Shown here: positions 1 through 49,269 of the stretch, one piece after another | How positions within the stretch are numbered: the stretch's first letter is position 1 | How the letters are laid out: the number at the start of each line of letters is the position of its first letter | Source: Sphingobacterium thalpophilum | Lineage (GTDB): Bacteria; Bacteroidota; Bacteroidia; B-17B0; Aurantibacillaceae | Length of the DNA: 49,269 bases | Assembly: GCA_943325195.2 (NCBI GenBank) | Contig: CALPON020000003.1 | Span: 1-49,269, forward strand | Direction: 5' to 3' | Translations under genes and position numbers: made by a program | Notes under the pieces: generated by a model | The model's database searches: none | Told to the model about the DNA's origin: nothing | The model's input: the letters and a program-made list of their open reading frames with translations, nothing else

Positions 1-2
1 CA

Positions 3-122
3 AGTGCTGATGTCATTTTGAAAATTTCAACTTCGGATTTGGAAAGCGGGGTTTACTTGCTGCGCTTGCTGGATGCGGAAAATGAAACTGTAATAGTGAA
101 AAAGTTGGCAGTGCAGCGCTGA
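3..122 (+). CDS. C-terminal end of a T9SS type A cargo protein (partial)
   Basis: An open frame enters from the left edge and stops with TGA at 120-122. Its 39 residues contain the pattern L-E-S-G-V-Y-L-L-R-L followed by V-K-K-L-A-V-Q-R at the very end. This is the usual last beta-strand pair of a T9SS type A sorting domain (S.L..G.Y.L.. then a short basic end). The domain directs a protein with a signal peptide across the outer membrane and is cleaved there. The rest of the protein lies outside the window, so its function cannot be told. It is one of several T9SS cargos here. Confidence 0.75.
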   Translation, partial: SADVILKISTSDLESGVYLLRLLDAENETVIVKKLAVQR

Positions 123-278
123 AGGATTATTTATTAGTGATTGGTTATTAAGTCAGTTTATGTTGTTTCAAAGATTAGATAGCGATTGTTTGCTTTTGGC
201 AGATGGAGGAGATACTTTACAGAGTTTTTACGAAGCCAATTTGCAGATTGAATACAAGAAAGTAGGCTGTTTAACGTT
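123..278. other. AT-rich intergenic stretch with a doubtful 46-codon ORF
   Basis: No convincing gene lies between the partial cargo gene and the repeats. One short plus-strand frame runs from ATG at 160 to TAG at 298-300 (46 codons) and ends inside the first repeat copy. It has no signal peptide, no recognisable domain and no clear ribosome binding site. It may be chance or a remnant of a gene broken by the repeats. Confidence 0.3.
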
Positions 279-429
279 AAACCAAAGCGAACCATTTTAG
301 GGTAATAATTATTGGACATTTTCTTAGGGTTTAGTTATAAGAATTAATCAAAAAATTAACTACCTTCAATTATCAGAAAATGTCCCAGTATTTTTAACTA
401 AAAAAGTTCAGATTAGTTTGAAGTCATAC
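279..429. repeat. Tandem palindromic repeat, copy 1
   Basis: First of two direct copies of a ~150-bp AT-rich unit, repeating with a 164-bp period. The copies share an identical block of about 67 bp and are roughly 91% identical overall by eye. Inside this copy, GGACATTTTCT (314-324) and AGAAAATGTCC (375-385) form a perfect 11-bp inverted repeat, so the unit can fold into a long hairpin. No reading frame is conserved between the copies, which suggests a structural or mobile non-coding element rather than a gene. Confidence 0.85.
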
Positions 430-442
430 AGTGTTTGCCGTC

Positions 443-592
443 AAACCAAAGCTAACCGATTTAGGGTAATAATTATTGGACATTTTCTTAGGGTTTAGTT
501 ATAAGAATTAATCAAAAAATTAACTAACTTCAATTATTAGAAAGTGTCCAAATATTTTAGCTATAAAAGTTCAGATTGGTTTGAAGACATAC
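443..592. repeat. Tandem palindromic repeat, copy 2
   Basis: Second copy of the repeat. The inner arms are at 478-488 and 539-549, with one mismatch compared with copy 1. Outer arms TCAAACCAA (441-449) and TTGGTTTGA (576-584) form a perfect 9-bp inverted repeat around the whole unit, as a MITE-like or REP-like element would have. The right end abuts the first ATG of the next gene at 593. That gene lacks a signal peptide, so the repeat may have replaced its 5' part. Confidence 0.85.
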
Positions 593-1174
593 ATGAGCAA
601 GGATATAATATTTGCTTTGTCTATTTATGGTGGCCTTGCTAAAACAATCAACGGCGGATCAAGCTGGACAAATACGACAATCCCAATTTATTCAACTTAC
701 GGATTAACTTTTAAGGACAAACTGGAAGGCTATGTTGTGGGATCAACCGCGAATGGTTATGGTGTAATTGCGAAGACAACAAACATGGGAGCATGTTGGG
801 CTATATTTCCTACACAGGTTTACTCTATTTTCTTTAACATAGAGTTGGTTAATGACAGCATCGCTTTAATTTCAGGATCGAACGGGGTTCTTCTTACTTG
901 GAACTACAAAACAACGTTGCTTACCGGAGATCAGGAGCTGGAGGAGTGTCAACCAGCAAAATTCTATCCGAACCCAACTGAAGGTAATGTATTTATTGAA
1001 AGCAGAGAAAGTGGCACTATGCGGCTAACAGATTTGTTAGGCGATGAACGCGGGGTCTATACGCTTGATCAAAAAACGAACGAGTTTGATCTTTCCAACT
1101 TGCCGAAAGGGATTTATCTCTGCCGAATCGAATACTCTCAAAAAACCATGCTCTATAAATTGATACTGAAATGA
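593..1174 (+). CDS. 5'-truncated T9SS cargo with Ycf48/BNR-like repeats
   Basis: The 193-residue product begins at the first ATG; the frame is open back to about 524, inside repeat copy 2, but offers no better start than a TTG at 581. The N-terminal half has the K-T-x-N-G-G-x-S-W motif and a second K-T-T-N-M-G-A-C-W copy, as in Ycf48-like or BNR/sortilin-type beta-propeller repeats. The C-terminal 75 residues are a T9SS type A sorting domain (F-Y-P-N-P-T-E-G-N, then L-S-N-L-P-K-G-I-Y-L and a basic end). A T9SS cargo needs a Sec signal peptide, and none is present. A propeller also needs several more repeats. I read it as the 3' remnant of a longer gene. It overlaps the next gene by four bases (ATGA). 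Confidence 0.7.
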   Translation: MSKDIIFALSIYGGLAKTINGGSSWTNTTIPIYSTYGLTFKDKLEGYVVGSTANGYGVIAKTTNMGACWAIFPTQVYSIFFNIELVNDSIALISGSNGVLLTWNYKTTLLTGDQELEECQPAKFYPNPTEGNVFIESRESGTMRLTDLLGDERGVYTLDQKTNEFDLSNLPKGIYLCRIEYSQKTMLYKLILK

Positions 1175-2229
1175 GCTTTTTAAAAATATTCTTTCCACTT
1201 GCTTTTTTATCGGCTTTTCCGCTAATGGGACAGATCAATCCAACAGTCACAAGTTCGACGGGAAATTTCAGTTTGACCTGCACAAATCCGTCGATCACAC
1301 TTACTGCCAGCAGTTCTTTCACTACCGCTGTAAGCTACACATGGACAACTCCGCAAATGAATATTGTAAACGGCAATAGTGTCGCTGCCAGCGTACCGGG
1401 TATATTCAGTTTGGCAGCATCTTCTGGAACGATATTACAAACGACCACGATTAGTATTGCGATAAACACCGTCCAACCAACCGTTACTTTAACTGGTGCG
1501 TCAGGCTCTATTACTTGCAACACACCTACAATATTACTGACAACCATAAGTAGTCCTACAAATGTTTCTTATACATGGATGGAGCCGGGTGTAGGCTTTG
1601 GCTGCACTACTTCAACCTGCATTGCTGCTCAATCAGGAACCTATAGTGTTACGGTTAAAGATGCAGCGAATGGCTGCCAAAAGACTGCAACAATAAATAT
1701 TGGCGACAACAGGCAGTATCCCATCTTCAGTTCTATTAGCCTTTATACTGTAGCCTGTCCAGATGGAACGGTAAGCCTTGAACCAACTTTAACTACAGGC
1801 ACAGCAAATATTTCCTTTCAATGGAAAGTACCAACCGGAGCCATTACCAGCGCGACTAACAATCTCAATTTAATAACGAATGCACCGGGCGAATACACCT
1901 TGATTGCAACAAATACGTCTAATGGCTGCACTTCAAGTACTTTGGTGAATGTTTTTGCTTGCGTTGGGATTTACACACATGATATGAAAAACAGATACAA
2001 ATTGTTCCCAAATCCTTTTACCAACAAGTTAAATCTTGATTTTAGCCAAGCAGCTTCATCACCTGAAAAGATCATTATTGTTAATACGGTTGGACAAAAG
2101 GTCTTTGAAAAAGGTGACCTACCACCAAAGATGGAAATTGATTTAACCTTTTTACCAAACGGTGTTTACTACGTTTTTGTTCACGACAATGGCGCAATTA
2201 AACGACCTTTGAAAGTGGTAAAAAACTAG
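1171..2229 (+). CDS. Secreted Ig/PKD-like repeat protein with T9SS type A sorting domain
   Basis: The 352-residue product starts with a signal peptide (M-S-F-L-K-I-F-F-P-L-A-F-L-S ending near G-Q, residue 21). Three divergent Ig-like or PKD-like repeats of 80-90 residues follow, marked by S-Y-T-W and Q-W-K strands and paired cysteines. The last ~85 residues are a T9SS type A domain (K-L-F-P-N-P-F-T-N-K, I-V-N-T-V-G-Q-K, F-L-P-N-G-V-Y-Y). The ATG overlaps the TGA of the previous gene, which suggests translational coupling. It is probably an outer-surface structural or adhesive protein; no catalytic motif is seen. Confidence 0.85.
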   Translation: MSFLKIFFPLAFLSAFPLMGQINPTVTSSTGNFSLTCTNPSITLTASSSFTTAVSYTWTTPQMNIVNGNSVAASVPGIFSLAASSGTILQTTTISIAINTVQPTVTLTGASGSITCNTPTILLTTISSPTNVSYTWMEPGVGFGCTTSTCIAAQSGTYSVTVKDAANGCQKTATINIGDNRQYPIFSSISLYTVACPDGTVSLEPTLTTGTANISFQWKVPTGAITSATNNLNLITNAPGEYTLIATNTSNGCTSSTLVNVFACVGIYTHDMKNRYKLFPNPFTNKLNLDFSQAASSPEKIIIVNTVGQKVFEKGDLPPKMEIDLTFLPNGVYYVFVHDNGAIKRPLKVVKN

Positions 2230-2248
2230 AACAAACGATAACTGATCC

Positions 2249-2707
2249 ATGAGTTTGAAAGTTTTATTAATTATACTTTTCTTTTCAATTTTACAGGAAT
2301 CCTTTGCTCAAAAAGATTCGGTGCGAGTTATCAGGGAGTCATATCAATCTGTCCGAACTTTTGAATGCCCCGGCGCGGTCAATAATCAGTTTATCCTCAA
2401 AGGAATTATTTATGATGCTCAATCCAATGAAGAACTCCCGAATGCAAATGTCTTTGTAAAGGGAACCCAAGTCGCAACCTTATTAGAAGCAAAAGGAATT
2501 TTCGCCTTGGATATTACTAAACTCCTGGACTCGACGAGAACTCTGACGATCATGGGGACGTATGTTGGCTACAAGATCAAAGAAATAGAAATCAAAGATA
2601 ACTGGACTGTGGATACCTACCTTTCAATTCCGATGGTTAGTAATTCGGGCATCTCCTGTCCGGGGATTAGTGTTTCACCTGAGAAGAAGAAATCTCGGAG
2701 AAAATAG
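2249..2707 (+). CDS. Secreted protein with a carboxypeptidase-like regulatory domain
   Basis: The 152-residue product has a signal peptide (residues 1-20, ending S-F-A-Q). Residues ~48-130 carry a CarboxypepD_reg-like beta-sandwich (L-K-G-I-I-Y-D-A-Q-S-N-E, then P-N-A-N-V-F-V-K-G-T and a Y-V-G-Y-K strand). This fold is common at the N-terminus of TonB receptors, but here it stands alone. The C-terminus is basic (K-K-K-S-R-R-K) and has no T9SS domain, so it is probably periplasmic or surface-associated. It lies 19 bp after the previous gene in the same direction, and the hairpin at 2763 follows, so it probably closes a three-gene operon. Confidence 0.75.
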   Translation: MSLKVLLIILFFSILQESFAQKDSVRVIRESYQSVRTFECPGAVNNQFILKGIIYDAQSNEELPNANVFVKGTQVATLLEAKGIFALDITKLLDSTRTLTIMGTYVGYKIKEIEIKDNWTVDTYLSIPMVSNSGISCPGISVSPEKKKSRRK

Positions 2708-2762
2708 TTGAGCGATCAAGCCATTTTTTTTTGGACTGGACAGTCCAGAATAGATTATTAAA

Positions 2763-2783
2763 AAAGGGGCGCGATGCCCCTTT
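2763..2783. terminator. Bidirectional intrinsic terminator
   Basis: AAAGGGGC (2763-2770) pairs with GCCCCTTT (2776-2783) around a five-base loop. It has A-rich sequence on the left and T-rich on the right. It sits between the convergent genes ending at 2707 (plus) and 2808 (minus) and can serve both. Confidence 0.8.
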
Positions 2784-2807
2784 CTTAGTTTATGGCCCCT
2801 GAACGTT

Positions 2808-3431
2808 CTAATTGGAAATATAAATTTTGCAACCAATCGACTTGGTTTCTTTAATCAGAACCTCCCTATTATTTAAAAGTGCTTCAACCGCATCGCCAAC
2901 ATAGCGCTGTGTTACTTTGCTAGGTTCGGCTCCGTTATCGTCAATAGCACCGCTGTAGGCAATTACCCACTGCCCTTCTTTTTTCCATAAAACAAAAGCG
3001 TGCGGTGTTTTTTGGGCTTCAAATTGCTTTGCAACAGCCTGTTTTTCGTCAAACAAATAAGGAAAATTAAATTTTTCTTTTTTTGACTTTTCGATCATGA
3101 GTTCGTACGTGTCTTCCTCATAGATCCGCGGATCGGTCGAACTAATCGCAATGAGCGGCACACCCAGCTTCTGATACCTTTCGTTCAGTGCATTCATTCT
3201 GGGTGGATAAAGCTTCGCAAACGGACAATGATTGCAGGTAAAAACCACTATAAGTCCCTTTGCCGAGTCATAGTCTTTTAAAGAAATCGTTTTTCCATCG
3301 ACATTTTTCAAGCTGAAATCCGAAACCCGCTCGCCAATTGGACTGACTTTCGGAATAAAACTGATCATGCCAATCAGAATGAATCCTATTAATAGGAGTC
3401 CCAGAAATTTATTTTGAATGTACAATGGCAC
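2808..3431 (-). CDS. Membrane-anchored redoxin (AhpC/TSA-like) with CxxC
   Basis: The 207-residue product has an N-terminal membrane segment (residues ~8-27), then a thioredoxin-fold redoxin domain (residues ~34-180). T-C-N-H-C-P-F-A-K supplies a CxxC pair (C66, C69), as in peroxiredoxin-like/AlpA-type redoxins that carry N-H-C-P. A cis-Pro candidate lies in Q-K-T-P-H-A-F. It probably acts as a periplasmic thiol-disulfide reductase or peroxiredoxin-like protein. I use the GTG start because it retains the membrane anchor; the next ATG falls inside the hydrophobic segment. The start overlaps the upstream stop by one base (TAGTG), so it is probably translated with the multicopper oxidase and may keep copper or thiols in the right redox state. 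Confidence 0.8.
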   Translation of the reverse strand: MPLYIQNKFLGLLLIGFILIGMISFIPKVSPIGERVSDFSLKNVDGKTISLKDYDSAKGLIVVFTCNHCPFAKLYPPRMNALNERYQKLGVPLIAISSTDPRIYEEDTYELMIEKSKKEKFNFPYLFDEKQAVAKQFEAQKTPHAFVLWKKEGQWVIAYSGAIDDNGAEPSKVTQRYVGDAVEALLNNREVLIKETKSIGCKIYISN

Positions 3432-5143
3432 TAATCCTTAATAAACTTTTGGACGCTTACTGACTTTGTTTTTTTGTCCATCAATTGAACAAAATAGGTT
3501 CCCGATGACAGGCCCGAAATGTCGATTCCCTTGGCCATATCTGGCTGAGGCAGCATAATAACAGTTTTCCCCTGCACGTTGGTAACATTGATATAATACA
3601 CTTCGGCGTCTGGGGTATTAAGTTGTACATACACTTTTGACGTGGCTGGATTCGGAAATAAATTATAATTCACTTTTTCCGGAAGCAAGCTTGCTAAGCC
3701 GCTTGCTGCGTCTTTCACAACAAATTGCCCCATCATACCATCGTCTTCATGCAAGCCAAAATGACAGTGGTACATAAAGGGATGTATGGGATCGGAGTAA
3801 TCGTCGAACTTCGCGACAAAACTAACACTTTCGTTCACCGGTAGGTAAAATACATCTTTCCATCCCGACTCGTAATTTCCAACATTTGCTGCGCTTCCGT
3901 TGCGCGCAACAATTTTAAATTCCACATCGTGAATGTGAAAAGAGTGACCGAACACATTATTGTTTACAATCGTCCATTTTTCAATGGCGTTCAAATCCAC
4001 TGTTTTATTAATAGTGGTGAATGCAAAACTAGCATTGTCAAAATTAAAAGGAATGGCAGCTGGACCAGGATTTCCATTTGTTACATTAATCGTTCTGCTC
4101 ACCGTTGCATTCGCCGCCGTCCAGTACACGTTGTTTAGTAGTGTAGCTGGGAGAGCCAATATTGGGTTGCTGGTAGTTGCCGCAACATTGATGTGCAAAA
4201 GGTTAAAGGTGGTATTATTAAGCAGACTTCCAAACTGTCCTGAAGTCGCTGGTTCGCCGCCCGGATAGCCTAAAGGAAAACCAGAATTGTAGGACTTTAA
4301 ATCAAAACTGCTGCCGACCACGTCATTTGAAAGATCTACTAAAATTTCGATGCGTTCACCAACTAGCAACTTAACACGGTTAACCGTTACGGGAGCATTC
4401 AGCAAACCGCCATCATTACCAATAATGTAAAAATTCCTATTGTCGCTAAAACCAATATTGTAAGCTCTTTCATTCTCGGCATTTAGAATTCTCAATCTTA
4501 CAAATTGTTTCGGAAGACTCACCTGAGCACTAGGTGTGCCATTACTGAGCATATAATCGCCGTAGGCCACATTTGTGTAGACAAACTGATTTCCGGTATC
4601 ATAACGTCGGCTGGATAAAACAAGAGGGATATCATCTACGCCATACTTTCTGGGAATGGGAAGCGCACGTTCGGCGGAGTCACGGATAATGATAAATCCT
4701 CCTGAACCTTTCGTCATTTGCTCATTCGTCATCATATGTAAGTGCGGGTGATACCAAAGTGTAGCGGCCTGATTCGTTACTTTCCAGTAGGGCTGCCAAA
4801 TCGTGCCGGGCGGAATAACCTGGTGTGGCCCACCATCCATAATGGCCGGTAGGTGCATGCCATGCCAGTGAACAGTTGTTGAATCATTCAATTTGTTTTT
4901 TACATTAAAACTAACATTGGCCCACTTATTCATGATCAGTGTTGGTCCCCAAAAATTATCCGTATTTATAGAACTTGTTATCGTCTGATTACCCGACCGT
5001 AATTGTTTCAATGTATCCTTAAGGGTCAGGTTAAAATTGGAACCTGAAAGCGTGTCAGGAATCCAAAGTGTATTATAAGTTTGGCCATTTAAAGCCATCA
5101 AAAAGTTCAGGCTGAGCAGACTTAAGACTATTTTTTTCTTCAT
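3431..5143 (-). CDS. Three-domain multicopper oxidase with T9SS type A sorting domain
   Basis: The 570-residue product has a signal peptide (M-K-K-K-I-V-L-S-L-L..., residues 1-21). All four copper-binding motifs are present: H-W-H-G (H92, H94), H-P-H (H132, H134), H-x-x-H-x-H (H400, H403, H405) and H-C-H-x3-H-x4-M (459-470). The type 1, 2 and 3 copper sites are therefore complete, with an axial Met, in the CotA/bilirubin oxidase/CueO superfamily. The enzyme should oxidise phenols or metal ions and reduce O2 to water. The last ~80 residues are a T9SS type A domain (L-F-P-N-P-A-T-S, L-S-S-G-T-Y-F-V), so it should be exported to the surface. I prefer the ATG at 5143 to one at 5206, which would put 21 polar residues before the signal peptide. 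It is followed by a redoxin in an overlapping arrangement. Confidence 0.92.
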   Translation of the reverse strand: MKKKIVLSLLSLNFLMALNGQTYNTLWIPDTLSGSNFNLTLKDTLKQLRSGNQTITSSINTDNFWGPTLIMNKWANVSFNVKNKLNDSTTVHWHGMHLPAIMDGGPHQVIPPGTIWQPYWKVTNQAATLWYHPHLHMMTNEQMTKGSGGFIIIRDSAERALPIPRKYGVDDIPLVLSSRRYDTGNQFVYTNVAYGDYMLSNGTPSAQVSLPKQFVRLRILNAENERAYNIGFSDNRNFYIIGNDGGLLNAPVTVNRVKLLVGERIEILVDLSNDVVGSSFDLKSYNSGFPLGYPGGEPATSGQFGSLLNNTTFNLLHINVAATTSNPILALPATLLNNVYWTAANATVSRTINVTNGNPGPAAIPFNFDNASFAFTTINKTVDLNAIEKWTIVNNNVFGHSFHIHDVEFKIVARNGSAANVGNYESGWKDVFYLPVNESVSFVAKFDDYSDPIHPFMYHCHFGLHEDDGMMGQFVVKDAASGLASLLPEKVNYNLFPNPATSKVYVQLNTPDAEVYYINVTNVQGKTVIMLPQPDMAKGIDISGLSSGTYFVQLMDKKTKSVSVQKFIKD

Positions 5144-5203
5144 GGTAGTGTTACTTTTCTGTGTTGACTTAACAGAGTCTCGGCTAAGGTATGATTTCGA
5201 TTC

Positions 5204-5211
5204 CAAAAATA
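5204..5211 (-). promoter_or_regulatory. Possible -7 element for the multicopper oxidase gene
   Basis: On the minus strand this reads TATTTTTG, a full match to the Bacteroidota TAnnTTTG element, 61 bp upstream of the start at 5143. No TTG was found at the usual ~20-bp distance, so support is partial. If used, it would exclude the longer frame beginning at 5206. Confidence 0.3.
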
Positions 5212-5416
5212 AAAGAAAAAGAGCTTAAAGATCAGTTTCATGGTTAATCGCAAATCGCGGCAAATCCTACTATACGAGGTTTCTGGACTATGATCAGATT
5301 GGTATTCAGAGGCTGTGGATAGGTCTCGAAAAAAATAGAGAATGGCTAAATTGGATGAATGAAAAATTAACCAACTTTTTTGCTGCGCACTAAAACATGC
5401 CTGTTTGGTTAATCTA

Positions 5417-6559
5417 TTAAAAATCCTGTAGGTCAAGGTCATTAGCGTCAATCATTGTCACCCATTTACCCATTTTTTTCTGGATCACCTTAAAGTGATG
5501 TTTGTCCTCTTCCGTTATAAATGAAATGGCTTCACCCGGCGATTCTGCGCGACCTGTTCTGCCGATTCGGTGGATATAATCTTTTGGCGACCTTGGCAAT
5601 TCATAATTGATCACATACGGTAAAAATTTAATGTCGATACCGCGCGCTAAAAGATCTGTTGTGACAAGGACTCTCAATGTTCCTTTTTTAAATCGGCTAA
5701 GCGCTTCGGTTCTGGCTTCCTGGCTTTTTTTACTATGAATGGCCGTTGCATCCATGCCATTTTTCCGAAGTTTATCCGCCACATGATCCGCTTTATAAAC
5801 GGAAGATGTAAATACGAGGACCTGCTTTATCTCATTCTTCATTATCAAGTAGCGAAGCAAGGGACCTTTTTTTTCTTCGCTCACAAAGTAGCCAAGTTGC
5901 GTAATTAGATCAATGTTATTTTCTTCCTCTTCAATTTTAATAACAGTCGCATTGTGCAGCAGCATCTGTTTTATTCCCTCTACCTCTTCACTTAAGGTGG
6001 CTGAGAATAAAAGGTTTTGTCGTTTTTTAGGAAGAAGCGCAAAAATATTCTGCATTTCCTCTTTAAATCCCAGATTGAGCATCTTATCTGCTTCGTCAAG
6101 CACGAGGGTGTCAATTTCAGATAAATGCAGGGCGTTGGTGGACACAAGCTCTAGGAGACGTCCGGGTGTAGCGACCAGGATATTTACGCCCTGAAGTGCT
6201 ATCATTTGGGGATTAATGGAAACACCACCAAAGACGGCCAATGATTTTATTTTTTGGGGTAAATTAGAACTGAAACTATAAAACACCTCGCGAACTTGCG
6301 CCGCTAATTCACGTGTAGGGACCAGTACTAGGACTTTAATATGCCTGTTTTTCGAACTCGTGTTGCCTTGCATGTTTTGTAAAATAGGCAAAACATAGGA
6401 GGCTGTTTTTCCGGATCCTGTCTGAGCAATCCCCAAAATATCTTTTCGTTGAAGAATTGCAGGAATGGCCTCCTTTTGAATCGGATAAGGGGCCTTGTAA
6501 CCCTGAGCTTCGAGTAATTGTGTAATGGACGGGGGTAATCCTAAATCAGAAAACGACAT
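5417..6559 (-). CDS. DEAD-box ATP-dependent RNA helicase, RhlE-like
   Basis: The 380-residue product has the complete DEAD-box motif series: Q motif (G-Y-K-A-P-Y-P-I-Q, 20-28), motif I A-Q-T-G-S-G-K-T (45-52), Ia P-T-R-E-L-A, GG, Ib T-P-G-R, II D-E-A-D (155-158), III S-A-T, V T-T-D-L-L-A-R-G-I-D and VI H-R-I-G-R-T-G-R. There is almost no C-terminal extension, so it is a minimal two-RecA-domain helicase. It should unwind short RNA duplexes in ribosome assembly or mRNA turnover in the cytoplasm. It lacks the RNA-binding and basic tail of the second DEAD-box protein at 35009. It appears to be transcribed alone. Confidence 0.93.
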   Translation of the reverse strand: MSFSDLGLPPSITQLLEAQGYKAPYPIQKEAIPAILQRKDILGIAQTGSGKTASYVLPILQNMQGNTSSKNRHIKVLVLVPTRELAAQVREVFYSFSSNLPQKIKSLAVFGGVSINPQMIALQGVNILVATPGRLLELVSTNALHLSEIDTLVLDEADKMLNLGFKEEMQNIFALLPKKRQNLLFSATLSEEVEGIKQMLLHNATVIKIEEEENNIDLITQLGYFVSEEKKGPLLRYLIMKNEIKQVLVFTSSVYKADHVADKLRKNGMDATAIHSKKSQEARTEALSRFKKGTLRVLVTTDLLARGIDIKFLPYVINYELPRSPKDYIHRIGRTGRAESPGEAISFITEEDKHHFKVIQKKMGKWVTMIDANDLDLQDF

Positions 6560-6593
6560 CTTATTTTATAGTATTTAAAAATATAAAAAGTAA

Positions 6594-6614
6594 CAGGCTT
6601 CGCTGGATTGCCTG
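6594..6614 (-). terminator. Weak intrinsic terminator after the HipA-like/DUF3037 pair
   Basis: On the minus strand CAGGC (6614-6610) pairs with GCCTG (6598-6594) across an 11-base loop, followed by a T-rich run. The short stem makes this tentative. It would separate the DUF3037 gene from the helicase gene. Confidence 0.35.
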
Positions 6615-6641
6615 GGTCTTTCAAAAGTTGTCATAAACAAC

Positions 6642-7025
6642 TCACAGGACTAATTCTTCAATTAGACGCTCCATGGTCTTTTCTAGATCGCCACTCAGTC
6701 CTGGATGGGGTCTGGAGGTTTGTATACTGGAACTTCGCACTGCGGTTAACCAGCGAAAGCGTTCGGTCAGTTCCAGAGCGGCGATGGGTCCAGCAGTTAT
6801 ATCCCCGCTGGCAATGCGCACAAAGGCTTGTAAGTTCGTCTGCAGTGTTTCCACATCCATTTCAGGGTCCAGTGCCTGAATTTTTTTTTCATCTGTCTTT
6901 ATGATGGCACGTATGAACTTTTGTCTTTTGCAAAACAGAATGACGCCCACATTCAAGAACTCTTCGCGCTCCACTTTCGGAACTACGCGAATAACCGCAT
7001 ACTCATATAAGTGTTGCTCTGACAT
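6642..7025 (-). CDS. DUF3037 family protein
   Basis: The 127-residue cytoplasmic product begins M-S-E-Q-H-L-Y-E-Y-A-V-I-R-V-V-P-K-V-E-R. This opening, followed by E-E-F-L-N-V-G-V-I-L-F-C, is the hallmark of DUF3037. The frame is open further upstream, but the ATG at 7025 places the conserved block at the N-terminus as in the family. It overlaps the 3' end of the HipA-like kinase gene by 23 bp in another frame, so the two are almost certainly translated together. From general knowledge, DUF3037 genes often neighbour HipA-like kinase genes. No biochemical function is established that I can name. Confidence 0.85.
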   Translation of the reverse strand: MSEQHLYEYAVIRVVPKVEREEFLNVGVILFCKRQKFIRAIIKTDEKKIQALDPEMDVETLQTNLQAFVRIASGDITAGPIAALELTERFRWLTAVRSSSIQTSRPHPGLSGDLEKTMERLIEELVL

Positions 7026-7797
7026 CGCTTGCTTCTTTAGTAAAAGTGCTGGAGTAGTGGAGGCGTCTGCTGAGGAATTGATAATACACTTCACGGCGTT
7101 GTTCTGGTGTTTCATCGCTTTCTTCCCATTGTAACCAATCGGTGGGAATTAAATCTGTAATAGCGCGAAGAACGGCTTCGTTCAGAATCCCTCTGCAATA
7201 ACGATCTGCCTCTTCTAATTCTGTCGCGACGGGAAGAAGCACGTGATCTTTAATAAACGTAAAAGGTCCAACTGCTTTCTGTTCCCAATTGGTCCAGTTG
7301 TATTGAAAAAATAAACAAGAGCCGTGATCAATTAACCACAGTTCTTTGCTCCACATGAGCATATTGGTATTCCGATAGGTTCTGTCAACATTTGTGATCA
7401 GTGCATCCAGCCAGACAATAAGCGAAGCAGTCTGCGGATTTATTTTTACAACAGCCGGATCAAAAGTTATTGCTCCCGATAAAAAATGTAAGGCAAGATT
7501 TAAGCCTTGACTGTTTTTCAGCAGGTCCTGAATCTCTTCATCGGCTTCTGTTCTACCAAACGCTTCATCGAGATGAGCAAACACCTGTTCCGGTACTTTT
7601 AAGCCGAGTGCTCTGGCAATTTCTCCACCAATTAGTTCCGCAATCAGTGTCTTAACGCCATGGCCGGTGCCTCTGAATTTAAGGACATACTTAAAATTAT
7701 CATCTGCCTCAGCCAACGCAGGCAGAGAACCCCCTTCGCGTAGTGGCTGGAGATAGCGCGTGACATTGACTGTTCGCAGTTTCAAAAGCTCAGACAT
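7003..7797 (-). CDS. HipA-like protein kinase (HipA_2-type)
   Basis: The 264-residue product resembles the compact HipA-like kinase family found beside DUF3037 proteins. Y-V-L-K-F-R-G-T-G-H-G (~37-47) gives an ATP-binding lysine and a glycine-rich loop. L-D-A-L-I-T-N-V-D-R-T-Y-R-N-T-N (~131-146) supplies the catalytic Asp and the Asn of the D-x5-N pattern. W-L-I-D-H-G (~153-158) is the metal-binding Asp equivalent to DFG. It is much shorter than HipA (~440 residues) and lacks the usual N-terminal HipA subdomain. No HipB-like DNA-binding antitoxin lies next to it; the partner is DUF3037. It could phosphorylate a protein or a small molecule; the target is unknown. Confidence 0.8.
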   Translation of the reverse strand: MSELLKLRTVNVTRYLQPLREGGSLPALAEADDNFKYVLKFRGTGHGVKTLIAELIGGEIARALGLKVPEQVFAHLDEAFGRTEADEEIQDLLKNSQGLNLALHFLSGAITFDPAVVKINPQTASLIVWLDALITNVDRTYRNTNMLMWSKELWLIDHGSCLFFQYNWTNWEQKAVGPFTFIKDHVLLPVATELEEADRYCRGILNEAVLRAITDLIPTDWLQWEESDETPEQRREVYYQFLSRRLHYSSTFTKEASDVRATLI

Positions 7798-8195
7798 GGG
7801 TTAAAGATAGTGATAAAATTCAGCGTTACCCCTCAGTAATTCCTCCAAGGACGAAACCGCCTTCCGATTATTTTTTGGTCGCGTTGATAAGAAGCCCTTG
7901 TAAGATGGAAATAAAGCACCAAGAGCAGGGGCAAAAGCGTCTTACTTTATTCCTCCAGAGTAGAAAAGTCGGGCCGGGCTAAGTCTGGTCTAGACCGGCA
8001 AAATCATCATCGGTCGAACCAACACAGCGAAGACTCGGGACAGTGCGATGCGCTTTTTAAAACCGTTTACGGACTCAAATTTTCTGTGATAGTCATGGTA
8101 TTACCTGATGAACCGGGTTTCAGAATGTTAAATACGTTAAGAGTGAAGCGAGCAGGATTCCTAATGCTTACCTTCCTAGTTCTCGCACACATGAA
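7798..8195. other. Intergenic region, no gene recognised
   Basis: These 398 bp separate the minus-strand kinase gene from the plus-strand transpeptidase gene and should hold two divergent promoters. I found no full TTG-N20-TAnnTTTG match. A perfect 10-bp palindrome, GGTCTAGACC, lies at 7987-7996 and could be an operator. A 34-codon frame (8095-8199) ends overlapping the next ATG but has no other support. Confidence 0.4.
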
Positions 8196-8903
8196 ATGAA
8201 AAATCGTCCCGCTTTATTTTTTGCTTTTCTGTTTTTTTCCGGAATGCTCTTTGCTGGAATTTTCAGCAGACCCTGTATTGAACCCTTTCCATCTTTACCA
8301 AAAGTGCCTTGTGAAGCCCTGTATCAAAGTTTGGAGCTGGCGCGCATAGGCCTGAAAGAGCCGGTCTTTCGTCTAGCTATAAACGGTTACGAGAAGTTAA
8401 ACAAAAGTGGCCGTTTGCTGAAGCGCTCGGTGGTTTCGATTTGTGACTTGTCACAGTCTGCCAACAATCTCCGTTTGTACGTGATTGATCTTGATCGTGG
8501 GGTCCTACTTTATCATACCTTGGTAGCACACGGAAAGCAATCAGGGGAAGAATTTGCGAGGCAGTTTGGCAACCACCAAAATTCGCATCTTTCTAGTCTA
8601 GGTTTTTACATTACGGGCGCTATCTATAAAGGACAGCATGGCACATCGATGCGCTTAGAGGGACAGGAAAAAGGATTTAATGACCAGGCTTTAAGGCGGG
8701 GTATTGTGGTGCATGGCGCAGATTATGTCAGCGAGGAGTTTATTCGCTGTAATGGCCGACTGGGAAGAAGTCAGGGCTGTCCGGCAGTACCCTCGGGACT
8801 TTGTGATACTCTGGTTTCCTGCATTCAGGGAGGATCTTGTTTTTTTATGTACTATCCCGATCCTGTTTATCTGAAACAATCACTATTGATTTGTCCGGAT
8901 TAG
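8196..8903 (+). CDS. Murein L,D-transpeptidase catalytic domain protein (YkuD_2 type)
   Basis: The 235-residue product has a hydrophobic N-terminal signal or anchor (residues 6-22). The catalytic domain spans ~90-222. V-V-H-G-A-D-Y (H173) and G-R-L-G-R-S-Q-G-C-P-A-V-P (C195) form the H-G...S-x-G-C motif of the YkuD-related L,D-transpeptidase family PF13645. Such enzymes act on peptidoglycan stem peptides in the periplasm, making 3-3 crosslinks or attaching proteins. The strand L-R-L-Y-V-I-D-L-D-R-G (92-102) is the typical start of this domain. It lies ~100 bp before a T9SS cargo gene in the same direction; no functional link is evident. Confidence 0.85.
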   Translation: MKNRPALFFAFLFFSGMLFAGIFSRPCIEPFPSLPKVPCEALYQSLELARIGLKEPVFRLAINGYEKLNKSGRLLKRSVVSICDLSQSANNLRLYVIDLDRGVLLYHTLVAHGKQSGEEFARQFGNHQNSHLSSLGFYITGAIYKGQHGTSMRLEGQEKGFNDQALRRGIVVHGADYVSEEFIRCNGRLGRSQGCPAVPSGLCDTLVSCIQGGSCFFMYYPDPVYLKQSLLICPD

Positions 8904-9002
8904 TATAGCGCTTTAGACAGTAGGTTGACCGCAGAGTTTTTCATCAAATTCTGTTATGCTTTGGTTAAGAAAGTGTATTTTCGGTCTATCAATTTTGTGA
9001 AA

Positions 9003-10721
9003 ATGAAAATAACTACATTTAAAAAACTGGTCGCAGGTATTTTTGCAACTTTTCTTGCAACGATGTCAGCTCAAACCCCTGTTGCAGGATTTACAATTTT
9101 ACCTAATCCAGCCTGTTCAGGGCAGACAATTCAGGTAAACGATCTCAGCACTGGTAATCCTACTGCTTGGTCCTACACCTTAAGTGGTTTTGGACCTAAT
9201 GGCGCTGCCACATCTACTTTGCAGAATCCTATTTTTAATCTCAATTTTCAAGGGACTTTCACGATTTCGCTTATTGCATCAAATGCTTCGGGAGCGAGTG
9301 CGCTTGTTACACACACTGTTCAGGTGCTTGCTTCACCAGCAGTAAATATTTCGCCGGCTACGCAAACAACTTGCATCGGTGGCAACGTGAGTTCCCTGAG
9401 TGTGACCGCAGGTGGTGGCGGTGGCGGTGGTGGTGCTGGCAACGTGGCCTTGACTTATTCCTGGTCCACTGGCGCTACAAGTTCACTCGTAAGTCTTACT
9501 GCACAGGCCAACAGTAGCGTTATTACCTGCGTGATTACTAATTCGTATGGTTGCACCAGTGCCCGCAGTGCAACAATCACTGTAGGAGCTCCTGTTGCTA
9601 GCATTACAAGCAATCCAGTCAATATTTGTCCCGGAATAATCAGCACACTGACTGCTATCGGTACCGGTGGCGCTCCATACTCCTACACCTGGTCAGCAGC
9701 GGTTAATACGCGGACGACGACGGCATCGGTAGCAGGCGTTTATAATGTAACCGTTACGAATGCATCTGGATGCACGGCGACGCAAAGCATCAGTCTTTCT
9801 ACGTCCTCTACTTTACAACTCAATGTGCTTAGTAATGGTACGGTTGTTTGTGCTGGGAATACACTGGTGCTGCAGGCTACAGGCGCAAGTAATTATACCT
9901 GGAGCACCGGCGCCCTTACCGCAAATAATCCGGTTACACCTTCCATCACTACCACTTATGGGGTGTACGGTGTGATTGGCACTTGCAGTGGCTCTGCCGC
10001 AATTACTGTGAGCGTCAACGTAACGCCAACCATCACCGTGTCAAGCAATGTTACTCAGGTCTGTGCAGGAACTTCAGCCACGCTGCTCGCGAGTGGAGCG
10101 GGTTCTTATACTTGGGTTCCTTCAGCAACCATTCAAGCTTCACTGGTGGTGAGTCCTCTGTCCAACAGCACGTATACGGTTCGTGGTAGTAATTCTGGTT
10201 GTCCGACGCGTACCGGTACCATCAGCTTATCTGTCTTGTCTTCTCCAAGTATTCAGGTGGTCAGTAATGGGGTTCCAATTTGTGATGGGGATCAAGTGTC
10301 ACTCGCAGCTACTGGTGCTCAATCTTATACTTGGAGCACTGGTGGCAACTCACCAATCATTGCTGTTTCCCCAAGTATGACGACCACGTATACACTGACT
10401 GGCAGCGGCGCAAATGGCTGTACTTCATCCGCCATGTTTACACAAAGTGTGAACGCTTGCACCAGCATCGCCCTCAACAAAAATTCGGGAGTGCTTTATA
10501 GTGTTTATCCTAGTCCGGCCTCAAGCGGTATAACTGTAACAGGTGAGGAACTTAAAACAATCGAAGTGTATAACCTGCAGGGACAACTGTTAATTCAGCA
10601 ATGCGTTTCAAGTGCAGAGTCCCATATCGAAATCACTGCACTTGCAGATGGTTTTTATTTATTAAAAATGGAAGGAACAAACGGGGCGCTTCAAACGCAA
10701 CGGATTTTTGTTCGTCATTAA
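9003..10721 (+). CDS. T9SS type A cargo with PKD and Ig-like repeats
   Basis: The 572-residue product has a signal peptide (M-K-I-T-T-F-K-K-L-V-A-G..., ending S-A-Q at 24). The frame opens upstream, but the ATG at 9003 places the signal peptide correctly. A PKD-like domain follows (residues ~26-110), then five Ig-like repeats with the signature S/N-Y-T-W-S-T-G. A pure glycine run of eight residues interrupts the second repeat (nucleotides ~9412-9436). The C-terminal ~75 residues are a T9SS type A domain (V-Y-P-S-P-A-S-S-G, L-A-D-G-F-Y-L-L-K). It is probably a surface adhesin or matrix protein. The repeats resemble those of the two giant paralogues at 16.9-23.3 kb. Confidence 0.88.
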   Translation: MKITTFKKLVAGIFATFLATMSAQTPVAGFTILPNPACSGQTIQVNDLSTGNPTAWSYTLSGFGPNGAATSTLQNPIFNLNFQGTFTISLIASNASGASALVTHTVQVLASPAVNISPATQTTCIGGNVSSLSVTAGGGGGGGGAGNVALTYSWSTGATSSLVSLTAQANSSVITCVITNSYGCTSARSATITVGAPVASITSNPVNICPGIISTLTAIGTGGAPYSYTWSAAVNTRTTTASVAGVYNVTVTNASGCTATQSISLSTSSTLQLNVLSNGTVVCAGNTLVLQATGASNYTWSTGALTANNPVTPSITTTYGVYGVIGTCSGSAAITVSVNVTPTITVSSNVTQVCAGTSATLLASGAGSYTWVPSATIQASLVVSPLSNSTYTVRGSNSGCPTRTGTISLSVLSSPSIQVVSNGVPICDGDQVSLAATGAQSYTWSTGGNSPIIAVSPSMTTTYTLTGSGANGCTSSAMFTQSVNACTSIALNKNSGVLYSVYPSPASSGITVTGEELKTIEVYNLQGQLLIQQCVSSAESHIEITALADGFYLLKMEGTNGALQTQRIFVRH

Positions 10722-10740
10722 ATAAACAAACAAATAGAAA

Positions 10741-10772
10741 AAGGCAGGTTCGTTTGAGCCTGCCTTTTTTTT
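10741..10772 (+). terminator. Intrinsic terminator
   Basis: AAGGCAGG (10741-10748) pairs with CCTGCCTT (10759-10766), followed by T residues to 10772. It lies 20 bp after the T9SS cargo stop codon and closes that transcript. Confidence 0.88.
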
Positions 10773-11173
10773 GACCAGTATTTTTGGATAATCATTCTGC
10801 AGCGTTTTGGCGATGTGACCCTTAAAAGAAAGAACGAATTGCCGAAACTCGAATGAGAGCGGCTGTTCCGCAATTAGTATCGCCTGTCCGGTGACTTTAA
10901 AAAATTAGGACGAGGTGGTAGCGATTAATTGGGATCTGCGCATATAAGGTATTTATAGTTTAATTAGTGATAACCCACTTGCAACTACCAAGTGTTTCGG
11001 CTAATCGAAGACAACTGAACGGCTGCTGTGCATTTCCGTCAATTACGACAAATTGGATGTGGCGATTCACAGGTTTGACTGCTCGCTCTTATTTTTACGA
11101 TGCCTTCAGTATAATTGTCTGCATTCTAAATGCGGCTTTTCAAGCTTTTCGTGCCGATTTTTTATGTTTCCAT
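10773..11173. other. Intergenic region between convergent genes, nothing recognised
   Basis: About 400 bp lie between the terminator at 10741 and the 3' end of the cyanophycin synthetase gene. An 89-codon plus-strand frame starts at 10967 but overlaps the synthetase gene antisense and has no domain, signal peptide or sensible composition. A short hairpin (GCATT-CTA-AATGC) near 11120 lacks a T-run. I see no RNA gene. Confidence 0.4.
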
Positions 11174-13828
11174 TCAGTTTTTGTTTTGCGCCAATATTTC
11201 GTCCAGAATTTTAAAGGTTTCTTTTTCCTCCTTTAATTTATGCTTGACATACTGGATACTTTGTTGCACCTGATCGGTGCAGAGGACGATGAATGCGCCT
11301 ATTTTGCATGTTTCCATCGCATACTGAATCGCCTCTTGCTCCTTTGAGATGACGATGACTGATGGGGTTTTAGCGGCCAGTCGAATACCTTCCATTAATT
11401 TTTCAGTGAGCTCCTCTTTTGTTCGTCCTCGCAAGTCTTCGTCGTGTCGGATAATAAGCGTGTCAAAACTCTCTGCCGCTAGTTTTCCAAGGTTGCGAAT
11501 ATCTTCATCCCGGCGGTCGCCCACTGCAGCAATAATACCCATCTTCTGTTCACAGTTTACCTGCGCCATAAAGGATCTCATTTCTTCAAATCCCCCTGTA
11601 TTATGTGCATAATCAATTAGAATTTTAAAATTTCGGAAATGAAAAAGGTTCATCCGTCCAGGTGTATATTCGGGAGAAGGAACAAAACTAAATAAAGCTG
11701 TGCGGATGTCCTCAATTTTGAAATCAGAAATGATACCGACTAGCGTTGCTGGAAAAATATTTTTAATCATGGCCAGTGCACGACCATCCATGCTCAATGG
11801 AATGCTTTTTATTTTACAGATTCTGATTTTCCATTCTCCTTTGAGGATGGTAAGGTAATCTTTTTCCACTGTCGCGCAGAGTCCTCCATTTGCGCTATGC
11901 TTGCGGATGCGCTCATTCAGAGGGTCAATACTGAATAAAGCAATATTACAATCGAGCACTTCCTGCATTTGATAGACGCGGTCATCATCGGCATTTAAAA
12001 TTGCCCAGCCATGCTCAAAAGTACTCCTTGCGACTACTTCTTTTACGCGGGCCATCTCATCTAGTGTGTTAATGTCCTTTAGTCCGAGATGATCCTCTGT
12101 CACATTAGTAATAATGCTGATATCGCATTTGTCAAATCCCAGTCCGTTCCGCAAAATACCCCCACGGGCGCATTCCAATACTGCAAAGTCAATGGTTGGA
12201 TCCATGAGCACGGTAGCTCCACTGAGGCTACCTGTGCAATCACCTTGGTGAATTAAGTAATCCTGGATGTAAATCCCATCGGTGGTGGTGAAGCCGGTTT
12301 TATGTCCCGCTACTTTTGCTATGTGCGCAGTCAAACGGGTTGTGGTTGTTTTGCCATTTGTGCCGGTTACTGCAACAAGTGGAATTCTGCTTTTGCTTCG
12401 CGGTGGATAAAGCATATCAACTAGCGGTTCTGCGACATTTCGCGACAGACCTTTCGTTGGTGAGAGATGCATGCGTAGGCCAGGACATGCGTTGACTTCG
12501 ATGACTGCACCATTTTGTCCATCGAGCGGAAGGGCGATGTCTTTTGCAACCACATCAATGCCGCACACATCGAGATTGATGAGGCGGGCCGCACGCTCTG
12601 CAAGAAATTTAGTTTCTGCTGAGACAATGTCCGTCACATCCATGGCCGTGCCCCCTGTGCTCAGATTGGCGGTGTCTTTTACAAAAAGTACTTCCCCAAT
12701 TGGAAGCACAGAGCTAAGATTCAGATTTTTCCTTTTTAATAATTGTTCAGTGAGGTTGTCTACTTTAATTCTTGTCAGCACATTCTCATGTCCTTCGCCG
12801 CGGCGCGGATCACGGTTAATTTCTTCAATTAATTGTAGAATAGTCGACTCACCGTTCCCAATCACCATGGCTGGAGTGCGTTTGGCAGCCGCTATTAATT
12901 TATAATTGATGACCAGTAAACGGTAATCATCGCCTGAAATAAATTGTTCAACAATAAGCTCCCCGGATATGGTCTTTGCAAAATCAAAGGCTTCGCTTGC
13001 TTGTGCTTGCGTGAGAATATTAGTTGTGATGCCCCTTCCGTGGTTTCCATTTATCGGCTTTATGACGAGGGGGAATTGTAATTTACGGATGGCCTCTGAG
13101 AGCTCTTCGCTTGAGGAGATGACTTCCCATTTAGGGACCGGGATAAAAGCTTTTTCAAGAAGACGTTTGGTCTCATCTTTATCTCCGGCCGTCTCAACCC
13201 CAAAGTGGCTGGTATTGCAGGTGAGCGAAGCTCTGATCAGCTTCTGATTCGCACCCTGACCAAATAAAATCAAAGAACCATTCTCCATACTTCGGTAAGG
13301 AATACCCCGCTTAAGCGCCTCTGTAATGATGGATTGGGTGCTAGGTCCAACCCCATAACGCGCTTTAACAGAACGTAGATGCTGGAGTTCTATTTCAAGA
13401 TTGAATAATTTCGACTCTGCTAGCGCAAGTGCAAGTTGAATAGCAGTTTTCATGGCGTACAATCCCGCGCTTTCAATTTCATAGGCAATGACAATATTGT
13501 ACACGCCATTAACGCCGGCCCCTCGTGTTCTTCCAAATCCACATTCCATTCCTGCAAGGCACTGCAGTTCCAGTGCTATGTGCTCGATGACATGGCCCAT
13601 CCAGGTTCCGGATCGTAGCCGTTCAAAAAATCCACCTTCATAGTCATAACTACAGCGGTGTCCATACAAGGATGGAAGCAAGGCTTCCAGGCGTTCGGTA
13701 AATTCCGGTATCAGGTTAGTGGGTAATTCTTCATAAGCTTCAATATCCAGTTTTGTTACAATTAATTTATGATGATAATTTGACCAGTAATTTGGCCCCC
13801 GCATTATGTTCGTTTCAAGTATTTTCAT
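11174..13828 (-). CDS. cphA: Cyanophycin synthetase
   Basis: The 884-residue product matches CphA in length and domain order. An N-terminal domain (1-~160) contains Y-G-H-R-C-S and the G-F-G-R-T-R-G segment. An ATP-grasp domain (~210-470) has V-I-K-P-I-N-G-N-H-G-R-G and E-V-N-A-C-P-G-L-R-M-H. A Mur-ligase-like domain starts near 490 with the P-loop V-T-G-T-N-G-K-T-T-T-T. The enzyme polymerises Asp and Arg (alternating ATP-dependent additions) into the nitrogen reserve cyanophycin in the cytoplasm. No cyanophycinase (cphB), second CphA or isoaspartyl dipeptidase gene is found nearby, which is unusual because cphB often sits beside cphA. The gene diverges from the outer-membrane protein gene at 14110. 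Confidence 0.96.
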   Translation of the reverse strand: MKILETNIMRGPNYWSNYHHKLIVTKLDIEAYEELPTNLIPEFTERLEALLPSLYGHRCSYDYEGGFFERLRSGTWMGHVIEHIALELQCLAGMECGFGRTRGAGVNGVYNIVIAYEIESAGLYAMKTAIQLALALAESKLFNLEIELQHLRSVKARYGVGPSTQSIITEALKRGIPYRSMENGSLILFGQGANQKLIRASLTCNTSHFGVETAGDKDETKRLLEKAFIPVPKWEVISSSEELSEAIRKLQFPLVIKPINGNHGRGITTNILTQAQASEAFDFAKTISGELIVEQFISGDDYRLLVINYKLIAAAKRTPAMVIGNGESTILQLIEEINRDPRRGEGHENVLTRIKVDNLTEQLLKRKNLNLSSVLPIGEVLFVKDTANLSTGGTAMDVTDIVSAETKFLAERAARLINLDVCGIDVVAKDIALPLDGQNGAVIEVNACPGLRMHLSPTKGLSRNVAEPLVDMLYPPRSKSRIPLVAVTGTNGKTTTTRLTAHIAKVAGHKTGFTTTDGIYIQDYLIHQGDCTGSLSGATVLMDPTIDFAVLECARGGILRNGLGFDKCDISIITNVTEDHLGLKDINTLDEMARVKEVVARSTFEHGWAILNADDDRVYQMQEVLDCNIALFSIDPLNERIRKHSANGGLCATVEKDYLTILKGEWKIRICKIKSIPLSMDGRALAMIKNIFPATLVGIISDFKIEDIRTALFSFVPSPEYTPGRMNLFHFRNFKILIDYAHNTGGFEEMRSFMAQVNCEQKMGIIAAVGDRRDEDIRNLGKLAAESFDTLIIRHDEDLRGRTKEELTEKLMEGIRLAAKTPSVIVISKEQEAIQYAMETCKIGAFIVLCTDQVQQSIQYVKHKLKEEKETFKILDEILAQNKN

Positions 13829-14109
13829 AGGCTTAGGACTTCCTTACAAAAAGATTATGCCAGCATTTACGGGTGTTTCAGGCTGTTTAGCGGCACTAAT
13901 TGGGGATTTTTTGGCCAATGCTTTCCCCCGTAAATTTCTGGCAACACAAAAAACTCCAGGTTCTTAAAGTGGTCGCTTTGAACAGAATTTATACTGCGTC
14001 GAAAAATCTCTGCACCTGTGTATCTTTTTCTACAAAAGACGCATGCAGACTATTTCGGCCCAAAGAAAACAAATCACAGGGCAGGCAGGCACATTGCGGG
14101 GTGGCGCAT

Positions 14110-15933
14110 GTGAAGTCCTGTTTAATTGTCATTTTAACTATCCTATTAAACTGTTTTGTCGCTGCTCAGAAGAAGGACGCTCTACCCTTACAGGATTCAT
14201 TACGCGTGTATAAAAAAATTAAACATTTCGCCGTCCGCTATCGCCTTACTAGAATGGCATATGAAGCCGTGTTTCGCTATCCCGAACCAGAAAAGGAGCC
14301 GGCTTTGACCAGCAATCTCGCGCCAATGCTCACGAATCCTTATGTACTTTATCAGGGACTTGTGATTGCCTCATTGGAAATTAAAGTGTTGGATCCTTTT
14401 GGCTATTCCTTGAATGATACCGTGCAACACAAAATAAATGCTGTGCAAAGCGTGGGTAATCGATTACATCTGAGTACCCGCCAGTTCATTATTACCAATC
14501 GGTTATTGTTTAAGGTCTTTGATCGGGTCGATCCGCTTCGCTTTACCGAATCAGAACGTTTGCTCCGGTCTGCTGTTTTTATTGGTGATGCACGCATAAC
14601 CATGCGACGAAAAGGGAATGCGGACAGTGTCATTGTGAAAGTTCTTGTGCAGGATAAATGGCCTTTGACGTTGCCAGCAGAAGTGACGGATGTGAATGCA
14701 ACGGTGCAGTTTCGTAATATTAATTTGTTTGGAAGCGGCCAACAGTTTGAACAGGATACAAAATTTTTTAGGGACCGTACTTATCTTTTTAGAGGTCAGT
14801 ATAACATCAGTAATATTTCAAATACTTATATATCCTCTCAGGTAGGTTATAATACCACTTCCGAGGAGACAGGTATTTATCTACAACTCGATAAACCATT
14901 TTATTCTTTCTTGGCGAGTTGGGCTGGGGGACTGAACCTCAATCATAGCTGGCGGAAATACAATTACAACGACACACTTACGGGCCGCGCAAAAAGCAGT
15001 CCGTTAAACCGCGGGGCCATGGATGTCTGGCTCGGGAAATCACTGAAATTAGGCGATCGCCCTGGATTTCTGAATCAAAGCACTAATCTACTTCTTGGCC
15101 TACGGTTCACTGATCAGCTTTATTTGAAGAGACCCACTCGGCAATGGGATACTGCCGGGTCTTATTTAAATAACTCTGCTTTTATAGGTAACATGGGCAT
15201 AGCCGTTCAACAATACTATAAAGATAAATACATCTATCGTTTCGGGGCAACAGAAGACGTGCCAGAAGGTCTGCTCATTCAGTTTACGTATGGATTTTTG
15301 ATGCGGGAAAGAAACAAGATGCGCTATTACAATGGGCTTGAGATTGCCAGAGCAAAGCATTTCTCTTTTGGTTATCTGAGCGCTACTTTTTCCTACGGTA
15401 TATTTTATAATTCTGGCGTACCTAACGATGTAACCACGAATTATAATTTGCAATACTTTACAGATGTCATCCGCAGGCATAAACTTCTATTTCGACAATT
15501 TCTACAACTCAGTTTTATTCACGGCGAGAATAAGATCGAAAAGCAAACAATCAGTCTAAAGCCACAGGACTTATATGGCTTTCAAAATGGTAGTCTGACT
15601 GGAAATTCAAGAATCGTTTTTAATTCCGAGACCGTTTGCTATTTACCCTATAAATTTATTGGTTTTCGTTTTGCCCCGGTTCTTCTGGCGGGACTTGGAA
15701 TAATAGGCGACAAACAATCCCGACTTTTTGGCAGCCGTCTCTACCAGGGCTATGCGCTTGGGATTTTATTGCGAAATGAAAATTTGCTGACTAGCACTTT
15801 TCAGTTTTCTTTCGGCTTCTATCCTTTTCTGCCCGACCACGCTGGATCCATACTTGTCTATAATCCCGTAACTTCTTTCACCTTGCGCGTACGAAGTTTT
15901 TCGGTCGCCCGACCGGAATTCATAGCTTACTGA
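14110..15933 (+). CDS. Outer-membrane beta-barrel protein, Omp85/BamA-like
   Basis: The ~607-residue product starts at a GTG that begins a signal peptide (K-S-C-L-I-V-I-L-T-I-L-L ending V-A-A-Q). An ATG at 13900 would add 70 residues of non-signal sequence, so I reject it. Residues ~90-190 look like one or two POTRA-like alpha/beta units (T-E-S-E-R-L-L-R-S...I-G-D-A-R-I and V-K-V-L-V-Q-D-K-W-P). The remainder is rich in alternating beta-strands ending in an aromatic or hydrophobic residue, as in a 16-stranded barrel (F-T-L-R-V-R-S-F at the end). The similarity to BamA/TamA is by pattern only. It could assist insertion or secretion of surface proteins. The link to cphA next door is probably only positional. 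Confidence 0.6.
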   Translation: MKSCLIVILTILLNCFVAAQKKDALPLQDSLRVYKKIKHFAVRYRLTRMAYEAVFRYPEPEKEPALTSNLAPMLTNPYVLYQGLVIASLEIKVLDPFGYSLNDTVQHKINAVQSVGNRLHLSTRQFIITNRLLFKVFDRVDPLRFTESERLLRSAVFIGDARITMRRKGNADSVIVKVLVQDKWPLTLPAEVTDVNATVQFRNINLFGSGQQFEQDTKFFRDRTYLFRGQYNISNISNTYISSQVGYNTTSEETGIYLQLDKPFYSFLASWAGGLNLNHSWRKYNYNDTLTGRAKSSPLNRGAMDVWLGKSLKLGDRPGFLNQSTNLLLGLRFTDQLYLKRPTRQWDTAGSYLNNSAFIGNMGIAVQQYYKDKYIYRFGATEDVPEGLLIQFTYGFLMRERNKMRYYNGLEIARAKHFSFGYLSATFSYGIFYNSGVPNDVTTNYNLQYFTDVIRRHKLLFRQFLQLSFIHGENKIEKQTISLKPQDLYGFQNGSLTGNSRIVFNSETVCYLPYKFIGFRFAPVLLAGLGIIGDKQSRLFGSRLYQGYALGILLRNENLLTSTFQFSFGFYPFLPDHAGSILVYNPVTSFTLRVRSFSVARPEFIAY

Positions 15934-16164
15934 CACAATCGTAAAAATTAATCCCCAGAATGGAAAATTTTTCTACAAACTGGTTCTGGTGCGCTCTAAT
16001 TAAGCAGGAGATGGCAATGGCATAAAATTCGCAAAAGGAAAAATAGCTTTCCAGGAACTGATAACAATCGAAAAGCTAACATTGCAAGAACTTGCTGCAC
16101 GGATAGTGTCTAGCATTATCGCTTAAAGTGGGTTTAAAAAAGTGCAGCAAAGCAATGTGGTAAC
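15934..16164. other. Intergenic region between convergent genes
   Basis: This is about 230 bp without a recognisable gene, followed by the terminator hairpin at 16165. The whole gap to the lipoprotein gene is 320 bp. I see no RNA gene or repeat in it. Confidence 0.4.
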
Positions 16165-16191
16165 AATGGCGGTGATTATATCACCGCCATT
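16165..16191. terminator. Bidirectional terminator hairpin
   Basis: A perfect 12-bp stem, AATGGCGGTGAT (16165-16176) with ATCACCGCCATT (16180-16191), is closed by a three-base loop. The plus-side tract is TTTCC, and the minus side has a weak T-run. It lies between the convergent genes ending at 15933 and 16254. Confidence 0.75.
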
Positions 16192-16253
16192 TTCCTTGCG
16201 TTAAAAAGGCTGGCTATGGCCTACTTCAGATTTAAGGATTGTGTTAATTGAGA

Positions 16254-16766
16254 TCATTCACTTGCCGAAGCACTAAATACGGGTAATTCAGCAAGTACTT
16301 TGGCGCTTTCATCTTTTGCTGGCCGGGCAGTGCCGGCGATGACCGTTACTTTCAAACGTAATGTATTCACAGGTGATAAGGAGTTGTCTTTGTTCGTATT
16401 CTGAATGGAGACACGAACGCCATTCACAAAATAGTCATAATCAAAAAAAAGAGCGGTGGTGCCGTTGGCCATGGTGGAGAAGGGCATTTGGGACCAAGTA
16501 CCATTTGCTAGTTCCGCAGCGACTAAAACTGCACCGTTGTTTACAATATCCTGAGTTATTACAGTAGTGTTAATTACCGCTTCGTAGCGCGAATTCAGCG
16601 TATTATAGGTCCACATAAGATTACTAGAGATGCTGGACTTTACATTCGCATTGCCGGCAGTGCCGACCTCACCCTTTTCACCTTGGGGCCCAGTTTTAGC
16701 GCAATTACTAAAAAGTATTGCGGAAAATAAGCAGAGAGCAAATGCCTTTAATGTTTTTTTTAGCAT
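16254..16766 (-). CDS. Lipoprotein with a short collagen-like segment
   Basis: The 170-residue product has a lipoprotein signal peptide with the lipid-accepting Cys at residue 22 (L-F-S-N-C). Directly after it come four Gly-X-Y triplets (G-P-Q-G-E-K-G-E-V-G-T-A-G). The rest (~40-170) is a beta-rich domain without catalytic residues. Small lipoproteins with this K-T-G-P-Q-G start are frequent in Bacteroidota, but their role is not known to me. It should be anchored in the outer or inner membrane. It is transcribed alone, downstream of the giant T9SS gene and separated from it by a strong terminator. Confidence 0.75.
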   Translation of the reverse strand: MLKKTLKAFALCLFSAILFSNCAKTGPQGEKGEVGTAGNANVKSSISSNLMWTYNTLNSRYEAVINTTVITQDIVNNGAVLVAAELANGTWSQMPFSTMANGTTALFFDYDYFVNGVRVSIQNTNKDNSLSPVNTLRLKVTVIAGTARPAKDESAKVLAELPVFSASASE

Positions 16767-16832
16767 AGGGTATAATTTAAAAAAATTATCTAGTTACAAT
16801 CGATGTATTTCTGGAAAGGAAAAATTTTAAAC

Positions 16833-16867
16833 AAAGAAGGCTGCATGTTGCGCATGCAGCCTTCTTT
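16833..16867 (-). terminator. Strong intrinsic terminator
   Basis: A perfect 15-bp stem (16833-16847 with 16853-16867) has a five-base loop. On the minus strand it follows the stop of the giant T9SS gene by 15 bp and leads into a T-rich stretch. Confidence 0.88.
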
Positions 16868-16882
16868 AAAATCAAATCCGTA

Positions 16883-19800
16883 TTACTTCTGCACAACTAT
16901 TTTTTCATGGATGAGCAATTCACCTTTCTTCCCTGAAATAAAATAGATACCAGTTGCGAGATCACTCACCTGCACCTGATGCGCATTACCTTCGTTGAGG
17001 TCAATGACGCGAACCACTTGACCTAACTCACTGATGAGAACTAGCTGCAAATCACTGATCGCTTTCATAGTAAAGTTACCGGTATTTGGATTCGGATAAA
17101 TACTTAGTCCTGTGCCCGCCAATTTATTAAGCTCGTCAATACCGAAGCAAGTAGAAGTTCTCACTTGAACTGTCTTCGTGTTGGTACAGCCGTTTTGATC
17201 AGTTCCGGTTAAAGTATAAATGGTATTGCTGTTCGGATTTACCGGAATTATAGATCCGGACAGGCCCGTATTCAGGGTGTAAGTGACTGCGCCTCCGCAA
17301 AGAATATCTGTAAATTCGCCACGGCAAATCTGTGTCCTACTTGGCACAGCGGTGATGGTTGGATTGCTGTAGATTGTCACAAAGACAGTATTGGAGCTAA
17401 TACAGTTGACCTGATTGGATGTTGATGTGGCAGAAACAAGATAGAACGTTGCTGTGCTTGGGGAAACAGAAATTTGTGAGAAAGGCTGGTTACCATTCCA
17501 CGTATAACTATTCGCACCGCTGGCCATCAGAGTTATCGTACCACCGAGACAACTGGAAGTCGGACTGTTAACTGCAAAGCTTGGTATAAAGACGGAAACG
17601 GGATAATTGCCTGCAGCCGTACATTGATTTGCAGCAGTACCTATTACTGAATAGATGGTGCTCGTGAGTGGATTGACAACGGCTACTGAACTGGTCACCC
17701 CTCCTGCATTGGCGTCCCAAGTATAGGTGCAGACACCGCCCTGTGATGTAACCGTTAAGCCACTTGCTCCGCCAATGCAGACCAACGGTTTGGTTGTGCC
17801 AATCTGAAGGGTAGGGGTGGTTCTCACTACTACTACTTGCTGGCCATTAGTGGTGCAGTTAAAATTATTAATACCCGTTACCTGATAATTTACAGACGCG
17901 GTAGGCGTTTCCGTGATTGTTACATTTGTGCTGTTGGAATTCACAACCCCTGCTGTCCAGCTATAACCAATGGCGCCGCTGACGGTCAGACTTACTGCAT
18001 CGCCCTGGCAGATATTTGTACTGCTTGGGCTAATATTCAAAGTCGGGTTAGGATTTGTAGTCAATAGCACTGTTGTGGTATTGGCGCAGGTTCCATCAGA
18101 GGCTGCAACTGTATAAAGTGTTGTAATACTCGGTGAAACAACCGGACTAGCGCCCGTCACCGTAAACACGGGTGGTCCTGCCGTCGTCCACGTATAGCTT
18201 TGCGCACCAGCGGCTTGTAAGGTTGCTGGACGTGAAGCACAAATAAGTGTCGGCGATGCAATGGCAAAAATAGTTGGTAGTTGATTTACAAATAATTGTA
18301 TGGTCTGCGTATTGACACAATTGGCGTTTGACTTGGTCAAGGTATAGGTGGTATTTGCATTAGGGGAAACAGTAATCACACTGCTAGTCTGTATTCCCGT
18401 TGAACTAATCCAACTATAGGTAGTTGCTCCACTCGAGGACAAGGTGGCTGAACTGCCAATGCAAATGAGGGGAGGGCTTGCCACTGGGGGATTCACAGGT
18501 ACCGTGACCACCGTAACACCCGTCACAGCGCTATTGGTACAGGATTGCACACTTGTTCCAACAATAGTATAAACTGCTGTTGCCTGAGGGAAGAAATTGG
18601 AGGCATAAGGAACACCTGAATTCACCACGCTGTATGTCACCGCATTTCCAATACCACTGATGCTGACAGGAACGTTATTGCAAATAGAAGGCTGACTTGC
18701 TACCGCTGTGACATTCGGCAGCGGGTGCACAGAAACCGAGGTGGCAACGGATGCACTACCGCAGGCATTCTGTCCTGCTACAACATATGTTGCTGAATTA
18801 ACGGGACCGAACACAGCGCCATTTATCACACCATTCGTCCATGTATAGGATGCAGCTCCGCTCGCTGTCAAAGCAACAGTTGAGTTTGGGCAAATACCGC
18901 CTGTCGCACTGGCCGTGTTAACGACTGTCAAAACTGGCGCTGCCGGCACTACCACAATGTTTACAACTGCCTGCGAATTACAACCAATATTGTTTGTGCC
19001 GATAACTGTATAATTGGTATTTGAAGTTGGTGCTGTGGTAAAAGAAACCACATTGCTTCCGCCTGGACTCCAAGTGTAAGAAACTAAATTACTCGCGGTA
19101 ATGGTTGCCGTTGTTCCCACGCAAATAGTATTAGATGGCAAAGTACTGACCTGAGCAAGTGAGCCATTAAAACCATAGGTTAAAATCACCAGACCATTTC
19201 CGGTTTGAAAACTTGCTGAAGAGGAGGCTGCTGTTAATCCCGTTATGTAGGATGATCCTCCTCCTCCTCCGCCGCCGCCAACACCACTGCCGCTTGAAGC
19301 AGAGCCGCCGCCACCGCCACCATAATAACCGCCACCGCCGCCACCGCCGGAAACGTCAAGACTACCTGCGGCACCCGCGCCGCCGACCGCCAAAGCGCCG
19401 GCAGTTCCATTTGGTCCCGCATTATCTCCTAGTCCTCCTGCACCTCCTGCAGCTGCGCCACCGCCACCGCCACCATTGGTGTTTAATCCAGGGTAACCAA
19501 ATCCACAATTGCCTGCAGCGACCCCAACAACTCCGTTTGTTCCGCCGCCACTGCCTCCAGAGCCGCCGCAGCCACATGGCTGACAACTTCCATTGCAATA
19601 ATCACGTCCCGAACCGCCCCCGCCGCCAGCTACAATCACCCGGTTGGAAACGGCTGTGCCTCCCACGCGAACGTCAGATGCACCCCCGCCGCCGCCGGCA
19701 GGACCACCTAGACAACTCCCACCAGATGTAGAGACGCCTCCGGCGCCTCCACCATTAAAGCCGCCGCTGCCATTAATATTTCCAGCACCTCCGACATTTA

Positions 19801-20089
19801 TATAGAGAACCTGGCCTGCTACAACAGATAAAACACCAATAGCACGTCCACCTAATCCGCCAACACTGTTCGTTGGAGCACGGTCGTTAGATTGCGCTCC
19901 TTGTGCGCCGCGAGCATCAATCGTTATACTGGCTACACAACTTGGTACCGTAAAGGTTTGTTGACCACCTGTAAAAGAAAATGTCTGCACAACCGGCGCC
20001 TGCGCACTCGAATGATAAGTAGAAAATAACAACAACATCGCTGCTGTCAATCTTTTTATTCCGATACTAAGAAGGTATTTTATCTTCAT
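16883..20089 (-). CDS. Giant T9SS type A surface protein with ALK/LTK-like glycine-rich head and nine Ig-like repeats
   Basis: The 1068-residue product has a signal peptide (M-K-I-K-Y-L-L-S..., ending S-S-A-Q). The ATG at 20089 is preferred over one 30 bases upstream, because it starts the signal peptide and matches the M-K-I-K start of its paralogue. Residues ~35-310 form a glycine-rich domain with G-G-G-G-G-A-S-D-V-R, V-I-V-A-G-G-G-G-G and G-G-G-G-G-S-S-Y-I blocks and paired cysteines, as in the ALK/LTK glycine-rich family. Nine Ig-like repeats of ~75 residues follow, each with a S/T-Y-T/S-W strand. The end is a T9SS type A domain (I-Y-P-N-P-N-T-G-N-F, L-A-T-G-I-Y-F-I). It is probably a cell-surface adhesin. 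The stalk and tail are paralogous to the protein at 20224. Confidence 0.88.
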   Translation of the reverse strand: MKIKYLLSIGIKRLTAAMLLLFSTYHSSAQAPVVQTFSFTGGQQTFTVPSCVASITIDARGAQGAQSNDRAPTNSVGGLGGRAIGVLSVVAGQVLYINVGGAGNINGSGGFNGGGAGGVSTSGGSCLGGPAGGGGGASDVRVGGTAVSNRVIVAGGGGGSGRDYCNGSCQPCGCGGSGGSGGGTNGVVGVAAGNCGFGYPGLNTNGGGGGGAAAGGAGGLGDNAGPNGTAGALAVGGAGAAGSLDVSGGGGGGGYYGGGGGGSASSGSGVGGGGGGGGSSYITGLTAASSSASFQTGNGLVILTYGFNGSLAQVSTLPSNTICVGTTATITASNLVSYTWSPGGSNVVSFTTAPTSNTNYTVIGTNNIGCNSQAVVNIVVVPAAPVLTVVNTASATGGICPNSTVALTASGAASYTWTNGVINGAVFGPVNSATYVVAGQNACGSASVATSVSVHPLPNVTAVASQPSICNNVPVSISGIGNAVTYSVVNSGVPYASNFFPQATAVYTIVGTSVQSCTNSAVTGVTVVTVPVNPPVASPPLICIGSSATLSSSGATTYSWISSTGIQTSSVITVSPNANTTYTLTKSNANCVNTQTIQLFVNQLPTIFAIASPTLICASRPATLQAAGAQSYTWTTAGPPVFTVTGASPVVSPSITTLYTVAASDGTCANTTTVLLTTNPNPTLNISPSSTNICQGDAVSLTVSGAIGYSWTAGVVNSNSTNVTITETPTASVNYQVTGINNFNCTTNGQQVVVVRTTPTLQIGTTKPLVCIGGASGLTVTSQGGVCTYTWDANAGGVTSSVAVVNPLTSTIYSVIGTAANQCTAAGNYPVSVFIPSFAVNSPTSSCLGGTITLMASGANSYTWNGNQPFSQISVSPSTATFYLVSATSTSNQVNCISSNTVFVTIYSNPTITAVPSRTQICRGEFTDILCGGAVTYTLNTGLSGSIIPVNPNSNTIYTLTGTDQNGCTNTKTVQVRTSTCFGIDELNKLAGTGLSIYPNPNTGNFTMKAISDLQLVLISELGQVVRVIDLNEGNAHQVQVSDLATGIYFISGKKGELLIHEKIVVQK

Positions 20090-20162
20090 TTTTAAATATT
20101 TAGTTATACTAAAATACAAAAAATGTTTCTAAATCAAATGAATCCTGGAAAAAGGCATTAAA

Positions 20163-20191
20163 AAACTCCCGGTTATTTGGACCGGGAGTTT
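20163..20191 (-). terminator. Intrinsic terminator between the giant paralogues
   Basis: AAACTCCCGGT (20163-20173) pairs with ACCGGGAGTTT (20181-20191) around a seven-base loop. On the minus strand a T-run follows. It lies 33 bp after the stop of the gene at 20224, so the two paralogues are transcribed separately. Confidence 0.9.
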
Positions 20192-20223
20192 GTTGTAGAA
20201 AGTAAAAAACTAAAAATGGTACT

Positions 20224-23200
20224 TTATTTCGTTACCACTATTTTTTCATAGAGGCCATTCGAATCGCTCAGGAAATATAAGCCGGCAGCGAGTTCTCGCA
20301 GGGTAATTTCATACTGATTTGCTTCTGCCAGGCGAATGGTCTGAACAACACGTCCTAACTCATCGAAGAGCTTTAGGTCCACATTTGTTAATCCCCTGAT
20401 GGTAAAAGAGCCTGTATTTGGATTTGGATATACCAGCACGGCTGCCACATTCCGACTATTCTCACCGATACCAAAACAAGTTGAAATCCTTACCAGCACT
20501 GTGGACGAAGAAACACACCCGTTCAAGTCTGTTCCCGTTAATGTATACGTCGTATTTACATTTGGATTCACGGGAATGACGGAGCCCGAAAGACCGGTGT
20601 TCAGGGTATAGCTGAGTGCTCCGCCAGCATTGATATTCGTGAATTCACCGCGGCAAATCTGCGTCCTGCTTGGCACGGCAGTAATTGTAGGATTATTATA
20701 GATGGTCACAAACACCGTATTCGTACTAACACAATTTACATTAGACGAGTTGGATGTTGCTGCGACAATATAGAGAGTAGGACCACTTGGTGAAACAGAA
20801 ATTTGCGAGAAAGGCTGGTTTCCGTTCCAAGTGTATGTATTCGCACCAGAGGCAATCAGGTTAATGGTGCCGCCAAGACAACTCGAGGTCGGACTGTTGA
20901 CCGCAAAGCTAGGCAAGAAGACACTGATTGGGATACTAGCTGCTGCTGTGCAATTGTTTGCCGCCATTCCCAATACTGTGTAGATGGTGGTGGTAAGTGG
21001 GTTAACAGTTGCAGTTGCAGAGGTAGCACTGCCTGCGTTGGCGGACCAGGTGTAAGTAGAAGCACCACCCTGCGCTGTAACAGTCAAGCCGCTTGCGGCA
21101 CCGGTGCAGACAAGTGTTTTTGTACTTGCTGCTGTAAGTGTTGGCGTTACTCGCACAACTACCACCATTTGTGCACTGCCCGTGCAGTTAAAGCTGTTGT
21201 TACCACTCACCTGGTATAGCGTAGATAAAATGGGACTTTCGTTAATCGATGCAGAGTTGGTATTGGAAGTGGCACCGGCTGTCCAGCTGTAACCAAGCGC
21301 ACCAGAGGCGCTCAGATTCACAGCATCACCTTGACAAATATTAGAACTGGTAGCTGCAATGGAAATGGTTGGATTTGGATTAGTTGCAAGGAGGACCGTC
21401 GTTGTGTTAGCGCAGGTGCCGTCCGATGCTGCAACCGTATAAAGCGTTGTCACACTCGGAGATACAATCGGACTGCTGCCAGTGACAGAGAAAGAGGGAG
21501 CGCTCCATGTATAAGTTTGCGCTCCACCGACATTCAATGTCGCTGTTGTGCTAGCGCAAATGATAGTCGGCGAACTGATTGCAAATAGGCTTGGCAATTG
21601 ATTAACAAACAGCTGAATCGTTTGAGAATTCACACAGTTTGCATTTGATTTCGTGAGTGTATAAGTTGTATTTCCTGTCGGGGAAACGGTGATGACAGAA
21701 TTGCTTTGCGTGCCAGAGGGCGTGATCCATGTATAAGTGGTTGCGCCGCTTGAACTGAGTGTCGCAGTGCTCCCCACACAAATAAGAGGCGGTGTCGCAA
21801 CAGGGGGATTAAGAGGAGTGGTAACCACGGTGACACCGGTTACCGCACTTGCTGTACAACCCAGAGCACTTGAACCGATAACCGTGTAATTTGCAGTTGC
21901 GGTAGGAAAAAAGTTGGTACCATTGGGCACTCCGTTTGACCAGGCATAACTGACCGCATTTCCTATACCGGTTAAGTTGACAGAATTGGTTGAACACACC
22001 GAGGGCTGACTTGCTACCCCGTTCACTGTCGGTAGCGGGTGAATTGACATGCCAATCGTCGCTGAGGATGTGCCACAAGCATTTGTACCCGACACGGTGT
22101 AACTGCTTTGGGCCCCCACTGGAAATGGGACTCCATTCTGTATACCACCCGTCCACGTATAGCTGGTAGCACCCTGACCACTCAGCGCCACGGTAGAGCC
22201 AGGACAGGCTCCGCCGCCCGGAGCTGTGCTGATCGCAGATACAGTTGGTGTGATATTGACGGTCACTGTAATGGCACTACTGGCGGCACAATTAAAGGCA
22301 TTAGTGGCCAAAACGGCATAGGTGGTGTTGATGCTTGGCGAAACAACAATACTTGCGCTGTTAGAGCCGGTGTTCCATGTATAAGTCGTGTTGCCGGAAG
22401 CAGTGAGAGTTGCCTGTGCACCGCTACAAATAGAGGTTGTTCCAACAACATTAATTGTGGAAGGACTGACAATCGTTGTCTGAGTCAGATTACAGGCTGG
22501 TGCCGGCATCCATCGGTAACACTCATTTGTAGCTGTCCAAGTTGAAGTGGCATTTCTTCCCGTTACGGGATAAGCAATCGTACCTCCCACGTTCAGAATC
22601 CCCATAGTTGTTATATAGGTATTGGTTGGAAGGGGTTTCGAGGTGGTGTGAATTTCAACCCGGTTTGTCGTCTCCGTCAGCTGAATCTGTGAGGTTATCG
22701 GACAGCAGTAGGTACCGCTGTTGTAATGGTAAATTGCGTTAAAAGAGACAATCAGCGTGCGGTTTGGACTGGCACCTATAGTAGTATAAGTGATACTACC
22801 ATTTGCCGGCGGATACAAATCGGTCCAAGCGTAAGCAATTAAATTATTTGGATCGGTGGTGGAATTAGTAGGCATTGATAAGCCACTGCAGCAGCCGTTC
22901 AGACTGTTATTTGAAAAGGTAATAAAACCATTTGAGCTAATGTAAAAGGTATTGTAGCTGTTACAGAAGAAAACAAAATTAAATCCAATTGGTAAACCGG
23001 CACTCACCTGATCATCACCCAGTGTAACAGCAGTTCCTGCAGTGGTGAGCGTGGCATAAGGCGCTGAGCTGAGGGAATAAATACTGCAGCCACTTACATA
23101 ACTAATAGAATGGGTACCAGGACCCGCTATGGCAGGGTTAAAGACGTTACCACTAATCCCAGGTCCACTGAAATTTCCTCCAGGAATACCAGGGGTCAGG

Positions 23201-23328
23201 GTTGAAGAGTTAGAGTTCGTGCAATAGTTTGAACTTAGCCCGCTGATTGTACATTGCGCCACTGCTGTTCCTGCAAATGTGATTGAAAACAAGAGACTCG
23301 ACAGGATCCGGGTAAATTTTATTTTCAT
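20224..23328 (-). CDS. Giant T9SS type A surface protein, paralogue with a different head domain
   Basis: The 1034-residue product has a signal peptide (M-K-I-K-F-T-R-I-L..., ending A-V-A-Q). The head (~25-290) is unrelated to the glycine-rich head of its neighbour. It is Cys-containing and beta-rich, with the pattern I-G-F-N-F-V-F-F-C-N-S-Y-N-T-F-Y-I-S-S-N-G-F, like the nidogen-type extracellular beta-sandwich heads of Bacteroidota cargos. Nine Ig-like repeats follow in the same order as in the neighbour, with long near-identical peptides (for example S-F-A-V-N-S-P-T-S-S-C-L-G-G). The end is a T9SS type A domain (V-Y-P-N-P-N-T-G-S-F, L-A-A-G-L-Y-F-L). It is presumably a surface adhesin whose head sets the binding specificity. 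Confidence 0.88.
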   Translation of the reverse strand: MKIKFTRILSSLLFSITFAGTAVAQCTISGLSSNYCTNSNSSTLTPGIPGGNFSGPGISGNVFNPAIAGPGTHSISYVSGCSIYSLSSAPYATLTTAGTAVTLGDDQVSAGLPIGFNFVFFCNSYNTFYISSNGFITFSNNSLNGCCSGLSMPTNSTTDPNNLIAYAWTDLYPPANGSITYTTIGASPNRTLIVSFNAIYHYNSGTYCCPITSQIQLTETTNRVEIHTTSKPLPTNTYITTMGILNVGGTIAYPVTGRNATSTWTATNECYRWMPAPACNLTQTTIVSPSTINVVGTTSICSGAQATLTASGNTTYTWNTGSNSASIVVSPSINTTYAVLATNAFNCAASSAITVTVNITPTVSAISTAPGGGACPGSTVALSGQGATSYTWTGGIQNGVPFPVGAQSSYTVSGTNACGTSSATIGMSIHPLPTVNGVASQPSVCSTNSVNLTGIGNAVSYAWSNGVPNGTNFFPTATANYTVIGSSALGCTASAVTGVTVVTTPLNPPVATPPLICVGSTATLSSSGATTYTWITPSGTQSNSVITVSPTGNTTYTLTKSNANCVNSQTIQLFVNQLPSLFAISSPTIICASTTATLNVGGAQTYTWSAPSFSVTGSSPIVSPSVTTLYTVAASDGTCANTTTVLLATNPNPTISIAATSSNICQGDAVNLSASGALGYSWTAGATSNTNSASINESPILSTLYQVSGNNSFNCTGSAQMVVVVRVTPTLTAASTKTLVCTGAASGLTVTAQGGASTYTWSANAGSATSATATVNPLTTTIYTVLGMAANNCTAAASIPISVFLPSFAVNSPTSSCLGGTINLIASGANTYTWNGNQPFSQISVSPSGPTLYIVAATSNSSNVNCVSTNTVFVTIYNNPTITAVPSRTQICRGEFTNINAGGALSYTLNTGLSGSVIPVNPNVNTTYTLTGTDLNGCVSSSTVLVRISTCFGIGENSRNVAAVLVYPNPNTGSFTIRGLTNVDLKLFDELGRVVQTIRLAEANQYEITLRELAAGLYFLSDSNGLYEKIVVTK

Positions 23329-23596
23329 TTTTAAGTGTTATTTATCGGTTTGATTAAGTAAATATAGTGAAAAAATAGGCCCGCCGATATGGATAAAGGT
23401 GGTTTTTTTCTTCTGGCCGCTTTTGGCAGTACCTTTCGAAAAATAGGGTGGGTGAACATTGCTATAAAAATTTGGAATCGTTTCGGCATGGGGCTTTCAT
23501 TTCCGGGATACCCAATTTCCCTCATTCAGAAGCACTCTTTGCTAAATCAGATTTTTTTTATTAATTTAATACCTAAGTTTAGCGAAAGTAAATGCC

Positions 23597-24346
23597 ATGC
23601 AAAAATACCGCGCCGTAATAATCGATGATGAAGAAGATAGCCGCAGCAATACGCGGAATATGATTCAGAACTACTGTGAAGAAATTGAAATTGTTGGAGA
23701 AGCGGATAATGGTCCCGAAGGCAAAAAAAGAATACAGGAACTGAAACCTCAGGTTGTCTTTCTTGATATTAATATGCCGGGTATGAATGGTTTTCAGATG
23801 CTGGAAGGAATCTATCAACGCGATTTTTGCGTGATCTTCCTCACCGCTTATTCTGAGCATGGCATAACTGCAGTAAAGGCAGGGGCAACGGACTATCTGC
23901 TAAAACCTCTGATGCTCAGCGAACTCCAGGGTGCGGTTAAAAAGGTGGTCCAACATTACGAGACAAAGCCTTCAGGGTCAGTAAACAGCAAGCCTGAGGA
24001 AAATAAAAATCTTGTCCTGATTAACCACAGCAAAGGGTTCACCCTAGTCGATTTTAAAGACATTGTCTGGTTGGAAGCCAGCGATAATTACACCAACCTA
24101 TTTTTGAACGGCCAGAAGAAAATTGTTGCTAGTAAGACTTTAAAGGAGTTTGAAGCTATTTTGCCGGAAACTGATTTTTTCCGAATCCACCGCTCTGCGC
24201 TTATCAATATCCATTTTGTGAAGGAATACAGCAACCATGAAGGGGGCGAAGTTATTCTTAGCGATGGAACGCATGTTCAGGTGAGTAAAGCTAGGACCCA
24301 GGAGTTTTCCGAATTCATCAAATCCCGCTCTGTTTCGCCAAAGTAA
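23597..24346 (+). CDS. LytTR family response regulator
   Basis: The 249-residue product has a receiver domain (1-~120) with the acidic pair D10-D11, phospho-acceptor D57 (V-V-F-L-D-I-N-M-P-G), Thr in F-L-T-A-Y and Lys in L-L-K-P-L. A LytTR DNA-binding domain (~137-240) follows, with D-I-V-W-L-E-A-S-D-N-Y-T and F-F-R-I-H-R-S-A-L-I-N. It should bind direct repeats at target promoters after phosphorylation by the histidine kinase encoded next. The 268-bp upstream gap is shared with the divergent giant adhesin gene. A near-match to the -7 element (TAAGTTTA, 23574-23581) lies just before the start. Regulation of the neighbouring surface genes is an inference. Confidence 0.93.
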   Translation: MQKYRAVIIDDEEDSRSNTRNMIQNYCEEIEIVGEADNGPEGKKRIQELKPQVVFLDINMPGMNGFQMLEGIYQRDFCVIFLTAYSEHGITAVKAGATDYLLKPLMLSELQGAVKKVVQHYETKPSGSVNSKPEENKNLVLINHSKGFTLVDFKDIVWLEASDNYTNLFLNGQKKIVASKTLKEFEAILPETDFFRIHRSALINIHFVKEYSNHEGGEVILSDGTHVQVSKARTQEFSEFIKSRSVSPK

Positions 24347-24371
24347 TTCCCCAACCTAGTCCTTCTTTTTG

Positions 24372-24379
24372 TACTTTTG
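24372..24379 (+). promoter_or_regulatory. Possible -7 element before the histidine kinase gene
   Basis: TACTTTTG fully matches TAnnTTTG, 58 bp upstream of the kinase start and 26 bp after the regulator stop. There is no TTG at the expected distance. It could give the kinase its own transcript in addition to read-through. Confidence 0.35.
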
Positions 24380-24436
24380 ACCTTTGGTGGCCAAACACAC
24401 TAAGAAGCTCCTTGTCTGAATTCCTTTAGAACATAC

Positions 24437-27328
24437 TTGTTTTTTTTATTATCGGTCCTGTTTGTCCGGGTATCTGCGCAAACGCCTTCATTTAACTTTC
24501 AGAAGTTAGGGACTGAAGAAGGACTTAATAACGCGAACATTTTCAATATTGAGCAGCATCCCAATGGCCTACTCTATTTTACCACACAAAACGGAATTTA
24601 CAGTTATGATGGTTATTACTTCAGCAAACTGGCAATCGACAGTTTGAGAAGTAATGCGCTTATTACGGCTTCTATCTTCAAAAATAACCAATTACTATTA
24701 TCACTGCGTGATGAAGGAATTGCCAAGCTTGATCTTCATACAAAAGGTTACACTTTTTTACCTCACTTAAGTCTCACTGATAACAACGCCGACAACCTCA
24801 TTGTTACAGATAATTTTGCTTACCTACTGATTTCTCGCATTAAGATTATCATTGTCGATCTGCGCACGGGTAAGGTCACGCAGGATCAACTCAAAAAGCA
24901 AGGGAATCTAGCGTTCTGTCTCTATAAAACCACCGCGGGAAAGATTTTGCTTGGCCGCTCTGATGGTTTATATGATTTGACCAACGGACAGCAGGTAAAA
25001 CTGCCGGTGCTTACAAATGCGCCGGTATATGCGATTACACAGGATAAAGAAGGTAAATTATATCTAGGTTCTGCTGGAAAAATATATGTCATCAACCGTG
25101 GTAAAGTTGAAAAAGAAATAGAGCCAAGCTATAAGGTCAAAACAAATAGTTTTTTACCAGAAGGTCAGGGACGGAGTATCAACAAAATTATATGTGATGC
25201 TTTTGACAGAATCTGGTTCACCAGCTATCCGGAAGAAAGTCTTTTTCTTTTTGCGAACAACACGGTGTATGATGTGTTTCAGGGACTGAATATTCCTCCC
25301 ACCCTGATAAAATGTCTTTTTAAAGATGAAGAGCAAAATATATGGGTAGGAACGAATAATGATGGACTCTATTTTATACAAAATGCTTTTTTTAATTCCA
25401 TCAATTTCGATTACAGTGGAAAAAACCTGAATATCAATCAGGTCTTTCTGAAAGGCCAGTTGCTCGTGGCTGCCACTAATAACGGTTTATTTGGACTGAA
25501 CCTTCAAAATTATCAGGCTAAAATTTTATCCCGACCAGATGAGGTTTTTCAGGAACCAATTTATGGACTCAGTGAAGGAAAAGAAGTCATTTATTATAGT
25601 AAGATCAATGAAATAAATTTATTCCCATCCATTTTTTTTACTTCTGAACGTAGCTACCGTTTCAAACCTATTATTGCGAAACTTTTTTATCCCGCTTCTG
25701 AAAAAGAAAGTATTCTCGCGGATTGGAATCTGAACATTTTACTAGCCAATGGCGACGGAACAAAGGTGCTGGACACCCTTATTTCATTCAGCGACTACCG
25801 CATCAGTGTGAATACCTTACTAAAAAAGGATGACTTACTCTATGTTGGGACCAGTAATGGACTCTTTACTTATGATTTTAAATCCCGTAAAATTCGTAAC
25901 ATAAAGAGTCGCGAATTGAACTTTAATATAAATGATCTTTGCATAGTCGATGGAAAGTTATATGCAGGTCATGAAGGTGGCCTAACCAATGTCACGGAAG
26001 GGAAACTAATCGATCAATTCGGAAGTCTGAGTCTCAATACTGTTCGGAAAATCCGGCAGTACGGTGATCAAATCTGGCTGGGAACGATAGACGGGGTGTT
26101 AGTTTGTGACCGCTCCTTTAACTTGCTGAAGATTCTCAATAAGTCTAACGGTTTATTGTCGAATTCCATTAATGACATATCTTTCAGTGATGGCCGTGTC
26201 GGCATTGCAACTGCAAGGGGTGTATCTATCAGTGATCTAAATAACATTATAAAGTACAATGCACGAATGCGGCCGGTTACGATTGCAGAAGTTTTAAGTA
26301 GCAGGACGGAAATCGAACAAAATGGGAGTGTTTATGAACTGTCGGCCAATCAGGAAAATCTAAGCATTCGTTTTTACAGTCCTTTATTCGCTCGTCCCAA
26401 TAAGCAATACTTCCGTTGGCGGATGGATGAAGAAGACTGGAAGTATTTCGCCAATAACAGTTTCGAGGTCGGTATTAGTGGCGGACGTCATCGTGTGGAA
26501 ATTCAAGCCTCTTCCGATAATATTGCTTGGAGCAACTCTACTTCTTTAAGTTTTAATAAAGTAGAAAAATTAAGTGAAACTAGTTCGGGTTATCTCATTT
26601 TTAGTTTAATAGCCATTACTCTGATTATACTGATTAGTTTTTTCTGGATACGACGAATTAAAGTTAAAAGTAAACGTCGGCTAGCAGAAGAACAACAGGT
26701 TAACCTGCTCAAACACCAGGCTATGAACTCCTTGCTGAGCCCTCATTTTATTTTTAATTCCCTCACCTCTATTCAGAATTACATCAACACCAACAATGGC
26801 TTGCGCGCCAGCGAGTACCTGGCTAAGTTTTCCCGCCTCATCCGCTTGATTATTGAAAAGGCAGCGCAGAGTCATATTTCCTTGCATGATGAACTGGCAA
26901 GACTTACCTATTATCTGGAGCTTGAAAAAGAACGGTTTAAAAATAAATTTGATTATCGCATTCAGCTGGATGAACATCTCAATACGCATGAAATCGATAT
27001 TCCCAATATGATTATTCAACCCTATGTCGAAAATTGTATTATTCATGGCATTTTACCCAAGCAGGCACATGGTGAATTAACGCTGAGTTTTAAATTAAGT
27101 ACTGAAAAAAAACTGCGTATAATAATTGAGGACAATGGCATAGGATTAATTAAGGCGCGCGAGCACGCAAAGTCAGATCACAAATCACTCGGAACAAGTA
27201 CGATTCAGAATATCTTAGATATTAATTCGAAACTGAGTGGAAAGAGACAGAAAGTAACGATGGTAGATAAATCTACCCTTCGGGAAGGGGATCATGGAAC
27301 CATCATTGAAATCGAATTAGAACTGTGA
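24437..27328 (+). CDS. Sensor histidine kinase with propeller and Y_Y_Y periplasmic domains
   Basis: The 963-residue product begins at TTG, the first usable start after an in-frame TGA, and opens with a short signal sequence ending S-A-Q. Residues ~20-610 carry two-component-regulator propeller repeats (G-T-E-E-G-L-N-N, then I-W-V-G-T-N-N-D-G-L and similar). A Y_Y_Y-like beta domain (~615-705) and one membrane helix (~715-737) follow. The cytoplasmic part is a His_kinase domain with L-S-P-H-F-I-F-N-S (H770) and an ATPase N-box M-I-I-Q-P-Y-V-E-N. It should sense an extracellular or periplasmic ligand and phosphorylate the LytTR regulator encoded 90 bp upstream. The next gene overlaps its last four bases, which ties the kinase to a secreted protein. 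Confidence 0.92.
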   Translation: MFFLLSVLFVRVSAQTPSFNFQKLGTEEGLNNANIFNIEQHPNGLLYFTTQNGIYSYDGYYFSKLAIDSLRSNALITASIFKNNQLLLSLRDEGIAKLDLHTKGYTFLPHLSLTDNNADNLIVTDNFAYLLISRIKIIIVDLRTGKVTQDQLKKQGNLAFCLYKTTAGKILLGRSDGLYDLTNGQQVKLPVLTNAPVYAITQDKEGKLYLGSAGKIYVINRGKVEKEIEPSYKVKTNSFLPEGQGRSINKIICDAFDRIWFTSYPEESLFLFANNTVYDVFQGLNIPPTLIKCLFKDEEQNIWVGTNNDGLYFIQNAFFNSINFDYSGKNLNINQVFLKGQLLVAATNNGLFGLNLQNYQAKILSRPDEVFQEPIYGLSEGKEVIYYSKINEINLFPSIFFTSERSYRFKPIIAKLFYPASEKESILADWNLNILLANGDGTKVLDTLISFSDYRISVNTLLKKDDLLYVGTSNGLFTYDFKSRKIRNIKSRELNFNINDLCIVDGKLYAGHEGGLTNVTEGKLIDQFGSLSLNTVRKIRQYGDQIWLGTIDGVLVCDRSFNLLKILNKSNGLLSNSINDISFSDGRVGIATARGVSISDLNNIIKYNARMRPVTIAEVLSSRTEIEQNGSVYELSANQENLSIRFYSPLFARPNKQYFRWRMDEEDWKYFANNSFEVGISGGRHRVEIQASSDNIAWSNSTSLSFNKVEKLSETSSGYLIFSLIAITLIILISFFWIRRIKVKSKRRLAEEQQVNLLKHQAMNSLLSPHFIFNSLTSIQNYINTNNGLRASEYLAKFSRLIRLIIEKAAQSHISLHDELARLTYYLELEKERFKNKFDYRIQLDEHLNTHEIDIPNMIIQPYVENCIIHGILPKQAHGELTLSFKLSTEKKLRIIIEDNGIGLIKAREHAKSDHKSLGTSTIQNILDINSKLSGKRQKVTMVDKSTLREGDHGTIIEIELEL

Positions 27329-28323
27329 CCTCAACGAAGCTATATACCTATCTGATGCTGCTTTTAAGTCATGTTCTGTTTTCGCAGAACAGAGATTTGT
27401 TGCCTGACAGTCTGATTCTCTGCTGGGGTGACAGCAGTGTGCTTGAACTGCGCAATCTGCCGGAAACGAATGTTCTCATTACTTGGACCACGCCTCAAGG
27501 TATTGTCACCAATACGCGTCGCTTGAATGCACAGCGTCAGGGAAAATATTTTGTAACGGTTTCTCTTTCGGGAAATAAAAAGCCTTTGTCAGACAGTTGT
27601 CTATTGAAAATCTCTTACCGCGTGAAGCCTTTGCAGGAAGATACTGTATTTTGTCGTGGGCGCTCTCTAATGCTAGATGCCCGTTACGCGGGACTTCGCT
27701 ATCTATGGAGCACCGGAGAAACCACGCAGCGTATTCAGATTGAAAGTGGGGGACGCTATTGGGTGCGGATACAAAGTGGCGCCTGTGTAACCGTTGATTC
27801 GGTAAAAGTTCGACAATTGCCAGGCTTTGCAGTTTCGGTGCCTACTGAACTTAGTTTCTGCGCCAACGATGAACGGAAACTCATTGTCGCCCGGGGATCG
27901 GCAAATACACGCTATGTTTGGAATACAGGGGCGACTACCAATAGCATTCAGGTGAACCGTGAGGGGACGTATTGGTTGCGAAGTGAAACGGGAATATGCG
28001 GAAAACAGGTCGATTCAGTGAAAGTGCGAATCAAAATGTGTGAATGCGAAATGCTTATTCCTAGCAGTTTTTCACCCAATGAGGATAATAGGAATGACTA
28101 TTTCTACCCGCAAAGTACCTGTGAATACACTTATTTTTTCTTGACAATTAGCGATCGCTGGGGAAACAACGTGCACAGTTCCAGCAATCCGAACGGAAGA
28201 TGGGACGGCCGTTTTAAAGGCAATTTATGTCCTGAAGATATTTATGTTTACCGTATTGAAAGCACCGAGAAGGGAAGCGATAAAAAGCTAGTGCGGACAG
28301 GAAAACTCTCACTGTTTCGCTAA
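27325..28323 (+). CDS. Secreted protein with gliding-motility/T9SS type B C-terminal domain
   Basis: The 332-residue product starts at a GTG that overlaps the kinase stop (GTGA); a later ATG would leave too short a signal peptide. The signal peptide ends near F-S-Q. Residues ~25-235 hold three Ig-like repeats with W-S-T-G-E-T-T and W-N-T-G-A-T-T motifs. The last ~90 residues are a CHU_C/type B sorting domain: I-P-S-S-F-S-P-N-E-D-N-R-N-D-Y, S-D-R-W-G-N-N-V, W-D-G-R-F-K-G and Y-V-Y-R-I. Type B domains, as in SprB, usually need a PorP/SprF-type outer-membrane partner. The next gene encodes an outer-membrane protein that could play this role. Confidence 0.9.
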   Translation: MTSTKLYTYLMLLLSHVLFSQNRDLLPDSLILCWGDSSVLELRNLPETNVLITWTTPQGIVTNTRRLNAQRQGKYFVTVSLSGNKKPLSDSCLLKISYRVKPLQEDTVFCRGRSLMLDARYAGLRYLWSTGETTQRIQIESGGRYWVRIQSGACVTVDSVKVRQLPGFAVSVPTELSFCANDERKLIVARGSANTRYVWNTGATTNSIQVNREGTYWLRSETGICGKQVDSVKVRIKMCECEMLIPSSFSPNEDNRNDYFYPQSTCEYTYFFLTISDRWGNNVHSSSNPNGRWDGRFKGNLCPEDIYVYRIESTEKGSDKKLVRTGKLSLFR

Positions 28324-28383
28324 GCTTTAACGTTTCAGGAATAGGATTTTCGAATTAAGAATTCTTTTTGCGATGAAGACCAT

Positions 28384-28410
28384 TAATTTTGAGGCAATTG
28401 CGTAATTTTG
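28384..28410 (+). promoter_or_regulatory. Two tandem -7-like elements before the outer-membrane protein gene
   Basis: TAATTTTG occurs at 28384-28391 and again at 28403-28410; both fully match TAnnTTTG. The start codon at 28428 follows within 20-40 bp. TTG elements are present nearby but at unusual spacing (13 bp for the first), so the call is tentative. Confidence 0.35.
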
Positions 28411-28427
28411 AAAAAGCCACGTGTCAC

Positions 28428-29900
28428 ATGAGATTCATCAGTTGCCTGATTCTTTTGCTTTATTCTGCTGTTTCAGCAGCGCAGGACCGGGAAGGTATTA
28501 TCCTGAGTAATTATCATCCTGTAACTGGCACTTACTTTAATCCATCTGCGAGTGTTGATTCCAGAGCGTTTATACAAGTCAATCTCGTAGGTGTCAACGC
28601 CGGCGTGTATACCAACCTTCTTTATCTTCAACAATTCAGTGTGATAAAGACGGCGCAGAACCCTGTGATGCCCCAAATCAAGCCTATATCAGGAACTAAA
28701 AGTAAATTTCTGCATTTACAGGCATTGGCTGATGGCCCTTCTTTTTACTGCAGTACAAACAAGTACGGCTTTGGTTTTTTTACGCGTGGCAGAGCAGTTG
28801 CTGATTTCCGTCGCATACCCTATCAGTTTACATCCTTTATTTTTGATGGACAAGAGCCTGCCAAAGAGCCAGAGTTCTCAGTCCGCAATGGCCGAATGTC
28901 TGAAATGAGCTGGCTGGAATACGGACTTAATTTTGGCTACATGGTGAAGCGCCGTCGTTATGATCTTTTTACGGCTGGAATTAACGTCAAATACCTGACG
29001 GGCTTAAATCTGCAGTATCTGAATCTGAAACGACTCGATGGTACATCCAATGATGTTGCAATAAATATTTCGCAGATAGAGGGGCTGTATAAGGCAGTGG
29101 ATTTTGCTTTTGGCAGTGGAAAAGGTCTCGGTACAGACATGGGTTTTACTTATAAGCGCATGCTCAAGGAAATTGATACTTATGTAGCGCACTCGAAACA
29201 ATCTTCTTCTAACTGCAAGATTGTGGACTACAAATTTAAGGTGGGTGTAAGTTTGCGTGACTTGGGATATATTTCATTTAAAAAGGGGACCAATACCGTG
29301 CAGTTAGCGGGCAGTGGAACTATCTCTCAGGATGGCAAAGTAGAGGAACAAATCCGCGCAAAATTTTCTGTGGATGAAGCGAGTCAGGCAAAAACGCGCG
29401 CACTTCTGCCATTTGCACTGGCCCTGCATGGGGATTACAACCTTGGCTATTCATTTTATATTGGTGCTGCCTTGCAAAAGGGCTTGCTTCCTAATGGAAG
29501 TGTTGGCGTTCTGGCCTCTGACTTTGTTGCCATTGCACCACGTTTCGAGACCCGTCACATTGAAGTGGCGATTCCTTTTTCTCTGAAGCGTTTTAACACT
29601 CCTGAACTCGGATTGGCGCTACGTATCCGCTCCTTTGTGATAGGTATGGATAATTTATTGCCAGTGATAGCCAGCAGCAATACCCGTGCAGCAGGCGTTT
29701 ATTTTAATCTGGGATGGACACTGTTTAAGAATCCAAAGTGTGGCGAAGGTGCAGGAAAAATTGACGACTGTAGTAAGGACAAAAAAGGTTCCGTAAAAAT
29801 TAAACGTAAAAATAGTCTGTTAAGTGCATTTCCCCTCAAGGAGAAAAAACAAAAGCGGCCCGTTAAAAAAGGCCGCCGTTTTTTGTTTTTCCAGAAATAA
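28428..29900 (+). CDS. Outer-membrane beta-barrel protein, DUF5723-like
   Basis: The 490-residue product has a signal peptide (M-R-F-I-S-C-L-I-L-L-L-Y..., ending S-A-A-Q); the TTG 39 bases upstream is not needed. The start of the mature part, I-L-S-N-Y-H-P-V-T-G-T-Y-F-N-P-S-A-S-V-D-S-R, resembles DUF5723 and more distantly the N-P-A-Y/N-P-A-S start of PorP/SprF and PorV barrels. Many amphipathic beta-strands follow (V-G-V-N-A-G-V-Y, L-A-L-R-I-R-S-F-V). The last ~45 residues are very basic (K-R-K...K-K-G-R-R) and contain a terminator in the DNA. It lies 104 bp after the type B cargo gene and may help its export or anchoring. The family name is moderately sure. Confidence 0.65.
   Translation: MRFISCLILLLYSAVSAAQDREGIILSNYHPVTGTYFNPSASVDSRAFIQVNLVGVNAGVYTNLLYLQQFSVIKTAQNPVMPQIKPISGTKSKFLHLQALADGPSFYCSTNKYGFGFFTRGRAVADFRRIPYQFTSFIFDGQEPAKEPEFSVRNGRMSEMSWLEYGLNFGYMVKRRRYDLFTAGINVKYLTGLNLQYLNLKRLDGTSNDVAINISQIEGLYKAVDFAFGSGKGLGTDMGFTYKRMLKEIDTYVAHSKQSSSNCKIVDYKFKVGVSLRDLGYISFKKGTNTVQLAGSGTISQDGKVEEQIRAKFSVDEASQAKTRALLPFALALHGDYNLGYSFYIGAALQKGLLPNGSVGVLASDFVAIAPRFETRHIEVAIPFSLKRFNTPELGLALRIRSFVIGMDNLLPVIASSNTRAAGVYFNLGWTLFKNPKCGEGAGKIDDCSKDKKGSVKIKRKNSLLSAFPLKEKKQKRPVKKGRRFLFFQK
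29855..29890 (-). terminator. Bidirectional terminator inside a coding sequence
   Basis: GCGGCC (29855-29860) pairs with GGCCGC (29871-29876) across a ten-base A-rich loop. A T-run follows on the plus side (29879-29890) and another on the minus side (TTTTGTTTTTT). On the minus strand it is the natural terminator of the rho-DUF4199 transcription unit, ~30 bp after its last stop. On the plus strand it lies before the stop codon of the DUF5723-like gene (29898-29900). Confidence 0.75.
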
Positions 29901-29906
29901 GTAGTT

Positions 29907-30443
29907 TCAGGATTGAACGCGTTTTCTGCGCAAGACGATGGAAGCCATGAAAGCCCCTCCAAGTCCGAATATCAGCATTGGAATCAATTTAAAGGTCGCT
30001 GCACGAAAAGGTGACAAACCATTAATTTGTTCGCTAATGATTTTAGGAAAGTTCTCTGTCTTTAACTTTTCAGGAAAATTTGGCTGCTGGGCTAGTAAAA
30101 TGTTCCTGTATTCATCGCTATTGTAATAAACCACGGCAAGCTCTCGGAATTTTTCACTACCCAGTTCAAAATAATTATAACCAGTGATTATAATCATAGA
30201 GATGGCAAGGACTGTAAAGGCAAGACGAATGGCTTCTCTGCCATTGATAAAGCCATCGTAATCTTTTGTTCTCACCTGCAGAATACAGAAAAAGAAAAAA
30301 GGAACAATGAGCAGATTGCTGACAAGATTCGAATAATAAAATCCGAATTTTGTAAACGCAAAGCCCCCCAGGAAAATTGTCAGTTTATAGATGATGACAA
30401 CGGCAGAGTAGAGGAGTCCGAAATATAAAGCCCGTTTGTTCAT
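29907..30443 (-). CDS. DUF4199 family membrane protein
   Basis: The 178-residue product has four predicted membrane segments (~5-28, ~38-58, ~72-92, ~150-170) and a soluble loop at ~95-148. The fold and the G-L-L-Y...F-G-F-Y-Y-S-N start match DUF4199, a Bacteroidota family of unknown function. The start lies 2 bp after the rho stop, so it is translated from the rho transcript. The C-terminus is basic (R-R-K-R), which places it in the cytoplasm. Its last bases face the end of the opposing gene only 6 bp away. Confidence 0.85.
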   Translation of the reverse strand: MNKRALYFGLLYSAVVIIYKLTIFLGGFAFTKFGFYYSNLVSNLLIVPFFFFCILQVRTKDYDGFINGREAIRLAFTVLAISMIIITGYNYFELGSEKFRELAVVYYNSDEYRNILLAQQPNFPEKLKTENFPKIISEQINGLSPFRAATFKLIPMLIFGLGGAFMASIVLRRKRVQS

Positions 30444-30445
30444 TC

Positions 30446-32077
30446 CTAACCGTTCATACTGATTAAAAATTCTTCATTAGACTGTGAACGACGCAAACGA
30501 TCCAACAGAAACTCCATTGCTTCTTGCGGATTCATGTCTCCGAGGTGCTTTCTTAAAATCCACAGGCGCGTCAGAGTTTCCTTATCTAATAACAAATCAT
30601 CACGACGGGTAGAGGAAGCTAATAAGTCAATGGCCGGATAAATACGACGGTTAGATAATTTCCGATCTAACTGTAACTCCATATTACCGGTTCCTTTAAA
30701 TTCCTCAAAGATCACTTCGTCCATCTTCGAACCGGTCTCGGTTAAAGCAGTCGCAAGGATGGTTAAGGAACCACCATTCTCTACTTTACGAGCAGCACCG
30801 AAAAAACGTTTCGGTTTATGAAGCGCATTGGCATCCACACCACCCGTCAATACTTTACCACTGGCTGGTGACACGGTATTATAAGCACGGGCGAGACGCG
30901 TGATACTATCAAGCAGAATCACCACGTCATGTCCGCATTCCACCATACGCTTTGATTTCTCAAGAACGATGTTCGCAATCTTCACGTGTTTCTCCGCCGG
31001 CTCATCAAAGGTGCTGGAGATTACTTCCGCTCGCACACTGCGTGCCATGTCGGTCACCTCTTCAGGACGTTCGTCAATGAGGAGTATAATTAAATAAATT
31101 TCAGGATGATTAAAGGCGATGGCATTAGCCACATCTTTTAAAAGCACAGTTTTACCAGTTTTCGGCTGGGCAACAATCAGACCACGCTGACCTTTACCAA
31201 TCGGACTGAACAGGTCCATCACCCTGGTACTCATATTCTCCTGGGGATGTCCAGTAAGTTTTATTTTTTCATACGGAAATAAAGGCGTCAGGTAGTCGAA
31301 AATAACCCGATCACGAACGAATGAAGGATCGCGACCATTAATTTGTTCTACCTTGATTAATGGAAAATATTTCTCTCCTTCTTTGGGAGGACGAACACCG
31401 CCTTTTACCACATCTCCGGCTTTGAGGCCGAAAAGTTTAATTTGGGATTGCGAAACATAAACGTCATCGGGTGAGTTCAGATAATCATAATCTGAACTTC
31501 TCAGAAAGCCATAACCATCCGGCATGATTTCAAGCACACCGGTAACAAAAACAATGTTGTCGAAATTATAGAAGACTTTTTCCTGCTTTTTTTGCGGTTC
31601 AGGTTCCTGTTCTTCTTTTGGCATATCCGGTGACTGGTTGACCGGCGGATTACTGCTAACAGGGCTTTCCTCTATAGATTCAACTGCAGCTACCGGCTCT
31701 ACCGGCGTGAATTGCTCTTCTGCCTCCGGAGCTGGCGATGCACTTTCTGTGCCCCGTGAATCTTCATTCATTGGTTCCAGTCGCACGCGGCGGGGACGTT
31801 TCTCGCGATTGTCTTTGCTCTGAGTATCAGATACCTTTGGTTCCCGCTGCTCGCGGGGTTCTCTTGGTTCGCGGAGCGGCTTTGCCTCTTTTACTTCGCG
31901 TTTAACAGAGAAATCGGCAAGTACTGTTGCTGCTAGTTCAGGCTTAGCAGTCTGCTCTTCCACAATTTTAAGGACCAGGTCATTCTTGGCGAGTCCTTTG
32001 CTTTCAATGGCGAACGCTTTAGCTATTTCTTTTAACTCGGGCAGACCTCTGCCACTCAAATCCAATACTTCAAACAT
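30446..32077 (-). CDS. rho: Transcription termination factor Rho
   Basis: The 543-residue product has an N-terminal Rho/SAP-like domain (1-~50), a ~110-residue charged, Pro/Arg/Glu-rich insert (~55-165), a cold-shock-like RNA-binding domain (~175-245; [17 protein letters not shown]) and the RecA-like ATPase. Walker A is [12 protein letters not shown] (~305) and Walker B is [12 protein letters not shown]. The hexameric helicase loads on untranslated RNA and ends transcription. The charged insert with repeated R-E-P units makes it longer than E. coli Rho (419 residues); such inserts are common in this phylum and may promote RNA binding or condensation. It is followed by the DUF4199 gene. Confidence 0.97.
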
Positions 32078-32533
32078 AAGGGAACAATAATGATAAAATG
32101 CGTTTCAGATGTCTTAACTTTTTGTGATTGATCAGTCGCAAGAACATGCGTCTGTAATAATACGGCCTAAATGTACAACAAAAAAGTAGTAAATACAAAG
32201 TGAGGGCATAAAAAAAGAACATTCACTCCGAATCTTCTGGCTTATTAGGGCATTCCCGAAAGTTTATAAAAACACGCAAGCGCCCAGCCCCGGAGGCCGT
32301 GGAGGTTTCTTCAAGCTTTTACAAGGGACATCAGGGTTATACGGGATAAAAGAAAATATCGGCGCGACATGCGCGCAAAAAAACGACAAAGCTTAAATTC
32401 CTAGATGGGGACTTGTAGATTCAATCCAACCGAATTTTCCAGACCTGCAAAATTAGTTGAGGAAGCCATTCTTAGAAGCCTAGTGTCGGGATAGACCTGT
32501 TGCTCTCAGGGTTGTTCACGACCATGTAAAAAA
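32078..32533. other. Intergenic region upstream of rho, no gene recognised
   Basis: About 455 bp separate the rho start from the terminator of the DUF4476 gene; both neighbours are on the minus strand. The region should contain the rho promoter and a long leader. A minus-strand TAATTTTG (32444-32451) matches the -7 element but has no TTG partner and would give a leader near 370 nt. No open frame or tRNA is seen. An unannotated small RNA or a rho leader involved in autoregulation is possible. Confidence 0.4.
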
Positions 32534-32558
32534 AAGGCCATCCATTCCGGACGGCCTT
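32534..32558 (-). terminator. Intrinsic terminator after the DUF4476 gene
   Basis: On the minus strand AAGGCCGTCC pairs with GGATGGCCTT (one G-T pair) around a five-base loop and leads into a T-run. It lies 20 bp after the stop of the gene at 32579. Confidence 0.85.
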
Positions 32559-32578
32559 AACGCGTACAAAATAATTTT

Positions 32579-33586
32579 TTATTTATCGAGAAACTTATTA
32601 AAGTCATCGGTCGTGGAGCTGAAAGAAAAAACGTCACTGACTTCGTAATAATTAGCTTTGTCGACACAGTAGTCAAATGCAAATTTTGCATAAGCCAGTT
32701 TATCGTCATCCATATTAAACAAGCTGGCTATTTCCTTTACCTGCTTCACAGAAAGGCAGGTATTCTTTGTCGCAATACGCGCGGTACTCATGCGGGTGTC
32801 GCTGAAAGGTTTGGATTCTATGTTTGATTTCATCGTGGTGAAGGCAGAAGTGCTCATTGGCGCTGTACAACCTGATTTACTTACGACCGGCTGCGGCGCG
32901 GGCGGGGCAGGACTTTTCTGCTGGGAATATGAACCATGGTTGTGGCTATCACTGGAAGAACTACTACTGCTGGTAGTGACCGTCGTGCTGGTTGTGGTCT
33001 GCATATTGGTATTTGCAAAGGGATCATTGATGGTCACATTCATGTTAATACCGGGCATGTTAATATTCATCGTTTCCCCTTTTATTCCCGAATTATTGTT
33101 CTTTGTAGTCGTAACGGTACTTGAAGTGATATTGATACTACCGTTTACGGGCATTGTATTTACATTTGAACTGCTTGTGTTTACTTTTGTTTCCGATACC
33201 GGAGTATCTGATGTATGGTAAGTCACAGTCGGCACCGTATTATCCTCTGAAACCTCTGCTAGCGCAACACTGCCGAAGTAACGTAATTTCATCACTTTAT
33301 TCTTGTCGTATTTTAATCTGGCGGTATGCTCGAAATTCGGCTCCAATGCCATATTTTGTTTAATAAGTGGAAGCGCCTTGTTGCTGAATTCAATCCTCAG
33401 TGCAATGTTAGGTGTTACACCAGTGATGCGCACATTGGTTTCCGGATTGGCATTTTGTTTGATGCCATTAACGTAACAATAAAAAGGTTCAAGATCCTCT
33501 GAGAAGATAACCAAATTAACTTTCTCCTGAGCGAAGGCGGCAAAAGCGATGAACAGGAAGGCAATGAGTGTTGTTGTTTTTTTCAT
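32579..33586 (-). CDS. Secreted DUF4476 protein
   Basis: The 335-residue product has a signal peptide (residues 1-19, ending A-F-A-Q), a beta-rich N-terminal part (~20-110), a long Ser/Thr/Asn-rich linker (~115-235, including a run of Ser) and a C-terminal helical DUF4476 domain (~240-335; P-M-S-T-S-A-F-T-T-M-K, F-S-D-T-R-M, F-D-Y-C-V-D). Family function is unknown; it is common in Bacteroidota and probably periplasmic or surface-exposed. It has its own terminator. It follows the guanylyltransferase gene by 76 bp in the same direction, but no functional link is visible. Confidence 0.85.
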   Translation of the reverse strand: MKKTTTLIAFLFIAFAAFAQEKVNLVIFSEDLEPFYCYVNGIKQNANPETNVRITGVTPNIALRIEFSNKALPLIKQNMALEPNFEHTARLKYDKNKVMKLRYFGSVALAEVSEDNTVPTVTYHTSDTPVSETKVNTSSSNVNTMPVNGSINITSSTVTTTKNNNSGIKGETMNINMPGINMNVTINDPFANTNMQTTTSTTVTTSSSSSSSDSHNHGSYSQQKSPAPPAPQPVVSKSGCTAPMSTSAFTTMKSNIESKPFSDTRMSTARIATKNTCLSVKQVKEIASLFNMDDDKLAYAKFAFDYCVDKANYYEVSDVFSFSSTTDDFNKFLDK

Positions 33587-33662
33587 GTTTCTTTTTTTTT
33601 GTTTCTTTTATCAAGTAGGGCGCCAAAGTGACCCTAAAATAGAGAGGCGTGTTAAGCGGTGC

Positions 33663-34751
33663 TCAGACGAATTTTTCACCTTTACTTACCTTTACATCGT
33701 TAACAAAGTTTCGGATTTGTTGCTCATCCTGCTTTTTGCAAATCATTAAGATGCCATCGTTTTCTACAACAATATAATCTTCTAGACCCTGAAGCACCAC
33801 CAGTTTTTCTTTCGGCACCTGCACAATGCAATTATTGCAGTCGTAGGTGATAATGTTTTTGCCTACCAGAGCATTTTTAGAATTATCTTTCATAATATGC
33901 GTGTACAGTGACCCCCAAGTCCCCAGATCACTCCAACCAAAGATACTGGCGCGCACGTAAACGTTCTCTGCCTTCTCCATTACACTATAATCGATTGAGA
34001 TATTTTTGCAGGTTGCGTAGGCACTGCTGATAAAGTTTGCTTCTTCTGCAGTGTTATAAAAATCAACCCCCTCTTTAAACACATTGCTAAGTTCGGGATC
34101 ATGTTTTTCAAGTGCAGCAAGAATACTTTTTGTGCTCCAGATAAAAATGCCGCTGTTCCAAAGGAAGTCACCGCTGTCCACAAAAAAATTAGCCATTTCC
34201 ATGTTGGGCTTTTCAGTGAAGGTTTTTACCCGGTTAATTCGTCTGTCTTTTTCCTCGACGTCACTTTTAATAAATTGAATGTAGCCATAGCCCGTGTCGG
34301 GACGGGTTGGTTTAATACCTAGCGTTATCAGGCAGTCTTCTTTTTCTGCTTTTTCAAAGCAAGAACGAATCGCTTTTACAAAGACCTCTTCTTTTTTAAC
34401 AAGGTGATCACTTGGGGCAACGAGCGTCACCGCAAGGGGGTCGCGTTTATGAATTTTGTAACTCGCGTAGGCGATACAGGGAGCAGTGTTGCGGCGATTA
34501 GGTTCGCATAAAATATTTTCATCAGGCACATCAGGAATCTGTTCTTTGACCAGATTCTTGTAGGCGGTGCTGGTGACAACGTAGATGTTCCCTGGGGGAC
34601 AGGTTTTGAGAACACGTTGGTAAGTTTGTTGCAGCAAGGTCTGCCCGGTACCAAGTATATCCAAAAACTGTTTGGGTTTTTGAGTGGTACTCATGGGCCA
34701 GAATCTTGTGCCGACACCTCCCGCCATGATTATTGCATAATGATGATTCAT
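33663..34751 (-). CDS. manC: Mannose-1-phosphate guanylyltransferase
   Basis: The 362-residue product has the nucleotidyltransferase signature I-I-M-A-G-G-V-G-T-R-F-W-P-M-S (8-22), with K-P-K-Q-F-L downstream, and E-P-x-x-R-N-T-A-P-C. These match GDP-mannose pyrophosphorylases of the short type, lacking the C-terminal isomerase domain of bifunctional ManC. It makes GDP-mannose from GTP and mannose-1-phosphate in the cytoplasm, for polysaccharide, LPS or glycoprotein synthesis. The T9SS also attaches cargo to a lipopolysaccharide, so a sugar nucleotide enzyme fits the surface-rich context. Confidence 0.92.
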   Translation of the reverse strand: MNHHYAIIMAGGVGTRFWPMSTTQKPKQFLDILGTGQTLLQQTYQRVLKTCPPGNIYVVTSTAYKNLVKEQIPDVPDENILCEPNRRNTAPCIAYASYKIHKRDPLAVTLVAPSDHLVKKEEVFVKAIRSCFEKAEKEDCLITLGIKPTRPDTGYGYIQFIKSDVEEKDRRINRVKTFTEKPNMEMANFFVDSGDFLWNSGIFIWSTKSILAALEKHDPELSNVFKEGVDFYNTAEEANFISSAYATCKNISIDYSVMEKAENVYVRASIFGWSDLGTWGSLYTHIMKDNSKNALVGKNIITYDCNNCIVQVPKEKLVVLQGLEDYIVVENDGILMICKKQDEQQIRNFVNDVKVSKGEKFV

Positions 34752-34887
34752 AAAACGTTGTAAAAATAGGAATTTTAATCCGGTAGCGCTTTAATAGAAA
34801 ATTTTAACATTAAGGCCTTCAATGCCGGAAATTAGGTACGTGGAGAGGGCTTTCGGCAGGCACTACGAGCCCCCATCCTGACCAAAC

Positions 34888-34918
34888 TTGCAGAAGTGAG
34901 GAAAAAGACTTACTTTTG
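34888..34918 (+). promoter_or_regulatory. Bacteroidota promoter of the DeaD-like helicase gene
   Basis: TTG (34888-34890) is followed after exactly 20 bp by TACTTTTG (34911-34918), a full match to TTG-N20-TAnnTTTG. Transcription would start near 34925 and leave an ~85-nt leader. Confidence 0.8.
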
Positions 34919-34961
34919 TCCTCTGTTAGTAAAATCTATCTCGCCAAAGTCGGCACGAAGC

Positions 34962-34989
34962 ATTAAAGCGAGGTATTTTAAGCTTTAAT
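34962..34989 (+). promoter_or_regulatory. Leader hairpin of the DeaD-like helicase mRNA
   Basis: ATTAAAGC (34962-34969) and GCTTTAAT (34982-34989) form a perfect 8-bp stem with a 12-base loop. The hairpin ends 19 bases before the start codon, inside the predicted leader. It is AT-rich and so temperature-sensitive. It may affect translation or be unwound by the helicase itself. Confidence 0.5.
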
Positions 34990-35008
34990 GTAAAACAAAA
35001 ATCAAAAA

Positions 35009-36859
35009 ATGACATTTCAGGAATCGGGTCTCCACAGCGACCTTATAAAGGCTGTAACGGATCTCGGATTTACGAGTCCTACTCCTATTCAGGAACAAAC
35101 TATTGCTTTGCTGGCAAATGAACGTACCGATTTGGTTGCGCTTGCTCAGACAGGTACAGGAAAAACGGCGGCTTTTGGTCTGCCGCTATTAAATCAGATT
35201 GATGTAGCTGATAAAAATGTTCAGGCGCTTATCCTCGCACCCACACGTGAATTGTGTGTGCAAATAACGAATGACATTAAAAACTACAGTAAGTATCTTA
35301 AAGGTTTTAATGTAACAGCCATCTATGGTGGTGCACGTATTGACGGACAGATAAAAGAGATTCGTCGTGGTGTGCAAGTTATTGCTGCAACTCCCGGTCG
35401 TCTAATAGACATGATTGAACGTGGCGTCATTAAGTTAAGTACGGTACAAACCGTTATTCTTGATGAAGCAGATGAAATGCTCAACATGGGATTTAAAGAA
35501 GATCTTGACATCATTCTCCGTGAGACACCTGCGAGCAAAAATACCTGGCTGTTTAGTGCGACCATGCCGAAAGAAGTGGAGCGCATTGCACGGAATTACA
35601 TGAGTAATCCAAAAGAACTCAGTACCGGTAAGAAAAACGAAGGGGCTGATAATCTTGAGCACATTTACTATGTGGTTAGTCCACGTGATCGTTACCTCGC
35701 TTTAAAACGAGTAGCAGATTTTTATCCCGATATTTTTGGAATCGTTTTCTGCCGGACAAAAGCAGAAACACAGGAAGTAGCTGATCTCCTTATTAAGGAT
35801 GGTTACAGTGCGGATGCCCTGCATGGAGATCTTTCGCAAAGTCAGCGTGATTTTGTTATGAAACGTTTCCGCAGTAAGACGCTTCAGATGCTGGTTGCGA
35901 CCGATGTGGCAGCCCGTGGTATTGATGTTAATAATGTCACACACGTTATTAATTATAATCTACCAGAGGATACGGAGAACTATACGCATCGTACAGGTCG
36001 TACTGCGCGTGCTGGTAAGTCTGGAATTGCCATCGCCATCATCACACCGAAAGATACCGGCAAAATCAAGGATATTGAGCGGATCATAAAAAAGAAGTTT
36101 ACCAAATCAAGCGTTCCTAATGGACTTGAGGTTTGTGAAAAACAACTGTTTAACCTCGTTCATAAACTTCATGCGGTGGAAGTAAAGGATGAAGAAATAG
36201 AATCTTTCCTGCCTGCTATTTATGAAGAGTTGAAAGATTTAACGAAAGAGGAACTAATTAAACGTTTTATCAGCGAAGAATTTAACCGCTTCCATGAATA
36301 TTACGATAATGCACCCGATCTTAATTTTGTAAAAGGTGCAGTGGATGGTGCCTTCGGAAATAGCAGAACATCCCGCTTTTTTATGAATATGGGAAATCTG
36401 GACGGATTTAACATTCACAGTCTAAAAGATTATTTGGCGGATCTCGTGAAATTACCGACCAGAATGGTGTTTAACGTTGATGTAAAAAACAGCTTCTCGT
36501 TTTTTGAATCAGAAAGTAAATACGTTGATAATTTTCTTGCACTGAATTCAGCTGATCTTGAATTCAATGGTCGCAAAGTCAGTCTCGAAGTGAGCAATAA
36601 GCGCATGAGTGATGGCGAAGGTTCAGGTGGTGCACGGCGTTCTGGCGGTGGGGGTGGTTTCCGTAAAGACGGAGACAGACGTCCACGCAAGCCAGGCGGC
36701 TTCAGCAAAGAAGGTGGTTTCAGCAAAGAAGGTGGTTTCAAGAAAGAAGGCGGTTTTCGCAAAGAAAGCGCATTCGGAAGTAACGATGGTGGTTCTGAAA
36801 GAAGTTTCGGTAAGTCAGGAAAAAGTGAAAAAAAGAAATTTGGTAAAAGCCGTTTCTAA
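35009..36859 (+). CDS. deaD: DEAD-box RNA helicase, DeaD/CsdA-like, with DbpA-type RNA-binding domain and basic tail
   Basis: The 616-residue product has the full motif set: Q motif, A-Q-T-G-T-G-K-T (46-53), A-P-T-R-E-L, T-P-G-R, D-E-A-D (152-155), S-A-T, A-T-D-V-A-A-R-G-I-D and H-R-T-G-R-T-A-R. A linker (~370-440) and a DbpA-like RNA-binding domain (~450-540) follow. The last ~70 residues are Gly/Lys/Arg-rich with four G-G-F-x-K-E repeats. It should unwind structured RNA in ribosome assembly and cold adaptation in the cytoplasm. It differs from the minimal helicase at 5417 by its C-terminal extension. A clear promoter and a leader hairpin precede it, and a strong terminator follows. Confidence 0.94.
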   Translation: MTFQESGLHSDLIKAVTDLGFTSPTPIQEQTIALLANERTDLVALAQTGTGKTAAFGLPLLNQIDVADKNVQALILAPTRELCVQITNDIKNYSKYLKGFNVTAIYGGARIDGQIKEIRRGVQVIAATPGRLIDMIERGVIKLSTVQTVILDEADEMLNMGFKEDLDIILRETPASKNTWLFSATMPKEVERIARNYMSNPKELSTGKKNEGADNLEHIYYVVSPRDRYLALKRVADFYPDIFGIVFCRTKAETQEVADLLIKDGYSADALHGDLSQSQRDFVMKRFRSKTLQMLVATDVAARGIDVNNVTHVINYNLPEDTENYTHRTGRTARAGKSGIAIAIITPKDTGKIKDIERIIKKKFTKSSVPNGLEVCEKQLFNLVHKLHAVEVKDEEIESFLPAIYEELKDLTKEELIKRFISEEFNRFHEYYDNAPDLNFVKGAVDGAFGNSRTSRFFMNMGNLDGFNIHSLKDYLADLVKLPTRMVFNVDVKNSFSFFESESKYVDNFLALNSADLEFNGRKVSLEVSNKRMSDGEGSGGARRSGGGGGFRKDGDRRPRKPGGFSKEGGFSKEGGFKKEGGFRKESAFGSNDGGSERSFGKSGKSEKKKFGKSRF

Positions 36860-36880
36860 TTTAAACTGATAAACATTTTA

Positions 36881-36910
36881 AAAGCTCCGGATAGTCCGGG
36901 GCTTTTTTTT
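36881..36910 (+). terminator. Intrinsic terminator
   Basis: An 11-bp stem (36881-36891 with 36895-36905, one G-T pair) has a three-base loop and is followed by T residues to 36910. It closes the helicase transcript. Confidence 0.92.
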
Positions 36911-36934
36911 TGCTGTTCTTTGGCCAGTCCTGAA

Positions 36935-36965
36935 TTGCAGCTAAACAGGCATTTCGTTATATTTG
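36935..36965 (+). promoter_or_regulatory. Bacteroidota promoter of the aminotransferase gene
   Basis: TTG (36935-36937) and TATATTTG (36958-36965) are separated by exactly 20 bp. The predicted start of transcription is ~12 bases before the ATG at 36984, giving a very short leader. Confidence 0.82.
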
Positions 36966-36983
36966 TAGGACTAATTATATCGC

Positions 36984-38210
36984 ATGCCATCAATTTCTAA
37001 TAAAGCGGTGCAGATGCCCGCATCACCAATTCGTAAACTCGTACCTTTTGCAGAAGCTGCAAAGAAAAGAGGTACTAAAATTTATCACTTAAATATCGGG
37101 CAACCGGATATTGTGACACCCGATTCTTTTTTAAATGCCATCCGCAATGCCGATATGAAGATTGTGGAGTACAGCCACAGCGCAGGTAATGAGAGCTACC
37201 GGAAAAAATTGTGCGGCTACTATCAGTCTTATAATATTCAGATTGATCCAAACGAAGTTATGATAACCTGTGGTGGCAGTGAAGCTATTGCAATTGCTAT
37301 GTTCACCTGCTTTAATCCTGGTGATGAAATCATCATTCCCGAGCCCTTTTACGCCAATTACAATGGCTTTTCCCGTTCGGCCGATGTAGTTGTAAAGCCT
37401 GTTAGAAGTTATATTGAAAATGGTTTTGCCCTTCCGCCCATTTCTGAATTTGAAAAACAAATTACAGCGAATACGCGTGGGATCATGATTTGTAATCCTG
37501 GTAATCCAACTGGCTATCTCTATACTCGCGCTGAACTTGAAGCATTGCGAGACCTTGTTAAAAAATACGACCTCTTCCTCTTAAGTGATGAGGTGTACCG
37601 CGAATTTTCTTACGATGGAAAAGAATACGTTAGCGTGATGCATCTGGAAGGTATTGAAAACAATGTCATTCTTCTCGATTCTATCAGTAAACGTTATAGT
37701 GCTTGTGGTGCGCGCATCGGCGCCCTCATTACAAAAAACAAAGAGGTGATGGGTGCGGCAATCAAATTTGCTCAGGCGCGTCTTAGTCCGCCTAGTTATG
37801 GACAAATTGGTGCAGAAGCAGCGTTGGATACACCTGCATCTTATTTTGAAGAGGTAAGCCGCGAATATGTTGCCCGCCGTGATTTCGTAATCGAAGCGCT
37901 GAATAAAATTCCAGGCGTTTTCTGTCCTAAGCCTAGTGGGGCTTTCTATTGTATCGCGCGACTGCCAATTGACAATTCCGATAAGTTTTGCCAGTGGCTA
38001 CTTGAAGATTTTTCGCATGATGGTAAAACCGTCATGCTGGCACCAGCTACTGGTTTCTATAGCACGCCGGGAGCAGGTCTAGATGAGGTGCGTATTGCAT
38101 ACGTTCTCAAAATTGAAGATTTGAAAAATGCGATGGCCTGTCTCGAAGCATCATTGCTAGTGTATCCGGGACGCACGGTTAATAAGGCTGCGGAAGTTTC
38201 TGCAATCTAA
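36984..38210 (+). CDS. Class I/II PLP-dependent aminotransferase
   Basis: The 408-residue product has the fold type I motifs: N-P-G-N-P-T-G-Y (~171-178), L-S-D-E-V-Y-R-E (substrate/PLP Asp and Tyr) and the PLP lysine in D-S-I-S-K-R-Y-S-A-C-G-A-R-I-G (K236). It belongs to the AspC/AAT subgroup with an A-C-G-A-R-I-G motif, distinct from the enzyme at 42736. It should transfer an amino group between an amino acid and a 2-oxo acid in the cytoplasm; the substrate cannot be told from sequence. It stands as a single gene with its own promoter and terminator. Confidence 0.9.
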   Translation: MPSISNKAVQMPASPIRKLVPFAEAAKKRGTKIYHLNIGQPDIVTPDSFLNAIRNADMKIVEYSHSAGNESYRKKLCGYYQSYNIQIDPNEVMITCGGSEAIAIAMFTCFNPGDEIIIPEPFYANYNGFSRSADVVVKPVRSYIENGFALPPISEFEKQITANTRGIMICNPGNPTGYLYTRAELEALRDLVKKYDLFLLSDEVYREFSYDGKEYVSVMHLEGIENNVILLDSISKRYSACGARIGALITKNKEVMGAAIKFAQARLSPPSYGQIGAEAALDTPASYFEEVSREYVARRDFVIEALNKIPGVFCPKPSGAFYCIARLPIDNSDKFCQWLLEDFSHDGKTVMLAPATGFYSTPGAGLDEVRIAYVLKIEDLKNAMACLEASLLVYPGRTVNKAAEVSAI

Positions 38211-38231
38211 ATTGTCCCTCAATCGTGTCAT

Positions 38232-38267
38232 AAAAAAAGTGATTGTCTTCAGACAATCACTTTTTTT
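38232..38267. terminator. Bidirectional intrinsic terminator
   Basis: A perfect 17-bp stem (38232-38248 with 38251-38267), with seven A and seven T residues at the ends, has a two-base loop. It lies between the convergent aminotransferase and TonB receptor genes and suits both. Confidence 0.92.
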
Positions 38268-38308
38268 ATTTCTAATGGCAAAGATTTTATTCAGGTGCAC
38301 CAAGGCTG

Positions 38309-40798
38309 TCAGAACTCAAAGATAACGCCGATGCTTGGCGTAACGTTTTTGCTGAAATTACTCAGGATAATAGGGATCCCATTGCTGCCATCTGCTTTTA
38401 AGGGCTGACCGTCTGTCGTTGCGTAGCCACTATTATCCTCCGTCCGCTTGAAGGTGTAATACGGGGTACCTTCTTGTTCTGTTAGTAGGACGTTTTGAAA
38501 ATCGATAAATAAGTCCAAACTGGTCCTTTTGTAGTTGTATATTTTGTCGAGCCGGAAATCAAGTTGGCGGAAGTTTCTCAGTCGCTGAGTATTCAATTGG
38601 GTATAGTCAAGTATACCGGTACCCAGCAATGCAAAGTTTTTTTGCGAAGCGGCCAGGTCAAATGGTGTATAAGGTGTTCCTCCCGCAAATCTGTATTTTA
38701 AACCAAGCTGCCAGTTTTTTCCAAACTTATAGCCCAATGTGCCGCTCAGCAAATGTCTGTTATCCCAGGAACTTGCAATTAGCTGACTAGTTACGCCAGT
38801 GTAAAGGCTGCGGACGAAGGTATAGCTGAGAACATAGAAAATCTTTTTGACGAGTTTCTGTTGAACGAAAAATTCAAGACCATAGGTTTTTCCTTTTCCA
38901 ATACTTTGCACGGGTTCACTTCCAATAGAACCGAAGTCAGAACCCTGATTGGCAAGGCTGATACCATTGAGAATGGAGACCGGATAGTTGCTATAGTTTT
39001 TATAAAAGCCTTCCAGTGTGAAACGCAATGCATCATTTGGTAAAAACTGAAATCCACCGACATAGTGGTCGGAACGAATGTACTGCAGACTTTTGTTTAC
39101 GGCTGCACCTGTCGCGTCTTTATAGCCTAGTGTGGTATAAGAGGGTAGTTTATAGTAACTGCCGGCTGAAGCAGTAATATCAAATTTCTTAGTCAGGTGA
39201 TAAGCCAAGGAAAGGCGCGGGGATAAGGTATTAAGCGGATTATTCCCATTGCTGGTAAAACTATTCATGTCCGTGCGGAGTCCAAATGAAATCAACAATT
39301 TCTCATCCAGAACATTTTTAGAGATTTGCGTAAATGCACCGTACTTAAAAAACTCAATGGCATTGTTGAAGCGAATGGTTAAGCCCGGCACCACTATTTG
39401 CCCCTGCGCATCTGTAATGGCGGAACTTAGTTTATTCAAGAGATTGGTATTGTATTTCACATATTGCGCCATACCACCGTAGCTGAACTTCCAGCCATTG
39501 ATGAATTTATTCACGTCGATTCTGAGTTTGTTTTCTATTTCCTGTGATCGGAGTAAAAAATTGCGTCGGCTCTCATCGTCGTAGCGCGCATCTTCGAAGC
39601 GATCCAACTGGTTGTTAAACATATTTCGGCTCAGGGCAATCGTCATATAACCTTTTGAAATCAAACGACGCAGGGTAAAGCCGGTGGTATAATTCCACTG
39701 GTTGATAATTGGTAAAGATCTTCTGAAGTATTCGTTTTCAGGACTTGCAGCCCTCGTCTCTCCAAATGAAAAGTTGTCAATCGCGCCCAGACCAATGGCT
39801 GTTAAGGTAGTCTTATCATTTATTTTATGAGTGACTTTATATTGAAAGTCATAAAAGTTGGGACGGATAGGTAAATCGATTAATTTGAAAAGCTGATCCA
39901 AATAGGATTTACGGGTGCTGATGAGAAAATCTGTTTTTTTGCCGAGGGGACCTTCGAGGGTGGCTACCGCCTCAGTAAAACTGATCCGAACATTGCCTGA
40001 ATACTTTTCAGGGTTACCCTGCCGTTGCTTAATGATAAACGTAGAGGCCAGCGCATTATCATAGCGCGCATCAAATGCGGAAGAGCTGAGTTTCACGTCT
40101 TCAATGAAGGAAACATTTAGAATGCCCTGCGCGCCTCCTGAGGAACCCTGTGTTTGAAAGTGATTAAGGACAGGGATTTCGATACCATCGAGATAATAAA
40201 CATTTTCATTCGGTGCTCCCCCACGTATTATAATATCATTTCTGGCGGCCCCCCCTCCAGAACCTCCAACACCCGGCAGTGTTTGAAGCACGCGCGAGAC
40301 ATCAAAACTTCCACCGGGATTACTCTTGATTTCCTCACTGGTGAGTTGTTGAACGGAAAGTGGCGTCACCATATCTGTGGTGATGGCGGATTTTCCTTTT
40401 TCAAAGGTAACATCTATCGCAGTCAGGTCAGATACCTGCGGTTGAAGCTCAAAGTTGACCAGCTGCGCATTTCCAGTACTCAGATTGATATTGTATTTAA
40501 TGAGGGGTTCATAGCCCAGATAAGTAACTTTAAGGGTGTGAACACCCACATTTAATTCAAAACGGTAATTACCCTCTACATCCGTTACTGTGGCGAGCGT
40601 GCTCCCGTCTACACTTACCACCGCGCCAATAATGGTCTCCTGCGTGTTTTTATCTTTAACACTTCCGCGGACAACCCCCGATTTTTGGGCATGCACGGCG
40701 GTACAGAGCAGTAATAAGAAACTACTAAGAATTCGAGTTCGTAGCGCTTTGTATTTAAAAAGGGACAAAAGCCTGAAATTAATAAGTTGTTTTATCAT
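38309..40798 (-). CDS. TonB-dependent receptor with CarboxypepD_reg-like domain
   Basis: The 829-residue product has a signal peptide with a long basic n-region (cleavage near A-V-H-A-Q, residue 38), a CarboxypepD_reg-like domain (~42-125; G-V-V-R-G-S-V-K-D-K, V-T-Y-L-G-Y-E-P), a plug (~145-265; L-P-G-V-G-G, I-I-I-R-G-G-A-P-N-E-N-V-Y-Y-L-D-G-I-E-I-P) and a C-terminal barrel ending in aromatic strands (G-V-I-F-E-F). It moves a ligand, probably a siderophore, vitamin or oligomer, across the outer membrane with TonB energy. No SusD-like gene adjoins it, so it is not a Sus-type polysaccharide pair. The ligand is unknown. Confidence 0.93.
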   Translation of the reverse strand: MIKQLINFRLLSLFKYKALRTRILSSFLLLLCTAVHAQKSGVVRGSVKDKNTQETIIGAVVSVDGSTLATVTDVEGNYRFELNVGVHTLKVTYLGYEPLIKYNINLSTGNAQLVNFELQPQVSDLTAIDVTFEKGKSAITTDMVTPLSVQQLTSEEIKSNPGGSFDVSRVLQTLPGVGGSGGGAARNDIIIRGGAPNENVYYLDGIEIPVLNHFQTQGSSGGAQGILNVSFIEDVKLSSSAFDARYDNALASTFIIKQRQGNPEKYSGNVRISFTEAVATLEGPLGKKTDFLISTRKSYLDQLFKLIDLPIRPNFYDFQYKVTHKINDKTTLTAIGLGAIDNFSFGETRAASPENEYFRRSLPIINQWNYTTGFTLRRLISKGYMTIALSRNMFNNQLDRFEDARYDDESRRNFLLRSQEIENKLRIDVNKFINGWKFSYGGMAQYVKYNTNLLNKLSSAITDAQGQIVVPGLTIRFNNAIEFFKYGAFTQISKNVLDEKLLISFGLRTDMNSFTSNGNNPLNTLSPRLSLAYHLTKKFDITASAGSYYKLPSYTTLGYKDATGAAVNKSLQYIRSDHYVGGFQFLPNDALRFTLEGFYKNYSNYPVSILNGISLANQGSDFGSIGSEPVQSIGKGKTYGLEFFVQQKLVKKIFYVLSYTFVRSLYTGVTSQLIASSWDNRHLLSGTLGYKFGKNWQLGLKYRFAGGTPYTPFDLAASQKNFALLGTGILDYTQLNTQRLRNFRQLDFRLDKIYNYKRTSLDLFIDFQNVLLTEQEGTPYYTFKRTEDNSGYATTDGQPLKADGSNGIPIILSNFSKNVTPSIGVIFEF

Positions 40799-40965
40799 GT
40801 ATTTACCTAATGGGAATAGTTCTATGACAATTGATTCCGCAAATTGTTTAGCAAAATTTCAAGAATTTTCGCTGATTTTCAGGGGATTACTAAAATTCAC
40901 CGCTTTTTGTTTAATCCAGCCCGCCACTGCAAAATCCCCAGGTGTTAGATGCCTGAGCGGTTGTT

Positions 40966-41694
40966 TTATTTGGAGCCGCTGTAGATGGCAGCAATACCCA
41001 GACTCAGCGATTGAAAGGAAGTTAGTTTATACCCGCAGGCGTCCATAATCTTCGTGAAGCGTTCGTTATTGGGAAAAGCCTTCACACTCTCCGTCAGATA
41101 GGAATAGGCACGGGGATCTTTGGATAACAAGCGCCCAACTAATGGCGTGATATAAGTAAAGTAGAAGCTATAACCTGCTTTCACAATGGGATTGCGAGGG
41201 TATGAAAACTCGAGGACAATCAATTGTCCGCCTGGCTTTAATATGCGGTAAAGATTCGAAAGCCCCTTTTCAAGATTTTCGAAGTTACGAACCCCAAAAC
41301 CCACCACGATAGCATCAAAGGTACTGTCTGGAAAGGCCGTGGTTTCAGCATTTCCAGCTTTTAGGGTGATGAGTGAACAAAGTTCTTTTTGTTTCAATTT
41401 CTCCCGGCCCACCTGCATCATCCCTTCGCTGATGTCGATACCAATGATTTTTTCAGGTTGCAGTGCCGCGCAGGCGATGGCGAAGTCTCCAGTACCGGTC
41501 GCCACATCGAGAATTGTTTTTGGCTTTCGTGTGGCTAGCATTTGCACGCAGGTTTTTCTCCAGCCTTTATGAATACCCAGTGATAGCAGACTATTCAATA
41601 AATCGTAGCGTCCCGAAATGTTATCAAACATTTTGGCAACCTGCTTATTTTTTTCTTCTGAATTTTGGTACGGAGTAACTTTATCGTGCTGCAT
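40966..41694 (-). CDS. menG: Demethylmenaquinone methyltransferase
   Basis: The 242-residue product is a UbiE/MenG family methyltransferase. The SAM motif is I-L-D-V-A-T-G-T-G-D-F-A (61-72), then I-G-I-D-I-S-E-G-M (84-92), V-G-F-G-V-R-N-F and the F-Y-F-x-Y-I-T-P-L-V-G segment characteristic of the family. It methylates demethylmenaquinone to menaquinone, the respiratory quinone of this phylum. It starts 8 bp after the heptose kinase gene and is probably the last gene of that operon. Confidence 0.95.
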   Translation of the reverse strand: MQHDKVTPYQNSEEKNKQVAKMFDNISGRYDLLNSLLSLGIHKGWRKTCVQMLATRKPKTILDVATGTGDFAIACAALQPEKIIGIDISEGMMQVGREKLKQKELCSLITLKAGNAETTAFPDSTFDAIVVGFGVRNFENLEKGLSNLYRILKPGGQLIVLEFSYPRNPIVKAGYSFYFTYITPLVGRLLSKDPRAYSYLTESVKAFPNNERFTKIMDACGYKLTSFQSLSLGIAAIYSGSK

Positions 41695-41702
41695 GTAGGA
41701 TC

Positions 41703-42719
41703 TTATCTGACAAATTCAAGCTTGAGTGCTTCTTCAAGGAGTTGTTCCTTACTAACAGGGACAACACCAATTTGTTCACAGACCAAACCACCACTTAGGT
41801 TAGCTATTGCAGCGGTCAGCACATCTGAGCAATCTAGTGCCCGGCAAAGCGATGCCACGCTGATAACGGTATCGCCAGCTCCACTCACATCGGCAATGCT
41901 GCGGATGTGGGCAGGGACGTGTTCTTTTAGTTTGCGACTATTGGTTACCACACCTTTTTCTGCAAGCGTCACCAACACGGTCTCAATTTTTTGTTTCACC
42001 CGGTAGCTACTCACTGCACGTTGTAGTTCATTTATATTATCACCGGATATATCCAGTTTAATGCCTTCACGTAGTTCCTTTAAATTAGGCTTGAAGAGGC
42101 TCACCCCTTTGTATGCATTAAAGTTCTTCTTCTTGGGGTCCACGCAGGTTGGTATCCCTTTACTGCGGCAGAGCTCAACCACCTTACTAATAAGTTTTGA
42201 GTTAAGGAGTCCCTTATTATAGTCTTCAAAAATAACGACATCAATTTTGTCGTGGATGATGATATAGGAAATCAGTGTCAGTAATTGCTGAGTTTCTGAG
42301 GGACTGATATCGTCCTCTTCTTCTTCATCCACCCGCAATAATTGAGCATTATTTCCCATGATACGGGTCTTAACCGTGGTGATGCGGTCGCGACTTTTTA
42401 GGATTCCTTTTTGACTGAGTTTCTGCTTCTTCAGCAAATCCATAAAGGCTTGCCCTTCAATATCTACTCCGATCACTGAACAAAGAATGGGATTGGCACC
42501 TAGTGCCTGAACATTTAAAGCCACATTGGCAGCACCACCTAGGCGGCGCTCTTTTTTTGCGACTGCCACAATTGGAACAGGGGCTTCAGGAGAAATGCGA
42601 TTGACCTTACCCCAGAGGTAACTGTCGATCATCACATCGCCAATGATCAGGACATTGAGGTTGTTGAAATTTTTGAAGATTTCGCGAACGCGGTCTTTTT
42701 TGATGGTATATGTCTTCAT
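41703..42719 (-). CDS. hldE: D-glycero-beta-D-manno-heptose-7-phosphate kinase (HldE kinase domain)
   Basis: The 338-residue product is a PfkB-family sugar kinase. It has L-I-I-G-D-V-M-I-D-S-Y-L-W-G-K-V (24-39) and R-I-S-P-E-A-P-V-P-I (41-50), the family signature of RfaE/HldE, with the catalytic motif D-V-S-G-A-G-D-T (~270). Only the kinase half is present; the nucleotidyltransferase half of bifunctional HldE is absent. It should phosphorylate heptose-7-phosphate at C1 for LPS heptose or surface polysaccharide synthesis in the cytoplasm. It sits 16 bp after the aminotransferase gene and 8 bp before menG. Confidence 0.9.
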   Translation of the reverse strand: MKTYTIKKDRVREIFKNFNNLNVLIIGDVMIDSYLWGKVNRISPEAPVPIVAVAKKERRLGGAANVALNVQALGANPILCSVIGVDIEGQAFMDLLKKQKLSQKGILKSRDRITTVKTRIMGNNAQLLRVDEEEEDDISPSETQQLLTLISYIIIHDKIDVVIFEDYNKGLLNSKLISKVVELCRSKGIPTCVDPKKKNFNAYKGVSLFKPNLKELREGIKLDISGDNINELQRAVSSYRVKQKIETVLVTLAEKGVVTNSRKLKEHVPAHIRSIADVSGAGDTVISVASLCRALDCSDVLTAAIANLSGGLVCEQIGVVPVSKEQLLEEALKLEFVR

Positions 42720-42735
42720 TATTCTGAGCGCAAAA

Positions 42736-43932
42736 TTACTGAAGTTTTGCCAGTGCTTCCTTTAATCTTTTCATCGCCTCTGTTAATTTATCTTCACTGG
42801 TGGCATAGGAGAGACGGATGTAATTATCCTCGCCAAATGCTGCACCGGGAACAACGGCGAGATGTCCTTCCGCCAGAAGGTACATGGTCAAATCAGTACC
42901 ACTTTGAATCGTATAATTTTTATGGCTCTTTCCAAAATAAGAGGATATTTCTGGGTAGACATAAAAAGCACCTTGCGGGTGATTAACGCGCACACCCGGA
43001 ATCTCGCGCATAAAATTTAAAACCAGGTCTCGCCGCTTTTCAAATGCATCACGCATCGGTTTGATATAAGTGGCATAATCCAGCTCCATTGCTTTGTGCA
43101 TGGCTTTCTGTGTAATACTGCAGGTGGCGGAGGTGAATTGACCCTGCATTTTATCACAGGCTTCGGCAATCCATTTTGGCGCAGCCATAATACCACCGCG
43201 CCAGCCGGTCATAGCAAATCCCTTTGAGACGCCGTTAATGGTGATTACCCTGTCCTTAATAAAATCAAATTGTGCGAAGCTTTGGTGACCGCCGCAGAAA
43301 TTAATATGCTCGTAAATCTCGTCGCTGAGAATAAAGACATCGGGATATTTTTTCAGCACTTCAGCAAGCTGTTGTAGTTCTTCTTTCGAGTACACCGATC
43401 CTGTTGGATTACAGGGAGTGCTTAACATCAGCAATTTCGTTTTTGGTGTAATTGCTTTTTCAAGTTGTTCTGCCGTGATTTTGAAGTCTGAGGCGATGTC
43501 CGTATGAATAATTACAGGTGCTCCTTCTGCAAGTTTTAGTATCTCCACATAACTTACCCAGAAGGGGGCAGGAATGATGACTTCGTCGCCAGGATTAACT
43601 AGACACAAGACGGCATTGGCGATGCTCTGTTTTGCGCCGGTAGAAACCACAATTTCATCTGGCTGATAATCCAGCTGGTTGTCCCGCTTGAATTTTCTGC
43701 AAATTGCTTCGCGCAATTCAAGGTAACCTGACACATGGGTGTAATAACTGAAATCATCATCTATGGCTTTTTTTGCCGCTTCCTTAATAATATCTGGTGT
43801 TGTAAAATCGGGCTCGCCAAGGCTTAGACTGATAATGTCGATTCCTTGCGCTTTTAATTCCCGGCTTTTTCTCGCCATCGCGATGGTCTGCGATTCGGAT
43901 ATCTGGTTTGCCCTATTTGATAGCTTTCCCAT
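42736..43932 (-). CDS. Aspartate aminotransferase-like PLP enzyme (class Ib)
   Basis: The 398-residue product has the AspAT Ib signature: S-L-S-L-G-E-P-D-F-T-T-P near the N-terminus, S-T-P-C-N-P-T-G (171-178), L-S-D-E-I-Y-E-H, and the PLP lysine in N-G-V-S-K-G-F-A-M-T-G-W-R-G (K237, R245). It probably interconverts aspartate and oxaloacetate in the cytoplasm. A -7 element (TAGATTTG on the minus strand) lies just upstream. It heads an operon with hldE and menG, whose functions are unrelated, so the grouping looks like housekeeping clustering. Confidence 0.93.
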   Translation of the reverse strand: MGKLSNRANQISESQTIAMARKSRELKAQGIDIISLSLGEPDFTTPDIIKEAAKKAIDDDFSYYTHVSGYLELREAICRKFKRDNQLDYQPDEIVVSTGAKQSIANAVLCLVNPGDEVIIPAPFWVSYVEILKLAEGAPVIIHTDIASDFKITAEQLEKAITPKTKLLMLSTPCNPTGSVYSKEELQQLAEVLKKYPDVFILSDEIYEHINFCGGHQSFAQFDFIKDRVITINGVSKGFAMTGWRGGIMAAPKWIAEACDKMQGQFTSATCSITQKAMHKAMELDYATYIKPMRDAFEKRRDLVLNFMREIPGVRVNHPQGAFYVYPEISSYFGKSHKNYTIQSGTDLTMYLLAEGHLAVVPGAAFGEDNYIRLSYATSEDKLTEAMKRLKEALAKLQ

Positions 43933-43948
43933 AAAAAATTGTAGTAAG

Positions 43949-43956
43949 CAAATCTA
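43949..43956 (-). promoter_or_regulatory. -7 element of the aminotransferase-hldE-menG operon
   Basis: On the minus strand this is TAGATTTG, a full TAnnTTTG match. A TTG lies further upstream (43983-43981), separated by 24 bp, slightly longer than usual. Transcription would start ~10 bases before the ATG. Confidence 0.55.
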
Positions 43957-44110
43957 ATAAACAATTTGGTTATGCAGTCGCAATCCGCAAGAATTATACC
44001 GACACAAACTTAAAAATTGATAAAAGAAGAAATAGGATTTAGCCTTACTGTGCAGGTCTTAATCTTCAGCGCGCTCTTTAATACCCAGATCTTTGATTGG
44101 AATTAGAAGT

Positions 44111-44611
44111 CTAGACGAGCTTGAAGCCATAAATGAGAAGGTCTCGCAAGGTGCCATCCATATTCGCAACCCCTGGCAGATGTCCCCATTTTTCAAATCC
44201 GTTTTTTTCAAACAGACGAATACTGGACAGATTATGTCCAAATATAAATCCTAATAAATTCGTGAGCTTGCGGGTCGCTGCTTCTTCCATTGCAAAACGC
44301 AGACAGGCATGACCGATTCCTTTGCCTTTATAAATCGGTTCCAGATAAATACTTATCTCCACGGTGTTTTCGTAGGCCGGCCGTCCATAAAACGAACTAA
44401 AACTCAGCCAGCCAGCGTAGCGGCCGTCACAGGTGACGATCCAGATGGGACGATGTTCCGGAGAATGGGCGGAAAACCAATCCTGCCGGCTCTGAACAGT
44501 CACTGGCTCTAAGTCAGCAGTAACCTCTCTTCCGGGTATGGTGCTGTTATAGGTTGCGACAATCTTTTCGAGATCCTCGGGAAGGGCATATCTGAAATTT
44601 AACTGAACCAC
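44111..44611 (-). CDS. GNAT family N-acetyltransferase
   Basis: The 166-residue product has the GNAT fold with motif A at Y-K-G-K-G-I-G-H-A (~94-102) and an N-terminal R-Y-A-L-P-E-D-L-E-K-I. The start and the W-x-x-S-S-F-Y-G-R-P-A-Y segment resemble phosphinothricin acetyltransferase-like enzymes. It should acetylate a small amine or amino acid with acetyl-CoA; the substrate is unknown. The GTG start follows the hflX stop directly (TAA-GTG, no gap), and no later Met would keep the fold, so translation is probably coupled to hflX. Confidence 0.88.
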   Translation of the reverse strand: MVQLNFRYALPEDLEKIVATYNSTIPGREVTADLEPVTVQSRQDWFSAHSPEHRPIWIVTCDGRYAGWLSFSSFYGRPAYENTVEISIYLEPIYKGKGIGHACLRFAMEEAATRKLTNLLGFIFGHNLSSIRLFEKNGFEKWGHLPGVANMDGTLRDLLIYGFKLV

Positions 44612-45814
44612 TTAATATAAAAGATGATTGTATGGATAACGCTTGAGATGAAGATCCTTGATAATGCTATAAGCCGTACTCTTAAATTCATCAATATTTT
44701 CTTTTTTCTGTGCACTGATAAACAAAACCGCGGTCTCACTTATTCCTTTCATCCAAGTCCGACGAATTTCGTTTAGACTCAAATTTTCACGGGTGGCTGG
44801 ACTCAGATCATCTTCCTCTTTGTGCGTATAGGTAAAGGCATCGGTCTTATTAAAAACCAGAATCGTGGGTTTATCTCCTGCACCAATGTCCTGCAAGGTC
44901 TGCTTTACTACGTTTATCTGATCTTCGAAATTTTTATGCGAGATGTCCACCACATGAATCAGCACATCGGCTTCACGGACTTCATCGAGGGTGGATTTAA
45001 AACTCTCTACTAATTGTGTAGGTAGTTTTCGGATAAAGCCTACCGTGTCACTTAGCAAAAAGTAGAGGTTATCGATGGTCACTTTTCTAACGGTGGTGTC
45101 AAGCGTCGCAAACAATTTATTTTCCGCAAAAACAGTACTCTTGCTGAGTAGGTTCATGATGGTACTCTTACCCACATTGGTATACCCGACCAGTGCTACA
45201 CGAATCAGTTCGCCTCTATTTTTACGCTGAGTGGACATTTGTTTATCTATCTCGCGCAGACGCTCTTTTAAAAGAGCAATTTTATCTCGCACAATCCGCC
45301 GATCCGTTTCAATTTCCTTTTCACCGGCACCACCACGGGTACCCGTGCCACCACGCTGCCGCTCGAGGTGAGTCCACATTCCGGTCAGTCGCGGCAACAT
45401 ATACTGGTACTGCGCTAACTGAACCTGCGTCTTGGCATGCGCAGTTTGTGCACGTTGCTCAAAAATTTCAAGGATTAAAGTAGTGCGGTCAAGAATTTTT
45501 TTACCTAATTCTTTTTCCAGATTCCTCTGCTGTGAAGGGGAGAGCTCATCATCAAAAATCACAACGTCAATCTTATTTTCTTTCACAAAGTTGCAGATTT
45601 CCGCAACCTTCCCTTTTCCAATAAAGGTCGCTTTATCTGGACGATCTAGTTTTTGAGTAAAGGTTTTTATTGTTTCAAGGCCATATGTTGCGGCCAAGAA
45701 GGCCAATTCCTCCAGATACTCCTTCGAAAGTCCATCATCCTGCAATTTATTGATAACGCCGACCAGTGCACAGGTATGGGTGGGTATGGCAGTCGAAATT
45801 GGTTCCGGTTTCAT
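44612..45814 (-). CDS. hflX: Ribosome-associated GTPase HflX
   Basis: The 400-residue product has the HflX N-terminal domain (F-I-G-K-G-K-V, F-D-D-E-L-S-P-S-Q-Q-R-N-L-E at ~88-100), the G-G-T-G-T-R-G-G-A-G-E-K-E linker and the G domain: G1 G-Y-T-N-V-G-K-S-T (210-218), G3 D-T-V-G-F-I-R-K-L-P, G4 N-K-T-D. HflX binds and splits stalled 70S ribosomes under stress. It lies 7 bp after the cytochrome gene and directly before the acetyltransferase gene, so the three form an operon. Confidence 0.96.
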   Translation of the reverse strand: MKPEPISTAIPTHTCALVGVINKLQDDGLSKEYLEELAFLAATYGLETIKTFTQKLDRPDKATFIGKGKVAEICNFVKENKIDVVIFDDELSPSQQRNLEKELGKKILDRTTLILEIFEQRAQTAHAKTQVQLAQYQYMLPRLTGMWTHLERQRGGTGTRGGAGEKEIETDRRIVRDKIALLKERLREIDKQMSTQRKNRGELIRVALVGYTNVGKSTIMNLLSKSTVFAENKLFATLDTTVRKVTIDNLYFLLSDTVGFIRKLPTQLVESFKSTLDEVREADVLIHVVDISHKNFEDQINVVKQTLQDIGAGDKPTILVFNKTDAFTYTHKEEDDLSPATRENLSLNEIRRTWMKGISETAVLFISAQKKENIDEFKSTAYSIIKDLHLKRYPYNHLLY

Positions 45815-45821
45815 TCTTTAA

Positions 45822-46445
45822 TTAGTGCCCCTTAATAGTTCCTGCAACGTATTCTGAAATGGATTTGGCTTGTTCTTCAGACACGGCCACAGGCACCATA
45901 GCACCCCGTCCATGCAGAATAATCTGGGCAATGCTATTCACCTCCAATTGTGTCGCAGTTAAGTCCATTGCGCCTGCCATTCCCAGTTTTCCATCCTTAC
46001 CATGACAACTACTACAATTACTTTCATAAAGTGATTTACCGTCAGTTGCAGAAATTAGTGTGCCATTTTCTTTTGGTGTCGCTTTTCTTTTGCTGTATGC
46101 CTCAGCAATACCAAAACTTCCGGTAATCAGCAGCAAACTCAATGCCGCTAAAATTTTGTTACTGCGCTTAAAACCGATAATTGCTGCAGGAATAGCTACG
46201 AGCACCATCACGACTTTAATGTAAAACAAATAATCATACTTGTTGCCAAGCGGTAATTGCGTACTGAGGTAAATACCGGTAATCAGAAAAAGTGAACTGA
46301 CAATCATCTCAAAAATGCGCACTTTTTTAGTAAAGGTGGCAAGTAAGTCATTTCTATTACTGAGCAAAAGAATCGTTTTGACCACATAGATTAACAAAAA
46401 GAGCGTCACGACGAGGTAATGTGTATGTAAAAAGCCTTTATACAT
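45822..46445 (-). CDS. SirB2-like membrane protein fused to a cytochrome c domain
   Basis: The 207-residue product starts at the ATG at 46445; the frame opens 31 codons further upstream, but the shorter form begins with the membrane domain. Residues ~1-112 contain four membrane segments, with H-T-H-Y at the start and a K-V-V-M-V-L helix, like SirB-type membrane proteins. A mono-haem cytochrome c domain follows: C-S-S-C-H-G (C144, C147, H148) and the axial Met in G-A-M-V-P-V (M183). The haem domain should lie in the periplasm. It may pass electrons in respiration or act as a redox sensor. It heads an operon with hflX and a GNAT gene. Confidence 0.82.
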   Translation of the reverse strand: MYKGFLHTHYLVVTLFLLIYVVKTILLLSNRNDLLATFTKKVRIFEMIVSSLFLITGIYLSTQLPLGNKYDYLFYIKVVMVLVAIPAAIIGFKRSNKILAALSLLLITGSFGIAEAYSKRKATPKENGTLISATDGKSLYESNCSSCHGKDGKLGMAGAMDLTATQLEVNSIAQIILHGRGAMVPVAVSEEQAKSISEYVAGTIKGH

Positions 46446-46520
46446 GTGATGTTTTTTTGGTAAATTTAGCAATATAACCAAAGAATAAAAACGTAGGAAT
46501 GTCCACAACAGAGTCTTCAG

Positions 46521-46553
46521 TTGTAGGTATTTTATCAATTCTGGTTAAATTTG
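46521..46553 (+). promoter_or_regulatory. Promoter of the amidohydrolase gene, near-leaderless
   Basis: TTG (46521-46523) and TAAATTTG (46546-46553) are separated by 22 bp, close to the Bacteroidota consensus. The ATG at 46561 begins only 7 bases after the -7 element, so transcription would start at or just before the start codon. Confidence 0.6.
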
Positions 46554-46560
46554 AGGGTTT

Positions 46561-49269
46561 ATGAGATATTTATACTTCTTGTTTTTGGTTTTTCTGACTT
46601 TTGTACAGGTCCTGAAGGCTCAGTTGACTTTTCCTACCAATGGCGCACCATATCCTGTACACACGGTGTTCGCGCTGGTTCACGCACACCTGGTTGATGA
46701 CATTCAGGAAATCAAGGATGGTACCTTACTTGTGCAAGATAAAGTCATACTCGCAGCTGGAGCAGGAATTACAATTCCTGACAACGCTGTCATCATCGAT
46801 TTGAAGGGAAAGTACATTTATCCTTCTTTTATTGAATTGAACAGCAGTTATGGCATGCCGCCCATTAGCTATGAGCGGCGACAGCAACCTGGTCCTCAGA
46901 TGGAAAGCAGTCTGAAGGGGGCTTATGGCTGGAACATGGCACTTCGCACGACCTTGCGTGCTCATGAATTGTTTCGTCACGATCAGGAAGCGGCGGATGA
47001 TTGGCGCAAAGCCGGATTTGGTGCAGTGATGACTTTTGCCCATGATGGAATTGTAAGGGGTAGCGCTGCTTTTGTCCTACTTAATTCATCACGCAGAGAA
47101 CATGAGAGTATCCTGACTGAAAAAGCAGGGGCTTGTTATTCATTTGAAAAAGGTTCCAGTCCTCAGGATTATCCCTCGAGCCTCACCGGCGCCATTGCGC
47201 TGCTTCGACAAAGTTTTTATGACGCAAATTGGTATGCTTTGCAAAAAACAAAAGAGGAATTTAATATTTCACTTGCGGAGTTTAAGCAGCTTCAGGAGCT
47301 GGTGCCATTTTTTGAAACGCATGATAAAGCCAATGTGCTGCGAGCTGCCAGATTAGCTTCTGAGTTTAAACTTCCTTTTATTATTAAAGGTGGAGGAAAT
47401 GAATATCAGAGGATTGACGAAATTAAACAGGCTGGCGTGAGACTTATTCTTCCGCTTAATTTTCCGGAGGCGATGGATGTAGAAGACCCTTTTGTTGCCC
47501 AAAACATTAATGTCGCAGAAATGAAACATTGGGAAATGGCACCTGCAAATCCCGCCTTTCTCGAACAGGCGGGGGTGGTATTCGCGCTGAGTGCAGGGGA
47601 TTTAAAAGATCGCTCCCGTTTTTTGCCGAACCTTCGCAAAGCAGTTCAGCATGGACTCTCAGAGAAAACAGCACTCCGCGCCCTCACGACCATTCCGGCT
47701 ACGTTTCTTAATCTTCAGAATAAAATTGGCACTTTACAAAAAGGAATGGTGGCTAATTTTATAGTGACAACTAGGTCCATTTTTGATGCGGAATGTCTCC
47801 TCGTCGAGAATTGGAGCGGTGGTTCCCGCTATTCCTATGCGGATGCAGAACTCGCTGATGTGCGCGGAACCTATGATTTGCAGATTAATAATAAAAAATA
47901 CGAATTGTTGTTTTCTGGCGACCTCTTTCATCCTCAGGGTTTTATTCTCAGTGATACAACAAAAAAAGGGATTGGTTTACAGTTGAATGGACGGCAAATT
48001 GCTTTTGCTTTTTCCAAGGACTCGACTACGCAGATACGCGCTAATGGGAGCTTTCTAGTCGGTGAAAAAAATGCAGAGGGTCGCGCTCAAATGGGCGACG
48101 GGAATTGGTACGCCTTTACGCTGCGTTTGAAAAAACCGGCAGAAGAGAATCCATCGACAAGCCCTGCCATCAAAAAAATCGAGACAGGAGCCGTCTGGTA
48201 TCCTTTCGCTGCTTTTGGTCAGACCCTTGTAACAGATCCGAGTTCTTTTCAGGAGCGATTTTTAAAAAGCAGAAAGAATAGTCCCGGTCTTTTAATTCGT
48301 CATGTTAATGTGTGGACTAATGTGCAGGATTCGGTGCTTCGCGATTTCGACGTGCTGGTGACCGGAACTAAAATTTCGCGGGTCGCCAAAAATATACCCT
48401 TGCCGGTAGGCTACACCGTTATTGAAGGCGAAGGAAAGCACCTCACCTGCGGGATCATTGATGAGCATAGCCACATTGCCTTGTCCGGCGGTGTAAATGA
48501 AGGCGCTGAGGCGAGTTCTGCTGAAGTACGAATGGGCGATGTGATCAACCCCGAAGATGTTAATATCTACCGCCAGCTGAGCGGTGGCGTCACGAGTGCG
48601 CAATTACTGCATGGTTCCGCTAATCCAATTGGGGGACAAAGTGCGCTCATTAAATTGCGGTGGGGATTGGGCTCGGAAGAAATGAAAATCGCTGGGGCAG
48701 ATGGATTTATAAAGTTTGCACTGGGTGAAAATGTAAAACAAAGTAACTGGGGAGATTTAAATGTCATACGTTTCCCTCAATCCCGCATGGGCGTTGAACA
48801 GGTATACCGCGATTTTTTTACAAGGGCGCTGGAATACGATCGTCTGCAAAAGGACGCATTAAAAAATAAAAAGGAACCTCTTAATTTTCGTCGTGACCTC
48901 GAATTGGAAACACTGGCTGAAATTTTAAATTCCAAACGCTTCATTACTTGCCACAGTTATGTGCAAAGTGAAATCAATATGCTCATGCATGTGGCAGATA
49001 GTTTTGGTTTTCATGTCAATACGTTTACACATATTTTAGAAGGCTATAAGGTGGCCGACAAGATGAAGCAACATGGTGTCTGCGCTAGTACGTTTAGCGA
49101 CTGGTGGGCCTATAAGAACGAGGTGCTGGACGCAATTCCTTATAATGCAGCCTTGTTGACGAAGGCGGGAGTTGTTACCGCGATTAATAGTGATGATGCG
49201 GAAATGGCACGGCGTCTAAATCAGGAAGCCGCCAAGAGTATTAAGTACGGGCAGATGACGGAGGCAGAA
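46561..49269 (+). CDS. Secreted double-domain amidohydrolase (3' end beyond window)
   Basis: The frame runs 903 codons from the ATG to the window edge without a stop. A signal peptide (M-R-Y-L-Y-F-L-F-L..., ending L-K-A-Q) is followed by two amidohydrolase-like domains. The first (~35-425) has the fold strands but lost the H-x-H motif: Y-P-S-F-I-E-L-N-S-S-Y-G replaces G-F-I-D-x-H-x-H. A linker of ~200 residues follows. The second (from ~575) has the intact metal site I-I-D-E-H-S-H (H636, H638), T-C-H-S-Y (~798), T-H-I-L-E (H824) and I-N-S-D-D-A-E (~877). It probably hydrolyses a cyclic amide or a peptide-like bond in the periplasm. Such ~1000-residue proteins occur in Bacteroidota; the substrate is unknown. 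Confidence 0.88.
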   Translation, partial: MRYLYFLFLVFLTFVQVLKAQLTFPTNGAPYPVHTVFALVHAHLVDDIQEIKDGTLLVQDKVILAAGAGITIPDNAVIIDLKGKYIYPSFIELNSSYGMPPISYERRQQPGPQMESSLKGAYGWNMALRTTLRAHELFRHDQEAADDWRKAGFGAVMTFAHDGIVRGSAAFVLLNSSRREHESILTEKAGACYSFEKGSSPQDYPSSLTGAIALLRQSFYDANWYALQKTKEEFNISLAEFKQLQELVPFFETHDKANVLRAARLASEFKLPFIIKGGGNEYQRIDEIKQAGVRLILPLNFPEAMDVEDPFVAQNINVAEMKHWEMAPANPAFLEQAGVVFALSAGDLKDRSRFLPNLRKAVQHGLSEKTALRALTTIPATFLNLQNKIGTLQKGMVANFIVTTRSIFDAECLLVENWSGGSRYSYADAELADVRGTYDLQINNKKYELLFSGDLFHPQGFILSDTTKKGIGLQLNGRQIAFAFSKDSTTQIRANGSFLVGEKNAEGRAQMGDGNWYAFTLRLKKPAEENPSTSPAIKKIETGAVWYPFAAFGQTLVTDPSSFQERFLKSRKNSPGLLIRHVNVWTNVQDSVLRDFDVLVTGTKISRVAKNIPLPVGYTVIEGEGKHLTCGIIDEHSHIALSGGVNEGAEASSAEVRMGDVINPEDVNIYRQLSGGVTSAQLLHGSANPIGGQSALIKLRWGLGSEEMKIAGADGFIKFALGENVKQSNWGDLNVIRFPQSRMGVEQVYRDFFTRALEYDRLQKDALKNKKEPLNFRRDLELETLAEILNSKRFITCHSYVQSEINMLMHVADSFGFHVNTFTHILEGYKVADKMKQHGVCASTFSDWWAYKNEVLDAIPYNAALLTKAGVVTAINSDDAEMARRLNQEAAKSIKYGQMTEAE

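Follow-up and report, generated by a model that had tools for sequence, protein, structure and literature searches.

A putative self-regulating LytTR system for a giant type IX surface protein, with a small type B cargo gene tied to its sensor kinase gene

The window, that is, the whole stretch of 49,269 nucleotides that was analysed, carries four genes in a row on the + strand, preceded by a short repeated site. These features are the following:

23516..23550, + strand: LytTR-like site of two 9-bp direct repeats 12 bp apart, matched by a 35-bp profile, 77 bp before the regulator ATG
23597..24346, + strand: response regulator with a LytTR DNA-binding domain (Response_reg 82 bits, LytTR 76 bits)
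24437..27328, + strand: sensor kinase with a Reg_prop propeller ectodomain and a His_kinase domain (Reg_prop 55 bits, PF06580 59 bits)
27325..28323, + strand: small type IX cargo of 332 residues, with a signal peptide, three Ig-like domains and a type B sorting domain
28057..28320, + strand: type B sorting domain of the small cargo, residues 245-332 (TIGR04131 49.5 bits, CHU_C 52 bits)
28389..29900, + strand: DUF5723 outer membrane protein, here called the barrel (DUF5723 112 bits; likely start ATG 28428)

The order of LytTR regulator, propeller kinase, type B protein and DUF5723 barrel given in the preliminary description was confirmed, both in the common strand and in the domains. The regulator joins a receiver and a LytTR domain in one protein, both far above cut-off. 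In the kinase, the His_kinase match reaches 59 bits, the HATPase_c score of 16.8 bits stays under its cut-off of 26.4 bits, and the ectodomain is related by sequence to the solved propeller sensors 4a2l, 3ott and 3v9f (best E 3e-18); the start of this gene is probably CTG 24416 or TTG 24437. The sorting domain of the small cargo, with its 49.5 bits, lies above the TIGR04131 cut-off of 35 bits. The overlap between cargo start and kinase stop, which had also been described, is present as GTGA at 27325-27328 provided that GTG is the start, and the start codon of this gene turned out to be unusual in the relatives. The draft source genome (2.9 Mb, 217 contigs) has 29 CHU_C and 11 PorP_SprF matches. 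Upstream of the regulator, on the opposite strand, there are two large adjoining type A sorting-domain proteins (16883-20119 and 20224-23328, both on the - strand), similar in make-up and with Ig_7-like repeats.

Gene order was scored by means of genus-derived profiles in those 71 genomes of the family that have a kinase match, over stretches around the cargo or the kinase; G216 and G193, which have kinase matches as well, stand outside this set. Kinase and small cargo adjoin in 68 of the 71 genomes, 67 of them by script and G009 by inspection; there the cargo frame starts over 70 nt within the kinase gene, and the script therefore scored it as absent. The three exceptions are G203, which has the regulator, the kinase and the promoter motif with no cargo downstream (the next gene is on the opposite strand), plus G191 and G192, which have only distantly matching kinases (292 and 235 bits). 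Regulator and kinase adjoin in 49 genomes, do not adjoin in 10, and are cut by contig ends in 12. Among the 10, G191 and G192 present a weakly matching regulator next door and G226 has the regulator about 2 kb upstream; for G227 and G223 the regulator search covered the fetched stretch. In five members of the genus (G036, G023, G015, G014 and G002) the regulator orthologue lies elsewhere, 81-85% identical, and kinase and cargo are still paired. At L265 (G187:C7:112000-122500), kinase and cargo are broken into several frames, by decay or by assembly errors. Among 80 cargo loci listed from GTDB, the three genes were found together in two 'Bacteroidia bacterium' MAGs (JAEUTP01 and JAEUTO01; loci L061 and L062), which are not independent of G007 and G006, and the other 78 loci showed no related kinase beside the cargo.

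The survey of gene order that the preliminary description had proposed as a check thus upheld the kinase-cargo part of the arrangement and not the remainder, since the regulator is not adjacent in the 10 genomes mentioned and the barrel adjoins the cargo, immediately downstream and on the same strand, in just 11 of the 71. In a kinase tree built by a quick method from 55 rows, eight of the nine barrel rows fell inside one clade of 11 rows; the ninth, that of G024, sits on a long branch whose position is uncertain. The remaining rows of this clade are G018, which keeps regulator, kinase and cargo but lacks an orthologue of the barrel (the best match, in a frame of 815 residues, scores 59 bits); G035, with barrel and cargo on different contigs (L156 and L166); and G022, where the contig ends within the cargo. 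Because of these adjacency counts and of the near-restriction of the barrel to one clade, we regard the four-gene cluster as a lineage-specific state and the kinase-cargo pair as the conserved unit.

The position of the barrel had suggested that it may be an alternative export partner of the cargo, which would make it the dedicated outer-membrane partner of that protein. In the literature, type B cargos use PorP/SprF shuttles (PMC12618676, PMC9143113), and a PorP/SprF barrel gene is commonly, not obligatorily, found downstream of them (PMC12618676), so that an immediate downstream position on the same strand in 11 genomes would agree with such a role. However, the barrel is missing or elsewhere in the other 60 genomes (a few of which end at a contig border), and within its own clade it was lost in G018 and unlinked in G035. 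Outside the family, four genomes (L157-L160) carry a barrel orthologue with no cargo match within the stretch examined, and the orthologue of G047 (L181) has a cargo-like frame at a distance of about 4 kb. Furthermore, the barrel does not match PorP_SprF (PF11751), DUF5723 being the sole family found at E up to 1. Since it is beside the cargo in so few genomes, is missing from the close relative G018 and lacks a PorP_SprF match, the barrel is not an obligate partner; gene order, G018, G035 and the clade restriction rule it out as a rule of the cluster, the claim of an alternative partner was not borne out, and a dedicated partnership appears very improbable. For a comparison with the 14-strand FadL-like barrel expected of a PorP/SprF shuttle, no solved relative was found by sequence and the single-sequence model was unusable (pLDDT 31); no mention of DUF5723 was found in the open-access literature. 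Longer relatives of DUF5723, with about 800-860 residues per frame, occur widely across the genus (e.g. L026 and L028).

No PorP/SprF gene lies directly downstream of the small cargo, the next gene being DUF5723. Seven of the 11 PorP_SprF matches of the source genome sit directly downstream of a CHU_C match, and four are without such a neighbour. In F. johnsoniae, one orphan shuttle is common to three orphan cargos (PMC12618676, PMC9143113); by analogy with what was published for that species (PMC12618676), the four unpaired PorP/SprF proteins could serve an orphan cargo. At L212 (G000:C51:2538-6365), an orphan PorP/SprF gene lies between PorU-like and GldK-like frames, which were named by eye.

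A motif of 35 bp upstream of the regulator gene is common to 34 genomes of the genus. The profile was built from these promoters of the regulator itself, and the threshold was set at the 99th percentile of shuffles (6.3 bits). The best direct-repeat period of the motif is 21, i.e. 9-bp repeats 12 bp apart (9-12-9), and an inverted-repeat reading scores nearly equal (0.57 vs 0.58 for the direct repeat). Direct repeats of the 9-12-9 form have been described for LytTR sites (PMC6193735). The site at 23516-23550 is the sole match above 8 bits in the 49 kb of the window, and in other genera of the family the motif was above threshold at 16 of 22 regulator promoters. In G033, G008 and G032 (L144, L145 and L149, respectively), the site of the regulator also lies before a divergently oriented gene, whose product has about 725 residues and which is a possible further target in that clade.

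A degenerate search for the motif in 40 genomes of the genus gave 35 matches, compared with 8 for the pattern read backwards. Regulator promoters accounted for 18 of the 35. Fourteen of the 17 others, those with a locus, were examined with respect to genes on the + strand: four lie inside frames, four precede large exported proteins, at 86-129 bp from the start (G030 twice, G001 and G021), and the rest precede other genes or no listed gene. These large proteins are giant type B cargos, about 1,700 residues long, and the family is represented in 39 of the 40 genomes of the genus (E up to 1e-15). In the source genome, the giant cargo is encoded away from the window, on contig C96 (L309, G000:C96:7047-10572), as a frame of 1,735 residues with a CHU_C match; G030 has two near-identical tandem copies (L278:11157-16307), and its giant protein ends in CHU_C (58 bits) and contains a PKD domain.

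The motif exceeded 6.3 bits at 22 of 23 giant-cargo promoters, the sole one below being that of G184, vs 9 of 403 other genes in the loci of the genus; for three of these nine, the site of the regulator itself lies in the interval that separates them from the regulator gene. The set of 23 leaves out G186, G008, G028 and G014 (two above threshold and two below), as well as other paralogues without a fetched locus. When the four promoters that led to the link are set aside, 18 of 19 are above threshold. The distance to the ATG is -86 to -94 in 18 cases, -76 in G024, -114 in G035, and -127 to -131 in G001 and at the two sites of G030; the site of the source genome scores 14.8 bits at -93. At all giant cargos above threshold, the motif is in reverse orientation. 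Six other secreted-protein genes of the source genome showed no motif site, and a match of 10.1 bits in L212 was dropped, as it lies inside a frame on the other strand.

From this distribution we infer that the 9-12-9 repeat is where the regulator binds, both ahead of its own gene and ahead of the giant-cargo gene. The idea that the sensor controls a surface display module of its own therefore found support in a modified form, with a LytTR-like site before the regulator and another before a giant type B gene located elsewhere. Binding by the regulator is predicted from sequence. Alternatively, the motif, whose distance to the start codon is fairly fixed, as that of a core element would be, might be a promoter element or the site of another factor, and the system might control something else. 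We consider this improbable, because a 9-12-9 repeat of period 21 fits published LytTR sites (PMC6193735), because the motif travels with the regulator gene when this gene is relocated, and because it is rare before other genes and reversed at the giant cargos.

The five genomes of the genus in which the regulator lies elsewhere also bear on the small cargo. In them the motif stays at the regulator gene and no motif was found in the 450 bp before the kinase gene, so the cargo follows the kinase and not the regulon. Conversely, since G203 keeps regulator, kinase and motif with no cargo downstream, the system can exist without the small cargo. Judging from gene order and motif positions, the small cargo is attached to the kinase rather than to the promoter.

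A second peculiarity of the small cargo is its start codon. Each frame was read back to the upstream stop, and the codons available before the signal peptide were recorded. Among 63 cargo frames of the family, ATG was available in 3, GTG in 3, TTG in 25, only CTG in 5, and only ATT, ATC or ATA in 27; this count excludes truncated, broken or divergent frames, such as those of G022, G025, G187, G198 and G024, the last of which has an ATG available. By comparison, the aligned start of the regulator is ATG in every one of 56 family orthologues, the kinase has ATG available in 25 of 55, and in nine other families (the regulator included), read by eye, ATG, GTG or TTG coincides with the aligned start or lies close to it. 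In many cases the cargo frame begins no more than 20 nt from the kinase stop, and the overlap of GTG and stop in the window is one version of this arrangement. As the hydrophobic signal segment is conserved where a standard start is missing, the simplest reading is a start at AUU, AUA, AUC or CUG. Such codons are weak starts, and the translation of the cargo is accordingly predicted to be weak, from a non-AUG start. A fusion of kinase and cargo by frameshifting was rejected as a general answer to the missing start, since G033, G008, G026, G027 and others have a cargo frame that begins downstream of the kinase stop. Bacteria are known to translate overlapping genes by termination-reinitiation, and the survey concerned finds hardly any use of Shine-Dalgarno motifs in Bacteroidetes (PMC6728339). 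That a single gene of an operon retains a non-AUG start throughout a family is unusual and looks selected; no precedent for a pattern of this kind was recognised among the open-access papers listed.

The model of the small cargo, built from 18 sequences, has a mean pLDDT of 85 and a pTM of 0.48, is good within domains, and predicts three groups of Ig-like strands plus the sorting domain. Its best Foldseek matches were to the GhpA surface protein of Aureispira and to strings of Ig domains; such matches indicate the fold class, which is Ig-like, and not the function. With regard to the FimH-like Ig domain of PorA (see below), none of the 50 fold matches listed carries the name FimH. Orthologues above 290 bits are present in 33 of 36 relatives in the genus, with 42-55% identity; of the other three, G005 lacks one, the copy of G024 is divergent and that of G022 runs off a contig end. 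Outside the genus, most of the cargo matches listed cover the residues after about 100, so the first Ig-like domain seems to be the more specific part. It should be noted that conservation alone is ordinary and was rejected as an argument, because two other short type B cargos of the source genome, taken as a control, are kept in 35 and 33 of 40 genus genomes, with identities of 36-48% and 36-59% across the genus. When distances of the cargo were correlated with those of the kinase domains, the sensor part did not do better than the cytoplasmic one.

The domains, the linkage, the start codons and the shared promoter motif, read from the sequences, point to a LytTR system that regulates itself and also governs a giant type IX surface protein, the small Ig-like cargo being a low-level accessory of the kinase. 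We put this reading forward tentatively, at somewhat less than an even chance. Its regulatory part, the control by LytTR of its own gene and of the giant cargo, is supported by the predicted sites; for the small cargo, we infer a role as accessory of the kinase, perhaps reporting secretion status. According to this proposal, the propeller kinase would sense a periplasmic signal and phosphorylate the LytTR regulator, which in turn would bind the direct repeats that precede its own gene and that of the giant cargo. The small cargo would be translated from the kinase message, at a low level because of its weak start codon and in coupling with kinase translation; it would most likely touch the kinase sensor in the periplasm, or else relay from the surface, and in this way the kinase may read whether type IX export keeps up. 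The barrel would be an optional neighbour.

There is a plainer explanation, which we consider nearly as likely: the small cargo may be one more surface protein of the regulator's operon, in which case the linkage serves co-expression and the weak start merely sets the dose. The cargo does lie behind the autoregulatory promoter in most genomes, and the other evident target is likewise a type B cargo. Nevertheless, five genomes of the genus pair kinase and cargo away from regulator and motif, and a surface-display gene would not be expected to keep isoleucine-codon starts. The accessory reading is preferred because the cargo is tied to the kinase, has an unusual start and is Ig-like in build. 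A more specific version, which we regard as unlikely, would make the small cargo a secretion sentinel, that is, a protein present at low level that occupies the propeller of the kinase in the periplasm until type IX export removes it. The kinase would then measure export capacity and set the transcription of the giant type B gene, closing a secretion-coupled feedback loop. The export of FlgM in flagella follows the same logic.

A precedent for a CTD protein acting upstream of a sensor kinase is PorA of Porphyromonas gingivalis, which was placed upstream of the PorXY-SigP pathway (PMC7712824). In that work no direct contact between PorA and PorY was detected, PorA could reach the surface without the type IX machinery, and an action at the surface was proposed (PMC7712824). 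Like PorA, the small cargo is an exported Ig-like protein with a CTD and is linked to a two-component system that would govern type IX genes. It differs in that its CTD is of type B, its gene is fixed to the kinase gene and its evident target is a giant cargo, whereas in PMC7712824 the target is the secretion machinery and PorA is not described as encoded with its kinase. PorA is taken as type A because the only type B cargo reported in P. gingivalis is PGN_1317. With SprB-SprF and the orphan type B cargos (PMC9143113, PMC12618676), the small cargo shares the type B sorting domain and, as in the orphans, the absence of a shuttle gene next door; unlike SprB, its fixed neighbour is a kinase gene and not a shuttle gene.

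Autoregulated LytTR systems likewise have a LytTR regulator and a direct-repeat site before their own operon; those described in PMC6193735 work with a small membrane inhibitor, whereas here a propeller histidine kinase and an exported protein are found. The periplasmic sensor is related by sequence to the Reg_prop kinases of Bacteroides (4a2l, 3ott and 3v9f), some of which are named as hybrid or one-component systems, and in our locus the regulator is a separate LytTR protein. Among the open-access papers listed, which include work on regulators of type IX secretion such as PorXY-SigP (subscription papers lying outside the scope of the search), we recognised neither a LytTR system for type IX cargos nor a cargo gene fixed to a kinase gene. 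If the proposed reading is right, the locus would offer a case in which to study how a kinase lying behind the outer membrane is informed of conditions at the cell surface.
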